Positions 1 to 64,000 of a stretch of DNA of 64,000 nt are shown in pieces. Origin of the DNA: an uncultured Nocardioides sp. (GTDB taxonomy: Bacteria; Actinomycetota; Actinomycetes; Propionibacteriales; Nocardioidaceae); NCBI RefSeq assembly GCF_947489365.1, contig NZ_CANLDB010000006.1, positions 124,001 to 188,000 of the forward strand. Reading direction: 5' to 3'. The position numbers were made by a program, and so were the translations under genes. The notes under the pieces are model-generated. The model was not told the DNA's origin, did no database searches, and saw nothing but the letters and a program-made list of their open reading frames with translations. Position 1 is the stretch's first letter. Every line of letters begins with the position of its first letter.

Positions 1-1852
1 CGACCAGCTCGACGACTACCGCCGCGCCCACCGCATCTCGGAGACCTGGCCCGCGAAGGAGCGGATCGTCGTCGCCGTCACCGGCGGCCCGGAGAGCGAG
101 ACGCTGCTGCGCCGGGGCGCCCGGCTGGCGCAGCGCTCCGCCGGCGCGGAGCTGCTCGCCGTGCACGTGATCGCCAGCGACGGGCTCCGCAGCACCGACG
201 AGCGGAGCCTCGAGGGGGTCCAGCGTCTCGTCGGCGACCTCGGCGGCACCTTCCACACCGTCGTCGGGGAGGACCGGGCAGCCGCGGTCGTCGAGTTCGC
301 CTCCGGCGCGAACGCGACGATGGTCCTCGTCGGCGTCTCGCGGCACGGCCGCCTCCGTCGCCTGCTGGCGGGGACGACGGGCGACCGCATCGCCTCGCTG
401 GCCGGCCGGATCGACGTCCACCTCGTCACCCACGACCACGTGGCCCGCCGGACCGTGGCCCGCCCCGCGCTGTCGCCGCTGTCGCCGACGCGGACGGTCG
501 CCGGGTGGGTCGGGGCCGTGGTGCTGCCGCTCCTGCTCGCGGGGGTGCTCCACAGCTTCACCGACACCGACGACCTGGCGCTGGCCACGCTCGCGCTGCT
601 CGCCTGCACCGTGGCCGTCGCGCTCGTCGGCGGGCTGCTGCCCGCCGTGCTCGGGGCCGTGATCGGGTTCGGCGCCCTGAACTACTGGTTCACCGCCCCG
701 ACCGGCACCCTGACGGTCGCCGAGCCGCGGAACCTGTTGGTGCTCGCGGTCTTCGTCGCCGTCGCCGTCGGGGTCGCCACCGTCGTCGACCGCGCCTCGC
801 GACGTGCGGCCGAGGCGCTCGACGCCCGGACCGAGGCCGCGACGATGAGCAACCTGTCGCAGTCCGTCCTGACCGGGCAGGACACCGCCGAGGCCGTCGT
901 CGAGCGCGTCCGCGAGACGTTCGGGCAGCGGGCGGTGTCGCTGCTGACCCGGACCGAGGCGGGCTGGGTCGTCGTCGCCTCCGCCGGAGGGCCCTGCGCG
1001 GCGTCCCCCGAGGACGGCGACACGCGGGTCCGGGTCGACGACACCCACGTCCTCGCGCTGTGCGGGGAACCACTGCGCGCCGCCGACCAGCGGGTGCTGA
1101 ACGGCTTCGCGACCCAGGCGGGACTCGTGCTGGAGTACCGCCGGCTGCGCGAGCGCGACCTGCGCGCCGCCACCCTCGAGCGGACCGAGGCGACCTCGAC
1201 CGCCCTGCTCCGGGCGGTCTCCCACGACCTGCGGACCCCGCTCGCCACCATGCGGACGTCGGTCGACGGCGCGCTGCTCGACTCGGTCTCCCCGGACGAG
1301 CGCACGGAGCTGCTCGCGGCCGTCGACGCCTCCGCCGAGACCCTGCAGCGGCTCATCGACGACCTCCTCGATCTCTCGCGGCTGGAGAGCGGCCTCGTCC
1401 GGCCCGCGCTGCGCCCGCTCTCGCTGGACGAGGTGCTCCCCCTCGCCGTGGCCGGCCACCCGCCGGACGCCGTCGTCCTCGACGTCGACGAGTCCGTGCC
1501 GCTGGTGCACACCGACGCCGGGCTGCTCACCCGCGTCGTCGCGAACCTCGTCGACAACGCCGTCCGCCACGGCGGCGGCCAGCCGGTGCGCGTCCTGGCC
1601 CACGTGCTCCCCGACGCCGTCGAGGTCCTGGTGGTCGACCGCGGCCCCGGGGTCGACGAGCAGCAGCGGACCCGCATGTTCGAGCCGTTCCAACGCCTCG
1701 GGGACACGTCGTCCGGCGGCCTCGGGCTGGGGCTCGCGGTCGCCCGCGGCCTCCTCGACGCGCTCGGTGGCACGCTGGCCGCGGAGGACACCCCGGGCGG
1801 TGGCCTCACCATGATCGTCGGCCTGCCCCGGGCCGGGGAGGAGCACCGGTGA
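1..1852 (+). CDS. kdpD: KdpD sensor histidine kinase, 3' part (5' end outside window)
   Basis: Membrane sensor kinase of the KdpDE system, which controls high-affinity K+ uptake. About 616 residues are visible of a family that usually runs about 850-900, so the N-terminal KdpD/Usp-binding part lies upstream of the window. The reading frame is open from base 2. In order one sees the universal-stress-like domain (residues matching AVTGGPESETLLRRGARLA), four closely spaced hydrophobic segments around bases 500-790 (DUF4118 region), a GAF-like linker, the dimerisation H-box VSHDLRTPLAT near base 1220, and the ATPase domain with the N-box LVDNAVRHG and the GLGLGLAVARGLL glycine motif. It overlaps kdpE by four bases (GTGA), so the pair is translationally coupled. 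The kdpFABC pump genes are not in the window. Confidence 0.96.
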   Translation, partial: DQLDDYRRAHRISETWPAKERIVVAVTGGPESETLLRRGARLAQRSAGAELLAVHVIASDGLRSTDERSLEGVQRLVGDLGGTFHTVVGEDRAAAVVEFASGANATMVLVGVSRHGRLRRLLAGTTGDRIASLAGRIDVHLVTHDHVARRTVARPALSPLSPTRTVAGWVGAVVLPLLLAGVLHSFTDTDDLALATLALLACTVAVALVGGLLPAVLGAVIGFGALNYWFTAPTGTLTVAEPRNLLVLAVFVAVAVGVATVVDRASRRAAEALDARTEAATMSNLSQSVLTGQDTAEAVVERVRETFGQRAVSLLTRTEAGWVVVASAGGPCAASPEDGDTRVRVDDTHVLALCGEPLRAADQRVLNGFATQAGLVLEYRRLRERDLRAATLERTEATSTALLRAVSHDLRTPLATMRTSVDGALLDSVSPDERTELLAAVDASAETLQRLIDDLLDLSRLESGLVRPALRPLSLDEVLPLAVAGHPPDAVVLDVDESVPLVHTDAGLLTRVVANLVDNAVRHGGGQPVRVLAHVLPDAVEVLVVDRGPGVDEQQRTRMFEPFQRLGDTSSGGLGLGLAVARGLLDALGGTLAAEDTPGGGLTMIVGLPRAGEEHR

Positions 1853-2541
1853 GCACGCCTGCCCCGCGGGTCCTCGTCGTCGACGACGAGCAGGCGCTGG
1901 CCCGTGCCCTCGCCATCAACCTCCGCGCCCACGGCTGGGAGGTGCTGGTCGCCCACGACGGACGCGGCGCCCTCGACACCGCCGCGACCGGCCACCCCGA
2001 CGTGGTGCTGCTCGACCTCGGCCTGCCCGACATGGACGGCACCGAGGTCATCGCCGGCCTCCGCGGGTGGACGACGGTGCCGATCGTCGTCCTCTCCGCC
2101 CGCCAGCACGGCGAGGACAAGGTGGAGGCCCTCGACCTGGGCGCCGACGACTACGTGACGAAGCCGTTCGCGATCAACGAGCTGATGGCGCGGCTGCGGG
2201 CCGCCGTACGCCGGAGCGCCGCCGCGGGGCCGACGGTCTCGCAGGTCACGGTCGGCGACCTCGTCATCGACCTCGGCCGCAAGCGGGTCTCCCGCCGCGG
2301 GGAGGACGTGCGACTGACCCCCACCGAGTGGTCGTTCCTCGAGCTGCTCGCGCGGCACGCCGGCAAGCTCGTGACCCGGGAGCAGATCCTCCGCGAGGTG
2401 TGGGGGTTCGGCTACGAGGACAGCTATCACTACCTGCGGCTGTACGCCGCGCAGCTGCGCCGCAAGCTCGAGGACGACCCCTCGCACCCCCGCCACCTGA
2501 CGACCACCGCCGGGCTCGGCTACACGTTGGAGACGGACTGA
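1849..2541 (+). CDS. kdpE: KdpE response regulator (OmpR family)
   Basis: DNA-binding response regulator paired with KdpD. It has 230 residues starting at a GTG that overlaps the kdpD stop. The receiver domain begins VLVVDDEQALA, with the phospho-acceptor Asp in VVLLDLGLPDMDG, the conserved Thr/Ser in VVLSARQ and Lys in DYVTKPF. The C-terminal winged helix (RLTPTEWSFLELLARHAGKL and later YLRLYAAQLRRKLE) is typical of OmpR/PhoB regulators. In the family, phosphorylated KdpE activates the kdp pump operon under K+ limitation. A longer reading frame running upstream in the same phase through kdpD is a GC-rich shadow and was not used. Confidence 0.97.
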   Translation: MSTPAPRVLVVDDEQALARALAINLRAHGWEVLVAHDGRGALDTAATGHPDVVLLDLGLPDMDGTEVIAGLRGWTTVPIVVLSARQHGEDKVEALDLGADDYVTKPFAINELMARLRAAVRRSAAAGPTVSQVTVGDLVIDLGRKRVSRRGEDVRLTPTEWSFLELLARHAGKLVTREQILREVWGFGYEDSYHYLRLYAAQLRRKLEDDPSHPRHLTTTAGLGYTLETD

Positions 2542-2556
2542 GCCGACGCCGGTACG

Positions 2557-3342
2557 GTGCCCGACGTGACCGAGGCGACCGGAGAGACCGAGCGATGGGC
2601 GGGTCTGGCGGCGATCCCCGGCCTGCCGACGACACGGGCGAGCGCCGGCCACGAGGACCGGGCCCGCGAGCTGCAGGAGCTGGCGCGCGACGCCCACGCC
2701 TACCTCGGCGACGCTCTCGGCACCGCCTTCTCCCCGACGGTGGTCGTGGCCGCCCCGGACGACTGGGCCGACAACGAGGACGGTGCGCCGTACGGGATCC
2801 CGTACGCGAGCGAGACCGAGCTCGTCGTGGTCATCCCCGCGACCGCGGCGGACAACCCGCTCGTCGACACCTACGCCCAGGTCGCGTCCCGTGAGGACGC
2901 CGCCCGCTTCGCGGACCTCATCGCCGTGCACGAGCTCGGCCACCTGCACGTGCGGGAGACGGGCCTCGACCTCCCGCTCGGGTGGCTGGGCGAGCTCACG
3001 GCCACGTACCTCTCCTACTGCTTCCTCGCCGCGCACCGTCCGGCGGACGCCGCCCTGTGGGTCCGGGTCTCCCGCGACCACGCCGCTGCGGTCACCCCGG
3101 CGTACCGGTCGCTCGAGGACCTCGACGGGATCTACTTCGACGTGGGGCCGGAGAACTACATCTGGTACCAGGACACCCTCACCGCCATGGTCGAGGAGGT
3201 CCACGCGGAACGCGGGCCCGCGTTCGTCCTGCGGCTGCGCGACGCCGGCCTCACGCCCGCGAGCGACACCGCCACGACCCTGGCGGCGGCCGAGGCGATC
3301 CACCCCGGGTTCGAGCGGTGGGCGGCGACACTGCGTCGCTGA
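2557..3342 (+). CDS. HELGH-motif putative zinc metallopeptidase-like protein
   Basis: 261-residue soluble protein from a GTG start 15 bases after kdpE. No signal peptide or membrane segment is seen. The centre carries FADLIAVHELGHLHVRE, the HExxH zinc-binding helix of gluzincin-type metallopeptidases. A possible third ligand, Glu in LGELTATYLSYC, follows about 20 residues later. The rest is Ala/Asp-rich with aromatic residues (ENYIWYQDTLTAM) and matches no peptidase family I can name. It may be catalytic or a degenerate relative. The tight spacing after kdpE allows co-transcription, but nothing shows a link to K+ homeostasis. Confidence 0.75.
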   Translation: MPDVTEATGETERWAGLAAIPGLPTTRASAGHEDRARELQELARDAHAYLGDALGTAFSPTVVVAAPDDWADNEDGAPYGIPYASETELVVVIPATAADNPLVDTYAQVASREDAARFADLIAVHELGHLHVRETGLDLPLGWLGELTATYLSYCFLAAHRPADAALWVRVSRDHAAAVTPAYRSLEDLDGIYFDVGPENYIWYQDTLTAMVEEVHAERGPAFVLRLRDAGLTPASDTATTLAAAEAIHPGFERWAATLRR

Positions 3343-3357
3343 GCGGAGCCGACCGCG

Positions 3358-3933
3358 TCAGCTCGTGAAGCCGGTGGCCCGCACGACCCGGGCCGGCACG
3401 CCGGCCACGACCGTGTCGGCCGGGACGTCGCGGGTGACCACCGCGCCCGCACCGACGACGGCGCCGTCCCCGATCCTGACCCCGGGGACGACGGTGACGT
3501 TCGCGCCGAGCCACACCCGGCGTCCGATCACGACCCGGGCGGGGGTCATGTCACCGCGGCGTTGCGGGTCGAGGGAGTGGTTCAGCGTCGTCACGGTGCA
3601 GCCGTGGCCGATCAGCGAGCCGTCGCCGACCTCGATGCCACCGGTGTCCTGGAAGCGGCAGCCCATGTTGACGAAGACGTCGCGGCCGAGGTGGAGGTTG
3701 CGGCCGAACTCGCTGTGGAACGGCGGGAAGACGACGACCGACTCGTGCACCGGTCCGCCCGTGAGCTCGGCGAGCAGGGCGCGCACCTCGTCGGGGTCGC
3801 GGTAGGCGGTGTTGATCTCGGCGACGATCCGCAGCGCCTCCTGGGAGGCGGCGTGCATGACGCGGTGCGCCTCGGAGCCGGCCTCGACCGTCAGGCCGCG
3901 GTCGACGTGGTCGAGGAAGGTGCGGAGGTCCAT
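3358..3933 (-). CDS. Maltose/galactoside O-acetyltransferase-like protein (LbH fold)
   Basis: 191-residue acetyl-CoA-dependent sugar O-acetyltransferase of the NodL/LacA/Maa type. The N-terminal part is the Maa-like helical region (residues 5-55). It is followed by the left-handed beta-helix hexapeptide repeats and the signature end [26 protein letters not shown] ... GVPARVVR, quoted here as two stretches either side of ADTVVA. The family's catalytic His lies in [10 protein letters not shown]. Substrate cannot be assigned from sequence. It is the last gene of a minus-strand set behind a cupin (18-base gap) and an XRE regulator, which suggests one small operon. Confidence 0.88.
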
Positions 3934-3951
3934 GTGGTGCAGGTCCCGGGT

Positions 3952-4359
3952 TCAGAGCGCCGGCGCGGCGGCGTACTCGTCGTCGGTGACGGGCGCGAGC
4001 CAGTGCACGACGTCGTGCTCGTCGTCGGCCTCGTTGATCGCGAGGTGGGCCATGAAACGGGTCGGGGCCGCGCCATGCCAGTGCTCCTCGTCGGCCTCGA
4101 ACAGCACGCGGTCGCCGGGTCGGATGACCTCGACGGGGCCGCCGCGACGTTGGCAGAGGCCGACGCCCTCGGTGACCCAGACGGTCTGGCTGAGCGGGTG
4201 GCGGTGCCAGTGGGTGCGGGCGCCGGGGGTGAAGTGGACGAGGTTCGCCGAGAGCCGCGACGGGGCGGGTGCGGCGGCGACGGCGTCGATCCAGACGTCG
4301 CCGGTGAACCAGTCCGCCGGGCCCTTGACGGTGTCGACGGAGCTGCGGGTGATCTGCAC
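3952..4359 (-). CDS. Cupin-domain protein
   Basis: 135-residue single-domain cupin. The first cupin motif is seen as FTPGARTHWHRHPLSQTVWV (metal ligands His-x-His) and the second as IRPGDRVLFEADEEHWHGA. Length and motifs resemble the small cupins annotated near carboxymuconolactone decarboxylases and in (R)-mandelonitrile-lyase-like proteins. The reaction cannot be read from the sequence. It starts 8 bases after the upstream XRE regulator gene ends, so the two are probably co-transcribed. The alcohol dehydrogenase on the other side of the regulator may be part of the same response. Confidence 0.85.
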   Translation of the reverse strand: MQITRSSVDTVKGPADWFTGDVWIDAVAAAPAPSRLSANLVHFTPGARTHWHRHPLSQTVWVTEGVGLCQRRGGPVEVIRPGDRVLFEADEEHWHGAAPTRFMAHLAINEADDEHDVVHWLAPVTDDEYAAAPAL

Positions 4360-4367
4360 GGTGTCTC

Positions 4368-5273
4368 CTAGTGGGGGGTCGGGGCGTCGGTGGGGTGGGC
4401 GGCCCAGGAGGCGAGCAGCCGGAGCCGCTCGGCGGAGGGCGACCCCGGCTCGGCGGTGAACACGAGCAGGGCGTGCCCGGGCTCGGCGGTGACGGCGAGC
4501 TCCTCGTACACGAGGGTCAGCTCACCGACGACCGGATGCTGGTAGCGCTTGGTGCCCGCGCCATGGGTGCGGACGTCGTGGTCGGCCCACAGCCGGCGGA
4601 AGACCTCGCTGCGGGTCGAGAGCTCGCCGACGAGGTCCTGGAGCGCCCGGTTGTGGGGGTCGCGCCCGGCCTCGACGCGCATGATCCCGACGCACATCGC
4701 GGCGAAGCGGTCCCAGTCGGGGTAGAAGTCGCGGGCGACCGGGTCGAGGAACTGGAAGCGGGCCAGGTTGGGCAGGCGTCCGCCCCGCCCGTCACCCCCG
4801 GTCCCGTCGGCGCCGTCGCCGATCACCGGCGAGTAGAAGGCCCGTGCCAGGTCGTTCATGGCCACGATGTTCTGCTGCGCGTCGCGCACGAAGGCGACGC
4901 CGTCGGTGATGGCCGCGAGCGCCCACTGCAGGCTCTGTCGCGGAGCGGCGCGGCCCGGCGTACGACGACGCGGGCGACCGGAGGACGGCACGCCGTCCGC
5001 CGCGCGGGCGAGGTCGAGCAGGTGGGCGCGCTCGGTGCCGTCGAGCTGCAGCGCGGAGGCCAGGGCCTCGAGCACCCCGGACGAGGCGCCGGCGATCTGG
5101 CCGCGCTCGAGCCGGGCGTAGTACTCCACGCTCATCCCGGCCAGCGTGGCGACCTCGCTGCGGCGCAGCCCAGGCACCCGGCGGGTGCCGCCGGCGGGCA
5201 GGCCCACCTGCTCCGGGGTGACGCGGGCGCGGCGGGTGGTGAGGAACTCACGCACCTCCTGGCGGTTGTCCAT
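4368..5273 (-). CDS. XRE-family regulator with MmyB-like ligand-binding domain
   Basis: 301-residue transcription factor. The N-terminal Cro/CI-type HTH is clear (RRSEVATLAGMSVEYYARLE, residues about 35-55). The remainder corresponds to the MmyB-like PAS-type sensor domain common in actinobacteria (AITDGVAFVRDAQQNIVAMN, then the DPVARDFYPDWDRFAAM region). These regulators usually act on divergently transcribed dehydrogenase or reductase genes. Here the gene is divergent from a zinc alcohol dehydrogenase, with about 160 bases between the two starts, and is followed by cupin and acetyltransferase genes on its own strand. Regulation of that neighbourhood is inferred. Confidence 0.93.
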   Translation of the reverse strand: MDNRQEVREFLTTRRARVTPEQVGLPAGGTRRVPGLRRSEVATLAGMSVEYYARLERGQIAGASSGVLEALASALQLDGTERAHLLDLARAADGVPSSGRPRRRTPGRAAPRQSLQWALAAITDGVAFVRDAQQNIVAMNDLARAFYSPVIGDGADGTGGDGRGGRLPNLARFQFLDPVARDFYPDWDRFAAMCVGIMRVEAGRDPHNRALQDLVGELSTRSEVFRRLWADHDVRTHGAGTKRYQHPVVGELTLVYEELAVTAEPGHALLVFTAEPGSPSAERLRLLASWAAHPTDAPTPH

Positions 5274-5436
5274 GCCTCGACCCTAGGCACGCCGACGGCC
5301 CCCGGGGAGCCGTGAAGGGTGCCCTGTCGGTGCACCTCACGTCCGTGACTCCCCCGCGCCCGCGGGCCGCGCTTGACTCGACCCGTCGGCCCTCTCGGGG
5401 CCGGCCACCGGACCAGACGAGCACGAGGAGCGGACG

Positions 5437-6474
5437 ATGAGGGCGACACTGATGTACGGCGCGGGCGACGTGCGGGTCGAGGACGTGCGCGACTCGCGGA
5501 TCGAGCAGCCGACAGACGCGCTGGTGCGGATCACGGCCAGCTGCATCTGCGGCAGCGACCTGCACCCGTACGGCTCGATGGCCGCCGAGGACGGGCCCGT
5601 GCACGTCGGCCACGAGTTCGTCGGTGTCGTCGAGGAGACCGGCGCGGAGGTCTCGACGCTCAACCGCGGCGACGTCGTGGTCGCACCGTTCGCCTTCTCG
5701 TGCGGCGCCTGCGAGTTCTGCCGCGCCGGCCTGCAGACCTCCTGCGTGCGGGGCGGGTTCTGGGACGGCCTCGCCGGCGAGGGCGGCCAGGCCGAGGCCA
5801 TCCGTGTGCCGCTCGCCGACGGCACGCTCGCGAGCCTCCCGGTCGCCGAGGACTCCGCGCTGATGCCCTCGCTGCTCACCCTCTCCGACGTCCTCGGCAC
5901 CGGCTGGCACGCCGCGGTGCGCGGCGGTGTCGGACCGGGGACGTCGGTCACCGTCATCGGTGACGGCGCGGTCGGGCTGCTCGCGGTGCTGTCCGCGAAA
6001 CGCCTCGGCGCCGAGCAGATCGTCCTCATGGGCCGCCACACGGCCCGCACCGACCTGGGCCGTGAGTTCGGCGCCACCGACGTCGTCACCACCCGCGGCG
6101 AGGAGGGCGTCACCGCGGTGCGCGACCTCACCGGCGGGCACGGCACCCACGTCGTGCTCGAGGCGGTCGGCCACCTCCCGGCGTACGAGCAGGCGTACGG
6201 CGTCGTCCGCCCGGGCGGCACGATCAGCCGCGTCGGCGTCCCGCAGTACGAGGAGGCGCCGATCGGCTTCGGGAGCCTCTTCGCCGGCAACGTCACCCTC
6301 ACCGGCGGACCCGCCCCGACCCGGGCGTACGTCGACGAGCTGCTGCCCGCCGTCCTCGGGGGCGAGATCGAGCCCGGCCTCGTCTTCGACGCGACCACCG
6401 ACCTCGACGGCGTCCCCGACGGCTACCGGCGCATGGCCGACCGCGAGGCCCTCAAGGTCCTCGTCCGCCCGTGA
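5437..6474 (+). CDS. Zinc-dependent medium-chain alcohol dehydrogenase
   Basis: 345-residue MDR-superfamily oxidoreductase. Catalytic zinc ligands are seen in ASCICGSDLHPYG and VGHEFVGVVEE. The structural-zinc four-Cys loop is CGACEFCRAGLQTSC. The Rossmann nucleotide-binding motif is VIGDGAVGLLAVL. The start ATG has an upstream GAGGAGCGG stretch as ribosome-binding site. Substrate is unknown. Similarity is to the glutathione-independent-formaldehyde and threonine-dehydrogenase-like branch. It is divergent from the XRE/MmyB regulator, which is its likely controller. Confidence 0.93.
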   Translation: MRATLMYGAGDVRVEDVRDSRIEQPTDALVRITASCICGSDLHPYGSMAAEDGPVHVGHEFVGVVEETGAEVSTLNRGDVVVAPFAFSCGACEFCRAGLQTSCVRGGFWDGLAGEGGQAEAIRVPLADGTLASLPVAEDSALMPSLLTLSDVLGTGWHAAVRGGVGPGTSVTVIGDGAVGLLAVLSAKRLGAEQIVLMGRHTARTDLGREFGATDVVTTRGEEGVTAVRDLTGGHGTHVVLEAVGHLPAYEQAYGVVRPGGTISRVGVPQYEEAPIGFGSLFAGNVTLTGGPAPTRAYVDELLPAVLGGEIEPGLVFDATTDLDGVPDGYRRMADREALKVLVRP

Positions 6475-7010
6475 GACCGCACCGCCGGCTGCTCGCACCG
6501 CTGGTGCTCGCGGCGGGAGCGACGCTCGGGGCCTGCGGGTCCGGATCCGCGCCGTCCAGCGACCGCGCGGCGTCCGCACCGGCCGACCCGACGTCGCGGC
6601 CGGCGGCGGAGCAGTCGTCCGCGGGCCGGAGCACCGAGGGGGACTTGGTGAGGAGGATCGAGATCGAGGTCGGCGGCGAGACCGTCGTCGCCCGGCTCGA
6701 CGACAGCGCCGCGTCGCGGGACCTCGTGGCCCAGCTGCCCGTGACGGTGGCGATGACCGACCACCAGGGCGTGGAGAAGACCGGGCGCCTGCCCTCGGCG
6801 CTGTCGCTGGACGGCCAGCCCGACGTCGGCGACCCCGCCGTGGGCGACCTCGGCTACTACGCCCCCGGCCAGGACCTCGTCCTCTACCACGGCGAGCAGT
6901 CCGCCTACCCCGGGATCGTCGTCCTCGGCCGCCTCGAGGGCGACGCCGCCGCGCGGCTGGCCGCGATGCCCGGCGACGTCGAGGCCGTCGTCACCCGCGC
7001 GAGGCCCTGA
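6471..7010 (+). CDS. Cyclophilin-like-fold lipoprotein
   Basis: 179-residue predicted lipoprotein from a GTG overlapping the dehydrogenase stop. The signal peptide is hydrophobic and ends in the lipobox LGAC-G around residue 22, followed by a Ser/Ala/Pro-rich tether. The C-terminal 110 residues ([55 protein letters not shown]) match the small bacterial cyclophilin-like domain often found next to oxidoreductase genes. The function of the family is not established. The overlap suggests co-expression with the alcohol dehydrogenase. Confidence 0.85.
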
Positions 7011-7035
7011 GGGGAACCCGCCGTACGGTGCTGCG

Positions 7036-7719
7036 ATGAGCACCCGCCTCGGCATCCTCGGCGCCGGCAAGGTCGGCACCGTCCTCGCCCGTCTCGCGGT
7101 CGCCGCCGGGCACGAGGTGCTCATCGCCGGCTCGGGCCCCGTCGAGAAGATCGCGCTCACCGTCGAGGTGCTCGCCCCCGGCGCTGTGCCGGCGACCGCC
7201 GAGGAGGTCGTCGCCGGCAGCGACCTCGTCGTGCTGGCCCTGCCCCTCGGCAAGCACCGCAGCCTGCCCGCCGACCTGCTCGACGGGACGCTGGTCCTCG
7301 ACGCCATGAACTACTGGTGGGAGGTCGACGGGGAGCGCGACGACCTCCGTGACCCGCGGACGTCGTCCAGCGAGATCGTCCGCGACCACCTGCGAGGGTC
7401 CCGGGTCGTGAAGGCGTTCAACCACGTCGGCTACCACGACCTGGACGAGAGCCCCCGCCCGTCGGGCGACCCCGACCGGAAGGCGATCGCGATCGCCGGC
7501 GACGACCCGGACGACGTGGCGACGGTGGCGCGGCTCGTCGACTCCCTCGGCTTCGACCCCCTGGAGGTCGGGACCCTCGCCGACGGCGTCCGGCTCGAGC
7601 CCGGCACCGAGCCGTTCGGCGCCAGCGTCCCGGCCGACGAGCTGCGCGCCATGGTCGGGACGTTCGCGGAGTCCGAGCGCGGCCGCGAGGTCCTCGCGGC
7701 GCGGCGGTCCGCCGGCTGA
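7036..7719 (+). CDS. NADPH-dependent F420 reductase-like protein
   Basis: 227-residue NAD(P)-binding protein of the F420-oxidoreductase/NADP-oxidoreductase (Fno-like) family. The Rossmann motif [21 protein letters not shown] opens the protein (given here as the region of residues 5-25). Further family features are the [19 protein letters not shown] turn and [13 protein letters not shown]. Many members act on substrates other than F420, so the exact reaction is open. The gene stands alone between the lipoprotein and the convergent prfC. Confidence 0.85.
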
Positions 7720-7744
7720 GCCGAGCCCTGGGGACCGAGGCTGC

Positions 7745-9334
7745 TCAGGCCCCGCCCGCCGGCAGCTCGGCGAGCTCGAGGTTCGGGCGCTGCCGCTGGA
7801 CCGTCGCCAGCCGCCACTTGTCGGAGAACAGCGCGAGCAGCACCCCGTCGGAGCGTCCCAGCACCTCGACCCCGGGCATCCCGGAGAGCTCCTGGGCCAC
7901 GTCCGGGGCGACCGCCCGCGCCAGGGAGTACGGCAGCGGCTCGAGGCGCACGACGGCGCCGAACTCCGAGGCCAGCCGGGCCTGCACCACCTCGAACTGC
8001 ATGGGGCCCACCGCGGCGAGCACCGGGGAGGCGTCGCCGCGCGCCTCGGAGCGGAGCACCTGGACGACGCCCTCCTGGTCGAGCTGCTCGATCCCCCGGC
8101 GGAACTGCTTCGCCCGTCCGGTGTCGCTCACGGAGGCCGAGACGAAGTGCTCGGGCGCGAACGTCGCGATCGGCGGGAACTCGACCGGGGTCCCGGTGTG
8201 GATGGTGTCGCCGACCCGCAGCGCGGAGGCGTTCACCAGCCCGACGATGTCGCCGGGGAGCGCCAGGTCGACCGACGACCTCTCGCGCCCGAACACCGCC
8301 TGCGCGTACTTGGTGGCGAAGGGCCGTCCGGTCCGCGCGTGGGTCACCACCATCCCGCGCTCGAAGGTCCCCGAGCAGACCCGGGCGTAGGCGAGGCGGT
8401 CGCGGTGGGCCGCGTCCATGCCCGACTGGACCTTGAAGACCAGCGCGCTGAAGTCGTCGTCGACCTCCCGCGTCGCCCCGTCGACGGTGGCCGTGGGACC
8501 CGGTGCGGGCGCGAGGCCGACGAGCTCCTCGAGCAGCCGGGCGACGCCGAAGTTCGACAGCGCGGAGGCGAACAGCACCGGGGTGGAGCGTCCCGCGAGG
8601 AAGTCGTCCTGGTCGTGGTCGGCGCCGTCGGCGGACAGCAGCGCGTCCTCCTCGACCGCCTGCTCCCAGGCACCCTCCGCCGTGGCGACCGGGTCGGCGG
8701 CGGCCTCCTCGGCGGACATCCGCCGCTCGGGCGCGCGGGTGGCCCCGCCGGCGGTCCGGGTGTACGCCAGGAAGTCACCGGACTGCCGGTCGAGCACGCC
8801 ACGGAAGTCGCCGGCGACCCCGACGGGCCAGGTCAGCGGTGTGGGGCGCAGGCCGATCTGCTGCTCGATGAGGTCCATCAGCTCCAGCGGCTCGAGCCCG
8901 GGGCGGTCCCACTTGTTGATGACCGTGATGACGGGGATGCCGCGCAGCGTGCAGACCTTGAACAGCTTCAGCGTCTGCGGCTCCAGGCCCTTGGCGGCGT
9001 CGACGAGCATCACCGCGGAGTCCACGGCCGACAGCACCCGGTAGGTGTCCTCGGAGAAGTCGCTGTGGCCCGGGGTGTCCACGAGGTTGACCACGTGGCC
9101 GTCGTACTCGAACTGGAGGGCGGCGCTGGTGATCGAGATGCCGCGTGCGCGCTCCATCTCCATCCAGTCCGACACGGTGCCCCGGCGCCCGGCCTTGCCG
9201 TGGACGGCGCCCGCCTCGGTGAGGACCTGCGCGTGCAGGGCGAGCGCCTCGGTCAGGGTGGACTTGCCCGCGTCCGGGTGGCTGATGACCGCGAAGGTCC
9301 GGCGGGGCCGGACATCACGCTCGGTCGACGACAC
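7745..9334 (-). CDS. prfC: Peptide chain release factor 3 (RF3)
   Basis: 529-residue translational GTPase, full length for the family. RF3 recycles RF1/RF2 from terminated ribosomes. GTPase motifs: G1 SHPDAGKSTLTEA, G2/switch region with RGISITSAAL, G3 DTPGHSDFSED, G4 VINKWDRPG. Domain II and III follow (FKVQSGMDAAHRDRLAYARV, then GPMQFEVVQARL near the C-terminus). The minus-strand gene converges with the F420-reductase-like gene. No operon partner is evident. Confidence 0.97.
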   Translation of the reverse strand: MSSTERDVRPRRTFAVISHPDAGKSTLTEALALHAQVLTEAGAVHGKAGRRGTVSDWMEMERARGISITSAALQFEYDGHVVNLVDTPGHSDFSEDTYRVLSAVDSAVMLVDAAKGLEPQTLKLFKVCTLRGIPVITVINKWDRPGLEPLELMDLIEQQIGLRPTPLTWPVGVAGDFRGVLDRQSGDFLAYTRTAGGATRAPERRMSAEEAAADPVATAEGAWEQAVEEDALLSADGADHDQDDFLAGRSTPVLFASALSNFGVARLLEELVGLAPAPGPTATVDGATREVDDDFSALVFKVQSGMDAAHRDRLAYARVCSGTFERGMVVTHARTGRPFATKYAQAVFGRERSSVDLALPGDIVGLVNASALRVGDTIHTGTPVEFPPIATFAPEHFVSASVSDTGRAKQFRRGIEQLDQEGVVQVLRSEARGDASPVLAAVGPMQFEVVQARLASEFGAVVRLEPLPYSLARAVAPDVAQELSGMPGVEVLGRSDGVLLALFSDKWRLATVQRQRPNLELAELPAGGA

Positions 9335-9401
9335 CCGCCCAGCCTACGGAGGGGCCGCCGACCCGACCGGCCCGCACCCCTGCCGGACGGTGTCCCGGGC
9401 C

Positions 9402-9854
9402 TCAGGCCGCGATGACCGTCACGCCGGTCGTGCCGGCGTCGACGCAGTCGTCGTACCGGGTCACGGTCCGGGGGTCCTCGATCGGCCGGGCGACGCCCTC
9501 CACCCGGTCGCCGGTCCGCAGGTCGCCCAGGTCGGGCAGGTGCACCCCGAGACCGTCGCCGAGGGCGAGCGAGCCCGGCGGCGCGACGACCACGGCCCGA
9601 CCGACGGCGTAGCAGCCGGCGTCGTTGACCCGCAGCACCCCGCGCACGAACGTCCCGAGCTCGGGTTCCGCACGGGCCTCCTTCTCCTCGCGCTCGACCC
9701 TCACCAACCGGGCGCGCTCCTGCGCCGCCGTCGCGCCACCGGCCGCACCGTCCGGTCCCTCGGCCTCGCCGCCGTTCCCCGACCCGCCGAGGAGGCCGCA
9801 GCCCGACAGCACCAGTCCGGCGGTGAGGACCATCGCCGTCGCCTGCCTTCTCAC
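9402..9854 (-). CDS. Putative lipoprotein of unknown function
   Basis: 150-residue predicted lipoprotein if started at the GTG at 9854. A longer frame reaches 10043 but would overlap the flavoprotein gene on the other strand, so the shorter start is preferred. The signal peptide MVLTAGLVLSGCG has a lipobox ending in Cys. The mature part has a Gly-rich tether, a basic/acidic helix (ARLVRVEREEKEARAEPE) and a beta-rich C-terminus with DAGCYAVGRAVVVAP and RYDDCVDAGTTGVTV. Two cysteines could form a disulfide. No family is recognised. It is divergent from the flavoprotein gene. Confidence 0.7.
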   Translation of the reverse strand: MRRQATAMVLTAGLVLSGCGLLGGSGNGGEAEGPDGAAGGATAAQERARLVRVEREEKEARAEPELGTFVRGVLRVNDAGCYAVGRAVVVAPPGSLALGDGLGVHLPDLGDLRTGDRVEGVARPIEDPRTVTRYDDCVDAGTTGVTVIAA

Positions 9855-9993
9855 GCCCCGTACGACGTCCTGGTGGGCGGTCAGGTTCCCGGGCAGGATG
9901 GAGGAACCGCCTCCAGCCCCGCCCGGCTGCGCCGAACGACGTGCCGACCGGGCGACCCGACCACACCGCCTGACCACGACGAGGGAGCGCCTC

Positions 9994-11724
9994 GTGCCCG
10001 CTGCCGAGCCTGCCCAGCCCGTCCCGTTCGTCCCGCCCACCACGCCCGAGCCCCTGCTCGTGGTGTGCAGCGCCGGCCACCCGGACGACCTCCGCCTGCC
10101 GCTGCGCCGCTACGAGGGCGAGTACGACGTCCGCTGGTGCGGTTCGGCGGAGGCGACGACAGACCTGCTGGCCTCCCTGGGGCCGACCGAGCAGGTCGCG
10201 CTGATCGTCATGGAGGCCGACGAGCCGGGGATGGGCACGCTGTCGTCGATGTACCGCTGGCGCGACCTTGCGCGGTCGGCGAAGCGGGTGGTCGTCGCGC
10301 ACATGAGCGTCTTCCGTGACCGCGCCGACCAGCTGCGCCACGGCATGGCGGCCGGCAAGTACGACGCGTTCCTGCTCATGCCCCGGGGACCGCGCGACGA
10401 GGAGTTCCACGCCGTCCTGACCGAGCTGCTGTCGGACTGGGGCTCCACGATCGCGGTGCCGACGGCCGTCACGAACGTCGTCGTGGCCCCCGCCGGCGAC
10501 GCCCTCGCCGTCCAGATCCGCGACTTCTTCTACCGCATGGGCATGCCCACGAAGCTGGTCACGCCCGAGTCGGAGAAGGGTGCGGCCGTCCTGCGCGAGC
10601 ACGCGGAGCTCGGCCTCGGCCCGGCGACGTACCCGGTCCTGCGGAACATGGTGGGCGGGCCGCGGTGCGTCACCTCCCTGCAGGAGGTCGCCGCGTCGGT
10701 GTACGGCGCGCCCTCCGACATCGACGTCGACGAGGTGGTCGACGTGGCGGTGGTCGGGGGCGGCCCGGCGGGCCTCGCCGCCGCCGTCTACTCCTCCTCG
10801 GAGGGGCTGTCGACGGTGATGCTCGAGGCCGGCGCCATCGGCGGGCAGGCCGGGACGAGCTCGATGATCCGAAACTACCTCGGCTTCCCCCGCGGCGTCT
10901 CGGGGATGCGGCTCGCCCAGCGGGCGCGCGGGCAGGCGCTGCGGTTCGGCACGCGGTTCTTCACGGGCGCCAACGTGCACCGCCTGGAGGCCGGCGCCGG
11001 CGAGGCGCCGCACCGGCTCCACACCGCGGGCGGGACCGTCCGGGCCCGCGCGGTCGTCGTGGCCACCGGTGTCGCCTACCGGCGGCTCGGGGTCGAGCCG
11101 GTGGAGGACCTCGTCGGCCGCGGCGTGCACTACGGCGCGGCGGCCTCGGCGGCGCAAGAGTGCGCCGACGTCGACGTCGTGGTGGTCGGCGGCGGCAACT
11201 CGGCGGGACAGGCCGCCATCCACCTCGCCCGCTTCGCCCGCACGGTGACGCTGGTCGTCCGCCGCGACGGCATCGCGGAGACGATGTCGGACTACCTCGT
11301 CCGCGAGCTCCGCTACACCCCGAACGTCGAGGTCCGCCCGTGTGCGCGGGTCGTCGACGGCGGGCCGGGCGCGACCGGCGACCGGCTCGGCTGGATCGAG
11401 CTGGAGGACGTCGTCACCGGCGGCCGCGAGCGCCACGAGGTCGGCGGGCTGTTCCTCCTGCTGGGCGCCGAGCCGCACTGCGACTGGCTCGGGGACGAGG
11501 TCGCGTTGGACGAGCGCGGCTTCGTGCTCACCGGCCGCGACGTGCCGCGCGAGCACTGGGCCGGGGAGCGCCCGCCCGCCGCCCTGGCGACCACCGTGCC
11601 CGGCGTCTTCGCCGCCGGCGACGCCCGGTCGGGGTCGATGAAGCGGGTGGCGTCCGCCTCGGGCGAGGGCGCGAGCGTCGTCCCGCTGGTCCACGCGCAC
11701 CTGGCCGCGACCGCGGAGCCGTGA
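9994..11724 (+). CDS. Three-domain TrxR-like FAD oxidoreductase lacking the redox CxxC
   Basis: 576 residues from a GTG preceded by GAGGGAG. Residues about 15-130 resemble a receiver-type alpha/beta domain (LLVVCSAGHPDDLRL ... VALIVMEADEPGMGT). Residues about 150-235 look glutaredoxin-like (QIRDFFYRMGMPTKLV ... YPVLRNMVGG). From about 250 on there is a thioredoxin-reductase-type FAD/NAD(P) module with VVGGGPAGLAAAVYSS, GGQAGTSSMIRNYLGFP and the second Rossmann motif VVVVGGGNSAGQAAIHL. Where thioredoxin reductases carry CATC just before that second motif, this protein reads YGAAASAAQECADVD. Disulfide reduction by the classic route is therefore unlikely. Related actinobacterial proteins are annotated only as FAD-dependent oxidoreductases. 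Confidence 0.88.
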   Translation: MPAAEPAQPVPFVPPTTPEPLLVVCSAGHPDDLRLPLRRYEGEYDVRWCGSAEATTDLLASLGPTEQVALIVMEADEPGMGTLSSMYRWRDLARSAKRVVVAHMSVFRDRADQLRHGMAAGKYDAFLLMPRGPRDEEFHAVLTELLSDWGSTIAVPTAVTNVVVAPAGDALAVQIRDFFYRMGMPTKLVTPESEKGAAVLREHAELGLGPATYPVLRNMVGGPRCVTSLQEVAASVYGAPSDIDVDEVVDVAVVGGGPAGLAAAVYSSSEGLSTVMLEAGAIGGQAGTSSMIRNYLGFPRGVSGMRLAQRARGQALRFGTRFFTGANVHRLEAGAGEAPHRLHTAGGTVRARAVVVATGVAYRRLGVEPVEDLVGRGVHYGAAASAAQECADVDVVVVGGGNSAGQAAIHLARFARTVTLVVRRDGIAETMSDYLVRELRYTPNVEVRPCARVVDGGPGATGDRLGWIELEDVVTGGRERHEVGGLFLLLGAEPHCDWLGDEVALDERGFVLTGRDVPREHWAGERPPAALATTVPGVFAAGDARSGSMKRVASASGEGASVVPLVHAHLAATAEP

Positions 11725-11731
11725 CCGGGCG

Positions 11732-14686
<2,955 letters not shown>

Positions 14687-14701
<15 letters not shown>

Positions 14702-15904
14702 GGCTGCGGCGCCCGCCGGCTGCGGCGTACGCGCCATCCGGACCAGCGCACCCACCTGCGAGCGGACGTTGCGCCGGTTGGTCGCGGCCAGCCAGCCGTT
14801 GGGCAGCGACAGCCGGAGGACCTTGTGCCAGGCGCTCGCGACCTGCTCGGTGAGCGGGGCCGAGTGGTAGGTGAGGCCGTAGCGCTCGAACACCGCGCGG
14901 ACCGCCGGGGAGATCCGGCGGTAGCGGTTGCTCGGCAGGTCCGGGAACACGTGGTGCTCGATCTGGTGGGACAGGTTGCCGGCCATCAGGTGCAGCACCG
15001 GTGAGCCGGAGATGTTCGCCGAGCCGAGCATCTGGCGGAGGTACCAGTCGCCGCGGGTCTCGTCCTCGGGCAGCGACGCCCGCTCGAACGTCTCGACGCC
15101 CTCCGGGAAGTGGCCGCACATGATGATCGAGTGGCTCCACAGGTTGCGGAGGAGGCACGCGGTGAGGTTGGCGGTCAGCGTCGCCCGCCACCCGGGGCCC
15201 GACAGCAGCGGGTGGACGACGGCGTCCTTCGTCAGCTGCCGGCCCGCCTTGCGCAGCGTCGCCCGCGCCCGCCGACGCAGGTCCGGGGACAGGCCCCCGC
15301 CGGAGCGCAGCTCGTCGCCGAGCCCGAGGTCGTACAGCGCGATGCCGTACTCGAAGAAGCAGGCGTTCACCAGGTTCCAGAACGGTTGGGCGAGGTGCCG
15401 CGTCCGCCACTCCTGGTCCTCGTCGACGCGCAGGATGCCGTAGCCGAGGTCGTTGTCCTCGCCGAGGATGTTGGTGAAGGTGTGGTGCTCCTCGTTGTGG
15501 GCCTTCTTCCACTGCTCGACCGGGGAGGCGTGGTCCCAGTCCCAGGTCTGCGAGTGGATCCGGGGGTCACGCATCCAGTCCCACTGGCCGTGGAGGACGT
15601 TGTGCCCGATCTCCATGTTGTCGAGGATCTTCGCCACGGTCAGCGAGGCCGTGCCGAGCACCCAGGCCGGCCGCCAGCGACCCGCCAGCAGGACCACCCG
15701 CCCACCCCACTCGAGGCCGCGCTGCACGGCGATCACCCGACGGATGTACGCCGCGTCGCGGGCGCCGCGGCTCGCGAGCACCTCCTCGCGGATCGCGTCG
15801 AGCTCACGGCCGATGGCCGCGACGTCGGCGTCGGTGAGGTGGGCGGTCGGGCCGGAGGCGCGGGGAGCAACCTCGGCCGCGGGGATCTGCACAGCGGTCA
15901 TCAA
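14687..15904 (-). CDS. Membrane fatty acid desaturase (front-end / acyl-lipid type)
   Basis: 405-residue di-iron desaturase. Three histidine boxes are visible: HNVLHGQWDW (HxxxH), HNEEHHTFTN (HxxHH) and HQIEHHVFPDLPSNRY (QxxHH). The Q-I-E-H-H form of the last box is typical of delta-5/delta-6 front-end and related acyl-lipid desaturases. Hydrophobic stretches flank the boxes, in line with an integral membrane enzyme. It would introduce double bonds into membrane lipid acyl chains using O2 and ferredoxin. The electron donor is not encoded next to it. Start at 15904 or the adjacent ATG codon 15901. Confidence 0.93.
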
Positions 15905-16116
15905 CGCCTCCTCGGGGTGGGGTGTGCTGTACCCAGGTTCACCGTGTCCTCACGGATCGGTTCCCGCACGGGACCAGCAGGTCGACCAGAGCCTGGCACG
16001 GGTGTCACAGGCCCGCGGGCGTCGCCACTGCTGCGGGTGGCTGGGTTACCGTGGCGTGTCGCGGTGGATCGGGGGGTCCGGTGTCCGGGCGCGTGAGTGT
16101 TCACAGGGGGCTCGTC

Positions 16117-17331
16117 ATGGTCGGACCAACCGGTGACGACCTCGAGGCCAGACGACAGCACGCGCTGCGCTCGTACGGCCTGCTGGACGAGCGTCACCCG
16201 TCCCGCGCCGAGATCCGGTCCCTGGTCGCACTCGCCGCAGCCGCGTCCGGGGTGCCCATGGCGGTCATCAACCTCTTCACCGAGGACGAGCAGCACCAGG
16301 TCGAGGCGGTCGGGTTCACCGGCGGGGTCTCGCCGCGCGCCGAGTCGATGTGCGCGGTCGTCGTCGACGAGCCCGAGCCGGTCGTGCTCGCGGACGCCAG
16401 CCAGGACGCGCGGTTCCGGGACAGCACCTGGGTGACGGGTCCGGCCTCGGTGCGCTTCTACGCCACCTTCCAGCTGGTCACCCCGGCCAAGGTCCCCATC
16501 GGCAGCCTCTGCCTGTTCGACACCGCGCCCCGGCAGCTGGCCGACCAGCACCGGGTCGTGCTCTCCCTGCTCGCCGCCCGGGTGACCGACGTGCTGGAGC
16601 TGGAGCTGCAGTCCCGGCGGTGGCGCGCCTCCGCCCGCGCGCTGGAGGTGGCCAACGCCCGGCTCGTGGACTTCGCCGCCACGGTCAGCCACGACCTGCG
16701 CGGCCCGCTCTCGACGGTGCAGATGGCGCTCGGCATGCTCGAGGAGCAGGAGGCCGCCCGGGCCGGCGACGACCCGGGCGAGGCGTTCGGGTCCCGCGAC
16801 CTGCTGAACCGCGCACGCCGCTCGGCCGAGCGGATGTCGACCACGATCGGCCACCTCCTCGCGGAGCCGCGGCCGGCCGACCTCGACGACCTGCGACCCA
16901 CCTCGTGGCTGCGGGTGGCCGCGGACGCCGTCGAGGACCTCGGTCAGGACCTCGACGTCCTGGACGTCCGCCTCGACCCGACCGACGCCCTCGTCTGCTG
17001 CCGACCGGTCGCGCTGCGCCTGACCCTGCAGAACCTGCTCGCCAACGCCGCCCGGTACGCCGGGCCCACCGACCCGAGCATCGAGGTGCGGTGGCACCAG
17101 GCCGAGGGCCACTCCGAGATCTCGGTCGTCGACCACGGACCGGGGGTGCCGGTCGAGGACCGGCACCGCATCTTCGCGCCCCGCCAGCGGGGCGGCACGC
17201 AGGACGACGGCGGCCGCGGCCTCGGCCTGGCGACCGCGCACCGGCTGGTCACCGAGATGGACGGACGCCTCGAGCTGCGGGACACCCCGGGCGGGGGCGC
17301 CACCTTCGTCGTCTCCCTGCCGGACGCCTGA
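16117..17331 (+). CDS. GAF-domain sensor histidine kinase
   Basis: 404-residue cytoplasmic kinase from the ATG at 16117 with AGGGGG upstream. A longer frame to 15922 has no support. Residues about 25-165 are a GAF domain (AVINLFTEDEQHQVEAVG, RAESMCAVVV, GSLCLFDTAPRQL). Then come the H-box AATVSHDLRGPLSTVQMALG and a HATPase domain with NLLANAARYAG, VDHGPGVPVEDRHRIF and GRGLGLATAHRLV. No membrane segment and no adjacent response regulator are seen, so it is an orphan kinase here. It faces the desaturase gene across about 210 bases. Control of desaturation is possible but not shown. Confidence 0.92.
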   Translation: MVGPTGDDLEARRQHALRSYGLLDERHPSRAEIRSLVALAAAASGVPMAVINLFTEDEQHQVEAVGFTGGVSPRAESMCAVVVDEPEPVVLADASQDARFRDSTWVTGPASVRFYATFQLVTPAKVPIGSLCLFDTAPRQLADQHRVVLSLLAARVTDVLELELQSRRWRASARALEVANARLVDFAATVSHDLRGPLSTVQMALGMLEEQEAARAGDDPGEAFGSRDLLNRARRSAERMSTTIGHLLAEPRPADLDDLRPTSWLRVAADAVEDLGQDLDVLDVRLDPTDALVCCRPVALRLTLQNLLANAARYAGPTDPSIEVRWHQAEGHSEISVVDHGPGVPVEDRHRIFAPRQRGGTQDDGGRGLGLATAHRLVTEMDGRLELRDTPGGGATFVVSLPDA

Positions 17332-17343
17332 GCCCCGGCTCCC

Positions 17344-17934
17344 TCAGCGGGGCGGCCGGGACAGGTCGTCGGCGCTGACGGTCGGGGCGTCCCGCAGCGC
17401 CGTCACCGTCTGGCCCAGGATCTCCGGGTCGCTCTCGGTCTCGACGTTGGCGAGGAGCAGCGCGGGGCCGCGCACGAGGGCGACCGTGGTGTCGCCCTCG
17501 TAGTCCACGACCGCGTAGTCCTCGCCGCCGTCGCAGCCGTAGTCCTCGTCCTCCCAGCGCAGGGCCCGGCAGAGCGCCGTCGCGCCCCCGCCGTCGAGCG
17601 CCGCGGAGACGCGCGCCGGGGTCGGCTTCTGCGCCAGCGTCCACGTGTCGTCCCCGACGACCGGGTCCTCGATGCCGGAGAACTCCGTGCGGACCGCCGG
17701 GTCCCCGCGCCGCACGCCGTCCACGACGGTCGCTCCTGCGCTCGAGCCGCGGAGCTCGGGCAGGTGGAGCGGGATGCCGACGTCCGCGATGCGCGCGGCG
17801 GGGCGGGGGTCGACGTCCCCGCGCCCGGTCCCGGCGTCCGGGCCCGGTGTCCCCGTCGAGCCCGTCGAGCACCCCGCCAGCAGGACGACGGCGGCGACCA
17901 CGAGCACGGCCCGGGACCCGAGGGAGCGACTCAT
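17344..17934 (-). CDS. Putative lipoprotein of unknown function
   Basis: 196 residues from the ATG at 17934. The lipobox is VVLLAGC-S near residue 22, followed by a Gly/Thr/Pro tether. The mature part is acidic, with two Cys in the middle (ALCRALRWEDEDYGCDGGED). This half resembles, in layout only, the other lipoprotein at 9402-9854. Both contain a predicted hydrophobic-strand region after GIPLHLPEL / GVHLPDLG and mention of a dissimilar Cys pair, so the two may be distant paralogues. No named family is recognised. The gene converges with the histidine kinase, 12 bases away. Confidence 0.75.
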   Translation of the reverse strand: MSRSLGSRAVLVVAAVVLLAGCSTGSTGTPGPDAGTGRGDVDPRPAARIADVGIPLHLPELRGSSAGATVVDGVRRGDPAVRTEFSGIEDPVVGDDTWTLAQKPTPARVSAALDGGGATALCRALRWEDEDYGCDGGEDYAVVDYEGDTTVALVRGPALLLANVETESDPEILGQTVTALRDAPTVSADDLSRPPR

Positions 17935-17985
17935 GCCCTCCATCGTGACGGACGGGTCCACCACTGGCGGGTGCGACGGCGAGGG

Positions 17986-19065
17986 TCAGGCGGTCGTCGA
18001 CGAGTAGACGGCGGCGCCGTCGACGTCCTCCCGGAGGAGCTCGCCGCGGGCCGCGAGCAGCTCGAGGTGGGCTCGGGTCTCCATGGTCGCGAGACCGGCG
18101 TCGAAGGTGTTCAGCTCGGTGAGCGACCGGGCGTGCCGCGTCCAGGGCAGCGCCCCGGCGACGTCGTGCGCGGTGCTCCCGGAGGCGCCGGACGCCCCGA
18201 CCGCCGCGCCGCACGCCGCCAGGCGCTGCTCGTGGTGGGCGAGCAGCTCGTCGACCCGGGCGTGGCTGGAGTCGGTCACCGGGCCGTGCGCCGGAAGCAG
18301 GCGCAGGTCCGGGAGGTCTCTGACACGGGCCAAGGAGGTCAGGAAGTCGCCGAGGGGGTTCTCGACCGGTGCGGGCTCGAACCCGATCGACGGGGTGATG
18401 GTGGGCAGCACGTGGTCACCGGCGAACAGCAGCCCGGCGTCCGTGTCGGCGAACACGACGTGCCCGCGGGTGTGGCCCGGGGTGGGGACGACGTCGAGGG
18501 TGCGGCTCCCCACCGTCAGCGACTCCGTGCCGTCGAGCCAGGTGTCGGGGTGCCCCCACTCGTCGAGGTCGACCCGCATGCCCCGGCTCTCCCGGCCCCA
18601 GGCGTCGGCCAGGGTCGGGGCACCGCAGCGCCGGAGCACGCCGACCGTGCCGCCCCCGGACGGGCGTTCCCCGGTCGCGACGCCGTACAGCGCCTCGAGG
18701 TTGGCGCGCTCCCCCGCGCCCAGGCTGACGTGGGTGCCGAGCTCCCGGGCGATGACGGCGGCGAGCGTGTAGTGGTCGCGGTGGGCGTGGGTGACGAGGA
18801 AGCGGGTGATGTCCCGGAGCCCGGCGCCGATGGATGCGAGCCCGGACTCGAGCCGGTCGCGTGCCGCGGCGATCGCCCAGCCGCCGTCGATCAGGGTGAG
18901 GCCCTGCTCGGTGGCCAGCACGTAGACGTTGACCGCGCGGAGGGCGTCGTTCGGGAGCGGCAGCGGGATCCGGTGCACGCCCGGCGCGGCCGGCCAGGCG
19001 CCGGGCTCGCTCCACGGGGCACCGGAGTCGGGCGAGACCGCACGCGCGGTCGACGAGGCGGACAC
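17986..19065 (-). CDS. Metallo-beta-lactamase-fold hydrolase
   Basis: 359 residues from the GTG at 19065, chosen because GCGAGGA lies at proper spacing. A frame extending to 19119 lacks a ribosome site. Metal-binding motifs of the MBL superfamily are complete: VTHAHRDHYTLA, PTPGHTRGHVVFADTDAG, LLFAGDHVLP, and a final His in LLPAHGPVTDSS. The C-terminal 100 residues form the helical add-on common in glyoxalase II-like and acyl-thioesterase-like MBL proteins. It is a soluble enzyme. The substrate is not deducible, and antibiotic hydrolysis is unlikely because sub-class B signatures are absent. Confidence 0.92.
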   Translation of the reverse strand: MSASSTARAVSPDSGAPWSEPGAWPAAPGVHRIPLPLPNDALRAVNVYVLATEQGLTLIDGGWAIAAARDRLESGLASIGAGLRDITRFLVTHAHRDHYTLAAVIARELGTHVSLGAGERANLEALYGVATGERPSGGGTVGVLRRCGAPTLADAWGRESRGMRVDLDEWGHPDTWLDGTESLTVGSRTLDVVPTPGHTRGHVVFADTDAGLLFAGDHVLPTITPSIGFEPAPVENPLGDFLTSLARVRDLPDLRLLPAHGPVTDSSHARVDELLAHHEQRLAACGAAVGASGASGSTAHDVAGALPWTRHARSLTELNTFDAGLATMETRAHLELLAARGELLREDVDGAAVYSSTTA

Positions 19066-19145
19066 CGACCGATCCTCGCACTCGTCGTACGCCTCGCGAC
19101 CGAGGACTGCGATGCTCACACCATGGCTGAGGACGGAACGACGAC

Positions 19146-19442
19146 GTGACCGCGAGCCGCGCCGCGCGCGAGCGCAAGGCCGCCGCCGAGGCCGGCCCGC
19201 TCGCCCGGGTGAGGATCGACCTCGGCGCCGACGAGCAGTTCCTCTACAAGATCAGCTGCACGGCCTGCACGACGAGGAAGGACCGCCCGTGGTCGGCGTA
19301 CCGGCCCGGCGAGGACAACGGCTTCATGGCCGCGATGGACCGGTGGACCTTCCACCTCGTCGAGCGGCACCCCGACGCCGAAGCGCCGTGCCTGGCCTAC
19401 CTGCCCGCCGCGCAGGAGCGACTGCACGCCCGGCGGGGGTAG
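19146..19442 (+). CDS. Small conserved-looking protein with CxxC, function unknown
   Basis: 98 residues from a GTG, ending 4 bases before the SDR gene. It begins with a basic helix (MTASRAARERKAAAEAG) followed by a compact domain with YKISCTACTTRKDRP and two further features, WTFHLVERHPDAE and a Cys in APCLAYLPA. The CxxC could bind metal with the later Cys. The reading frame, spacing and codon bias look genuine. No family is recognised. Confidence 0.6.
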   Translation: MTASRAARERKAAAEAGPLARVRIDLGADEQFLYKISCTACTTRKDRPWSAYRPGEDNGFMAAMDRWTFHLVERHPDAEAPCLAYLPAAQERLHARRG

Positions 19443-19446
19443 GACC

Positions 19447-20175
19447 GTGGCACGCGTCCTCGTCACCGGCTCGACCACCGGCATCGGCCACGCCACCGCC
19501 GCCTCGCTGCTCCGCGACGGCCACGAGGTGGTCGTCCACGCGCGCAGCGACGCGCGACGGGCAGGCGCCGACGACCTCCTCGCCGCGGGCGCGGAGATCG
19601 TGGTCGGCGACCTCGCTGAGCTCACGCAGGTGCTCGCCCTCGCGGACGCGGTGGACGACCTCGGACCCGTCGACGCCGTGATCCACAACGCCGGGGTGAT
19701 CGACGGCCCCGTGCTGGCGGTGAACGTGGTCGCGCCGTACGTGCTCACCGCGCGGGTGCCGGCGCCGCGGCACGTCGTCCTGTCGAGCAGCATGCACCGC
19801 GGCGGCAGACCCGACCTCCCCACGGACTGGTCGGGCGCGCGACCGACCCGGTCCTACTCCGACAGCAAGCTCCTCGTCACCACCCTCGTGGCGGGCGTCG
19901 CGCGGCGCCGGCCCGATCTCCTGGTCCACGCCGTCGACCCCGGCTGGGTGGCCACGCGGATGGGCGGACCCTCGGCGAGCGGCGACCTCGCGCTGAGCCA
20001 CTTCACCCAGGCGTGGCTCGCCACCACCGACGACGCGGAGGCCCTGACCTCCGGGGGCTACTGGTTCCACCAGCGCACCCGGCGGACCCACCCTGCGGTG
20101 AACGACGAGGCCCTCCAGGACGCCCTCCTGGCGTCGCTCGCGGAGCACACGGGCGTCGACCTGCCGGGCCGCTGA
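19447..20175 (+). CDS. Short-chain dehydrogenase/reductase
   Basis: 242-residue SDR. The cofactor motif TGSTTGIGHATAAS is at the N-terminus, with NAG in AVIHNAGVIDG. The active-site region reads VVLSSSMHRGG and then RSYSDSKLL, where Tyr and Lys are YxxxK with the family's Ser preceding. It is somewhat shorter than the typical 250 residues, with a compressed loop after the NAG motif. NAD(P) dependence and substrate are open. It is tightly downstream of the 98-aa gene, so it is likely co-transcribed. Confidence 0.9.
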   Translation: MARVLVTGSTTGIGHATAASLLRDGHEVVVHARSDARRAGADDLLAAGAEIVVGDLAELTQVLALADAVDDLGPVDAVIHNAGVIDGPVLAVNVVAPYVLTARVPAPRHVVLSSSMHRGGRPDLPTDWSGARPTRSYSDSKLLVTTLVAGVARRRPDLLVHAVDPGWVATRMGGPSASGDLALSHFTQAWLATTDDAEALTSGGYWFHQRTRRTHPAVNDEALQDALLASLAEHTGVDLPGR

Positions 20176-20233
20176 GGTCCAGGGGTGGCGACCCGGCGGG
20201 GAAGGCCGCGGGCCCGACCGTCGTTGTGCTGAC

Positions 20234-21202
20234 GTGAGGCTCTCCCTGCTCGACCGCTCCCGCACCCGCGCCGGCACCTCCGACGCCGCGGCGGTCACGG
20301 CGACGGTGGCGCGGGCCGTGGACGCCGAGGCCCAGGGCTACCACCGCTTCTGGGTCGCCGAGCACCACGCCGTCCCGGGCATCGCGTCGGGCGCCCCGCC
20401 GGTGCTGTTGGCGGCACTGGGCGCCCGGACGACGCGCCTGCGGCTGGGCTCGGGCGGCGTCATGCTGCCGCTGCACCAGCCGCTCGTGGTGGCCGAGCAG
20501 TTCCTGCTCCTCGAGGCGCTGCACCCGGGGCGCATCGACCTCGGCCTCGGCCGCTCCCTCGGCTTCACCCCGCCCGTGCGCCGGGCGCTGCGCCGCGAGG
20601 ACCAGGACGCCGCCGACTTCGAGGCCGACCTCGAGGAGCTGCGGGGGCTGCTCACCGGCACCGGCGAGGTCACCGCACGACCGGCCGCGGGCGGCACGGT
20701 CCCGATGCACGTGCTCGCCGTCCGCCACGGCGTCGACGTGGCAGGCCGGCTGGGGCTGCCCGTCGTGGTCGGCGGTCCCGACCTCGGCTCGGACGAGATG
20801 GTGCGGTCGCTGGCGGACTACCGCCGTACCTTCCGCCCCTGGCGGGGCAGCAAGCCGTCGGTGACGATCTCCCTCGACGTCACCGTCGCCGACGACGACG
20901 CCACCGCCCGCGACCTCGCGCTGCCGGAGGCGTGGGCGATGGCCCAGGCCCGCCGTACCGGTGAGTTCCCGCCCCTGCGGCCGGTCGGTGCGATCCTCGA
21001 CGAGCCGTGGCCGGACCAGGTGCGCACCCGGGTCGAGGCCTCCCTGGACCGTGCCGTGGCCGGCGGGCCCGCCTCCGTCCGACGCCGCCTGGAGCAGCTC
21101 GTCGAGCGCACCGGGGCCGACGAGTTGATGGCCAGCACGTCGACGTACGACACCGACGCGCTGCGCGAGTCCGACCGCCTCCTGCGCGACCTCGTCGCCT
21201 GA
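20234..21202 (+). CDS. LLM-class flavin-dependent oxidoreductase
   Basis: 322-residue luciferase-like monooxygenase family protein (TIM barrel, FMN or F420). Family features: YHRFWVAEHHAVPGIASGAP, RLGSGGVMLPLHQPLVVAEQ and LGLGRSLGFTPP. Length is normal for the MsnO8-like branch. The GTG start lies just after CGTTGTGCTGAC with no strong ribosome site. Its substrate is not apparent. It lies upstream of RNase J with a gap of about 200 bases, so it probably forms its own unit. Confidence 0.92.
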   Translation: MRLSLLDRSRTRAGTSDAAAVTATVARAVDAEAQGYHRFWVAEHHAVPGIASGAPPVLLAALGARTTRLRLGSGGVMLPLHQPLVVAEQFLLLEALHPGRIDLGLGRSLGFTPPVRRALRREDQDAADFEADLEELRGLLTGTGEVTARPAAGGTVPMHVLAVRHGVDVAGRLGLPVVVGGPDLGSDEMVRSLADYRRTFRPWRGSKPSVTISLDVTVADDDATARDLALPEAWAMAQARRTGEFPPLRPVGAILDEPWPDQVRTRVEASLDRAVAGGPASVRRRLEQLVERTGADELMASTSTYDTDALRESDRLLRDLVA

Positions 21203-21408
21203 GCGGGTGCCCGTCGAGGCTCCGCCGGCCACGTCTGGGACGGTTGAGCCCTCGCCCCGCCCGACGTCGACACCTCGACGGAGGTGCGCACGGCGGGACG
21301 ACGGCACTCCCGTCGGTCCGACCCGCTGCGCGCCGGACGCGGACGTGGGCGCTCGCCGCGCCCGTCGAGACCACCACGAACCCAGAGCCCACCCGTCGAG
21401 GAGTCCCC

Positions 21409-23100
21409 GTGAGCCACCCCCACCCCGAGCTCCAGAAGCCGCCGCGGCTCGCCCGCGGGGCCCTGCGCGTCGTCCCCCTCGGCGGGCTGGGCGAGATCGG
21501 CCGCAACATGACCGTCTTCGAGCAGGACGGGAAGCTGCTCGTCGTCGACTGCGGCGTGCTGTTCCCCGAGGAGCACCAACCGGGCGTCGACGTGATCCTC
21601 CCGGACTTCTCCTGGATCCGCGACCGCCTCGACAAGGTCGTCGCGATCGTGCTGACGCACGGACACGAGGACCACATCGGCGGTGTGCCCTACCTGCTGC
21701 GCGAGCGGGCGGACATCCCCGTGGTCGGCTCACGGCTGACGCTGGCGCTGATCACGGAGAAGCTCAAGGAGCACCGGATCCGCCCGCAGGTCCACCAGGT
21801 GAAGGAGGGCGACCGCACGGGTGGGACCTACGGCCCGTTCGACCTGGAGTTCCTCGCGGTCAACCACTCGATCCCCGACGGACTCGCGGTCGCGATCCGC
21901 ACCCGGGCCGGCCTGGTGCTGCACACCGGCGATTTCAAGATGGACCAGTTCCCGCTGGACCGCCGGATCACCGACCTGAACGCGTTCGCCCGCCTCGGCG
22001 ACGAGGGCGTCGACCTGTTCCTCACCGACTCGACCAACGCCGAGGTGCCCGGCTTCACGACCTCCGAGCGCGAGCTGACCCCCGCGATCGAGAAGGTCTT
22101 CCGCACCGCCCCCCGCCGCGTCATCGTCTCCAGCTTCGCGAGCCACGTGCACCGGATCCAGCAGGTCCTCGACCAGAGCCACGCCGCCGGCCGCAAGGTC
22201 GCGTTCGTGGGGCGCTCGATGGTCCGCAACATGGGCGTCGCGCAGGACCTCGGCTACCTGACGGTCGCGAAGGACCTGATCGTGCCGCTGGAGCAGCTCG
22301 AGAAGATGCCGCCGCACAAGGTGACGCTGGTCTGCACCGGCTCCCAGGGCGAGCCGATGGCGGCGCTGTCCCGCATGGCGAGCCGCGACCACAAGATCCG
22401 GGTCGGCGAGGGCGACACCATCCTCATGGCCAGCTCGGTCATCCCGGGCAACGAGAACGCCATCTCCCAGGTCATCAACGGCCTGACCCGCTGGGGAGCC
22501 AACGTCGTCCACAAGGGCAACGCCATGGTCCACGTCTCCGGCCACGCCAGCGCCGGCGAGCTCGTCTACTGCTACAACATCGTCAAGCCGCGCAACGTGA
22601 TGCCGGTGCACGGCGAGTACCGCCACCTGCGCGCCAACGCCGACCTCGCCGTCAGCGTCGGCATCGACCCCGACCGGGTCGTGCTCGCCGAGGACGGCGT
22701 CGTCGTGGACCTGGTCCAGGGCCGCGCGAAGATCACCGGCAAGGTCGCCGCCGGCAACGTGTACGTCGACGCGCAGGTCGTCGGCGGCGTCACCGAGGCC
22801 GTCCTGAAGGACCGCCGGACGCTCGCCGAGGAGGGTGTCATCACCGTCCTCGCCATCGTGGACGCCGACACCGGCGCCCTCGCCGACGCCCCCGACTTCC
22901 TGGTGCGCGGATTCGTCCACGAGCCCGGGGCCTTCGACGCCGCCGTCAAGGTCGTCGAGAAGACCCTGGCGCGGGCGGCCGCGGAGGGCATCGGCGACGC
23001 CCGGCGGCTCGAGCAGATGCTGGGACGGGACGTCGCCCGCTGGGCCGAGCGGACGTTCCGGCGCAAGCCGCTGATCATCCCCGTCATCGTGGACGCCTGA
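21409..23100 (+). CDS. rnj: Ribonuclease J
   Basis: 563-residue beta-CASP metallo-beta-lactamase RNase, the expected size. RNase J acts as 5'-to-3' exonuclease and endonuclease in mRNA turnover and rRNA maturation. The zinc site shows LTHGHEDHIGGVPYLL, HTGDFKMDQ and a distal His in VHVSGHASAGEL. The beta-CASP part includes FLTDSTNAE, VSSFASHVHRIQ and CTGSQGEPMAAL. The C-terminal region (GAFDAAVKVVEKTLARAA) is the J-type multimerisation tail. The GTG start with CGAGGAG upstream was chosen over a long upstream extension that is not conserved in character. Confidence 0.97.
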   Translation: MSHPHPELQKPPRLARGALRVVPLGGLGEIGRNMTVFEQDGKLLVVDCGVLFPEEHQPGVDVILPDFSWIRDRLDKVVAIVLTHGHEDHIGGVPYLLRERADIPVVGSRLTLALITEKLKEHRIRPQVHQVKEGDRTGGTYGPFDLEFLAVNHSIPDGLAVAIRTRAGLVLHTGDFKMDQFPLDRRITDLNAFARLGDEGVDLFLTDSTNAEVPGFTTSERELTPAIEKVFRTAPRRVIVSSFASHVHRIQQVLDQSHAAGRKVAFVGRSMVRNMGVAQDLGYLTVAKDLIVPLEQLEKMPPHKVTLVCTGSQGEPMAALSRMASRDHKIRVGEGDTILMASSVIPGNENAISQVINGLTRWGANVVHKGNAMVHVSGHASAGELVYCYNIVKPRNVMPVHGEYRHLRANADLAVSVGIDPDRVVLAEDGVVVDLVQGRAKITGKVAAGNVYVDAQVVGGVTEAVLKDRRTLAEEGVITVLAIVDADTGALADAPDFLVRGFVHEPGAFDAAVKVVEKTLARAAAEGIGDARRLEQMLGRDVARWAERTFRRKPLIIPVIVDA

Positions 23101-23247
23101 GGTCCAGGACGCGCACCCGTCACCGCGCCCGAACCACGGGATCCGCCCGATCGCGCACGGACGCCCCTGGTCCATGCAACCATCAGCCGGTCGCGCCCAC
23201 CGGAGCGATGTCGTGCGGGCTCGGGCCCCACTCGAAGAAGAGGTCCC

Positions 23248-23877
23248 ATGCGCTCCCTCCGCCCCCTGCTCCGCAGCGCCGTCGCGGCCGCCGTCCTCGC
23301 CGCGGCGAGCTCCCTGCTCGTCGCCGCCCCGGCCCACGCCGAGACCCAGAACACCTACGACCCCCTCGGCGACCCGACCTTCCAGGGTGACGCCGACTTC
23401 CCCGGCCGTGAGGGCGTCGAGGACAGCACCGACATCCGCCGCCTGCGGGTCGACACCGCTGACGGCCGCGTGGGGGTCGTCATCAAGGTCGCCGACCTGA
23501 CCCTCGCCGACACCGACTACGCCACCGCCTCCGTGCGGTTCGTCAGCAACCTGGGTGACGACCGGACCGCCTCGCTCCAGGCCGAGGGTCCGCGCAAGCG
23601 GGCCACGCTGCGGGACAACGCGACGGGTCGACCGGTCGCGTGCGCGGACATGGAGGTACGCCGCTCGGCGACGAAGGACCAGTACCGCCTCTCCCTGCCC
23701 GCGAGCTGCCTGGGTGAGCAGGTGTCGGCCTTCCAGTTCGGCGCCCGGGTGCAGATCGCGGACCTCACCAGCGGGAACCCCGCCTGCTGCCCGAACGGGT
23801 ACGCGGACGATGCCCGGCGCGACGGCACCCTCGGGAACCAGATCCGCTACGGGACCCGCGTCGTCCGCGTCGACTGA
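23248..23877 (+). CDS. Small secreted protein of unknown function
   Basis: 209 residues with a classic Sec signal peptide (Arg-rich start, then VAAAVLAAASSLLVAAPAHA with cleavage after AHA). The mature part is beta-rich, with acidic DADFPGREGVEDSTDIRRL and internal cysteines (RPVACADMEV, ASCLGEQ, NPACCPNGYADD). The pattern of a secreted beta-sandwich with disulfides is common among uncharacterised actinobacterial exoproteins. AAGAAGAGG precedes the ATG. No binding or enzyme motif is seen. Confidence 0.85.
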   Translation: MRSLRPLLRSAVAAAVLAAASSLLVAAPAHAETQNTYDPLGDPTFQGDADFPGREGVEDSTDIRRLRVDTADGRVGVVIKVADLTLADTDYATASVRFVSNLGDDRTASLQAEGPRKRATLRDNATGRPVACADMEVRRSATKDQYRLSLPASCLGEQVSAFQFGARVQIADLTSGNPACCPNGYADDARRDGTLGNQIRYGTRVVRVD

Positions 23878-24496
23878 CCGGGAGGGGCGGCCCGTCACCC
23901 CCTCGACGTCCCTGCCCCGACGACGCACCGTCGCGGTCGGCTGCCCCCCACTGCCGACCGCGACGGCCCGACTGCCGCGCAGCCGTGCGTGCGGCCCGCA
24001 GCTACCGGATGCGGGCCCGGACCGGCGACGACGCGGGCGCGGGTCGGGTACGGGTGGTGCCAGCAGCGATGTCGCGGCGGTTCTTCGTGGTCACGTGGTT
24101 GCTCCAGGGATGGGTCCGGGTCGTGCCTGACCGCCCCACCCTCACCGGACCCGGCCGTGGTCGGTACTAGCCACGAGACCCATGTTCCGCCGACCCACCC
24201 ACCGTGCTGCCTGGCCAGTGCCGCGTGTCGAAGGTTCTTGCACGGTTGCCGTGTTCCAGGTGCGTGCAGCGCGAGGACGAGGAGGGAAGGCGGGCCGTGG
24301 CCCGTCGACTGACGAGGACGCTGCGATGTGCGTGCCTGGGATGCGGCAACCGCCGAGGTTCTTCGGACGCGCGGCACTAGGCTGACGCGGCCCGACCCCA
24401 CGTCGGCGGGGTCGCGGCCGCAGCTCCCCTCGAGACGACAGGTGGCGGCCCATCAGCGAGTACGACGCCTCCCTCGGCGCCCCGGTCCGCCGCGAG
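23878..24496. other. Intergenic stretch without a supported gene
   Basis: About 600 bases between the secreted protein and the PAS-LuxR regulator. Several short frames exist on both strands, but none has a ribosome site, a domain or a consistent codon pattern. The last 130 bases are the probable promoter and leader region of the regulator. No RNA gene or clear hairpin terminator was recognised. Confidence 0.5.
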
Positions 24497-25750
24497 GTGC
24501 TGCTGACCCCCGACTGGTCGGGGGTGCTCGACGCGAGCCCGGCCTGCCGCTTCCAGCTGCGCCTGTCGCGCGAGGACATCCTCGACGGCAGCGGTGCCGT
24601 GCTCGACCCCGACGACGAGCGACTCGTTCCGGCGCGCGAGGAGCAGCGCCGTACCGGTTCCTTCCGCGGGCGGCTGCGGCTGCTGCCGAAGGACGGCACG
24701 GCCTTCGAGGCCACCGTCTCGGTCGTCGCGGCCGCGTCCTCGGGCGGGGACGGGAACGCACGGGAGGAGCTGCTGGTCCTGACCTACGAGCCCGAGCGCC
24801 TGGTGCCGCCCGGGCTCGAGAAGGAGTGGTCCCGCCATCCGCTCCACCACTCCCCGGACGTGGTGGCGCTGTACGAGGCCGACGGCACGCTGCGCTACAT
24901 CAGTCCCTCCGTCGAGGACGTCCTGGGCTGGACGCCGCAGGAGATGACCGGCCGGGTCACCATCGACCTCGTCCACCCCGACGACGTCGAGGCGATGATC
25001 GACGCGATGCTCACGGCCGCCGACGACACCGGTCCCCCGCGCCCCGTGGTCTTCCGCGTGCTGCACCGCGACGGGGCGTGGCGCCACCTCGAGGTGATGC
25101 TGAGGGACCTCTCCGACGACCCGGACGTCGGCGGGTCGACGGTGCACTTCCGTGACATCACGAGCCGCGTCGAGGAGCTCGGAGCGAGCTACTTCGAGGG
25201 GCTGAACGCGCTCGAGGGCGCGGCCGGTATCGCGAACCTGACGCCGGAGGGGCGTCCGGTGCGCTTCAACGACCGGTTCGGAGAGGTCGTGGGCCGCGAC
25301 CGCGCGGAGCTCCTCGCGCTCGAGGTCCTCGGTGACGTCGTGCACCCCGACGACCGCGCCGCCCACGCCGCCGAGCTCCGACGCGTGGCGCGGGGTGGCG
25401 AGCCCGCGGCCACGGAGTGGCGCCACGTCCGGTCGGACGGCACCGTCGCCTGGGTCAGCGCGACGGTGCACCGACCGCCCCGCTCCGTCGTCGCGCCCGA
25501 CCTGCTGGTGGTGACGGTCGAGGACGTCGGCGCCCGCAAGGAGGCCGAGCGTGCCCTCGGGTTGCTGACGCCGCGTGAGCGGGAGGTGCTCGGGATGATC
25601 GTCGACGGCCTCGACAACAACGACATCGCCCGCGCGCTGTTCGTCAGCGTCCACACGGTCAAGCACCACGTGCAGGGCGTGCTCCGGAAGCTGGAGGTCC
25701 CCGACCGTCGGCGGGCGGCCGCGCGCGTCGCGGCGCTGGACACGCCCTAG
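24497..25750 (+). CDS. PAS-domain LuxR-type transcriptional regulator
   Basis: About 417 residues. Two PAS domains are recognisable: residues about 115-225 (SPDVVALYEADGTLRYISPS, WTPQEMTGRV, a PAC segment VFRVLHRDGAWRHLEV) and about 230-345 (GIANLTPEGRPVRFNDRFG, VVHPDDRAAHAAEL). An N-terminal third, degenerate PAS-like stretch precedes them. The C-terminus is a LuxR HTH (LTPREREVLGMIVDGLDNND, then VHTVKHHVQGVLRKLEV). No ATG is well placed. The GTG at 24497 lacks a ribosome site, while an in-frame ATC at 24452 has ACAGGTGG upstream. The true start is therefore uncertain and may be up to 15 codons earlier. The signal is unknown. Confidence 0.88.
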   Translation: MLLTPDWSGVLDASPACRFQLRLSREDILDGSGAVLDPDDERLVPAREEQRRTGSFRGRLRLLPKDGTAFEATVSVVAAASSGGDGNAREELLVLTYEPERLVPPGLEKEWSRHPLHHSPDVVALYEADGTLRYISPSVEDVLGWTPQEMTGRVTIDLVHPDDVEAMIDAMLTAADDTGPPRPVVFRVLHRDGAWRHLEVMLRDLSDDPDVGGSTVHFRDITSRVEELGASYFEGLNALEGAAGIANLTPEGRPVRFNDRFGEVVGRDRAELLALEVLGDVVHPDDRAAHAAELRRVARGGEPAATEWRHVRSDGTVAWVSATVHRPPRSVVAPDLLVVTVEDVGARKEAERALGLLTPREREVLGMIVDGLDNNDIARALFVSVHTVKHHVQGVLRKLEVPDRRRAAARVAALDTP

Positions 25751-25783
25751 GGGACGCCGAGGCACGGCGTCCCCCGGGGCGGG

Positions 25784-27655
25784 TCAGCCCTGCTTGAAGA
25801 CCTCGACGTAGTCGACCCGCAGGGCGACCGTGTCCTGGCCGGCCGGCATGGACGGCCAGGCGCCGTTCATCTTGTGCACGTGGGTCTGGAAGCCGATCCA
25901 CATCGCCTTGTGCGGGATCTTGTTCACGTCGGTGACGGTGTGGACCTTCTCGCCGTTGATCCAGTAGGACAGCTCGTCCGCGGACCACCGCATGCTGATG
26001 GTCTGCCACTGCGAGAAGTCGAGGCCACGGTTGAACTTCTGGTCGACGCCCCGGCCTGTGGCGGACGACGGGTTCTTGTAGTGGGTGCTCTGCGCCATCA
26101 TGTCGCGGTTGCCGCGCGACTCGTAGATCTCGTAGAAGTCGATCTCCGGGGGCCAGCTGCCGTCGGTCGGCCATGTCAGCGCGGCGGCCGAGAACCCGGT
26201 GCCCTTGTCGAAGCGGATGCGGGTGTCGATGCGGCCGTACTGCTGGACCGTGTCCTTCCACTTCCAGGCGCCGACACCTCCGCTGCGCCACCCGTCGGGC
26301 GTCATCCGGTTGTGCAGCACGAGCTCCCCGTTGGAGACCTCGACCTGCGAGCCGTGCCAGACCGTGTCCCGGCAGCAGCCCGGGGTGCCGTAGAACGGCG
26401 TCCAGCGGCTCGTGTCCAGCGTGCTCCCGCTGAAGTCCTCACGGCCGACGCTCGCCCAGTCGGCGGGCTGGGGCTCGGGGTCCGGTGTCGGCTCGGGGTC
26501 CGGTGTCGGCTCGGGGTCCGGCGTGGGCTCGGGGCTCGGCTCGGGGCTCGGCTCGGGCGTGGGCTCGGGCGTGGGCTCCGGGGACGGCTCGGGGGACGGT
26601 TCGGGGCTCGGCTCCGGCGAGGGCTCCGGGGAAGGCTCGGGGCTCGGCTCCGGCGAGGGCTCCGGGGACGGCTCGGGGCTCGGCTCCGGCGAGGGCTCCG
26701 GGGACGGCTCGGGGCTCGGCTCCGGGGACGGCTCCGGCGTCGGCTCCGGGGAAGGCTCGGGCGTGGGCTCCGGCTCGCCGGGGTTCACGTCCGGCAGGTC
26801 CCACCCGTAGACCTTGATGTAGTCGACGCTGGTCCGGGCGTTCCTCGCGGTGGCGGGGACCTTGCCGCGGGCGTTGCGGTGGACGACGGTCTGCAGCAGC
26901 GGCCAGAGGCTGCCGGTGGGCAGCAACTCGGGGGCGCGGTCGATGCGGGTGACGACGCCGTCGATCAGGTAGATGACCTTGGTGGCGTCCCAGCGCACGC
27001 TGACGGTGCGCCACTGCGTGAAGTTCCCGCGCCGCGTCGAGGACTTGCGGGAGCGGGTGCCGTCGGCCGTCCGGAAGTGCGTCTGCTGCACCGCCTGCTG
27101 GCGGGACGCCCAGGTGGCGGGGCTGGAGTACAGCTCCAGTGCCGGCGGTGCGGACTGCGCGTCCGGCCAGAGCATCAGGTTGGTCTCGACGCCCGCACCG
27201 GCCGCGGTCATGACGCGCATGTCGACGCGGCCCTCGCGCAGGTTGGCGGCGTCCCAGCCCCACCCGCCGACGGCCCCCGAGGACCAGACGCCGTTCTTCC
27301 CGGCGCCGCTGCTCAGGCGCAGGGCCCCCTTGCGGACCTGCGCGCGCCAGGGGCGGAAGGTGTGGCTCGCGTCGCCGGAGGACCGGGAGTCGTAGGCGTG
27401 CCAGCGGGTGCGGTCGAAGCCGGTGAAGTCCTCGGTGTCGAGGAGCTTCCAGTCGGCGTCCGCGACCCCGGGCTCCGGGGTCTGCGCTGCGGCGACGACC
27501 CGGCCGGCCGCGGTCGAACCGGCGGGCGTGGTCGCCGCGGCCTGGGTCGAGACGGTCCCGGCGGCGACGACGAGCGTGGCGCTGGCTGCGGCGAGCAGGC
27601 GGCGGGTACGTCGCAGGGCCGCGCCGCGGGGGCTGCAGGCTGGGTGAAGGGACAT
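25784..27655 (-). CDS. Secreted two-domain GH16-like protein, second domain catalytic
   Basis: 623 residues from the ATG at 27655. After a signal peptide (about residues 15-45) there are two concanavalin-like GH16 domains joined by a Pro-Glu-rich linker. Domain 2 (about 400-620) has the catalytic ExDxxE motif as E504-I-D-F-Y-E509 within WPPEIDFYEIYES. Domain 1 (about 65-285) aligns well but reads PPALELYSS at that place, with A172, E174 and S177 replacing the three acidic residues. It is probably a non-catalytic, glycan-binding or structural domain. The family hydrolyses beta-1,3/1,4-glucans or galactans; the substrate here is unknown. It converges with the PAS-LuxR gene. Confidence 0.9.
   Translation of the reverse strand: MSLHPACSPRGAALRRTRRLLAAASATLVVAAGTVSTQAAATTPAGSTAAGRVVAAAQTPEPGVADADWKLLDTEDFTGFDRTRWHAYDSRSSGDASHTFRPWRAQVRKGALRLSSGAGKNGVWSSGAVGGWGWDAANLREGRVDMRVMTAAGAGVETNLMLWPDAQSAPPALELYSSPATWASRQQAVQQTHFRTADGTRSRKSSTRRGNFTQWRTVSVRWDATKVIYLIDGVVTRIDRAPELLPTGSLWPLLQTVVHRNARGKVPATARNARTSVDYIKVYGWDLPDVNPGEPEPTPEPSPEPTPEPSPEPSPEPSPEPSPEPSPEPSPEPSPEPSPEPSPEPSPEPSPEPSPEPSPEPTPEPTPEPSPEPSPEPTPDPEPTPDPEPTPDPEPQPADWASVGREDFSGSTLDTSRWTPFYGTPGCCRDTVWHGSQVEVSNGELVLHNRMTPDGWRSGGVGAWKWKDTVQQYGRIDTRIRFDKGTGFSAAALTWPTDGSWPPEIDFYEIYESRGNRDMMAQSTHYKNPSSATGRGVDQKFNRGLDFSQWQTISMRWSADELSYWINGEKVHTVTDVNKIPHKAMWIGFQTHVHKMNGAWPSMPAGQDTVALRVDYVEVFKQG
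26466..26783 (-). repeat. PEPS/PEPT tandem repeat linker in the GH16 gene
   Basis: Tandem codon repeats encode a run of about 100 residues built on Pro-Glu-Pro-Ser/Thr units, ending in three PTPDPE units next to domain 2. At DNA level 12-base units recur in blocks (for example GGCTCCGGCGAG / GGGCTCGGCTCC). This is a flexible, extended linker of the type seen in secreted actinobacterial glycosidases. The long array is prone to length variation and assembly error. Confidence 0.92.
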
Positions 27656-27814
27656 GGCACGATCTCCGGCTCGGGATGTCCGCGGGGTCGGACACCTGAA
27701 TCGTGAGGTCTGCTCAGGCTTCCTGCAGGAAAAGCGCAAAAGTCAGCGACACGCCTGCTGACCTGCCACTATGCGCGGCGCGGCGGCCGCCTGACGAGGT
27801 CGACCGACCCGCCG

Positions 27815-28240
27815 TCAGACCAGCTCGGAGAACTCCAGGAGGTGGCCGTCGGGATCCGCGGTGAAGCACCTGACCTCGTGGACGTTCCTGATCGGTGGCG
27901 TGAGGAACGTGACCCCACGGCCCGCGAGGACGTCGTGCACGTGCCGGCAGTCGCTCACCCTGACGGTGATGGCGTGGCTCACGCTCGCGGAGCCCTGCGG
28001 GGGCTCGAAGGTGATCGCCGGCTTGTCGGCGGTCGGCGGACCGCCGGCGACGAGCAGCAGCCACGTGCCCGCGAACCGCATCACGGCACTGTCTCCCCCG
28101 TAGGTGCGCTCGAGCCGTGCGCCGATCCGGCCGGCCCACCACTCGACCGACCTCGGCACGTCCGACACGACCAGGATCGTCGTCGCCTCGACGTCCGCCT
28201 CGGGGAACTCACCCTGCGGGTCCTGCTCACCGTGCTCCAT
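27815..28240 (-). CDS. VOC (glyoxalase/bleomycin-resistance-fold) protein
   Basis: 141 residues from the ATG at 28240. One VOC domain: ATTILVVSDVPRSVEWW at the start, a middle FAGTWLLLVAGG, and the end VRCFTADPDGHLLEFSEL, which holds the usual metal-ligand Glu. Its function could be a metal-dependent isomerase, dioxygenase or binding protein. Resistance to a drug cannot be inferred from this fold alone. It is divergent from msrB, about 100 bases apart. Confidence 0.88.
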   Translation of the reverse strand: MEHGEQDPQGEFPEADVEATTILVVSDVPRSVEWWAGRIGARLERTYGGDSAVMRFAGTWLLLVAGGPPTADKPAITFEPPQGSASVSHAITVRVSDCRHVHDVLAGRGVTFLTPPIRNVHEVRCFTADPDGHLLEFSELV

Positions 28241-28344
28241 GCGTGTCGCACCCCTTCCTGCCGGGTCTGCCGTTCGTCGGGTCCGAGGCGTCGGCGCGTC
28301 AGGGACTCCTCCCTCGGGCATGTCGCTCGCCCTAGTCTGACCCC

Positions 28345-28776
28345 ATGTTCCGGCGCCGCCCCAGACCAGAGCCCGAGGTCGTCCGCACGGACGACGAGTG
28401 GCGCGCGAGCCTCGACCCCGAGGCCTACCGGGTGCTCCGTCGCGCGGGCACCGAGGCCCCCGGGACCAGTCCCTACGAGCACCCGCCGGCCGACGCGGCC
28501 GGGGTGTACCGGTGCCGGGGCTGCGGAGCCGAGCTGTTCCGGGCTGCCGACCAGTTCGACTCCCGGACGGGATGGCCCAGCTTCACCTCCGCGGCGACCC
28601 CGGACGCCGTCGGCGTCCGCACCGACTTCAGGATGCTCGTGCCACGACGCGAGGCCACCTGCACCCGCTGCGGAGGACACCTGGGACACGTGTTCGCGGA
28701 CGGCCCGGCGCCCACGGGCCAGCGGTGGTGCATCAACGGGGCGGCCCTCACCGCGGACGAGGTCGACCAGGGGTGA
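28345..28776 (+). CDS. msrB: Peptide methionine-R-sulfoxide reductase MsrB-type
   Basis: 143-residue zinc-containing MsrB, which reduces methionine-R-sulfoxide in oxidised proteins. The two CxxC zinc pairs (YRCRGCGAELF and CTRCGGHLGHVF), the substrate motif DSRTGWPSF and the catalytic Cys in RWCINGAAL are all present. The N-terminal 40 residues are arginine/proline-rich and slightly longer than the core domain. The usual resolving Cys is not obvious. Confidence 0.94.
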   Translation: MFRRRPRPEPEVVRTDDEWRASLDPEAYRVLRRAGTEAPGTSPYEHPPADAAGVYRCRGCGAELFRAADQFDSRTGWPSFTSAATPDAVGVRTDFRMLVPRREATCTRCGGHLGHVFADGPAPTGQRWCINGAALTADEVDQG

Positions 28777-28957
28777 ACGGGCGCGGGTGAGACTCCCCGA
28801 AGGGAGGCGTGCTGGTCGGCAGGGCCCCCTGGCCGGGCGGTCTAGACCACTGGCGTTGTTCCGGCCGCCGTGCTGGGACTCGGCGTCGGCTTCGCTGTAC
28901 CTTCAGCCCCCCGTCGGTGCGCACCGTTGCACGCCGACCGAGAACGGGGGATCACTC

Positions 28958-30751
28958 ATGACCGTCCACCACCGCCGCCGACGCCGACTCGCGTCCCTGG
29001 CCACGTTCGCCACGGCGGGCCTCGCCGTCCAGACCGTCGTCGCCGTCACCGGCGCGCCCGCCCAGGCCGCACCCGCCGAGGACTGCGCGGCCGCCTACCC
29101 GGTCGCCGAGCTCGCCGACGGCGACGCCGTCAGCGGCCTCACCGTCACCCGAGGCACCGAGCCCACCGGGTTCACCGGTGAGATCCTCGGGGTCCTCGAG
29201 GACGGCATCGCCCCCGACGTCGACATGGTCATGGCCGAGCTCGACATGCCGGAGTTCCAACGCACGGGCGGCATCTGGCAGGGGATGTCCGGCTCGCCGG
29301 TCTACGCGGAGGACGGCCGCCTGATCGGCGCCGTCGCCTACGGTCTCTCCTTCGGCCCCTCCCCCGTGGCCGGCATCACGCCGTTCGAGGACATGGACGA
29401 CTACCTCGCCGCCGGCGCGCCGCCCACGCGCATCGCGCTGACGGGTGCCGACGCCCGCACCGTCGCCCGCGAGGCCGACATCGCCCCGTCCGAGGCCTCC
29501 CGCGGCTTCTCCCAGCTCCCGATCCCGCTCGGGGTCTCCGGCGTCTCGGCGCGGCGCCTCGCCCAGGTGAAGGCCGACGGCCCGACGTCCCTGGCCAGGA
29601 ACACGGTCGTGGCGGGCAAGGCCTCGGCTGCGGCGGCCGACGCGGACACCATCGTGGCGGGCGGCAACGTCGCGGGCTCCGCGGCGTACGGCGACATCTC
29701 GTTCTCCGGCGTCGGCACGGCCACCTCGGTGTGCGACGGCCGCGTGGTCGGGTTCGGTCACCCGCTGGCGTTCCTGGGCACGACCACCCTCGGCCTGCAC
29801 CCTGCCGACACCCTGTACGTCCAGCCGGAGAGCGTCGGCGCGCCGTTCAAGGTCGCCAACGTCGCCCCGCCCGTGGGCACCGTGACCGACGACCGGACCA
29901 CGGGCATCACCGGCACGTTCGGCGCCGCCCCCGAGGGGGCCCGGGTCGCCTCGACCGTGGAGTACGCCGGTCGCTCGCGCACCGGGGACACCGAGGTCTT
30001 CGCGTCACAGTTCCTGCCCGACGTCGCCATCTACCAGGTCCTCGCCAACCAGGACCGCGTGGTCGACGGCCCGTCCAACGGTTCCGAGCTGATGACGTGG
30101 ACCATCACGGGCTCCGACGACGGCGAGCCGTTCTCGCTGTCCTCCACCGACCGCTGGAGCGGTCAGGACCTCGCCTTCATCACGGCCTTCACCCTGGCCG
30201 AGGTCGTCTCCCGGGTGACCAGGATCGACGGCGTCACCGTCGACTCGGTCACCACCGAGGCGAACGTCGACGACAACCCCGAGCGCCACACGCTCGCCGG
30301 CGTCCAGCAGCTCCGGAACGGTCGGTGGGTCACCGTCACCGCGAAGGCACCCGCCCAGGGCACGGCCGGCGAGTCCATGCGCCTGCGGGCCCTCCTCGCC
30401 GGGAGCGCCGGGTCGAAGGTCCTGCCGCTGAGCCCGATCACGCTCCCCCGCAACGCCCCGCGCCGGCTACGGCTCGTGGCGCAGGGCGGTGACGCCGGCT
30501 TCGGCTTCGTCCGCGGCAGCACGGTCGACAGGCTCCGTACGGCCCTCGCCTCGCAGCTGCGGCACGACCAGGTCCGCGTGCAGGTCGGCACGCCGGACAA
30601 GGTGCAGGTCGACCGCTTCGGCGGGGACGGGGGCTTCTTCTCCGGCGGGCGGGACCGTCGTCGTCCGTCCTTCGTGCGCACCCGCACCTCCGAGCCCCAG
30701 GCCGTCGTGGTCAAGGGCCTGCGCAGCCTGAGGGTCGACGTGCGCCGCTGA
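28958..30751 (+). CDS. Secreted SpoIVB (S55)-type serine peptidase-like protein
   Basis: 597 residues from the ATG at 28958. A signal peptide ends in GAPAQAAPA. The protein contains the S55-like signature GGIWQGMSGSPVYAEDGRLI, where the central Ser in GMSGSP matches the SpoIVB nucleophile, followed by IGAVAYGLSFGPSPVAGITP and a later GFGHPLAFLGTTTLGLH. The His of the dyad probably lies in the latter motif. Actinobacteria do not sporulate like Bacillus, so a role in sigma-E signalling is not implied. Family members here are uncharacterised secreted or surface proteins. Confidence 0.85.
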   Translation: MTVHHRRRRRLASLATFATAGLAVQTVVAVTGAPAQAAPAEDCAAAYPVAELADGDAVSGLTVTRGTEPTGFTGEILGVLEDGIAPDVDMVMAELDMPEFQRTGGIWQGMSGSPVYAEDGRLIGAVAYGLSFGPSPVAGITPFEDMDDYLAAGAPPTRIALTGADARTVAREADIAPSEASRGFSQLPIPLGVSGVSARRLAQVKADGPTSLARNTVVAGKASAAAADADTIVAGGNVAGSAAYGDISFSGVGTATSVCDGRVVGFGHPLAFLGTTTLGLHPADTLYVQPESVGAPFKVANVAPPVGTVTDDRTTGITGTFGAAPEGARVASTVEYAGRSRTGDTEVFASQFLPDVAIYQVLANQDRVVDGPSNGSELMTWTITGSDDGEPFSLSSTDRWSGQDLAFITAFTLAEVVSRVTRIDGVTVDSVTTEANVDDNPERHTLAGVQQLRNGRWVTVTAKAPAQGTAGESMRLRALLAGSAGSKVLPLSPITLPRNAPRRLRLVAQGGDAGFGFVRGSTVDRLRTALASQLRHDQVRVQVGTPDKVQVDRFGGDGGFFSGGRDRRRPSFVRTRTSEPQAVVVKGLRSLRVDVRR

Positions 30752-31443
30752 CACGTCAGCGAGACGCGCACGCCACTCGGATGGTCCGCTCCGGGACGAG
30801 CCGATCCCGAGATCCAGGAGGCCCTCGACCCGCATCACTGCGGGTCGGGGGTCTTCACTCGAGGTCCTCGAGTGCCGGCGGTCGAGCGACAACCGGCCGC
30901 TGGCGCTCAGCGTCCACGTGGCATGGGATCTGTCGCGGCCACCTGGCTCGTGCAGCACCGCGATCCGGTCCTCGACGCAGGTGGCTCCGCACGGGACCGG
31001 TTCCTCGGTCGAGCCGCGTGCCGGTCCGGCGTCGGGCCGCCCACATCGCGATCTGGGTCAGCTGCACCTCGTGCGTCAGCGAGGACGCACGCAAGGCGGC
31101 CGAGCTCAACTGGGACCGTGTCGAGGCGGGACAGCTCTGGTGCGAGGTCTTCGACGAGGAGGACGCATCCACTCTCGACTGCTCGTCAGTCCGAAACCGG
31201 TACGAGACCACTTCTCCGTGCCGCCCGATCTCTCCGGTCACAGGATCTGGCCCGCGGAGTCGACAGGGGACTACCTCGCGCGCCGGCCGTGCCACCGCAG
31301 GAACGACCTCGGTGACGCGGACCCGGACGCGCTGCCGCTGCAGCTCGACGTCGAGGAACCCGAGGCCATCGAGCACGCCGACCTCCGTGACGCCACGGTC
31401 GCAGCGTTCGGTGAACCCGTCCTCGACGGGGCGCCACCGGCGG
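30752..31443. other. Region without an intact gene; possible decayed coding sequence
   Basis: About 690 bases. Just after the S55 gene lies a hairpin, GACCCGCATCACTGCGGGTC, near 30828-30847 (stem GACCCGCA/TGCGGGTC) that may terminate transcription. Farther on, plus-strand fragments in different frames look protein-like, for example IWVSCTSCVSEDARKAAELN (about 31050-31110) and, after a frame change, DADPDALPLQLDVEEPEAIE (about 31317-31376). No single frame is open across them, so this may be a frameshifted relic of a gene I cannot name. Confidence 0.35.
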
Positions 31444-32349
31444 TCACCGGCGCAGGTGGTCGCGCAGCCGGCGGGCCACGCGACCCATCGTGGCCTCGGC
31501 CGCGGGCTGCACGGCGGCGGCGACACTCGACTCCGTCAGGGCGGCGATCGCGAAGAGACCGCCGTCCGCGTGCTCGACGACGCCCATCTCGTGCCGCAGG
31601 TTCAACAGCGTCCCGCTCTTCGAGGACCAGGTCGACGCATCGGACGCGAAGTCCGGCCACAGCCGCTGTCGCTGGACCACGTTGTCGCCCATCAACGACC
31701 GGACCCGCGCGGAGACCGACTCGTCGAGGGTTCCGTCTGCGACCCAGATGCGCTCGAGCAGGTCGACGCAGCCCCGCGCCGAGGCCGCATTGGCGTGTCC
31801 GACGTCGAGCTGCGGCACCCGGTGACCGCCGCCGGGGGTACCGCCACCTGCTGCCAGCGCGTACGCCATCGCGCTGACCTCCACCATGGCCTCGAGCGGT
31901 GTCTCGGTCAGCTCGCCGACCCGGTGACGGACGAGGAATCCGTGGACCCCCCACGACCGCAGGTCCGCGTCGACCTCACGAGGGGGGACGCGCTCGAAGA
32001 GCGCGTCGGCGGCGACGGTGTCACTGAGGGACACCGCGAGGTAGAGCAGGTCGCCCAGGGCGATCGTCGCGGGGTGGCGGAACTTGGTGACCCCCACGGG
32101 CCCTGTGACCTCGGTGGCACCGGGCATGACCCGCACCTCGTCGGCGGCGTCGAGCTCCCCGGTCCGCATGCGTTCGAGCACGGAGAGCGCGAGCGGGATC
32201 TTCACCAGGGAGGCGATCGGCACCTGCGTGTCCGGGTCGATGCCGATCTCCTCCCCCGTCAGGAGGTCTCGCACGAGGTACCACCCGCGCAGACCCGCGG
32301 TCTCGAGGTCGGACGCGACCTCCCGGAGCAGCCGGTGCGAGGCCGTCAC
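31444..32349 (-). CDS. Serine beta-lactamase-like hydrolase (class A related)
   Basis: 301 residues from a GTG that overlaps the LysR stop (GTGA). Penicillin-recognising serine enzyme motifs: S47-L-V-K50 in PIASLVKIPLAL, S109-D-T in AVSLSDTVAADALF, and K244-S-G in WSSKSGTLLNL. The second motif is SDT rather than the class A SDN, and no clear omega-loop ExxLN is seen. Lactamase activity is therefore uncertain, and a peptidase or esterase role is possible. No signal peptide is visible. Coupling to the LysR gene and divergence from a PBP gene recall ampR-ampC-like arrangements. Confidence 0.85.
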   Translation of the reverse strand: MTASHRLLREVASDLETAGLRGWYLVRDLLTGEEIGIDPDTQVPIASLVKIPLALSVLERMRTGELDAADEVRVMPGATEVTGPVGVTKFRHPATIALGDLLYLAVSLSDTVAADALFERVPPREVDADLRSWGVHGFLVRHRVGELTETPLEAMVEVSAMAYALAAGGGTPGGGHRVPQLDVGHANAASARGCVDLLERIWVADGTLDESVSARVRSLMGDNVVQRQRLWPDFASDASTWSSKSGTLLNLRHEMGVVEHADGGLFAIAALTESSVAAAVQPAAEATMGRVARRLRDHLRR

Positions 32350-33254
32350 CGGTCGACACCTCCGTCGGACGTGACCCCGAGCGCGTGGGCCAGGGCCGGC
32401 CCCAGCACACGGGTGAGGCGCACGGTGTCCGTCGCCACCAGGGCGCTCATGACGAACCCGCGCTCGAGACTCGGTGCCGCCAGCGCGGCCCACGGCAGGT
32501 CCAGCCGTCGAGCCTCCGCCTGCGAGACGACGACGAGGTCGTCCGAACCCAGCACCGACGCCAGCGCGCTCGGGATCGATCCGGCCACTCGCACGCGCTG
32601 CGCCGGCATGCCCGCTCCCTCCATCGCCGTGGCCAGGGGGTCCCGCACGTGCGGGACGTCGTCCTCGGGCAGCAGCCACACCCGGGTCCCGCGGGCGGAC
32701 GGGCTCCCTCGCCGGGGCCCGAGCTGGTCGAGGTGGACCCTGCCGGTCCGGGGGACCGCCCCAGCCACGCCGAGCCTGACCCGCCAGCTCGCGGCGTCGG
32801 GCGCGCAGGGCAGGACGGCCGCACCGACCAAACCCCGGGCCACCATCTCCGGACGTCGGCGGGGGCCTGCCTCCTGGACGAGGACCGGCAGGTCCGCGTC
32901 CAGCCCGGCCAGCTCGATCGCGGCCACGTCCCGCGCGTCGCAGCCGGTGGGAACGGCGACACCCATGGCGCTGAGGCGGGACTCCTCGGCCTCCGCGGCC
33001 AGGTCGTCGGTCGCGTCCAGCACCCGACGGGCCGCCGGCAGCACCCGACGTCCGAGCACGGTGAGGGAGGGGGTCCTGCCCGTCCGGTCCAGCAGCACCC
33101 CGCCCAGGTGACGTTCGAGGGCTGCGACCCTGCGACTCACCACCGGCTGGGAGACGCCGAGCACCGCGGCGCCGCGCGTGAAGCTCCGTCGGTCGGCGAC
33201 GCTCACGAAGGCACGGCAGGCACTGGACACGTCCACGGGGACATCGTGCCTCAT
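32346..33254 (-). CDS. LysR-family transcriptional regulator
   Basis: 302 residues. The N-terminal winged HTH is typical (AFVSVADRRSFTRGAAVLGV, then QPVVSRRVAALERHLGG). The C-terminal effector domain is divergent from standard LysR consensus but of the right length. Its gene is divergent from the penicillin-binding protein gene, about 70 bases between the starts, and overlaps the serine hydrolase gene by four bases. It probably controls itself, the hydrolase and perhaps the PBP. Candidate operators of the T-N11-A type in the gap were not assigned. Confidence 0.92.
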   Translation of the reverse strand: MRHDVPVDVSSACRAFVSVADRRSFTRGAAVLGVSQPVVSRRVAALERHLGGVLLDRTGRTPSLTVLGRRVLPAARRVLDATDDLAAEAEESRLSAMGVAVPTGCDARDVAAIELAGLDADLPVLVQEAGPRRRPEMVARGLVGAAVLPCAPDAASWRVRLGVAGAVPRTGRVHLDQLGPRRGSPSARGTRVWLLPEDDVPHVRDPLATAMEGAGMPAQRVRVAGSIPSALASVLGSDDLVVVSQAEARRLDLPWAALAAPSLERGFVMSALVATDTVRLTRVLGPALAHALGVTSDGGVDR

Positions 33255-33323
33255 GCACTTCGTGCATGGGACCCTCGACAATCGTCTTCGACAGCATGGC
33301 TCCCCGGCCCCGAAGGTACGGGC

Positions 33324-35387
33324 ATGGCATCTCGGAAAGGCCGCCACCTCTGCTCGCTGCTGCTCGTCTCGGTCCTCATGGGCGTCGTCGCCTCCGGCCT
33401 CGTGCTGCCGGTCGCGGGACTGGCCGGACTCGGCGCCCGCGCCGGGGCCGTCGAGCTCCTGGCGTCGCCCACGGGTCTGGACCTGGAACCCCTGCCCCAG
33501 CGGACCGAGATCCTCGATGCCCGCGGTGACGTCCTGGCCCACGTGTTCGAGGAGAACCGGACGGTGGTCCCGCTGGCTCGCACCTCCACCCGGCTGCGCC
33601 AGGCCGTGCTCTCCATCGAGGACTACCGCTTCTACCAGCACGGCGCGCTCGACCTGCGGGGCACCCTGCGGGCGTTGCTCACGAACGTCGGGTCCGAGGA
33701 CGTCGTCCAGGGCGGATCCACGATCACGCAACAGCTCGTCAAGCAGACCCTGGTGACCCAGGCCGACTCCCGGGCCGAGCAACGCGCTGCCACGGAGCGC
33801 AGCTACACGCGCAAGCTGATGGAGCTGCGCTACGCCATCGCGATGGAGGACACCCACTCCAAGGACTGGATCCTCGAGCGCTACCTCAACACCGTCTACC
33901 TCGGCGGCGGGGCCTACGGCGTCGAGGCGGCCGCCCAGCGCTGGTTCAGCGTCCGCGCCGCGGACCTCGACCTCGGACAGTCGGCGCTGATCGCCGGCAT
34001 GATCCAGAGCCCTGCGGCACTGGACCCGTCCGCGACCCCGGACCGGGCGAGGGCACGCCGCGACGTGGTGCTCGCCCGCATGGCCCAGCTCGGAGTCGTC
34101 ACCGAGCGCCGAGCCCGGCAGGCGCAGCGTCAGCCGCTCGGTCTCGACCCGACCGTCCTGTCCAACGGCTGCGTCGACACGAGTGCGCCGTTCTTCTGTG
34201 CCTACGCACTGCGACACCTGGCGACGGACCCCGACCTGGGCGCGACTCCCCGAGAGCGCACCGCCCTGCTGCGGTCGGGTGGACTGCGGATCCACACCAC
34301 CCTCGAGCCCTCGCACCAAGCGGCCGCCGACGCCTCCGTGAGCACCTACACCGACCCCACCGACCAGGCGATCGGCGCACTCGCCATGGTTCGCCCGGGC
34401 ACCGGGGCCGTCACCGGTCTGGCGCAGTCCCGACCGATGGGCGGCGACGCCGTCGAGGGTGAGACCTTCCTCAACTTCACGGTCCCCCACCAGTACGGCG
34501 ACTCGAACGGGTTCCAGGCCGGGTCGACCTTCAAGGCGTTCGTCCTCGCCGCCGCGATCGAGCAGGGCGTGCCCCTCGACCGCACCTACCGGACCCCCGA
34601 CGAGATGGTCTTCGACCAAGCCGACTTCGCGAACTGCCCCGGTGCGCCTCCGTTCGGCGGGACCTTCGTCGTCGGCAACCGAGCGGTCGCCTCGTCGGGG
34701 ACGGAGGACCTCTACTCCGGCACCCGGAACAGCATCAACACGTTCTTCCTCCAGCTCACCCAGGAGACCGGTGTGTGCGAGCCCTTCCGGCTCGCGAAGG
34801 AGATGGGGGTCCGCCTCACCTCCCCCGAGGGGTCCGAGAGCACGCTGCCCGAGCGGACACCGATCTTCCCGCTCGGGGTGGTCGACGCCAGTCCCCTGGA
34901 GATGGCGGAGGCGTACGCGACCTTCGCCGCCAGGGGCCTGCACTGCGACTCGCGACCCGTCAGCGCCATCCGCGACGGAGCCGACCACCTGGTGAAGGAG
35001 TACGAGCCGGTGTGCGAGCAGGTGATGGCCGGCTCGACCGCGGACGCCGTCAACGACGTCCTCCGCGGGGTCCTCGAGGGCGGGTTCGCCGCGGAGCAGG
35101 CGCTCTCGGTGCCGTCGGCCGGCAAGACCGGGAACAACGAGGGACTGTCGGTCTGGTTCGCGGGCCACACCCCCCACCTCGCCGCGGCCGCGATGCTGGC
35201 CGGCGCCGACGAGGCCGGCAACCCGACGTCCCTGGACGGCACCGTCGTGGGGGGCGTCCCGATCTACGGCGCCTCCGGGTCCGCCTACGCGGCTCCCATC
35301 TGGGGCGACGCGATGAAGGCCGTCGACGACTCCCTGCCACCCGATGACTTCACCCCGCCCGTCGGCGTCTCGGGCGTGCAGCCCTGA
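33324..35387 (+). CDS. Class A penicillin-binding protein (transglycosylase/transpeptidase)
   Basis: 687 residues, bifunctional peptidoglycan synthase. There is one N-terminal membrane anchor (residues 10-35). The GT51 domain shows the catalytic Glu in IEDYRFYQHGALDLRG (E99) and GGSTITQQLVKQ. The transpeptidase domain has S401-T-F-K404, S470-I-N472 and K601-T-G603. Length is at the short end for actinobacterial class A PBPs, with no PASTA or long C-terminal tail. The nearby serine hydrolase and LysR genes suggest a cell-wall stress or beta-lactam-responsive unit. Confidence 0.95.
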   Translation: MASRKGRHLCSLLLVSVLMGVVASGLVLPVAGLAGLGARAGAVELLASPTGLDLEPLPQRTEILDARGDVLAHVFEENRTVVPLARTSTRLRQAVLSIEDYRFYQHGALDLRGTLRALLTNVGSEDVVQGGSTITQQLVKQTLVTQADSRAEQRAATERSYTRKLMELRYAIAMEDTHSKDWILERYLNTVYLGGGAYGVEAAAQRWFSVRAADLDLGQSALIAGMIQSPAALDPSATPDRARARRDVVLARMAQLGVVTERRARQAQRQPLGLDPTVLSNGCVDTSAPFFCAYALRHLATDPDLGATPRERTALLRSGGLRIHTTLEPSHQAAADASVSTYTDPTDQAIGALAMVRPGTGAVTGLAQSRPMGGDAVEGETFLNFTVPHQYGDSNGFQAGSTFKAFVLAAAIEQGVPLDRTYRTPDEMVFDQADFANCPGAPPFGGTFVVGNRAVASSGTEDLYSGTRNSINTFFLQLTQETGVCEPFRLAKEMGVRLTSPEGSESTLPERTPIFPLGVVDASPLEMAEAYATFAARGLHCDSRPVSAIRDGADHLVKEYEPVCEQVMAGSTADAVNDVLRGVLEGGFAAEQALSVPSAGKTGNNEGLSVWFAGHTPHLAAAAMLAGADEAGNPTSLDGTVVGGVPIYGASGSAYAAPIWGDAMKAVDDSLPPDDFTPPVGVSGVQP

Positions 35388-35651
35388 TCCCGTTCGCCGG
35401 GATGCTGCGCCGACCGTCGGCGTGATCACGACGCCGGCACCGGCCCGGGGATGACGGCGAAGCGCTGCACGACGAGGAGGCCGCCGCCGCCTCCACGATG
35501 CTTCATCACATTCAGCGCAGCGACGGACAGCGCGCGATCGCGGGTCGACCACCGCTCCTCGGTCGGGTTCGAGGGACGTCGCACCACCGCCGACTCGGCG
35601 GCATGATCACCACACCGTCCGAAGATCCGGCCACAGGCCCCCCGGGGGCCA

Positions 35652-37472
35652 CTAGCCAGCGGCCGCGCGGCGCATTGCCTGCATCGCGGGGCGCTCGACG
35701 ATCGGGCCGTCACCGGACTGTGTGGTTGGTGCGTCATCGCCGATCCCGCGGTCCGGGGTCGTCGTGAAGTACCACTCGTTGCTGGTCGCGCCCCACATGT
35801 TGAAGCCGATGCAGTTCGCGGAGCGCAGGCAGGCGCCGAGCAACCTGGCGTAGACCGCGGCCTGGGCGTGGGCGTCGCCGTTCCGCGCCACCGAGGCCTC
35901 CGAGACGCGCACCTCGACGCCGAGGCCGGCGAACTCCTGGAAGATCCGGGGCAGGCCCCCGCCGAGGATCGCCTCCATCACTGCGTCGTCGTCCAGGGTG
36001 TCCTCGTCGAAGTGGGCCTGCAGGCCGACGTAGTCGACGGTGCCCTGCGGCATGCGTCGGAGCAGGTCGATCACCGCCTGACGGCGGTCGCGATCCGTCT
36101 CGATGGACCAGTCGTTCAGGCCGAACTCGCCGTCCGGATTGGCAGCCCGGGCGGCCTCGAATGCCTCCTCGATGTAGCTCTCACCGATTGCCCGGTACCA
36201 GATGGTGTCCTTGTTGAGTCGACCCCAGTGATCGGGGTCGAAGGGCTCGTTCACCACGTCCCAACGCTGGATCAGGCCATGACCGTGGTGGCCGTCGTAA
36301 CGGCGCACCACCTCGGTGATGTGCCTACGCATGATCGCCAGAGCCTCGTCCTTGCTGGCCTTCCCCATGGCCCGGTGGAGCCACCGGGGGTAGGCCTCGC
36401 CGAAGACCAGCGCGTGTCCCTGCACGTCGAGGTCGTGCCGCTCGGCGAACGCGACGAGGGCATCGAGCTCGGCGAACTGGAACTCGCCGCGACGAGGTTG
36501 GAGCGCCTGGAACTTGGCCATCGTCTCGGTCTGGATCTCGTTGAAGTTGCGGATGACGTACCGCGCGTATCGAGGATTGGCGAGCAGCTGTGCCAGGTCG
36601 ACCGCCGTCCCGATCCGCTTGTCGCCGCGGCCGTGGGCGGCGGCCACCGAGGCCAGGCCCGTGCGGCTCGGCGTCACCCCGGCGAACGGGTCGCGTGCCA
36701 TGTCCTCGACACGGAGCCTGGTGCCACGAAGCGGGGACGCGTCCAACGAGCTGATGACGAAACTCTTCTCGGCGCTCATGCCGAACCAGGCCTGGCGCCC
36801 GAACACCTGCCGCTGCACCGGGAACGGCTGGCCGTCGACCGAGACCGTCAGCCGGCCGTTCCGCTGCCGCAGCGTGATCTGTACGTCGCTCGTCCTCGGG
36901 CCGTCGAGCTCCATCCTCACGCGGCGGGGCTCGCGATCCTCGTCGCTCCAGATCGTCAACGTGGCCACCGACCTCGTGACGGACACGTCGATGCCGGCCT
37001 GGTGCTCGACGCGTTCATCGAATCGTCGGTTCGGCCCGCTCATGAAGGAGACGGTCGCCGTGCCGCGGATGTCTTCGAGCCCAGCAGCGATACGGACGTC
37101 GCTCCCCCGGGCCAACGCGACGTGCGGACCGGCCAGCACCACGGGCGGGTTCGGCTGATAGGTCGGCGGCTGCGTCTTCTGGTCCTCGGGAGAGGTGAGG
37201 AGCGTCGCGAGGCCGGTCCGAGCGACGTGGAGCGTGCCGTCTCGTGCCGTGACGCCCGGGACGTATCGCCAGCTCCCCGAACGGAGCATGCTCCGCGCAC
37301 GTCCTTCGACGGCAGGAACGGACATCGCCGCTGGCGTGACGCCGACCGCCTCCGTGACCTGGTCGTTGTTCCCGCCGGAACCGCTCGCGAGGGTCACGAC
37401 ACACAGACCCGCCGCCAGGACCCTGGCCAGACCGGTTGACGACCGAGGCGTGAGGGCGTGATCTGTCGTCAC
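35652..37472 (-). CDS. Secreted GH10 endo-beta-1,4-xylanase
   Basis: 606 residues from the GTG at 37472. The ATG at 37532 is an alternative with a 20-residue longer N-terminus. A signal peptide (LARVLAAGLCVVTLASG) is followed by a beta-sandwich-like N-terminal region of about 230 residues (LTVSVDGQPFPVQRQVFGRQ), which may be a binding domain. The GH10 barrel has the acid/base Glu in RWDVVNEPFDPDH, the HALVFGEAYPRWLH substrate-site segment, and the nucleophile Glu in GVEVRVSEASV. Nocardioid soil bacteria commonly secrete such plant-polymer enzymes. It ends the conserved chromosome before the genomic island. Confidence 0.92.
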   Translation of the reverse strand: MTTDHALTPRSSTGLARVLAAGLCVVTLASGSGGNNDQVTEAVGVTPAAMSVPAVEGRARSMLRSGSWRYVPGVTARDGTLHVARTGLATLLTSPEDQKTQPPTYQPNPPVVLAGPHVALARGSDVRIAAGLEDIRGTATVSFMSGPNRRFDERVEHQAGIDVSVTRSVATLTIWSDEDREPRRVRMELDGPRTSDVQITLRQRNGRLTVSVDGQPFPVQRQVFGRQAWFGMSAEKSFVISSLDASPLRGTRLRVEDMARDPFAGVTPSRTGLASVAAAHGRGDKRIGTAVDLAQLLANPRYARYVIRNFNEIQTETMAKFQALQPRRGEFQFAELDALVAFAERHDLDVQGHALVFGEAYPRWLHRAMGKASKDEALAIMRRHITEVVRRYDGHHGHGLIQRWDVVNEPFDPDHWGRLNKDTIWYRAIGESYIEEAFEAARAANPDGEFGLNDWSIETDRDRRQAVIDLLRRMPQGTVDYVGLQAHFDEDTLDDDAVMEAILGGGLPRIFQEFAGLGVEVRVSEASVARNGDAHAQAAVYARLLGACLRSANCIGFNMWGATSNEWYFTTTPDRGIGDDAPTTQSGDGPIVERPAMQAMRRAAAG

Positions 37473-37717
37473 GTGCGTGCTTGCATGACTGCGTCGAGCC
37501 GTTGCGAAGCGGTCCGTGCGGCACGTCCACATGTGGGCCCGTCCTGTGTCTGGCAGTGGTGTCGAGTTCCGGTCCCCGACGACGATCGAGACTCGATCGA
37601 TGCGAGCGGATCTTATGCGCGTCCCGCGAACCACGTGGCCGGCGTGGCCGTCGGCAGAGTGACCTACGCGCTCGCCACCGGGTTGCACCCCCGTCTGACG
37701 ACGAAGGCCCCTGGCCC

Positions 37718-37781
37718 GCATCGCTGCAGGTCAGGGGCCTTTCGTGGAGCCGCCTGTCGGAATCGAACCGACGACCTTCTC
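37718..37781. repeat. attL-like 64-bp direct repeat (partial tRNA-Thr)
   Basis: Identical to 46556-46619. On the minus strand it contains the 3' half of tRNA-Thr from the anticodon-stem 3' arm through the T-arm, acceptor arm and CCA, plus the start of the downstream hairpin. Beyond the identity the match decays: two mismatches in the anticodon loop region, then ACGAGTG shared. Outside, the matching hairpin arm at 37706-37717 has two mismatches against the right copy. This is the expected relic of integration at a tRNA 3' end. Confidence 0.9.
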
Positions 37782-37919
37782 GTAACGAGTGCCCGCAAAC
37801 GCCAGCAAGCCCAGCTGCAGCGCTGGCGCCCGACAACCCGGCTGACCTGCGGAAACGCAGACCCGCAGGATCACCATCGGACCCGAGAGTTCCCGCGCCA
37901 TCACCCGGTCTTGCACAGC

Positions 37920-37940
37920 TTCTGACCAGTAACCGACCAC
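37920..37940. repeat. Inner end motif, left copy (TTCTGACCAGTAACCGACCAC)
   Basis: Nineteen of 21 bases match the motif at 46496-46516, in the same orientation, just inside the island at the other end. Here it lies 138 bases inside the left direct repeat. Such sequences next to a core site may be integrase arm-type sites or the remains of an att-flanking segment; this is inference. Confidence 0.55.
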
Positions 37941-38069
37941 GCACGTCGGTCGGTTGCGCATCGCCCGGTTGACAGGATCCGGCCCTGGTACCTCGGGGCT
38001 GAGGCTGCCGGGACGACCCGCTGCATCCCAACATGCTGGGCGCCTCGGTGGTCGTCCGCACGACCCGCG

Positions 38070-38264
38070 TCACGGACGTGCTGGGAGGCTGGGCATGTCG
38101 CCGAGCGCGGTGAGCATCACCAGGCATGCCGTCACGATGACGAAAATGAAGGCGAGCCGGAACGTCGCGCCCCAGCCCTGGAGTACGACCCGGGCGACCA
38201 GAGAGCAGAGAGCGACAACCGAGCTTGATTTAGTCGGCCGTGTGGCCGGGGTCGTTGCTGCCAT
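38070..38264 (-). CDS. Small predicted membrane protein
   Basis: 64 residues if started at the ATG at 38264, with only a weak purine-rich site. The core is one hydrophobic segment (ATFRLAFIFVIVTACLVMLT) preceded by ALCSLVARVVLQGW. Similar small single-span proteins occur next to regulators in actinobacterial islands, with no known function. It is divergent from the HTH gene across a palindrome. Coding status is uncertain. Confidence 0.4.
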   Translation of the reverse strand: MAATTPATRPTKSSSVVALCSLVARVVLQGWGATFRLAFIFVIVTACLVMLTALGDMPSLPARP

Positions 38265-38297
38265 CTCTCTAGCGTGACTCGATAGCCTGCCCGTCAA

Positions 38298-38316
38298 TGT
38301 CAACGATCTGTTGACA
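38298..38316. promoter_or_regulatory. Perfect palindrome, candidate operator of the island HTH protein
   Basis: TGTCAAC-GATCT-GTTGACA: perfect 7-base arms with a 5-base spacer. It lies in the gap between the divergent small membrane protein and HTH genes, 24 bases upstream of the HTH start codon. Position and symmetry fit an autoregulatory operator, and each arm end also supplies a TTGACA-like element. Confidence 0.55.
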
Positions 38317-38339
38317 CCGACGCAAGTGGGGAGTGCTAC

Positions 38340-38801
38340 ATGCCGACGATCGAAAACGAGCTTCACAACGCTCTAGTGGCGCGGGCTGCGGACCTGCTCT
38401 CAGCTGCGACGACCTGTCTCGCGCTGGCCGACATGCCCATCGAGGGGCATCCGTCTTTTCAACTCGTAAGGATTCGGCAGGCGATCCATGAGCTCGAGTC
38501 GGCCGAGGCGTTGACGGCGACCTTGTTCGTTCGCGCCGGGGCTTCTTGGGACAGCCTGGCGACGCGGTTCGAGCTGTCTCGACAGGCACTTCATCGACGT
38601 TTGGCGGCTCGGGGGGAAGGTCAGTACGGCATGGCGCAGGAGTACAGCGATCTTCGTCAGAGCGACCTCGACGAGGGTTGCCGCCTCGTTGAGGTCTTGG
38701 CCAGTGACATCGGGTCCGAGCTTTCCGATGCCCTCTCTGAGCGCGCCAACGAACTCGCCGAACTCCGCCGCATCCCGCACTGGTGGCGTAGTGGGGAATA
38801 G
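38340..38801 (+). CDS. HTH-domain protein of the island, probable regulator
   Basis: 153 residues from an ATG with GGGGAG at good distance. Residues 1-65 are helical and may mediate dimerisation. Residues about 67-95 contain a helix-turn-helix (ASWDSLATRFELSRQALHRR). The C-terminal 55 residues are acidic and helical (LVEVLASDIGSELSDALSE). No named family, but the HTH type is widespread in actinobacteria. The palindrome at 38298-38316 is its likely target. It may control the divergent membrane protein and perhaps the defence genes downstream. Confidence 0.72.
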   Translation: MPTIENELHNALVARAADLLSAATTCLALADMPIEGHPSFQLVRIRQAIHELESAEALTATLFVRAGASWDSLATRFELSRQALHRRLAARGEGQYGMAQEYSDLRQSDLDEGCRLVEVLASDIGSELSDALSERANELAELRRIPHWWRSGE

Positions 38802-39393
38802 CGGCGTATGGCTTCCTGGTGCCAGGTGTCGCCAAGAATGGATCGACGCGTGGCGACTCAACTCTCGACGGGCGTCAATCCGCTGCTTTTTCGCCCACTG
38901 CCGCCGGCGTCTCGAACCCGTTGGCTGGCGAATGAAGCCCTCGGGCTCAGACTCGTACTCGTGGCCAGCTTTGACGAGGTCTAGGCGCGCATCGAGCAGC
39001 ATGCCGGAGCGGTTAAAGACTTCCACGAGATCCGCATATTGAGTGCCCGGCTGCCACCTCAAAGTCGCACGCGACGGCCGCGAGATCCACCGTTCGCTGA
39101 TCAACGTCGGCTTGTCGGTCCCTCCAGCTTGCGCCTCTTCTTTCAAGGCGAAGCGAGCGGTCGCGTCCGACACCAAGAGGGATCGTGCCATCTGGGCAAA
39201 CTGGTGCCGCCTACGGTGTCGCTCGTCCGATTCGGACCGCAGGCGGAGCCCCAATCTCTACCCAAGGCAGGCCAGCCTCCAGAGACTAACCGACGGTGCG
39301 TGACAAGGTGGTCTGGCTGACGGTCGAGCAGAAGGACGGACAGACGTCACCAAGCAGAACCGCCTCACGACCGCCGCAGGGGGTGTACCACCG
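38802..39393. other. Region between HTH and SIR2 genes; possible minus-strand gene or relic
   Basis: About 590 bases without a confident gene. A minus-strand frame starting at 39254 is protein-like for about 140 residues (for example LLVSDATARFALKEEAQAGG and YADLVEVFNRSGMLLDARLD). It then runs on, antisense, through most of the HTH gene to a stop at 38400. An overlap of about 400 bases is implausible, so either the gene lost its stop and is decayed or the resemblance is chance. The last 140 bases hold the SIR2 gene's promoter and its GGGGGTG ribosome site. Confidence 0.35.
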
Positions 39394-41217
39394 ATGCCAA
39401 TCGACGTCATTGACCTTGGGACCTTTGTGCGCCAGTGGGCGGTACAGAGTCCAAAGGTCGGCTGGCTCCTCGGCGCGGGCGCCAGTGCCGCAGCCCGCGT
39501 GCCGACGGCGGACCACATCATGATGGATCTGCTTCTGCGGCTGTACGCCGATGCCCATCAGGTAGTCCGGCAGTCGCTCTCACTCTCTGAAGCACGAGAC
39601 GTCGAGCGCATTCGCGAGTACTACGACGGCCGCAATGGGATGCCTGCACTGGACGATCCTGCCTCCTACAGTGTCGCGTTCCAGCTGGCCCTACCCGACC
39701 CAGGCGCCAGAAGACAGCACCTTCGGTCGGTCCTTGAGGGGCGCTCGCCGTCATATGGGCAGCGAATCCTGGGGGCCTTCGTCGCAGCTGGCCTCACTGA
39801 TCTGGTGTTAACCACAAATTTTGATGACCTCATTGAGCGAGCTGTCGAACAGGCACAGGTAGCCCTTGACGACCCATCTCGCAGGCGAATGTTGGTGGCG
39901 GATCTCGGCAATCCCGGCCAAGCGAACCTGGCGTTGAGCGACGACGACTTTCCGTTCCTGTTCAAGTTGCACGGTGACTTCCGCGACCGCGAGTTGAAGA
40001 ACTTGGAGTCAGAGCTGCAGGCGCAAGACGCCAACATGCGTCACGCGGTGCTGGATGCCAGTCGACGATTCGGAGTCGCAGTCATCGGCTACAGCGGCCG
40101 CGACGCCAGCGTCATGGAGATGCTCACGGAAGCGGTCCGCACAGAAGGCGCGTTCCCCGCCGGGCTCTGGTGGATGGGACGTCGAGCCACCTCGATGCTC
40201 AACTCGGTGAAGCACCTGTTCGACGAGTGCGCGGCGAACGGGGTCTCGGCCTACTACGTGTTGATCGAGACCTTCGACGAAACGATGGCCGCACTCGGTC
40301 GCCAGGCCGAGCTGCCTGACAGCCTCCGCAGCTACGTCGACAACCTTCAGGCGCGGCCGAGAGTCACCAACGGCGGGCTGCCACAGCGCGACCGAGGCTC
40401 CCTACCAGCACTCCGGATGAACGCCCTGCCAGTGCTGGATGCGCCGACCCGGGCCATTCGCGCCATCTTGACCGCCACACCGGATCGCGCAGAAACACGC
40501 GAGGCTCTCCACGAGGCCTCCTGGCGAGGTGCGGCTGTCACGTCTGGCCGTCAGGTGCTGGCCCTGGGGAGTCCCGGAGTTCTTAGGAAGGCGCTCGCCA
40601 TTGAGGGGCGTATCGAACAATGCGACATAGATCCGCTCGCCGAGACTGCCACAACAATCGAACGAGCGCTCGTCTACGAAGCTCTCGCCCGCGGCCTTGC
40701 GCGTGGCCTGCCGGTCCAAGCCAGGATCCGCGACTCCGGTCACCGCCTCATAGTCAATACGACCAGAAACGACGCACCGGAGTCGGAAAGGAAAGGCCCT
40801 GCGCGAGCCCTTCTCGCGCGGGCGTACGGAGACCCACTGACCGGCCAGTGCCCGGCAAATCTGGGACGTGGCGCCGACGGGAGGCCTCGACGGTTCGCAG
40901 AATCGGTCGAGCTCGCGCTCGAGTGGCGCCTCGGCGCTTTGTGGCTTCTGTTCATACCTCGCACCTGGGTGTCAGCCCTGCCACCAGCTGATCGCCAGCG
41001 CGGTTCAGGTGATCCCGCGTCGGCTTGGCGCAAGGAGCGCTGGGTAGATCGCCGAAACGAGAAGTGGGCGGCGATCATTGATGCCTGGGCAAAGGTGCTC
41101 GCGCCGGTTGAACGAACTGAGGTTTCCGTTCTGCCTTCCGGCCTCACCGACCGTGATCTGGTCGGTGGCCGCTTCATTTTGGGCAAGACGACTGCCTATA
41201 GCCGGGAGGCCCAATGA
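39394..41217 (+). CDS. SIR2-APAZ effector subunit of a short-Argonaute (SPARSA-type) defence system
   Basis: 607 residues. The N-terminal SIR2-like NAD-consuming domain (about 1-310) shows GWLLGAGASAAARVPTAD (GAGAS, residues 27-31), LTTNFDDLIERA with N142, FLFKLHGDF with H193 and VAVIGYSGRD (230-237). From about 345 to the end is an APAZ region, ending ERTEVSVLPSGLTDRDLVGG and GKTTAYSR. In known SIR2-APAZ/short-pAgo systems the two proteins form a complex. Guide-directed recognition of invader DNA activates SIR2, NAD+ is depleted and the infected cell dies or stops growing. Asn and His of the NADase site are both intact, so the effector is predicted active. The next gene starts inside its stop codon (ATGA). 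Confidence 0.93.
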   Translation: MPIDVIDLGTFVRQWAVQSPKVGWLLGAGASAAARVPTADHIMMDLLLRLYADAHQVVRQSLSLSEARDVERIREYYDGRNGMPALDDPASYSVAFQLALPDPGARRQHLRSVLEGRSPSYGQRILGAFVAAGLTDLVLTTNFDDLIERAVEQAQVALDDPSRRRMLVADLGNPGQANLALSDDDFPFLFKLHGDFRDRELKNLESELQAQDANMRHAVLDASRRFGVAVIGYSGRDASVMEMLTEAVRTEGAFPAGLWWMGRRATSMLNSVKHLFDECAANGVSAYYVLIETFDETMAALGRQAELPDSLRSYVDNLQARPRVTNGGLPQRDRGSLPALRMNALPVLDAPTRAIRAILTATPDRAETREALHEASWRGAAVTSGRQVLALGSPGVLRKALAIEGRIEQCDIDPLAETATTIERALVYEALARGLARGLPVQARIRDSGHRLIVNTTRNDAPESERKGPARALLARAYGDPLTGQCPANLGRGADGRPRRFAESVELALEWRLGALWLLFIPRTWVSALPPADRQRGSGDPASAWRKERWVDRRNEKWAAIIDAWAKVLAPVERTEVSVLPSGLTDRDLVGGRFILGKTTAYSREAQ

Positions 41218-42626
41218 GCGCGCAGGTAGTCGACGCCCGACTTCCACCTCATCGGTTGCTTGACGAGCCACTCCTGTCGTTCGGCAACGAAGGAGGTGAC
41301 AAGCATCCGCTCCGCGGACTTCGAGCCCATGGTCCTTACAGTCGCGACTCGTTTGGCTCGGCGGAGATCCGCTTTGCGCTCATCTCGACCACCAAACTGT
41401 ATCCGAGGGCTCGCCAGTTCCTTGGTTCGCTACTCCAGGAACACCAGCCGACGGATAGACGGAAGTACGTTCCGCCCTACCCGGGCTTTCGTGCGATCTA
41501 CGGCGTCGAACTCAGCCCAGCCGAGGATTCGGTAGTCCAGCTGGATCCAGCGCTCGTCAATGCTCCCGATCCTCATCACGCGATCGCCTCTGCCTTGGCC
41601 CAGGCGGTTCGCCAGCTGACGGTGACACGGTCCAGGTGGGACGTCCTCGTCGTGGCTCTGCCAGCGAGTTGGCGACAGTGGAAGATCTCCACTGATGGCG
41701 CTTTCGATCTGCACGACCAACTGAAGGCCTTCGCCGCTCCCCTTGGCCTGCCGACACAGGTCCTTTGGGAGGACCGTGCAATCAACTTTAGGCACATTTG
41801 CAGCCTCAGCTGGCGCTTGTCGATGGCTTTCTACGCGAAGGCCGGTGGCACTCCGTGGCGCCTCCACCGAGCCAGCGACGCCGACGTCGCTTTCGTCGGG
41901 CTCTCGTACGCAATCCGGGGAGGTACGAAGGACGCCTTCGTAACCTGTTGCTCACAGGTGTTCGACGCCGATGGCGGCGGGATGGATTTCGTTGCCTACG
42001 ACGTGGGGCAAGGCTTCGACCTCGAAAATCCGCATCTGACGCGAGATCAGATGCGGGCCGTCATGAGTCGCAGCGTCCGCCTCTACCAGGACCGCCACGC
42101 CGGCAACCTCCCAAGCAGGATCGTCGTCCATAAGACGACCGGGTTCCGCGACGGAGAGGTGGATGGCGTCTTCGATGCCTGGGGTGCCTGCGACGAGGTC
42201 GAGTGCGTCAGGGTGCAGACCAGCACACCATGGCGAGGCGTTCGGCTCGTTGCGGCTAGGCCCGGGCAAGGCCCCAGCCAGCCGGCCAACTGGCCAGTTC
42301 AACGTGGCACGCTGCAGTTTCTATCGGGACGCGACGGCCTGCTCTACGTCAACGGCACCGCCCCGGGACTTGCGTCCGGGAACAACAACTTCTACCAGGG
42401 CGCCAAGAGCATCCCCAGCCCGCTCCTGGTCACTCGGGACGCTGGTGCCGGTCCACTTGAACGCACCGCCCACGACGTGCTCGCGCTCACCAAGATGGAC
42501 TGGAACAACGACGCCCTTTATGACCCAGTACCGGTGACGATCCGGTACTCGCAGACGCTCGCACGGGTCATCGGGCACACCAGCGGGCTCCCCGACGCCG
42601 CATACCCCTATCGGCTGTTCATGTAG
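41214..42626 (+). CDS. Short prokaryotic Argonaute (MID-PIWI), catalytically inactive
   Basis: 470 residues, the size of short pAgos that lack N and PAZ domains. MID spans about 100-215, with the guide 5'-end pocket region LPTQVLWEDRAINF and the conserved junction AFYAKAGGTPWRL. PIWI spans about 215-470, with VAFVGLSYAIRGG, RIVVHKTTGFRDGEV and LTKMDWNNDALYDPVPVTIR near the C-terminus. The first catalytic Asp is replaced (S231 in FVGLSY) and the third too (T308 in VHKTTG). It should bind guide and target without slicing, as is usual for short pAgos. The ATG overlaps the SIR2-APAZ stop, and GGGAGG lies upstream inside that gene, ensuring balanced synthesis of the two subunits. Confidence 0.94.
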   Translation: MSAQVVDARLPPHRLLDEPLLSFGNEGGDKHPLRGLRAHGPYSRDSFGSAEIRFALISTTKLYPRARQFLGSLLQEHQPTDRRKYVPPYPGFRAIYGVELSPAEDSVVQLDPALVNAPDPHHAIASALAQAVRQLTVTRSRWDVLVVALPASWRQWKISTDGAFDLHDQLKAFAAPLGLPTQVLWEDRAINFRHICSLSWRLSMAFYAKAGGTPWRLHRASDADVAFVGLSYAIRGGTKDAFVTCCSQVFDADGGGMDFVAYDVGQGFDLENPHLTRDQMRAVMSRSVRLYQDRHAGNLPSRIVVHKTTGFRDGEVDGVFDAWGACDEVECVRVQTSTPWRGVRLVAARPGQGPSQPANWPVQRGTLQFLSGRDGLLYVNGTAPGLASGNNNFYQGAKSIPSPLLVTRDAGAGPLERTAHDVLALTKMDWNNDALYDPVPVTIRYSQTLARVIGHTSGLPDAAYPYRLFM

Positions 42627-42653
42627 GCGTGGCAGGACGACGGCTGTACGGCG

Positions 42654-45155
42654 CTAACGATCCTGGAGGGGACCCGACGTGAAGCGACTCGAGAACTGGC
42701 TTGGCGTCAGACCCAAGGTTGAGAGCAGACGTCCAACGCCAGAAGCGTCGCGGAAGGTGTCAGCGTCCGCAAGCGCGGTCGAATAGGTACGGAGCGCATC
42801 TCGGAGAGCCTCCAGCTTCTCCTTCGTCACCACACGGCAGCCGGATGGCACCGCTGCCTTCTTGTCGAACATCGCCCGGGCATGGATCAGCACTGGAACG
42901 GCGGAGGCTTGGGCGCCGTAGGTCTGACGGAACCAGTCCATGGCGTTGGAGAGCTGTTCGGCGTGCTTCTTGTAGACGGGGTGGGTCTCCTTGACTTCGT
43001 TCTTCGCCTCGATGACGTGGAAGCTGCCGTCAGTCAGTGCCCATAGGTCGTCCGGACCGCGGCCCGTGTCGCGCTCCGGACGCTGTCCGGCGAAGCCCAA
43101 GAGGTCGGCGAGCTCTTTCCAGGCTTGCTCGAAGGCATCAGCGCGAGCACCAAAGTTGAGATCACCTATCAAGGCGTTGAACCCGATAAGGAGATCGTTC
43201 CCTGACCCAAACTTGCGCTGGAGTGTCGCCGAGGCAGCGGCGCCCTGTTCCAACGTCGGCGCCGAGAGCTTCTCGTACTCCACACCTTCCATCGGGCGAA
43301 GCACATTACGATTGCTCCGGTTCGCAGACTTCTGGGTTTGCTGAGCCTGCGCCGGGTTCACGTGGTGCTGGTACGCGGCGTACTGCTGAAGCAGAAACCC
43401 CTTCTCGGCCGCCCCCAGAGCACTGTCGATCGCGCGCTGTAGGGCCGCCAAGGCGTCTCCGTAGTCACCTGCGGCGGCGTGGTCGAAGGCCTCCCGACTG
43501 GCGACCGAAATGTCACTGACGTTCGCGCTGCCGTAGCGAAGTGGCGCGAGCTTGGCCCGACTGACCGCTAGCCAATCCGGGTCACGACTCAAGCACTGAA
43601 GTGCAGCCCCACGCAGCGACTCAAGCCCCGTGCCCTCGAGTTGGGTGGCCACCTGCTCAGACAACTCAATCTGAGCCAAAGTCGCAGGCGAGAAGCAGGC
43701 CCGAGCGCTGGCCCCGTAAAGACGCTCCGCCAGACGGTTGCCGAGGAGAATCACCACGCAGTGATCATCATTCGAACGCGTTGCCCGTCCCATGCCCTGT
43801 TCCAGGCGCTGCACCTGTCGGGCGATGAGCAGCTCCGACCCCGCAAGCTGTGCCTGGTCGATCCTTTCGGTTCCGGACATCGCCTCGGGCAGGCCATCGA
43901 CCACCAACACGTGGCAAGCGTCGCCAGGCAGGTCGACACCGTCGTACCGATTGACCAGCACCACCAGACCGAACTTGGGGTTCCGGCGCAACTGGTCGAC
44001 TCCCCGGGCAAGATTGTCCTTATCCAGCACGGCCGCCGCGTATGGCTGCCAGAACGCGGCCCGTCGGAGGCTCGGCACGATCACGACAACGTTGCGATCA
44101 GCTGCTAGACCGACCACGAGATCGCGGAGCTCGTCCTCCGCCGCTTGGGGGTGCGTCTGCTGCGGCACCAGGATGAGACGATCGCCGATGTCGCCAGCGC
44201 TGGCGGGCGTGATCGGGTTAGCAACCGCATCGGGATCGGCCCCAAGGTCGCTCACCAAGACCCCGTCGTCAGCCAACGTGGCCGTCAGATAGATGCGGCG
44301 CTCCGCCTGGCTGAAGCCAGTGACTACACCTGACGGCAGACAGGGCGCCTCAATCTCCAACGCCTCCCCCGAGAACACGGCCCGACAGATAGGGAGAGCG
44401 TCTGCCAGCAGCGGCCACGCAAACTGGAAGTCGTCCTCGCTCGCGAGTGGCTGAAGCAGCGCAAGAACCTCTCGCTGCTTCTCGACCCACGCCCAGTAGG
44501 GCACTTGCAGGATGCCGCTGCTCGACTTGGCGAGGAGTGAGACGAATCCAGCGGGCGACTGGTCTTCGAGCGTCGGAGCGAAGATCCCCAGCACCTTGTC
44601 GTAGACGTCGTGCGCACCCGGGATAGACAAGCGAAATGCTTGCTCTGCTTTGTTCAGGCAAGCGTGCGCGTCATCAACAATGACGGTATGTGGACGACTG
44701 GCGGACGGTGTCCGACCAACGCTGCCACCCACGCCGAAGACTGACCGGCCGTTGAACAACTTCTGGAAGGTGTCGACAAGGATCGCCTTGCCCTGCGAGT
44801 AGGCGAACAGCTTCGGATCGGTGACGACCGGGATGCCGAGGCGGTTGGCCTCTGCGACAACCTGCTCGACGAGGTACTTGTCTGGGACGAGGTAGGCGAC
44901 CGGGCCCTTGCGCTCGGCGAGGGAGCTCTTGGCGATCAGCAAACCGACAACCGTCTTGCCACCACCAGTGTTCAGCTTGAGAATGACGTCCCGCTGATCC
45001 CGTCGCGCGAACCATTTCTCCAGCACTTGATCCTGGGGGCCGCGCAAGAAGTTCATTCCCGCGGGCTTGGCCGGAAGCGAGTTGAAGATGTCGCGCGGGT
45101 CGATCAGGCCATCGGCGTTGGCCGTCGTGTTGATAGCCCCGAAGTTGATGGCCAC
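42654..45155 (-). CDS. Rad3/XPD-like SF2 helicase fused to a PD-(D/E)XK nuclease domain
   Basis: 833 residues. Helicase motifs: Walker A LNTGGGKTVVGLL (63-68), DEAH-type VIVDDAHACL (161-164), TATL (291-294) and motif VI EQGMGRATRSNDDH (453-460). The TATL and QGMGRATR forms resemble DinG/XPD helicases, but no four-Cys iron-sulfur cluster set is seen. After a helical linker (about 540-660) comes a nuclease-like domain: GRGPDDLWAL (D at 702-703), then FHVIEAKNEV (E716, K718), the D...ExK core of restriction-type nucleases. It converges with the Argonaute gene (27 bases between stops), so it has its own promoter. It may be a separate defence protein or an accessory. Confidence 0.88.
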   Translation of the reverse strand: MAINFGAINTTANADGLIDPRDIFNSLPAKPAGMNFLRGPQDQVLEKWFARRDQRDVILKLNTGGGKTVVGLLIAKSSLAERKGPVAYLVPDKYLVEQVVAEANRLGIPVVTDPKLFAYSQGKAILVDTFQKLFNGRSVFGVGGSVGRTPSASRPHTVIVDDAHACLNKAEQAFRLSIPGAHDVYDKVLGIFAPTLEDQSPAGFVSLLAKSSSGILQVPYWAWVEKQREVLALLQPLASEDDFQFAWPLLADALPICRAVFSGEALEIEAPCLPSGVVTGFSQAERRIYLTATLADDGVLVSDLGADPDAVANPITPASAGDIGDRLILVPQQTHPQAAEDELRDLVVGLAADRNVVVIVPSLRRAAFWQPYAAAVLDKDNLARGVDQLRRNPKFGLVVLVNRYDGVDLPGDACHVLVVDGLPEAMSGTERIDQAQLAGSELLIARQVQRLEQGMGRATRSNDDHCVVILLGNRLAERLYGASARACFSPATLAQIELSEQVATQLEGTGLESLRGAALQCLSRDPDWLAVSRAKLAPLRYGSANVSDISVASREAFDHAAAGDYGDALAALQRAIDSALGAAEKGFLLQQYAAYQHHVNPAQAQQTQKSANRSNRNVLRPMEGVEYEKLSAPTLEQGAAASATLQRKFGSGNDLLIGFNALIGDLNFGARADAFEQAWKELADLLGFAGQRPERDTGRGPDDLWALTDGSFHVIEAKNEVKETHPVYKKHAEQLSNAMDWFRQTYGAQASAVPVLIHARAMFDKKAAVPSGCRVVTKEKLEALRDALRTYSTALADADTFRDASGVGRLLSTLGLTPSQFSSRFTSGPLQDR

Positions 45156-45547
45156 GTCTACCTACCTCTATCTGTCTCCTGCCAGCATGCCCCGAAGCGC
45201 GGCGGAGTCGCCACTCCGTTTGCAACTCCGTCACCGGGCGTCTCCGTAGATCGCCGCGCAGTGCCTTCCATGGCGGATCGTCGAGCAAGTTCCGGCAAGA
45301 TCGACTCTCCGAAACCAGCAGTCTCCGTCGCCCCTAAGGTGGTCGCGCATCTGCCGAATGGTCCGTATCCTCGCGGTCGTCACCGAAGGTGGCGTCGTGT
45401 CGTCCGGGAGCCCGATCTGGACGACGGTGGCGAGAAAGCCAAGCGGGCCACCCTGGGGCGGCCGCCCGTTCATCCACGGGAAGCTGGCCCAAGCTTGGCG
45501 CTCACGGTGTCGTCTCGACGGCGGCTAACACGTTGTCAGCCGGCGCG
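45156..45547. other. Island stretch with no recognised gene
   Basis: About 390 bases between the start of the helicase gene and the end of the chimeric ORF. An 80-residue minus-strand frame (45231-45473) has no domain or clear ribosome site. The first 60 bases are the likely helicase promoter/leader. The composition is island-like. Confidence 0.45.
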
Positions 45548-46354
45548 TCAGGCACTGCACGCTTCGTGATGACCCACCGATCCGATCCGGGTGTGGGCGC
45601 GAGTGATGCGCGCGCTGATCAACGGCAGATACGCCGCTTCGCGTTCGAAGGCGACGTAGTACCTGTTCTCCATGATCGCGGCCTCGACCGTGGTCCCGGA
45701 TCCAGCGAAAGGTTCGAGGAGGCTGCCTTCATTCGGCACGTAGAGCCGAACGAGTTCGCGAGCCAGGGCCAGCGGCTTCACCGTCGGGTGCGAGAGACCG
45801 GACTGGAGATGCCGCTCCTCCCTGCCCGCCTTCGGATAGTCGAACACCGTAGTCGGCCAGCGCCGTGGTGACCCGCTCCAGCGCGAGAAGGCACTGACGT
45901 TGATGAAGCCGGTTCCCCACCGGTCGAGTTTGACCGCGAAGGTGCTGTCGGGGCGCTTCTGCGCGCACACGATCGGCTCGTGAGCGGGACAGGTCGTCGT
46001 GGAGAGGACGCGCCCGTCGGGCAGGACCTGCTTGAGTCCGCGGGAGGCGCTGCCACGTCGGACCCACGTCAGTTGGTCCCGGATCACGAGGTCGGCCTGT
46101 CGTGCGGCGTAGCCAACGAAGGAGCGCGCACCCCAGGCCCGGACGTCAAGGGTGTCGACGACTTCGACTTGATCGGCGGTGAAGAACGCCCAGCGCTCCG
46201 CTTCACTATCGAGGTCGGCATCCGGGACGAGCCGGACTGCGAAGTCAATGTCTGACCACTCGTCCTGATCGCCGCGAGCAGCCGAGCCGAGCAGTGCGGC
46301 CGAAGCACATGCTGGATCCCTGCGCGCTTGGCCGATGAGGCCGCTGCAAGACAC
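45548..46354 (-). CDS. Chimeric ORF: nucleotidyltransferase N-terminus joined to C-terminal half of a DNA methyltransferase
   Basis: About 268 residues from a GTG at 46354 with AAGGTCCGAG upstream; the frame stays open up into the tRNA gene. The first part is an MNT-type nucleotidyltransferase: ALLGSAARGDQDEWSDIDFA holds the GSxARG and DxD metal motifs. From about residue 90 on it is an N4/N6 DNA methyltransferase: TCPAHEPIVCAQK, FDYPKAGREERHLQ, HPTVKPLALARELV and the SAM-binding LLEPFAGSGTTVEAAI. The DPPY catalytic motif, expected upstream of these in this class, is missing. The two halves were probably joined by deletion, and methylation is unlikely. It may be expressed as a fusion or be a relic. 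Confidence 0.72.
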   Translation of the reverse strand: MSCSGLIGQARRDPACASAALLGSAARGDQDEWSDIDFAVRLVPDADLDSEAERWAFFTADQVEVVDTLDVRAWGARSFVGYAARQADLVIRDQLTWVRRGSASRGLKQVLPDGRVLSTTTCPAHEPIVCAQKRPDSTFAVKLDRWGTGFINVSAFSRWSGSPRRWPTTVFDYPKAGREERHLQSGLSHPTVKPLALARELVRLYVPNEGSLLEPFAGSGTTVEAAIMENRYYVAFEREAAYLPLISARITRAHTRIGSVGHHEACSA

Positions 46355-46495
46355 GGTCTCGGACCTTGCTGTTTTGCCCTTGTGCCATCTGCGGCAGGCT
46401 CCCACGCGAATCCGGGTGATCGCCCAGAAGCGGCCCGAGGCACCCAACGCCGCCCACCGGATCGTTGATGCGGTCCTGGAGGCGATCCAGACAAT

Positions 46496-46516
46496 TTCTG
46501 GCCAGTAACTGACCAC
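46496..46516. repeat. Inner end motif, right copy (TTCTGGCCAGTAACTGACCAC)
   Basis: Partner of 37920-37940 (19 of 21 bases, same orientation). It lies about 40 bases inside the right 64-base repeat. Confidence 0.55.
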
Positions 46517-46543
46517 CGGGGCATTGACCACCAGGACGACTGT

Positions 46544-46577
46544 GGCCCCTGACCTGCATCGCTGCAGGTCAGGGGCC
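46544..46577. terminator. Hairpin downstream of tRNA-Thr
   Basis: Perfect 15-base stem (GGCCCCTGACCTGCA / TGCAGGTCAGGGGCC) with a 4-base loop, ending in TTT on the plus strand and flanked by AAA on the minus strand. It follows the tRNA CCA end by 5 bases and is the likely transcription terminator. A copy with two stem mismatches sits at 37706-37739 next to the truncated tRNA. Confidence 0.8.
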
Positions 46578-46619
46578 TTTCGTGGAGCCGCCTGTCGGAA
46601 TCGAACCGACGACCTTCTC
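46556..46619. repeat. attR-like 64-bp direct repeat within tRNA-Thr and its terminator
   Basis: Right-hand copy of the island's terminal repeat, identical to 37718-37781. It overlaps the 3' half of the functional tRNA, so the tRNA gene is kept whole on this side. The core crossover for integration most likely lies in the shared anticodon-to-T-arm stretch. Confidence 0.9.
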
Positions 46620-46658
46620 ATTACGAGTGAGACGCTCTACCGACTGAGCTAAGGCGGC
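46583..46658 (-). tRNA. tRNA-Thr, anticodon CGU
   Basis: 76 bases with the CCA encoded. Acceptor GCCGCCT pairs with AGGCGGC, the D-arm is GCTCAGTCGGTAGAGC, the anticodon loop CTCGTAA gives CGU (reads ACG), and the T-loop is TTCGATT. It reads ACG Thr codons, common in GC-rich genomes. It is the integration target of the island, which lies on its 3' side. Confidence 0.97.
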
Positions 46659-46738
46659 GCGTCACGGCGTACGGCGGGTGGCCGGCGCGGCGACGCGGGG
46701 AACTATACGGACACCCCGGGGCCGGGGTGAAACCGAGG

Positions 46739-46933
46739 TCAGGCGGCGACCAGGTCCCGGCGGACGGCGTTCGTCGAGCCGGCGGTCAGGTCGGCCAGGA
46801 CACCGGTCTGCTCGGCGCCGCACCAGCAGGTGAAGGAGACCTCGAGGCCGTCCGTGACGGGGGCCACGTCGGTGATCTGGCGGACGAACATGAGCTGACG
46901 GCGCTCGCACGCGGTGCAGTGGTGGGTGAACAC
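46739..46933 (-). CDS. Small zinc-ribbon-like protein
   Basis: 64 residues from an ATG (GTG/ATG region MFTHHCTACERRQ) with AGGGAGG upstream. CTACERRQ and CWCGAEQTG each carry a Cys-x2-Cys or Cys-x-Cys pair, spaced to form one zinc ribbon. It starts next to, and divergent from, the LysR gene across about 130 bases. Short ribbon proteins of this kind recur in nocardioids without known function. Confidence 0.7.
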   Translation of the reverse strand: MFTHHCTACERRQLMFVRQITDVAPVTDGLEVSFTCWCGAEQTGVLADLTAGSTNAVRRDLVAA

Positions 46934-47062
46934 GGTGACCTCCCTGGGGATCGGATCTCGGAGCGGGACCTACGCCCGCACTCACTAATGTGCCCGGTCC
47001 GGAGCCATAGGGGTAGCCTGACTTTCCTTCGGCTGCCCAAGGAATCGCCTAGGAGTGTGACC

Positions 47063-47980
47063 GTGCTCTCGCTGCACCAGCTGCGCTGCTTCCTCAGCAC
47101 CTACGAGCACGGGTCGCTGACCGGGGCCGCCGACGCCCTCGGCTACGCCCAGCCGTCGGTCTCCGAGCAGATCCGCGGGCTCGAGAAGACCGTCGGGGCG
47201 CAGCTGTTTCGCCGCGTCGGGCGGGGCGTCGTCCCCACGACCGTGGCCGACGAGCTGCGCCCGCACGCCGAGCGGACGCTCGGCGCGGCGGACGAGGCAC
47301 TGCGCGCCGTCCGCGCCGCCGCGCGGCTGGAGACCGGGACGATCCGGTTCGGGATGTTCGGCACCGCCCGGCTGTACGCCGGCGCCGACCTCGTCGCCGA
47401 CGTGCTCGAGCGCTACCCCGGCGTCCGGGTCGAGCTCGTCGGGCAGAACTCCTCGGAGGTGTTCGACGAGCTCCGCCGCGGGCGCCTCGAGGCGGCGATG
47501 ATCGCCGTCCCGTCGGTGAGCAGCGACGCGATGACGGTGACCCCGGTGGCGCGCGACGAGCTGGTCTACGTCAGCGCCGACCCCGAGCGGGTCGCCACCC
47601 CGGTCACGGCGCACCGGCTCGCGCAGGCGTCGCTGGTGATGGCCGAGGCCACCTGGGCCTCGGAGGACTCCACCCGGATCGTGCTCCGCCGGATGCTGCA
47701 GGAGACGGGCCGCAACCCGCGCTCACGCATCGAGGTCGAGGACGTCGAGACCGCCGTCGAGCTCGTCGGCCGGGGCCTCGCCGACTCGGTGATGCCGCGC
47801 GGCGTCGTCGACCAGCTCCTGCCGCGCCTCGCCCCCGGCGCCGGGTGGACGTCGCTGCGGCCGCGCCAGTACGACACGCTCGCCATCGTGCACCGCGCCA
47901 ACGCCACCCTGTCGCCCGCGGCCCGACTCATGATCGACCTCGCCACCCGGCGGATCGTGGCGCTGACCGAGTCGTACTGA
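47063..47980 (+). CDS. LysR-family transcriptional regulator
   Basis: 305 residues from the GTG at 47063 (AGGAG 7 bases upstream). The HTH part is LSLHQLRCFLSTYEHGSLTG with AQPSVSEQIRGLEKTVGAQL. The effector domain is of normal length, with TIRFGMFGTARLYAGADLV and DVETAVELVGRGLADSVMPR. Its targets are not evident from the neighbours; the nearest divergent gene encodes the small zinc-ribbon protein. Confidence 0.94.
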   Translation: MLSLHQLRCFLSTYEHGSLTGAADALGYAQPSVSEQIRGLEKTVGAQLFRRVGRGVVPTTVADELRPHAERTLGAADEALRAVRAAARLETGTIRFGMFGTARLYAGADLVADVLERYPGVRVELVGQNSSEVFDELRRGRLEAAMIAVPSVSSDAMTVTPVARDELVYVSADPERVATPVTAHRLAQASLVMAEATWASEDSTRIVLRRMLQETGRNPRSRIEVEDVETAVELVGRGLADSVMPRGVVDQLLPRLAPGAGWTSLRPRQYDTLAIVHRANATLSPAARLMIDLATRRIVALTESY

Positions 47981-48105
47981 GGTCCGACCGCCGCCCGACC
48001 CGGAGACAGGCCGGGCCGGGCGGGGCCCGACCGGTCCTCGAGGCCGAGCGCCGGGCGCCTGGGGGGAAACCCCGACCCCCGACCCCTCGTGGACCGGAGT
48101 CGCTC

Positions 48106-48155
48106 CGGTGGGGCACCCCGGCGCCACCCCCCGCGGCCTCCGGCGTGCCCCACCG
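48106..48155. terminator. Long hairpin after the LysR gene
   Basis: Perfect 11-base arms CGGTGGGGCAC (48106-48116) and GTGCCCCACCG (48145-48155) separated by a 28-base GC-rich loop. It lies about 125 bases past the stop and is a candidate terminator. No U-tract follows, as is usual in GC-rich actinobacteria. Confidence 0.45.
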
Positions 48156-48229
48156 AACCCTCAATCTAGGGAGGAGTCCTTCACAGGCATCGGCGCGAAG
48201 TGTGAAGTCGGCCCTGCGATGTTCGGGCC

Positions 48230-49165
48230 ATGTGTGGCGGCGGCAGGGACTCGTTGCCCGGCCGTCCGGGCCCTCGTCCGTCCTCGTTCTCGGAGGAGCT
48301 GTCGGGCGCGATCAGCAGCTCCGGGCTCAGTCTCGCCAGGGTCCAGGAGCGGCTCGCCCGCTCGGGGGCGAAGGTCAGCCTCGCGACCCTGAGCTACTGG
48401 CGCTCGGGGCAGCGGCGTCCCGAGGGCGCCGCCTCGCTCGACGTCGTCGTCGAGCTCGAGGGCGTCCTCGGACTCGACCCCGGTCGCCTGGTTGACCGGC
48501 TCGGGCCGTCGCGTCGGGTCGGGCCCCGGCGCGAACCGGCGAGCTATGCGGACATCCTCGAGTCCGGCTCCGACGACCTGCTCCGCCAGGCCCTGACCGA
48601 CCTCGACCTCCTGGACTTCAACCAACGACTGGTGGAGCACTCCGCCAGCGTCACCCTGGACGTCGACCGTCACGGCCACCTCGTGCGCCATCACGCGCGC
48701 ACCGTGTTCAAGGCCGTCCGCGACGGCAACGAGACGCTCCCCCTCGTCCTCACGAACCACGGCCACCCGGTGACCGAGCCACCACTCGTCCACGGCCTCC
48801 GAGGCTGCTCCCGCGGTCGGTCGATCGAGGACCTGGCGCACGGGCTCGTGGTCTACGAGCTGCTCCTGCCCCGACCGGTCCACGCCGGCGAGACGGTCCT
48901 CGTCGAGCACGTCAGCGAGCTCGCCGGGTGGGAGGCCGACACGGTGTCCCCCTGCTACGAGCACTACCTCGTCCAGCGCGTCCGCGACCTCGTCCTCTGG
49001 GTGCGGTTCGACGAACGCCGTCCCCCGAGGTCGTGCCAGACCTACCAGCGGCGGCCCGACGAGGTCGAGCAGGTCAGGACCCTCCCGCCGCCGGCCGACG
49101 GATCGGTCCACCTGGCCCTCAGCGACTTCGGACCCGGCGCCGCCGGCATCCGCTGGGAGTGGTGA
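48230..49165 (+). CDS. XRE-like DNA-binding protein
   Basis: 311 residues. Residues about 20-65 form a lambda-repressor-like HTH (LSLARVQERLARSGAKVSLA followed by TLSYWRSGQRRPEG). The large C-terminal domain is beta-rich (HSASVTLDVDRHGHLVRHHA, YELLLPRPVHAGETVLVEHV) and has no recognised ligand motif. The set-up recalls a regulator with a sensing domain. It converges with the rhamnose operon's last gene (3 bases apart) and is not obviously part of it. Confidence 0.8.
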   Translation: MCGGGRDSLPGRPGPRPSSFSEELSGAISSSGLSLARVQERLARSGAKVSLATLSYWRSGQRRPEGAASLDVVVELEGVLGLDPGRLVDRLGPSRRVGPRREPASYADILESGSDDLLRQALTDLDLLDFNQRLVEHSASVTLDVDRHGHLVRHHARTVFKAVRDGNETLPLVLTNHGHPVTEPPLVHGLRGCSRGRSIEDLAHGLVVYELLLPRPVHAGETVLVEHVSELAGWEADTVSPCYEHYLVQRVRDLVLWVRFDERRPPRSCQTYQRRPDEVEQVRTLPPPADGSVHLALSDFGPGAAGIRWEW

Positions 49166-49168
49166 CGG

Positions 49169-50422
49169 TCAGAGGCGCGCGCGGGGCTGGAGGCGCTCCA
49201 GCTGGGTGACGTGGGAGGGCTGGAGCTCGTCGAGGTTCTTCACGCCCAGCAGGCGCATGGTGCGCTCGATCTGGCCGGTGAGGATCTCGACCGTACGACG
49301 CACGCCGTCCTCGCCGCCCGCCATCAGGCCGTAGAGGTAGGCGCGGCCGACCTCGGTGAAGTGGGCGCCGTGGGCGATCGCGGCGACGATGTCCTGGCCG
49401 GACATGATGCCGCCGTCCACCCAGACCTCGACGTCGTTCCCGACCTCCTTGACCACCTCGGGCAGCAGGTGGAACGGCACCGGGGCGCGGTCGAGCTGGC
49501 GGCCGCCGTGGTTGGACAGCAGGACGGCGTCCACGCCGACGTCCGTGACCCGCTTGGCGTCCTCGACGCTCTGCACGCCCTTGACGACGACCTTTCCGGG
49601 CCACTGGTCCTTGATCCAGGCGAGGTCCTCGTACTGCACCGTCGGGTCGAACATGGTGTCCAGCAGCTCGGCCACCGTGCCCGACCACGCGTCGAGGGAG
49701 GCGAAGGCGAGCGGCTCGGTGGTGAGGAAGTTGATCCACCACGCGGGGCGCGGGACGGCGTTGGCGACCGTCCTGGGCGTCAGGGTGGGAGGGATCGTCA
49801 TGCCGTTGCGGACGTCGCGCAGCCGCGCGCCGGCCACGGGCACGTCGACGGTGACCAGCAGGGTGTCGTACCCGGCCTTGGCGGCCCGGTCGACCAGCGC
49901 CATGGACCGGTCGCGGTCCTTCCACATGTACAGCTGGAACCAGTGCCGACCACCGGGGGCGGCCTCGGCGACGTCCTCGATCGAGGTGGTGCCCATGGTC
50001 GAGAGCGCGAAGGGGATCCCCGCCTCGCGGGCGACCCGGGCGCCGGCCTTCTCGCCCTCGGTCTGCATCATCCGCGTGAAGCCGGTCGGCGCGATGCCGA
50101 AGGGCAGCGCCACCGTCTTGCCGAGCACCTCGCGGGACGTGTCGACCTCGGACACGTCGCGCAGGACGGCGGGGTGGAACTCGACGTCGGCGTACGCCTG
50201 GCGGGCGCGGGCCAGCGAGACCTCGCCCTCGGCGGCGCCGTCGGTGTAGTCGAACGCGGCCTGCGGGGTGCGCCGCTTCGCGATGCGCCGCAGGTCCTCG
50301 ATCGTCAGCGCCTTCGCGAGCCGACGCTCCTTGGCGGACCACACGGGCTGCTTGAACTTCAGCAGCGGCGCCAGGTCGTGGCGGTTCGGCAGCTGGCGCT
50401 TGATGGTCGGGCTCTGGCTCAT
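49169..50422 (-). CDS. lldD: FMN-dependent L-lactate dehydrogenase (alpha-hydroxy acid oxidase family)
   Basis: 417 residues from the ATG at 50422. It is an FMN TIM-barrel enzyme with the family motifs [51 protein letters not shown] and the active-site [12 protein letters not shown], which holds catalytic His and Arg. It oxidises L-lactate (or a related 2-hydroxy acid) to pyruvate. It is the last gene of the rhamnose operon, 50 bases after rhaB. The lactaldehyde dehydrogenase half of the upstream bifunctional protein supplies L-lactate, so the placement makes biochemical sense. MftD-like enzymes are near relatives, but no mycofactocin genes are nearby. Confidence 0.88.
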
Positions 50423-50472
50423 GGGCGCTCCTGGGTCCTGGGGTCCTCGGACGGTACCCCGCGGTCGGGTCG

Positions 50473-51930
50473 TCACCCCGGGGTACGGGGGGTGGTGCCG
50501 GGTGTGGGGTGGTGGGTGCGGAGGGGGTGCGAGGCGGCCACCGCGGACCGCAGGTCGGCCAGACCGGCGTCCGCGCCGAAGGCCCCGAGGGCCCGGGCCT
50601 GGACGAGCACGTTGCCGAGCGCGGTGGCCTCGACGGGGCCCGCGACGACGGGCACGCCGGCGCGGGCGGCGAGCAGGTCGCACACCAGCGCGTTGCGGGA
50701 ACCGCCGCCGACGACGTGGACGACGGGCACCTCGCGCCCGGTGACCCGAGCCAGGTCGCTCAGCACCCGCGCGTACGCCGCCGCGAGGCCCTCGCAGACC
50801 ATCCGCACGGTCTCGGCGGGCTCGGACGGGACCGGCTCGTCGTGCACGCTCAGCCACGTCGCGACGGCGTCGGCCATGTCGTCGGGGGCCGTGAACGACG
50901 GGTCGTCGACGTCCAGGGCGGGCAGGTCGGCGACGACCCGGTCGGGCAGGGCGGCGGCCGCCGCCAGGAGGTCAGTCAGGTCGAGGTCGTGGCCCCGGCG
51001 GCGCCACGCGTCGAGCAACCGGGAGAGGATCCACGTCCCCATCACGTTGCGCAGCACCCGGAAGGTGCCGTCGACGCCCCGCTCGTGAGTGAGGTTCGCG
51101 GCCCGGGCGGCCTCCAGCGGCGCGGGCGTGGTCGTCTCGACGCCGACCAGGCCCCACGTGCCCAGCGAGAGGTACGCCGCCCCGTCGGCCGAGAGCGGCG
51201 TGCCGGCCACCGCGGAGGCGGTGTCGTGGGAGCCGACGGCGACCAGGGCGACGCCGTCCAGGCCGGTCGCGTCGGCGACGTGGGGCAGCAGCGGCCCGAG
51301 CCGGTCGCCGGGGTCCACCAGGTCGGGCAGGATCCGGTCGGGCAGTCCCAGCCGGGCGCAGAGCTCGCGGTCCCAGGTGCCGTCGGCCAGCCCGAGCAGC
51401 CCGGTCGTCGACGCGTTGGTCCGCTCCGCGACCCGCGCCCCGCCCAGCCAGTGGCCGAGCAGGTCGGGCACCAGCAGGGCGGTGTCGGCGACCTCGAGCA
51501 GCGGGCCCTCGGTCGCGAGCTGGAAGACGGTGTTGAAGTCGAGGTGCTGCAGGCCGTTGCGGGCGTACAGCTCCCCTGCCCCGACCCGCGCGTGCACCGC
51601 CGCCACGCCGCGCGCCGTGCGGGCGTCGCGGTAGGTGTACGGCGCGCCGAGCAGGCGGCCGTCGCGCAGCAGGCCGTAGTCGACGGCCCACGAGTCGACC
51701 CCCACCGAGGCCGGCTGGTGCGGCGCCGCGGCGCGCAGCCCCACCAGCACCTCGCGGAACAGGCCGAGCAGGTCCCAGTGCAGGCCGTCGGGCAGGCGCA
51801 CCGGTTCGTTGGCGAACCGGTGCACCTCCTCGAGCTCGACGCCGTCGGACGACACCCGTCCCACGACGACCCGGCCGCTGGAGGCGCCCAGGTCCACGGC
51901 CGCGACGGCGACCGCCGGGGTCGGGGCCAT
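50473..51930 (-). CDS. rhaB: L-rhamnulokinase
   Basis: 485 residues, FGGY-family carbohydrate kinase. N-terminal phosphate motif [14 protein letters not shown], then [20 protein letters not shown] and [11 protein letters not shown], features shared by RhaB and the related ribulo- and fuculokinases. The C-terminal lobe has [13 protein letters not shown] and [20 protein letters not shown]. It phosphorylates L-rhamnulose to rhamnulose-1-phosphate using ATP. In the operon it follows the aldolase gene by 20 bases. Confidence 0.95.
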
Positions 51931-51950
51931 CGGTGGTCTCCCCGCCCGGC

Positions 51951-53996
51951 TCAGCGCAGGAACGCCGCGGCGACGCCGGCGTCGACGGGCACGTGGAGGC
52001 CGGTGGTGTGGGTCATCTCCGGACCGCAGAGCACGAACACCGCGTTGGCGATGTGGCTCGGCAGCACCTCGCGCTTGAGGATCGTCCGCTGGGCGTAGAA
52101 CGCACCCAGGTCCTTCTCCTCCACGCCGTAGACCTCGGCGCGGTTGGCGCCCCAGCCGCCGGCGAAGATCCCGGAGCCCTGGACGACGCCGTCCGGGTTG
52201 ACCCCGTTGACCTTGATGCCGTGGGCGCCGAGCTCGGCTGCGAGCAGCCGCACCTGGTGGGCCTGGTCGGCCTTGGCGGCGCCGTACGCGACGTTGTTGG
52301 GGCCGGCGAAGACGGAGTTCTTCGAGGAGATGTAGACGATGTCGCCGCCCATCCCCTGCGCGATCATCGCCCGGGCCGCGGCCTGGGCGACGAGGAAGGA
52401 GCCCTTGGCCATCACGTCGTGCTGCAGGTCCCAGTCGGCCTCGGAGGTCTCCAGCAGCGAGCGCGACAGCGACAGCCCGGCGTTGTTGACGACGAGGTCG
52501 ACGCCCCCGAAGGCGAGCACGGCGGCGTCCAGCATCGCCTGGACGGCGGCGGCGTCGGAGACGTCCACCTGGACGCCGACGGCGACGTCGGTGCTGCCGA
52601 TCTCGGCCGCGGAGGCCTGCGCCTTCGCGAGGTCGAGGTCGGCGATGACGACGCACGCCCCCTCGGAGGCGAGCTTCTGCGCGGTGGCCAGGCCGATCCC
52701 GGAGGCGGCGCCGGTGACGAGCGCGACCCGGGTGGCGAGCGGCTTGGGCTTCGGCATCCGCTGGAGCTTGGCCTCCTCGAGCGCCCAGTACTCGATGCGG
52801 AACTTCTCCGCCTCGTCGATCGGGGCGTACGTCGAGAGACCCTCGGCCCCGCGCATCACGTTGATGGCGTTGACGTAGAACTCGCCGGCGACGCGGGCGG
52901 TCTGCTTGTCCTTGCCGAAGCTGAACATGCCGACGCCGGGCACCAGGACGATGAGCGGGTCCTTGCCGCGGATGGCCGGCGAGTCCGGGGTCGCGTGCCG
53001 GTCGTAGTAGCCCTGGTAGTCCTCGCGGTAGGCGACGGCGAGCTCGCTCAGCCGCTCGAGGCTCTCCTCGACGCTCGCGGTCGGCGGCAGGTCGAGGACC
53101 AGCGGCTTCACCTTGGTGCGCAGGAAGTGGTCCGGGCACGAGGTGCCGAGCGCGGCGAGGCGCGGGTGCTCGGCGGAGGCGAGGAAGTCGAGCACCTCGG
53201 GCGAGTCCGTGAAGTGGCCGACCATGGGCCGGTCGGCCGAGGCGATGCCACGGATCGTCGGTGCGAGGGCGGCGGCGCGGGCGCGGCGCTCGACGTCACC
53301 GAGGGCGTCGTACCCCTCGAGGCGACCGCCGAACGGCTCGGCGGTGCTGTTCGCCTCGATGTACGACGCCGCGGTGTCGATGATCCAGAGCGAGGCCCGC
53401 TCGGCCTCCTCGGAGGTGTCCCCCCAGGCGGTGATCCCGTGGCCGCCGAGGATGCAGCCGACGGCCTGAGGGTTGCGCTCCTTGATCGCGGCGATGTCGA
53501 GGCCGAGCTGGAAGCCGGGACGGCGCCACGGCACCCAAACGACCTTCTCGCCGAAGATCTTGGCGGTGAGCTGCTCGCCGTCCGCGGCGGTCGCGATCGC
53601 GATGCCGGAGTCGGGGTGCAGGTGGTCGACGTGGGCGGCGTCGACGAGGCCGTGCATCGCGGTGTCGATCGACGGGGCGGCGCCGCCCTTGCCGTGCAGG
53701 CAGTAGTCGAAGGCGGCCACCATCTCGTCCTCGCGCTCGACGCCCGGGTAGACGTCGACCAGGGAGCGCATCCGGTCCAGCCGCAGGACGGCGAGGCCGG
53801 CCTCGGTGAGGGTGCCGAGGTCCCCGCCGGAGCCCTTGACCCAGAGGAGCTCGACGTCCTCGCCGGTGACGGGGTCGCGCTCGGTGCCCTTGGCGGAGGT
53901 GTTGCCGCCGGCGTAGTTGGTGTTCCTCGCGTCGGCGCCGAGGCGGTTCGAGCGGGCGATCAGCTCAGCGGGGACGCTGCTCTGGGGGTTCGTCAT
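51951..53996 (-). CDS. rhaEW: Bifunctional rhamnulose-1-phosphate aldolase / L-lactaldehyde dehydrogenase
   Basis: 681 residues. The N-terminal half (about 1-400) is a class II aldolase/adducin-type domain, with GGNTSAKGTERDPVTG and a metal-binding pair near HVDHLHPDSG and VGCILGGHGIT. It cleaves rhamnulose-1-phosphate to DHAP and L-lactaldehyde. The C-terminal half (from about 425) is an SDR domain: ALVTGAASGIGLATAQKL, VVNNAGLSLSRS, and YGAAKADQAHQ with the YxxxK pair. It oxidises L-lactaldehyde to L-lactate. Single-protein fusion of these two steps is the actinobacterial and Bacillus arrangement. Confidence 0.95.
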   Translation of the reverse strand: MTNPQSSVPAELIARSNRLGADARNTNYAGGNTSAKGTERDPVTGEDVELLWVKGSGGDLGTLTEAGLAVLRLDRMRSLVDVYPGVEREDEMVAAFDYCLHGKGGAAPSIDTAMHGLVDAAHVDHLHPDSGIAIATAADGEQLTAKIFGEKVVWVPWRRPGFQLGLDIAAIKERNPQAVGCILGGHGITAWGDTSEEAERASLWIIDTAASYIEANSTAEPFGGRLEGYDALGDVERRARAAALAPTIRGIASADRPMVGHFTDSPEVLDFLASAEHPRLAALGTSCPDHFLRTKVKPLVLDLPPTASVEESLERLSELAVAYREDYQGYYDRHATPDSPAIRGKDPLIVLVPGVGMFSFGKDKQTARVAGEFYVNAINVMRGAEGLSTYAPIDEAEKFRIEYWALEEAKLQRMPKPKPLATRVALVTGAASGIGLATAQKLASEGACVVIADLDLAKAQASAAEIGSTDVAVGVQVDVSDAAAVQAMLDAAVLAFGGVDLVVNNAGLSLSRSLLETSEADWDLQHDVMAKGSFLVAQAAARAMIAQGMGGDIVYISSKNSVFAGPNNVAYGAAKADQAHQVRLLAAELGAHGIKVNGVNPDGVVQGSGIFAGGWGANRAEVYGVEEKDLGAFYAQRTILKREVLPSHIANAVFVLCGPEMTHTTGLHVPVDAGVAAAFLR

Positions 53997-54041
53997 GATG
54001 CCTTCCGGGGAGTTCTGGGCGGGTTGTGCGAGGTCGGGGAC

Positions 54042-55220
54042 TCAGGTCCAGGACATCTGGGTGCCGCCGACGCGGCTGGTCTCAAGCTCGGCCTGGTGGC
54101 CGGAGGCGGCGTACGCCTTCACGGGGTGCGCGGGCAGTCCCCGCTCCTCGCGCCAGGCGGCGAGGTCGGCGCGGACGTCGGTCGAGAAGGCGTCCATGAA
54201 CACCTCGTGCGCACCGAGGACGTCGCCGGCCTCCTGCGCCATGGTGAGCGCCTCACGGTCGACGAGCAGCGCCCGCGCGGTCATCTCCTGCACGTTGAGG
54301 ACCGACCGGATCTGGCCGGGGATCTTCTCCTCGATGTTGTGGCACTGGTCGAGCATGAACGCGACCTCGGAGGTGCCGTCCGGGTTCGCCGGGCCGTAGC
54401 CGCCCCCGCGGATGACCTCGAACAGGATCCGGAACAGCTGGAACGGGTCGGCCGCCCCGACGATGAGGTCGTCGTCGGCGTAGAAGCGCGAGTTGAAGTC
54501 GAAGGAGCCCAGCTTGCCGAGGCGCAGCAGCTGCATGACGACGAACTCGATGTTCGTGCCGGGCGCGTGGTGGCCGGTGTCGAGGCAGACCACGGCCCGC
54601 TCCCCCAGGGCGCTGACCTGGGCGTACGACGTGCCCCAGTCCGGGACGTCGGTGTGGTAGAACGCCGGCTCGAAGAACTTGTACTCGAGCACCAGCCGCT
54701 GGTCGTCCCCGACGCGCTCGTAGATCGTCGCCAGGGACTCGGCGAGGCGGTCCTGGCGGCCGCGGAGGTCGGCCTGCCCCGGGTAGTTGCTGCCCTCGGC
54801 GAGCCAGATCTTGAGGTCGCGCGACCCCGTCTGCGCCATCACGTCGAGGCACTCGAAGTGGTGGTCGATGGCCTTCTGGCGGATCTTGCGGTCGGTGTGT
54901 GTCAGGGCGCCGAGCTTGTAGTCGTCGTCCTGGAAGGTGTTGGAGTTGATGGTGCCGAGGCGGACGCCGAGGTCCTCGGCGTGGCGCCGCAGGGCCTCGT
55001 AGTCGTCGACGAGGTCCCACGGGATGTGCAGGGCCACGGTCGGCGCGAGGCCGGTGAAGCGGTGGACCGTGGCGGCGTCGGCGACCTTCTCCTGCACCGT
55101 CCGGGCGGTGCCGGGGCTGCCGAACACCTTGAAGCGGGTGCCGGAGTTGCCGAACGCCCACGAGGGCAGCTCGATGGCCTGACCCTCCAGCTGGGTCGCG
55201 ATGTCGGCGAATGTCCTCAT
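54042..55220 (-). CDS. rhaI: L-rhamnose isomerase (RhaI type)
   Basis: 392 residues from the ATG at 55220, overlapping the rhaM stop by 4 bases. It is a TIM-barrel xylose-isomerase-like enzyme of the Pseudomonas stutzeri RhaI group. It includes LEYKFFEPAFYHTDVPDWG, VVCLDTGHHAPGTNIE, LGSFDFNSRFYADDDL and MLDQCHNIEEKIPGQIR, which hold the metal-binding Glu, Asp and His residues. It interconverts L-rhamnose and L-rhamnulose. A longer upstream frame overlaps rhaM and was rejected. Confidence 0.95.
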   Translation of the reverse strand: MRTFADIATQLEGQAIELPSWAFGNSGTRFKVFGSPGTARTVQEKVADAATVHRFTGLAPTVALHIPWDLVDDYEALRRHAEDLGVRLGTINSNTFQDDDYKLGALTHTDRKIRQKAIDHHFECLDVMAQTGSRDLKIWLAEGSNYPGQADLRGRQDRLAESLATIYERVGDDQRLVLEYKFFEPAFYHTDVPDWGTSYAQVSALGERAVVCLDTGHHAPGTNIEFVVMQLLRLGKLGSFDFNSRFYADDDLIVGAADPFQLFRILFEVIRGGGYGPANPDGTSEVAFMLDQCHNIEEKIPGQIRSVLNVQEMTARALLVDREALTMAQEAGDVLGAHEVFMDAFSTDVRADLAAWREERGLPAHPVKAYAASGHQAELETSRVGGTQMSWT

Positions 55221-55606
55221 GCGTCTGTGCCTCGCTGATCGGTGGTGGGAGGGACGGCCGCCGGGTCGTCGAGGGCGGCGAGCTGGGTCTGGAGGTGGAA
55301 GACCTCCTCGAGGCGGACGAACCCCTGGTCGGGGGCCGCGCCGTCGAGACCGACGAAGAACTCGGCCATCTCGGCCTGCCACCGGGCGTTGACCTCGGTG
55401 GCGTCCATCGCGGCCTGGGCGGCGGCGAGGTCGTCGGTCTCGACGTAGCCGACGAGCAGCCCGTCGGCCCGCAGGTGCAGGGAGTAGTTGCGCCAGCCGG
55501 TGGCGGCGAGCGCCGCGAGCATGTCGGGCCACACCGCGGCGTGGCGGGCGGCGTACTCGCCGAGGCGGTCCGGGCGGACCTGGAGGGTGAAGCAGGCGCG
55601 CGTCAC
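55217..55606 (-). CDS. rhaM: L-rhamnose mutarotase
   Basis: 129 residues, about 20 longer than the E. coli enzyme. Family motifs: LQVRPDRLGEYAARHAAVWP, WRNYSLHLRADGLLVGYVE and ARWQAEMAEFFVG. It speeds alpha/beta anomer exchange of L-rhamnose ahead of the isomerase. Its stop overlaps the rhaI ATG (ATGA), so the two are translationally coupled. Confidence 0.94.
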   Translation of the reverse strand: MTRACFTLQVRPDRLGEYAARHAAVWPDMLAALAATGWRNYSLHLRADGLLVGYVETDDLAAAQAAMDATEVNARWQAEMAEFFVGLDGAAPDQGFVRLEEVFHLQTQLAALDDPAAVPPTTDQRGTDA

Positions 55607-55635
55607 GGACCTCTCCTCGCTCGCTCGTGGTGGGT

Positions 55636-55678
55636 CGCCGGGCGCCCGTCCGTACGGGGGACGGGCGGGCGCCCGGCG
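55636..55678. terminator. Strong hairpin between rhaS and rhaM
   Basis: Arms CGCCGGGCGCCCG-TCC (55636-55651) and GGA-CGGGCG-GGCGCCCGGCG (55659-55678), with a 4-base bulge and a 7-base loop. It lies just past the rhaS stop on the minus strand. It may partly terminate or stabilise the transporter mRNA, giving different levels of the transporter and catabolic parts. Confidence 0.55.
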
Positions 55679-55719
55679 GTCAGGGGTGGTGCGCCGCGGC
55701 GACCACCGCGGACTGCGAC

Positions 55720-56769
55720 CTAGAAATCGAAGTCGTCGATGTTGGACTCGTCGAACACGGTCGGGTCGCCGAGGACGACGACGCCGTCGGCGCCGACCTC
55801 GTACTCACCGAGGTCGCCGGCGGTGAAAGTGTCACCCTCCTCGCCGGTGATGTCGCCGTTGGCCAGCGCCTCGGCGGCGTACGCCGAGAGGTAGCCGAGC
55901 TCCTCGGGGTTCCACAGGGCGAAGGACTCGACGGTGCCGTCCTCGATGTACTCGCGCATCTGGTTCGGGGTGCCGAGACCGGTCAGCGCGACGTCGCCCT
56001 TGAACTCCGACGTCGACAGGTAGCGGGCGGCGGCGGCGATGCCGACGGTCGTCGGCGAGATGATGCCGGCGAGGTCGGGGTTGGACTGCAGCAGCGCGGC
56101 GGTCTCGTCGAACGACTTCTGGTCGTCGTCGTCGCCGTAGACGACGTCGACGAGCTCGATGTCGGGGTGGTTCTCCTCGAGCTCGGCCTCCATGAGCTCG
56201 ATCCACTCGTTCTGGTTGGTCGCGTTGGCGGCCGCGGAGAGGATGGCGACCTGGCCCTCGTCGCCGATCTGCTCGGCGATGAGGTCGACCTGGGCCTGGG
56301 CGATGCCCTCGGCGTCGGCCTGGGCGACGAAGACGTCGCGGTACTCCGGGTTGGTGTCGGAGTCCATGGTCACGACCGGGATGTCGATGTCGCGGGCCTG
56401 CTCGAGCGCGGAGCCGATGGCCTCGGGGTCGTTGGCGGACACGACGAGGGCGCCGGCCTGCTGCTGGGTCGCGGTGTTGATGAAGCTGACCTGGCTGTCG
56501 GGGGTGGCCTCGGTCGGACCGACCTGCTCGAAGGTGCCGCCGAACTCGCCGGCCGCGGACTCGCCGCCGACCTGGGAGGCGTCGAAGTAGGGGTTCCCGA
56601 GGTTCTTCGGGATGAAGGTGATGGCGAGGTCGTCGCCGCCGCCACCCGAGCCGGAGCCGCCGTCGGAGCCGCCGTCGGAGCCGCACGCGCTGAGGGTCAG
56701 CGTGAGCGCGGTGAGGGTCGCGAGGACCGTGAGGCCGGCCCGGGGGCCGCGCTGGGTCGTGTGGGACAT
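55720..56769 (-). CDS. rhaS: Rhamnose ABC transporter substrate-binding lipoprotein
   Basis: 349 residues. A lipobox (LTLTLSAC-G, residues about 19-28) follows a hydrophobic leader, then a Gly/Ser tether. The rest is a periplasmic-binding type I fold: ITFIPKNLGNPYFDASQVGG, ALVVSANDPEAIGSAL, PVVTMDSDTNPEYRDVFVAQ and LTGLGTPNQMREYIEDG, typical of the RhaS/LsrB branch. It is anchored at the cell surface and captures rhamnose for the rhaPQT permease-ATPase. Confidence 0.94.
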   Translation of the reverse strand: MSHTTQRGPRAGLTVLATLTALTLTLSACGSDGGSDGGSGSGGGGDDLAITFIPKNLGNPYFDASQVGGESAAGEFGGTFEQVGPTEATPDSQVSFINTATQQQAGALVVSANDPEAIGSALEQARDIDIPVVTMDSDTNPEYRDVFVAQADAEGIAQAQVDLIAEQIGDEGQVAILSAAANATNQNEWIELMEAELEENHPDIELVDVVYGDDDDQKSFDETAALLQSNPDLAGIISPTTVGIAAAARYLSTSEFKGDVALTGLGTPNQMREYIEDGTVESFALWNPEELGYLSAYAAEALANGDITGEEGDTFTAGDLGEYEVGADGVVVLGDPTVFDESNIDDFDF

Positions 56770-56871
56770 GGGTGCTCTCTCTTTCGGTTGCTCCGTCCCG
56801 GCGGGACGGCGTCTGGGTGCGGGGTCGAGCGGGTGGTGCGGCGGTGCGGTCCGAGACGTGCGGGGGCGGGG

Positions 56872-57975
56872 CTACATGCCGCCGGCGGTGGGGACGGCGG
56901 GCGGTGCGGCCTCGGCGGCGGTGGGCGGACGGCGTCGTACCCGCCGCGAGAGCCAGCCGAGCAGCGCGGCCGAGACGACGGAGGCGACGAGCAGGACGCC
57001 GGTGACGATCTGGATGACGTTGGCGCTCTGGCCGTCGAGGCGCAGGGCGGAGCCGATCACCCCGATGAGCAGGACACCTCCGAGGACGCCGGGGATCGCC
57101 CCGCGGCCGCCGAAGATCGACACCCCGCCGAGGAGCACGGCGGCGATGACCTGCAGCTCCATGCCGGTGGCGTTGTCGCCGCGGGAGCTGCCGTAGCGCA
57201 GCGTGAAGTAGACGCCGGCGATGCCGGAGACGAGGCCGGTCAGGACGAAGGCGAGGAGCTTGGTGCGCTCGACGTCCACGCCGGAGAACCGGGCGGACTC
57301 GCTGGACAGCCCGATCGCGAACAGCCCGCGGCCGAACGAGGTGAAGTGCAGGAGCAGCCCGAACAGGACGGCGGCGACCGCCAGCGGGACGACGATGACG
57401 GGGATCTGGGACTCCCCGAAGGTGGCGGTGACCGCGTCGGTCCAGGTCTCGGGCCAGTCGGTGATGGCGGTCGTGCCGAGCAGGCCGACGGCGACGCCCC
57501 GGTAGAGCGCGAGCGTGCCGATGGTGACGGCGAGCGACGGCAGGCCGAGCCTCGTGACGAGCAGGCCGTTCACCGCCCCGGCGAGCGCCCCGGCGACGAC
57601 GGCGAGCACCGCCGCGAGCGCGATGGGCGCCCCCTCGCGGGTGAGCACGCCGAACAGCACGCTGGTGACGGCGACGATGCTCGCGACCGACAGGTCGATC
57701 TCCCCGGTGACGATCACCAGCGTCATCGGCAGCGCGATCAGCAGGATCGGTGCGATGTCGAGGACCAGGAAGTAGATCGTCAGCTGGCTGTCGAAGTTCG
57801 GCACCATGACGAGCGCGTAGGCGACCACCGCGGCGAGCAGCCCGAGGACCGCGGCGTCGCGGGTCAGCAGCAGGCGGAGCGCGAGCGGCCGGGAGGAGTC
57901 GGCGTACGAGCGGGTCGTCGTCGTGCCGGCGCCGGCGGGGGTCTTCGGCGCGGCCTGGGTGGAGGGGGCGCTCAT
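56872..57975 (-). CDS. rhaQ: Rhamnose ABC transporter permease RhaQ
   Basis: 367 residues with about eight to ten membrane segments, BPD_transp_2 family. Typical motif: TGEIDLSVASIVAVTSVLFG; near the end LGGVSIFGGRGAIPGVLGGV. It carries a 40-residue N-terminal tail and a basic C-terminal tail (LSRRVRRRPPT). The start ATG overlaps the stop of the preceding permease gene by four bases (ATGA), as expected for a heterodimeric permease. Confidence 0.93.
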   Translation of the reverse strand: MSAPSTQAAPKTPAGAGTTTTRSYADSSRPLALRLLLTRDAAVLGLLAAVVAYALVMVPNFDSQLTIYFLVLDIAPILLIALPMTLVIVTGEIDLSVASIVAVTSVLFGVLTREGAPIALAAVLAVVAGALAGAVNGLLVTRLGLPSLAVTIGTLALYRGVAVGLLGTTAITDWPETWTDAVTATFGESQIPVIVVPLAVAAVLFGLLLHFTSFGRGLFAIGLSSESARFSGVDVERTKLLAFVLTGLVSGIAGVYFTLRYGSSRGDNATGMELQVIAAVLLGGVSIFGGRGAIPGVLGGVLLIGVIGSALRLDGQSANVIQIVTGVLLVASVVSAALLGWLSRRVRRRPPTAAEAAPPAVPTAGGM

Positions 57976-59027
57976 GAGCGGTGCCTCTCTGCGAGGAGCT
58001 TCTTGTGCTGGCGCTCGGCGAGGACCTTGTCGAGGACGATCGCGCCGAGGATGAGCAGGCCGACGACGGCGCGCTGCCAGAAGTCGGGGATGCCGAGGAT
58101 GGGCAGACCGCGGTCGATGCTCGTGAGCAGGTAGGCGCCGATGGCGGCGCCGACGACCGTGCCCGACCCGCCGAAGATCGCGACGCCCCCGATGACGGCG
58201 GCGCCGACGGCCTCGAGCTCGATGCCGAACCCGACGCCGGAGCTGATGGTGCCGTAGCGGGAGACGTAGAGGATCCCGGCGAGACCGGCGAGCGCCCCGG
58301 AGGCGGCGAACGCGGTGAGGATGCGCTGCTTGTCCTTCAGGCCGTAGAGGGTGGCGGCCGCCGGGTCGGAGCCGATCGCGTAGAGCTCGCGTCCGCCGCG
58401 GGAGGTGCGCATCCAGTACGCCGCGATCGCGAGGACGACGAACGAGACGATCGCGAGCCGCGGGATCCCGAGGAGGGACGAGGTGCCGAACGACAGCAGC
58501 CCGTCGGGGATGTCGGAGGCGTTGATGCGGTCGCTGCCGGCCCACTGCAGGTAGATGCCGCGGTAGACGTACAGCGTGCCGAGGGTGATCACCAGGGCGG
58601 GCACCCGGGCGAAGGCGACGAGCAGCCCGTTCACGAGACCGAGGACGGCGCCCGCCAGGATCGCGAGCAGCACCACCACCAGGATCGGCAGGCCGGTGTC
58701 GAGGAACAGCCGGCCGGCGAGGTACGCCGTCAGCCCCAGGATCGACCCGACCGACAGGTCGACGTTGCGGGTGATGATCACCATCGCCTGGCCGACGGCG
58801 AGGACCACGAGGATGCTCGGCGTCAGGAACAGGTCGCGGAAGCCGTCGGTGGAGAAGACGAACCGCGGGTTGATGGCCGTGGTGACCGCGAGGAAGGCGA
58901 TCAGCGCGAGCAGGATGCCGGTCTCGCGGGCCTTGAGCACCGTGGCGAGACGGCTGCTGCCGCGGCCGGACGACGGCTTCCGCCCCTGGGGGGCGGGGCT
59001 CGTCGGCTCGGGGGCGAGGGTGGTCAC
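57972..59027 (-). CDS. rhaP: Rhamnose ABC transporter permease RhaP
   Basis: 351 residues from the GTG at 59027, overlapping the ATPase stop by four bases (GTGA). It shows the family motif NVDLSVGSILGLTAYLAG and IGGVAIFGGSGTVVGAAIGA, with multiple hydrophobic segments. It pairs with RhaQ to form the membrane channel. Confidence 0.93.
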   Translation of the reverse strand: MTTLAPEPTSPAPQGRKPSSGRGSSRLATVLKARETGILLALIAFLAVTTAINPRFVFSTDGFRDLFLTPSILVVLAVGQAMVIITRNVDLSVGSILGLTAYLAGRLFLDTGLPILVVVLLAILAGAVLGLVNGLLVAFARVPALVITLGTLYVYRGIYLQWAGSDRINASDIPDGLLSFGTSSLLGIPRLAIVSFVVLAIAAYWMRTSRGGRELYAIGSDPAAATLYGLKDKQRILTAFAASGALAGLAGILYVSRYGTISSGVGFGIELEAVGAAVIGGVAIFGGSGTVVGAAIGAYLLTSIDRGLPILGIPDFWQRAVVGLLILGAIVLDKVLAERQHKKLLAERHRS

Positions 59028-60538
59028 GAGGCCTTCTCCTGTCCGGCGGCGGTCGCGGCGGTCATGACGGACTCCGGCGTGGCGTCGGCGCGGGAGAGCT
59101 CCGCGGTCTTGCGTCCCTCGCAGAGGACGACGACCCGGTCGGCCATCCCGAGGACCTCGGGCAGCTCGGAGGAGATCATGAGGATCCCCATGCCCTCGGC
59201 CGCCAGGCTGGACAGCAGGCGGTGGACCTCGGCCTTGGTGCCGACGTCGATGCCGCGGGTGGGCTCGTCGATGATCAGGACCTTCGGGGCGGTCGACAGC
59301 CACTTGGCGAGGACGACCTTCTGCTGGTTGCCGCCCGAGAGGGTGCCGGCCAGCGTGTCCATCGCGGCGGCCTTGACCTCCAGCCGGGCGGCCCACTCCT
59401 TCGCCGTGGCGTTCTCCCGCCGGCTGGTGAGCAGTCCGCCGCGGGAGAGCCGGCCCCGGGTCGCGAGAGTGATGTTGCGGCTGATGGGGGCGTCGAGGAC
59501 GAGGCCGTGGCGGCGCCGGTCCTCGGGGACGAGGGCGAGGCCGAGATCCATGGCCCTGACCGGGTCACGGGGCGGGACGCGCTCGCCGCCGAGTCGGACC
59601 TCGCCGGCGGCGTACTCGTCGACGCCGAAGACGGCCTGCGCGACCTCGCTGCGTCCGGCCCCGACGAGGCCGGCCAGGCCGACGATCTCGCCGGCGCGGA
59701 CGGTGAGGTCGATGTCCGTGAACAGCCCCGGCTGGGTCAGGCCGGTCACCTCGAGCAGGACCTCGCCGATCTCGGCGTCCTGCTTGGGGTAGAGGTCGGT
59801 GACCTCGCGGCCGACCAGGCGGCGGACGATCTCCTCGACGGTGACGTCGGCGACCGCGTCGGTGGAGACGTAGGAGCCGTCCCGCATCACGGTGATCGTG
59901 TCGCAGAGCGCGAAGACCTCGTCGAAGCGGTGGGAGATGAAGACGACCGCGCAGCCGCTGTCGCGCAGCGTGCGGGCGACGGTCATGAGGCGGTCGACCT
60001 CGTTGCCCGACAGCGCCGCGGTGGGCTCGTCCATGACGAGGACGCGGGCGTCGAGGGAGAGGGCCTTGGCGATCTCGATGATCTGCTGGTCGGCGATCGA
60101 CAGGCCATCGGCGGGCCGGTCCGGGTCGACGTCCACCCCGAGCCGGGCGAAGAGGCGCTCGGCCTCGGCGCGCATCGCGCGGCGGTCGATCCGGCCCCAG
60201 CGGGAGGTGGGCTGGCGGCCCATGAAGAGGTTCTCGGTGACCGAGAGGTCGGGGAAGAGCGTCGGCTCCTGGTAGATCACGGCGATGCCGGCGGCCTTGG
60301 CCTCGGCGGTCGAGCGGAAGTCGACGGCCTGGCCCTGGAACTCGACGACGCCGCCGTCGCGGCGGTAGAGCCCGGCGATGATCTTGACCAGCGTGGACTT
60401 GCCGGCGCCGTTCTCCCCCACCAGGGCGTGGATGGACCCGGCGTCGACGGACAGGCTGCCCGAGCGCAGGGCGACGACGGAGCCGAAGGACTTCGACACC
60501 TCGTGCAGGCGCAGGGCCGGGGCGGTGGGCGAGGGCAT
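59024..60538 (-). CDS. rhaT: Rhamnose ABC transporter ATP-binding protein (tandem ATPase)
   Basis: 504 residues with two ABC domains. Domain 1: Walker A GENGAGKSTLVKII, signature-like LSIADQQIIEIAKAL and Walker B VLVMDEPTAALSG. Domain 2: a degenerate Walker A (GLVGAGRSEVAQAV), signature LSGGNQQKVVLAKWL and Walker B VLIIDEPTRGIDVG. This layout is normal for sugar importers of the RbsA/RhaT type. It is the first gene of the minus-strand rhamnose operon, 36 bases after operator site 1. Confidence 0.95.
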   Translation of the reverse strand: MPSPTAPALRLHEVSKSFGSVVALRSGSLSVDAGSIHALVGENGAGKSTLVKIIAGLYRRDGGVVEFQGQAVDFRSTAEAKAAGIAVIYQEPTLFPDLSVTENLFMGRQPTSRWGRIDRRAMRAEAERLFARLGVDVDPDRPADGLSIADQQIIEIAKALSLDARVLVMDEPTAALSGNEVDRLMTVARTLRDSGCAVVFISHRFDEVFALCDTITVMRDGSYVSTDAVADVTVEEIVRRLVGREVTDLYPKQDAEIGEVLLEVTGLTQPGLFTDIDLTVRAGEIVGLAGLVGAGRSEVAQAVFGVDEYAAGEVRLGGERVPPRDPVRAMDLGLALVPEDRRRHGLVLDAPISRNITLATRGRLSRGGLLTSRRENATAKEWAARLEVKAAAMDTLAGTLSGGNQQKVVLAKWLSTAPKVLIIDEPTRGIDVGTKAEVHRLLSSLAAEGMGILMISSELPEVLGMADRVVVLCEGRKTAELSRADATPESVMTAATAAGQEKAS

Positions 60539-60573
60539 GGCACCTCCGTTCTGAGCTGGTCCGCCGTGGCGGA

Positions 60574-60588
60574 TTGAATCGATTTAAC
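60574..60588. promoter_or_regulatory. Candidate LacI operator 1 (rhaT side)
   Basis: TTGAATCGATTTAAC, a near-perfect palindrome around the central CG. It sits 36 bases upstream of the rhaT start. It matches operator 2 in 13 of 15 positions and has the CG-centred symmetry typical of LacI-family sites. Confidence 0.75.
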
Positions 60589-60649
60589 GCTGTGACGGGA
60601 ATCTATGACGGCGATCACAACGGCGTCAAGGACCCCGGCGGGATCAGCG

Positions 60650-60664
60650 TTGAATCGTGTTAAC
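60650..60664. promoter_or_regulatory. Candidate LacI operator 2 (regulator side)
   Basis: TTGAATCGTGTTAAC, 10 bases before the regulator's start codon. It would allow autorepression. Together with site 1 it brackets the divergent promoter region, 76 bases apart (start to start), about seven helical turns, which allows cooperative binding. Confidence 0.75.
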
Positions 60665-60673
60665 GTCCGCGAC

Positions 60674-61681
60674 ATGCCGGAGGCCCAGGTGCGGGACGTG
60701 GCCCGCCTCGCGGGGGTCTCGCCGGCGACCGTCTCCAACGCGATGAACCACCCCGACAAGGTCTCCCCCGCCACGCGGGACCGTGTCCACGCCGCGATCG
60801 CCGAGCTCGGCTTCGTGCGCAACTCCGCGGCCCACCAGCTGCGCCGCGGGACCAACCGCGCGGTGGGCATGGTCGTGCTCGACGTCGCCAACCCGTTCTT
60901 CACCGACGTGGCCCGTGGCGTGGAGGACGGCCTCGTGGGCCACGACCGACCGCTCATCCTGGGCAACTCGGGCCAGGACCCCACCCGCGAGTCGGCGTAC
61001 CTCGACCTGTTCGAGGAGCAACGGGTCTCGGGCCTGCTCGTCACCCCGGTCGGCGACACCCTCGCCCGGCTGCGACGGCTGCGGGACCGCGGCACGTCCG
61101 TCGTCCTCGTCGACCGGCGGGTCGGGGTCAAGGAGTTCTCGTCGGTGACCGTGGACGACCGCCGCGGGGGGCGCCTGGCCACCGAGCACCTGCTGGGCCT
61201 GGGCCGTACCCGGATCGCCTTCGTCGGCGGCCCGCCGCGGCTGAACCAGGTCCGCCACCGTCTCGAGGCCGCCCGGGCCGCCGTCGAGGCGCACGGCTCC
61301 GGCGAGGTGCGCTACGTCGAGACCGCCACCATGGACGCCGCCGCCGGCCGCGACGGCGCCGAGCGCCTGCTCGACCTCGCCCGGCGCGAGCGCCCCGACG
61401 CCATCTTCGCCGCCAACGACCTCGTCGCCCTCGGCGTGCTGCAGGCCCTCACCCGCGCCCGCCTCTCCGTCCCCGACGACATCGCCATCGTCGGCTTCGA
61501 CGACATCGACTTCGCCGCCTCCGCCGCGATCCCCCTGACCTCGGTGCGCCAGCCCGCGGTCGACATGGGCCGCGCCGCCGCCACCCGCCTGCTCGAGATC
61601 ATCGACGACCCGTCCTCGTCCGTCGTCCACACCGTCATGGAGCCCGAGCTCGTCGTCCGCGACTCCACCGCGGGGCGCTGA
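60674..61681 (+). CDS. LacI-family repressor of the rhamnose locus
   Basis: 335 residues from the ATG at 60674. The HTH is VRDVARLAGVSPATVSNAMN with the hinge helix HQLRRGTNRAV. The effector domain is of the periplasmic-binding type (GMVVLDVANPFFTDVARGVE, IFAANDLVALGVLQALTRA, IAIVGFDDIDFA). Divergent placement from rhaT and the two CG-centred sites make it the rhamnose-responsive regulator. The inducer could be rhamnose or rhamnulose-phosphate. Confidence 0.94.
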   Translation: MPEAQVRDVARLAGVSPATVSNAMNHPDKVSPATRDRVHAAIAELGFVRNSAAHQLRRGTNRAVGMVVLDVANPFFTDVARGVEDGLVGHDRPLILGNSGQDPTRESAYLDLFEEQRVSGLLVTPVGDTLARLRRLRDRGTSVVLVDRRVGVKEFSSVTVDDRRGGRLATEHLLGLGRTRIAFVGGPPRLNQVRHRLEAARAAVEAHGSGEVRYVETATMDAAAGRDGAERLLDLARRERPDAIFAANDLVALGVLQALTRARLSVPDDIAIVGFDDIDFAASAAIPLTSVRQPAVDMGRAAATRLLEIIDDPSSSVVHTVMEPELVVRDSTAGR

Positions 61682-61695
61682 GAGCGCGCCTGCTT

Positions 61696-61744
61696 CCTGA
61701 CGTTCGAGCCCGATCTGCCCCGAGATCCGGGAAGGAACGTCAGG
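61696..61744. repeat. Inverted repeat between convergent genes
   Basis: CCTGACGTTC (61696-61705) and GAACGTCAGG (61735-61744) form a perfect 10-base stem around a 29-base loop containing a second small stem (GATCT/AGATC). It sits between the LacI gene and the minus-strand DUF559-like gene and may terminate both. A shorter related piece (CCGTCAGGAAC) recurs near 62823-62833. Confidence 0.5.
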
Positions 61745-62729
61745 ATCGACCCGGCGTCACCGGTCGTCCGTGGCGTCGCCGCCACCAGTCCGGTTGCTCG
61801 AGGGTCCAGCTCCTCATCGCGACCGGCTCACTCCGGGCCCGGCGGTGTGCCGCGAGGATGCGGGCGGCCGTCGCCGCACGGCGGTGGTCGTCGCCGCCGA
61901 CCATGGTCACGTACTCCAGCCCCAGGGCACGGAGGTCGCTCTCCCGCCGCAGGTCCCGACGCCGCCGCCCGACGCGGAGGTGATCGGCGCCGTCGTACTC
62001 ACCGACCAGCCCCGCCACGGGGTCGAGCAGGTCCACCGTCGCGACGTGCCGTCCGGAGCGGTCGAAGATCGGGGCGTTCAGCAGCGGGCGCGGGAGGCCT
62101 GCGTCCAGCTCCCACACCAGACGCATGCGGGTCTCGCCCGGCGAGGCGCTGCCGTCGGCCAGCAGCGGCAGGCGCGCCCGCGCGAGGGGGACGCCGGGCC
62201 ACCGGGCCAGGGTGTCGAGGTGCGCGGCGACGTCGTCGAGGGCACACAGTCCGGCGGCGAGCGCCATGTCGGCGAGGACGACGGCCGCCCGCTCGTCCCT
62301 CGCGTGCCGGAGCACGAAGCAGACGCTGCGGGTCGCCGAGGTGATCGGGACACCGTCGACGACCTGGACCTCGGTCGGGGTGAGCCGTTCCTGCGATAGC
62401 TCGATGCCCGGTCGAGGGCGGACGTCGCGACCGCGCGTCACCAGGGCGACGTCGTCCGGGACGCCCCCGCGCCCCACTCCGTCGATCCAGCGCGCACCCT
62501 GCCACCGCAAACCCGCCCACCCCGTCAGCGCGGACGGGCCGCGGGCCGGCAGGAGTACCGACGCCTCGAGGACCCGCTGCTCCGGACAGGCGCGGTCGAC
62601 GTCCGACGGCACGAACCACCCGCGCCAGACGCCCACCCACCGTCCGGCGCGGACGTCGGCCCGGGTGGGACCGCGTACTCCCGCCGGGTCGAGCCGGACG
62701 GGTCGGTGGAGGCCGGGGCGCGGGCACAT
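61740..62729 (-). CDS. DUF559/AbiEi-like protein
   Basis: 329 residues from the ATG at 62729. The N-terminal and middle parts resemble the AbiEi-type antitoxin-like proteins of actinobacteria (RVWRG-like segment WVGVWRGWFVPS, then VVDGVPITSATRSVCFVLRH). The C-terminal domain, with LVGEYDGADHLRVGRRRRDL, resembles the Vsr-like endonuclease fold of DUF559. The usual E-x-D pair is visible (E-Y-D). No partner toxin gene is adjacent. Such genes are abundant in nocardioids and their role is unknown. Confidence 0.75.
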   Translation of the reverse strand: MCPRPGLHRPVRLDPAGVRGPTRADVRAGRWVGVWRGWFVPSDVDRACPEQRVLEASVLLPARGPSALTGWAGLRWQGARWIDGVGRGGVPDDVALVTRGRDVRPRPGIELSQERLTPTEVQVVDGVPITSATRSVCFVLRHARDERAAVVLADMALAAGLCALDDVAAHLDTLARWPGVPLARARLPLLADGSASPGETRMRLVWELDAGLPRPLLNAPIFDRSGRHVATVDLLDPVAGLVGEYDGADHLRVGRRRRDLRRESDLRALGLEYVTMVGGDDHRRAATAARILAAHRRARSEPVAMRSWTLEQPDWWRRRHGRPVTPGRS

Positions 62730-62859
62730 GGACCGAGCGTCAGCCAGATCGCGCTCCGTCGCCGTCGCTCGTGCACAGGCCCACGTCATTCCGGACGTCG
62801 TGGACGGGATCCGGCTCGGATCCGGGCCGCAACCGTCAGGAACTACCGCGCGGGCGCGC

Positions 62860-64000
62860 TCAGCACTCCAGGCCGTCGTCGGGGACGGTGCCCTCGACGA
62901 GGTACGACTCGACCGCGTCGTCGACGCAGGCGTTGCCCTGGTTGTAGCCGGTGTGGCCGTCGCCGTCGCGACTGACGAGCACCCCGGACTCGAGCTGGTC
63001 GGCCAGCGCCTGCGACCACTCGTACGGCGTCGCCGGGTCGCGGGTGGTGCCGACGACGACGATCGGCTCAGCGCCCTGGGCGATGGTCTCGCCGGGCTCG
63101 GGGCCGCTGCCGGTGGCGTCGGGCCCGGCCCCGGGGAAGCCCTGGCACGACGACAGCGAGTAGGCGAAGACCTCGCCGAAGGTCGGGGAGACCCGCTCGA
63201 AGTCGCCGACCTCGCCCGGCACGTCCGAGACGGGCAGGGCGTACGGGTCGTCGAGGCAGTTGACGGCGTAGATGGCCTCGGAGGAGTTGTCGGCGTAGCT
63301 GCCGTCCGGCTGGCGCGAACTGTAGGCGTCGGCGAAGGCGAGCATGCCCGCCCCGTCGCCGTCGAGGGCGGCGCCGAGCGCCTCGTCGAGCTGGGGCCAG
63401 GACTGCTCGGAGTACAGCGGCGTCGCGAGGCCGTAGAACGCGGTGCCCGCGGTCAGCTCGCGGTCGCCGACGGCCAGCGGCTCGTCGTCGACGTCGGCGA
63501 GGAAGTCGGCCACGGTGTCGAGGCCGGCGTCCACGTCGTCGCCGAGGTAGCAGTCGCCGCCGTCGACGCAGTCGGTCACGTAGGCGGTCAGGGCCGTCTC
63601 GAAGCCACCGGCCTGGCCCAGGGTGACCTCGCGGCTGGACAGCGACACGTCGATGCCGCCGTCCAGGACGAGACGGCCGACCCGGTCGGGGAACTCGTCG
63701 GCGTACGTCGCCCCCAGCTTGGTGCCGTACGACGCTCCGAAGTAGGTCAGCGACGACTCGCCCAGGACCGCGCGGAGGACGTCGACGTCCTGGGCGGCCT
63801 CGCGGGTCGAGACGTGCTCGGCGAGCGGGCCGTCGGCCGCGCAGCCCGCGGCGAGGTCGTCGTACAGGCCGGTCAGCTCCTGCCGCTCGGCGCCGGTGTC
63901 GGGCGCGGGGTCGGCGGCGTACAGCGCGTCGAGGCGCTCGTCGTCGAGGCAGTCGACCGGCGAGCTGGACCCGGTGCCGCGCGGGTCGAACCCGACGATG
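62860..64000 (-). CDS. Secreted TAP-type alpha/beta hydrolase, 5' end outside window
   Basis: The C-terminal 380 residues are visible; the frame is open to the window edge. The alpha/beta hydrolase core has IVGFDPRGTGSSSPVDC, the nucleophile elbow YFGASYGTKLGATYA, the Asp in VVGTTRDPATPYEWSQ and the His in RDGDGHTGYNQGNAC. The C-terminal TAP-like domain and several Cys pairs point to an exported tripeptidyl aminopeptidase or proline iminopeptidase relative (SlpD/E-like). The start and signal peptide lie beyond base 64000. Confidence 0.92.
   Translation of the reverse strand, partial: IVGFDPRGTGSSSPVDCLDDERLDALYAADPAPDTGAERQELTGLYDDLAAGCAADGPLAEHVSTREAAQDVDVLRAVLGESSLTYFGASYGTKLGATYADEFPDRVGRLVLDGGIDVSLSSREVTLGQAGGFETALTAYVTDCVDGGDCYLGDDVDAGLDTVADFLADVDDEPLAVGDRELTAGTAFYGLATPLYSEQSWPQLDEALGAALDGDGAGMLAFADAYSSRQPDGSYADNSSEAIYAVNCLDDPYALPVSDVPGEVGDFERVSPTFGEVFAYSLSSCQGFPGAGPDATGSGPEPGETIAQGAEPIVVVGTTRDPATPYEWSQALADQLESGVLVSRDGDGHTGYNQGNACVDDAVESYLVEGTVPDDGLEC

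What the first reader, a model, noticed from the sequence alone, without database searches (positions are those of the whole stretch)
42654..45155. Rad3-like helicase fused to a PD-(D/E)XK domain, convergent with the Argonaute gene
An 833-residue protein combines SF2 motifs of the DinG/XPD style (TATL, QGMGRATR) with a C-terminal D-x(n)-ExK nuclease core (PDD 701-703, EAK 716-718). Helicase-nuclease fusions are frequent in defence islands. It could be a stand-alone system or could supply guides or process DNA for the Argonaute.
Basis: partly seen in the sequence, partly recalled or inferred. Interest (0 to 1): 0.65.

Follow-up and report, generated by a model that had tools for sequence, protein, structure and literature searches.

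The report
Hna defence gene beside an Argonaute
This gene encodes a member of Hna, an already described bacterial antivirus protein that joins a helicase to a DNA-cutting domain; it shares a mobile island with a second known defence system, and is ordinary rather than new.

Summary
[quoted passage not shown] It is not a new fusion: it is a full-length member of Hna (PADLOC PDC-S28), a single-protein abortive-infection system. Solved S. meliloti Hna matches almost the whole chain (phmmer 1e-133; fold Z 47.2 over 801 residues, rmsd 2.1). Catalytic D702/E716/K718 and helicase Q41 are invariant in 126 aligned rows. The three published Hna dimer-contact residues are kept neither in the window nor in most of the family. 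The neighbour is a complete SPARSA pair (Sir2-APAZ + short pAgo). Both lie on an ~8.8-kb, lower-GC island between 95-nt repeats at a tRNA-Thr gene. Hna-SPARSA adjacency occurs in three separate places of the Hna tree but is rare: 3 of 126 Hna loci, and 0 of 18 SPARSA loci reached from the SPARSA side (16 informative). One relative kept hna while its SPARSA decayed. A guide-supply or Argonaute-processing role is not supported. Best reading: two independent defence systems on one island.

The parts
42654..45155 (-). hna: 833-aa Hna helicase-nuclease (helicase half about 17-560, helical linker, PD-(D/E)XK nuclease about 670-760)
41214..42626 (+). short pAgo (470 aa) of a SPARSA pair; 27 bp from the end of hna, convergent
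   Evidence: pAgo_I 3.2e-177; 8in8_C 4e-95
39394..41217 (+). Sir2-APAZ subunit (607 aa) of SPARSA; by motif N142 (TTNFDD) and H193 (LHGD) stand for the catalytic Asn and His; overlaps the pAgo start by 4 bp
   Evidence: (8in8_B 3e-64)
37697..37791 (+). left end of the island: 95-nt direct repeat holding a copy of the tRNA-Thr 3' end
46535..46629 (+). right end of the island: 95-nt direct repeat (93% identical) overlapping the tRNA-Thr gene
46583..46658 (-). tRNA-Thr (cgt), the likely integration target
45548..46621 (-). ORF with a nucleotidyltransferase match and an N-terminally incomplete N6/N4 DNA methylase match; its ATG lies inside the tRNA gene, so probably a chimeric remnant; not part of Hna
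38340..38801 (+). 153-aa ORF of unknown function upstream of SPARSA, no significant match

Best explanation
The gene is hna, encoding a member of the Hna (helicase-nuclease abortive infection) family. Most likely mechanism, transferred from S. meliloti Hna: the SF2 motor binds ATP and ssDNA but does not unwind, and the ATP-bound state holds the C-terminal PD-(D/E)XK nuclease in check. A phage factor, such as a phage single-stranded DNA-binding protein, releases the check during infection; the protein then degrades DNA from single-stranded 3' ends, and the infected cell stops or dies before progeny appear. It works without the neighbouring Argonaute. SPARSA next door is a second, separate system (RNA-guided sensing of DNA, then NAD+ hydrolysis) carried on the same island at tRNA-Thr. 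Shown here: family membership, fold, intact active-site residues, island, linkage counts. Inferred: every biochemical and cellular step for this particular protein, the SSB trigger above all, and the exact dimer contact, whose residues differ.
For: PADLOC PDC-S28 3.3e-300 over residues 3-827. phmmer match to the PDB chain of 10uj/9yhn/9ykj, E 1.1e-133, query 13-765; PMC13381803 deposits 10UJ as Hna monomer and 9YKJ as Hna dimer. AlphaFold2 model, mean pLDDT 90.7: best match 9yhn 'Hna Monomer', TMq 0.92, rmsd 2.3, and Z 47.2 over 801 residues, rmsd 2.1; the best non-Hna row has Z 17.6. Residues that PMC13381803 mutated, in 101 dereplicated rows: D713/E727/K729 = D702/E716/K718, 101 of 101 each; P712 = P701, 95; Q39 = Q41, 101; R36 = R38, 75. 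Mechanism from PMC13381803 (introduction, results, discussion read).
Against: The dimer-contact residues T30/D31/P34 of S. meliloti Hna are A32/G33/F36 here; T, D and P occur in 8, 6 and 9 of 101 rows, so ATP-dependent inhibition by that contact may not transfer; the alignment beside the loop has a gap. Identity to S. meliloti Hna is about 32%. No activity of this protein has been measured. The founding paper (Sather 2023) is not held and was not read.
Confidence: 0.92

Rival explanations
1. Hna and SPARSA on this island cooperate: SPARSA depletes NAD+ and so ATP, which lifts the ATP-dependent check on Hna, or Hna's DNA degradation feeds targets to SPARSA. The tail-to-tail pair would then be a two-stage abortive cassette.
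For: Tail-to-tail pairs in the window and in L065/L071, and a divergent pair in L082; the linked Hna stand in three separate places of the tree. In 50 Hna genomes the 3 SPARSA-type pAgo with E up to 1e-40 are the three that lie beside hna. 3 of 50 against 5 of 779 sampled genomes, Fisher p 0.009; p 0.06 if L065 and L071 count once; the background samples differ in taxa from the 50. ATP checks Hna (PMC13381803).
Against: 0 of 18 SPARSA loci reached from the SPARSA side have hna in the held flanks. None of the 4 other genomes with a strong PDC-S28 match (281 bits or more) among 396 of the phylum has a pAgo match at E up to 0.001. L060 (93% identical to L065 Hna) and L070 lack SPARSA at the same place; L058 lost SPARSA and kept hna. 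MkoA (Mokosh) is a direct 3' neighbour of hna about as often as pAgo: 3 against 2 of 72, near-copies not removed. The genes are convergent, so not one operon.
Confidence: 0.07
2. The helicase-nuclease is an accessory of the Argonaute: it makes guides or processes the target.
For: Adjacency in the window; PMC6299218 (passages) reports helicases and nucleases in pAgo operons.
Against: hna alone restores resistance in S. meliloti (PMC12445080, passage). SPARSA was found near 3 of 126 hna and hna near 0 of 18 SPARSA. It is on the opposite strand from the SPARSA genes. S. meliloti Hna does not degrade ssRNA (PMC13381803), while SPARSA uses RNA guides (PMC10781750, passages).
Confidence: 0.03
3. It is a DinG/XPD-type repair helicase with a housekeeping role rather than a defence protein.
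For: DinG and XPD chains match the helicase half.
Against: NCBIfam matches to DinG-type models are far below their cut-offs (best 35 bits against 680), whereas Hna matches almost full length. Another 668-codon frame with a helicase-C match lies elsewhere in the genome (C1:222378), perhaps the housekeeping enzyme (inference). The gene is on an island not found at 7 of 7 congeneric tRNA-Thr sites examined.
Confidence: 0.02

Closest known systems
Hna of Sinorhizobium meliloti (SMa2245; PDB 10UJ, 9YHN, 9YKJ)
   Same: Length, order of domains, full-chain fold, helicase motifs, PD-(D/E)XK residues, helicase Q residue
   Different: About 32% identity; the dimer-contact residues T30/D31/P34 are not kept; it lies on a tRNA-Thr island next to SPARSA instead of on pSymA
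PADLOC candidate PDC-S28
   Same: Full-length match, 3.3e-300
   Different: None seen. That PDC-S28 and Hna are one family follows from the matches, not from a statement read in print
SPARSA (Sir2-APAZ/pAgo, PDB 8IN8)
   Same: The neighbouring gene pair matches both subunits along most of their length; catalytic Asn and His present by motif
   Different: A separate system; the word 'helicase' does not occur in the main text of PMC10781750
DinG / CRISPR type IV DinG / XPD
   Same: Helicase fold and motifs
   Different: Alignments to these chains end near residue 500-545, before the nuclease. No cysteine lies between Walker A (63) and DDAH (161), where XPD and DinG hold their iron-sulphur cysteines (recalled)

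Membership tests
Hna | Full-length homology to S. meliloti Hna | tested here: met
   phmmer 1.1e-133, query 13-765; Z 47.2 over 801 residues
Hna | SF2 helicase motifs (Walker A, DDAH, TAT, EQGxGR) | tested here: met
   Invariant or nearly so in 126 aligned rows
Hna | C-terminal PD-(D/E)XK with P712/D713/E727/K729 | tested here: met
   P701/D702/E716/K718; helix-strand-strand-strand-helix-strand in the model
Hna | No iron-sulphur cluster (stated for S. meliloti Hna in PMC13381803) | tested here: met
   Cysteines only at 166, 257, 272, 414, 466, 487, 521, 773; that the cluster cysteines of XPD and DinG lie between Walker A and the DEAH motif is recalled
Hna | HEL1 loop residues T30/D31/P34 of the ATP-stabilised dimer | tested here: not met
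   A32/G33/F36 in the window; T 8, D 6, P 9 of 101 rows. Not treated as defining, since most of the family lacks them, though PMC13381803 calls the loop highly conserved
Hna | 3'-5' ssDNA exonuclease, checked by ATP | not testable with these tools
   Needs purified protein
Hna | Activation by a phage SSB; abortive infection | not testable with these tools
   Needs phage challenge
SPARSA-associated accessory protein | Regular linkage to SPARSA | tested here: not met
   3 of 126 Hna loci, 0 of 18 SPARSA loci
DinG/XPD repair helicase | DinG or XPD family match above the curated cut-off | tested here: not met
   Best NCBIfam 35 bits against a cut-off of 680; rad3 15 against 247
DdmD (helicase-nuclease of the pAgo system DdmDE, recalled) | Homology to DdmD | not tested
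   No direct comparison with a DdmD sequence or structure was made

The most novel reading that the evidence does not exclude
Tail-to-tail Hna-SPARSA pairs are a recurrently assembled two-stage abortive cassette: SPARSA's NAD+ depletion lowers ATP, and the fall in ATP lifts the ATP-dependent check on Hna, so that one sensor arms the other system's nuclease. The linkage in three separate places of the Hna tree is consistent with selection for the pair.
Probability: 0.06. Interest if true: 0.6.

Novelty: new member of a known kind. Interest (0 to 1): 0.2.

Why it matters
Two by-products may be of use to specialists. The dimer-contact residues reported for S. meliloti Hna are not shared by most of the rows aligned here, so how other Hna are kept in check is open. 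And Hna-SPARSA neighbourhoods stand in three separate places of the Hna tree, which makes a synergy test easy to set up.

Tried and rejected
Rejected: a novel helicase-nuclease fusion; an Argonaute accessory; a DinG repair helicase. Left open: synergy with SPARSA.

Led nowhere: the 153-aa ORF 38340-38801 has no significant Pfam, PADLOC, NCBIfam or plasmid match. One paper in the library holds the word PDC-S28, a Bacillus cereus survey, seen as a listing. No paper seen links Hna with SPARSA; searches: Hna, SPARSA, pAgo, defense island, co-occurrence, DefenseFinder, at least 3 terms; 18 papers; Hna, Argonaute, abortive infection; 3 papers. Of those I saw listings only, except the sections of PMC13381803 and passages of PMC13316683. 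Other papers seen as passages: PMC12445080, PMC10781750, PMC6299218. No DdmD row was noticed among the rows shown, which shows nothing about DdmD.

Mistake and mend: the 'lysR' query was translated out of frame; it was redone in frame, and the synteny statement rests.

Limits of the counts: the 126 loci hold near-copies (101 rows remain under 92% identity, window included), and a number of flanks are shorter than 10 kb. L090 (568 aa) was left out of the alignment, whose 126 rows include the window. One search was itself capped and returned the best 80 of 547 relatives; 50 of those 80 were sent. 72 of 80 loci gave a 3' neighbour by a simple longest-ORF rule, and one search shows 25 of 179 families. 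From the SPARSA side only part of what was found was examined: 4 of 97 plasmid records, and the weaker pAgo of G710 and of G402, G412, G418, G429, G441 were not fetched with flanks; the SPARSA of G413, G416 and G426 were reached through hna and are not in the 18. Of the 18, L162 and L182 end within about 110 bp of the pAgo stop, so 16 are informative for a tail-to-tail neighbour.

Full report
What is there. The ORF 42654-45155(-) encodes 833 residues. Pfam sees DEAD, Helicase_C_2 and ResIII, all in the helicase half, but no nuclease family at the C-terminus. PADLOC sees PDC-S28 over residues 3-827, E 3.3e-300. The PDB sequence search gives one strong hit, the 845-residue chain of 10uj/9yhn/9ykj, E 1.1e-133 over query 13-765; the other five listed have E 0.4 or more.

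What it is. PMC13381803 (introduction, results, discussion read) deposits 10UJ and 9YKJ as the Hna monomer and dimer of S. meliloti. Hna is there a single-effector abortive-infection protein: a 3'-5' ssDNA exonuclease without measurable unwinding, held in an inhibited dimer by ATP and released by a phage SSB. An AlphaFold2 model of the window protein from a 50-row alignment has mean pLDDT 90.7. Foldseek puts 9yhn 'Hna Monomer' first (TMq 0.92, rmsd 2.3). VIA-align gives Z 47.2 over 801 residues at rmsd 2.1; the best non-Hna row, the XPD-type chain of human TFIIH (6nmi_B), has Z 17.6 over 457 residues. The C-terminal secondary structure, helix 672-685, strands 689-691, 703-706 and 712-717, helix 729-746, strand 752-757, is the order that PMC13381803 gives for the Hna nuclease core.

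Conservation. In 126 aligned rows (window included) D702, E716, K718, Q41, G66, K67, D161 and D162 are invariant. Numbered by S. meliloti Hna on 101 rows under 92% identity: D713, E727, K729 and Q39 in 101 of 101, P712 in 95, R36 in 75. Against that, the three residues whose joint mutation broke the inhibited dimer, T30, D31 and P34, are A32, G33 and F36 in the window and are kept in only 8, 6 and 9 of 101. The alignment has a gap near the loop, so single columns are less sure. PMC13381803 calls this loop highly conserved; on this sample it is not. The window's Hna may be checked through another contact.

The neighbour. 39394-41217(+) and 41214-42626(+) are a SPARSA pair: Sir2-APAZ and short pAgo, matching 8in8_B (3e-64) and 8in8_C (4e-95). 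The catalytic Asn and His of SPARSA (N142 and H186 in PMC10781750, passages) are N142 and H193 here by motif. 27 bp separate the pAgo and hna genes.

The island. A 95-nt direct repeat at 37697-37791 recurs at 46535-46629 with 93% identity; the right copy overlaps tRNA-Thr(cgt) 46583-46658. GC is 0.62-0.66 in the 1-kb windows between 38000 and 46499 and 0.68-0.76 in the flanks. In seven congeneric genomes with the same tRNA-Thr and LysR neighbour (of 12 congeners searched) neither hna nor SPARSA is in the 15-17 kb fetched (0 of 7); five have a single tRNA copy there and two (G832, G836) a second partial copy 2.4-3.7 kb away, as other insertions would leave. The left neighbour, a GH10 enzyme, was not found in those seven stretches. 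No integrase was recognised among the island ORFs tested, and the ORF 45548-46621 looks like a chimeric remnant.

Is Hna tied to Argonaute? From the Hna side: of 126 loci that hold hna, SPARSA lies in the held flanks of 3 (L065, L071, L082), and a decayed pAgo tail lies beside hna in L058. L065 and L071 are tail to tail, as in the window; L082 is divergent, with the Sir2 and pAgo matches in one ORF of 1068 aa. On the Hna tree (101 rows, FastTree) the label 'linked' (window, L071, L058, L082; L065 dropped as a near-copy) needs three changes, and starred branches force three; 21 of 500 shuffles needed as few. Three separate gains are the simplest account, but losses are not excluded. Of 50 Hna genomes, 10 have some pAgo match at E up to 0.001 and 3 at E up to 1e-40, and these 3 are the same adjacent cases. 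In the sample of the window's phylum 4 of 395 other genomes, and in the class of L065's genome 1 of 384 others, reach that level; 3 of 50 against 5 of 779 gives p 0.009, or 0.06 with L065 and L071 counted once, with the caution that the samples differ in taxa. Of 396 genomes of the phylum, 5 have a strong PDC-S28 match (281 bits or more; the rest of the 95 matches are at 33 bits or less), and of the 4 besides the window's none has a pAgo match.

From the SPARSA side: 18 loci from plasmids, viral contigs and genomes have no hna in the held flanks, 0 of 18 with six different Hna queries at E up to 1e-10, 16 of them with at least 1 kb beyond the pAgo stop. Linkage is also labile: L060 and L070, close Hna relatives, lack SPARSA, and L058 keeps hna and about 270 bp of pAgo tail, 85% identical to L065, with a stop inside. 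Among 72 direct 3' neighbours of hna, the 25 families shown of 179 include MkoA of Mokosh in 3, pAgo_I in 2, PD-T4-6 in 2, PDC-S37 in 2 and mad8 in 5 (best E 9.4e-13); resolvase domains are in 3 and phage integrase in 2 (25 of 81 families shown). hna thus sits among varied defence and mobility genes, and SPARSA is one of them.

Conclusion. This is a new member of a known family, sharing a mobile island with a second known system. The Argonaute-accessory reading is not supported; synergy between the two is possible, untested and unlikely on the counts. The point of most interest for follow-up is the missing conservation of the published dimer contact.

Noticed in passing
window 37697-46629: Defence island of about 8.8 kb flanked by 95-nt repeats at tRNA-Thr; two congeneric genomes (G832, G836) show a second partial copy of the same tRNA nearby, as other insertions would leave.
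   Followed up: partly
window 42654-45155, residues 32-36 of the protein: The Hna dimer-contact residues T30/D31/P34, in a loop called highly conserved in the 2026 paper, are kept in only 8, 6 and 9 of 101 rows.
   Followed up: yes
L058:12494-12676; L180:9914-10045; L201:9780-10007: Three separate loci match only the last 44-76 residues of a SPARSA-type pAgo; in L058 the piece abuts hna. Why the tail survives is not known.
   Followed up: partly
L039:9953-12463 (pTi of Agrobacterium fabrum C58 GV3101): The Ti plasmid of a common laboratory strain carries an Hna homologue (about 31% identical), 2.5 kb from repC.
   Followed up: no
L123-L155: 33 contigs of the viral collection encode Hna relatives, so Hna may travel on prophages or phage-like elements.
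   Followed up: no
L040:9863-12484: A Salmonella record carries an Hna homologue among genes annotated as integrating conjugative element, about 9 kb from dnd genes.
   Followed up: no
L082:6612-9818: A 1068-aa ORF holds both the Sir2 and the pAgo matches in one chain, divergent from hna.
   Followed up: no
window 45548-46621: ORF joining a nucleotidyltransferase-like part to an N-terminally incomplete DNA methylase; its ATG lies in the tRNA gene.
   Followed up: partly
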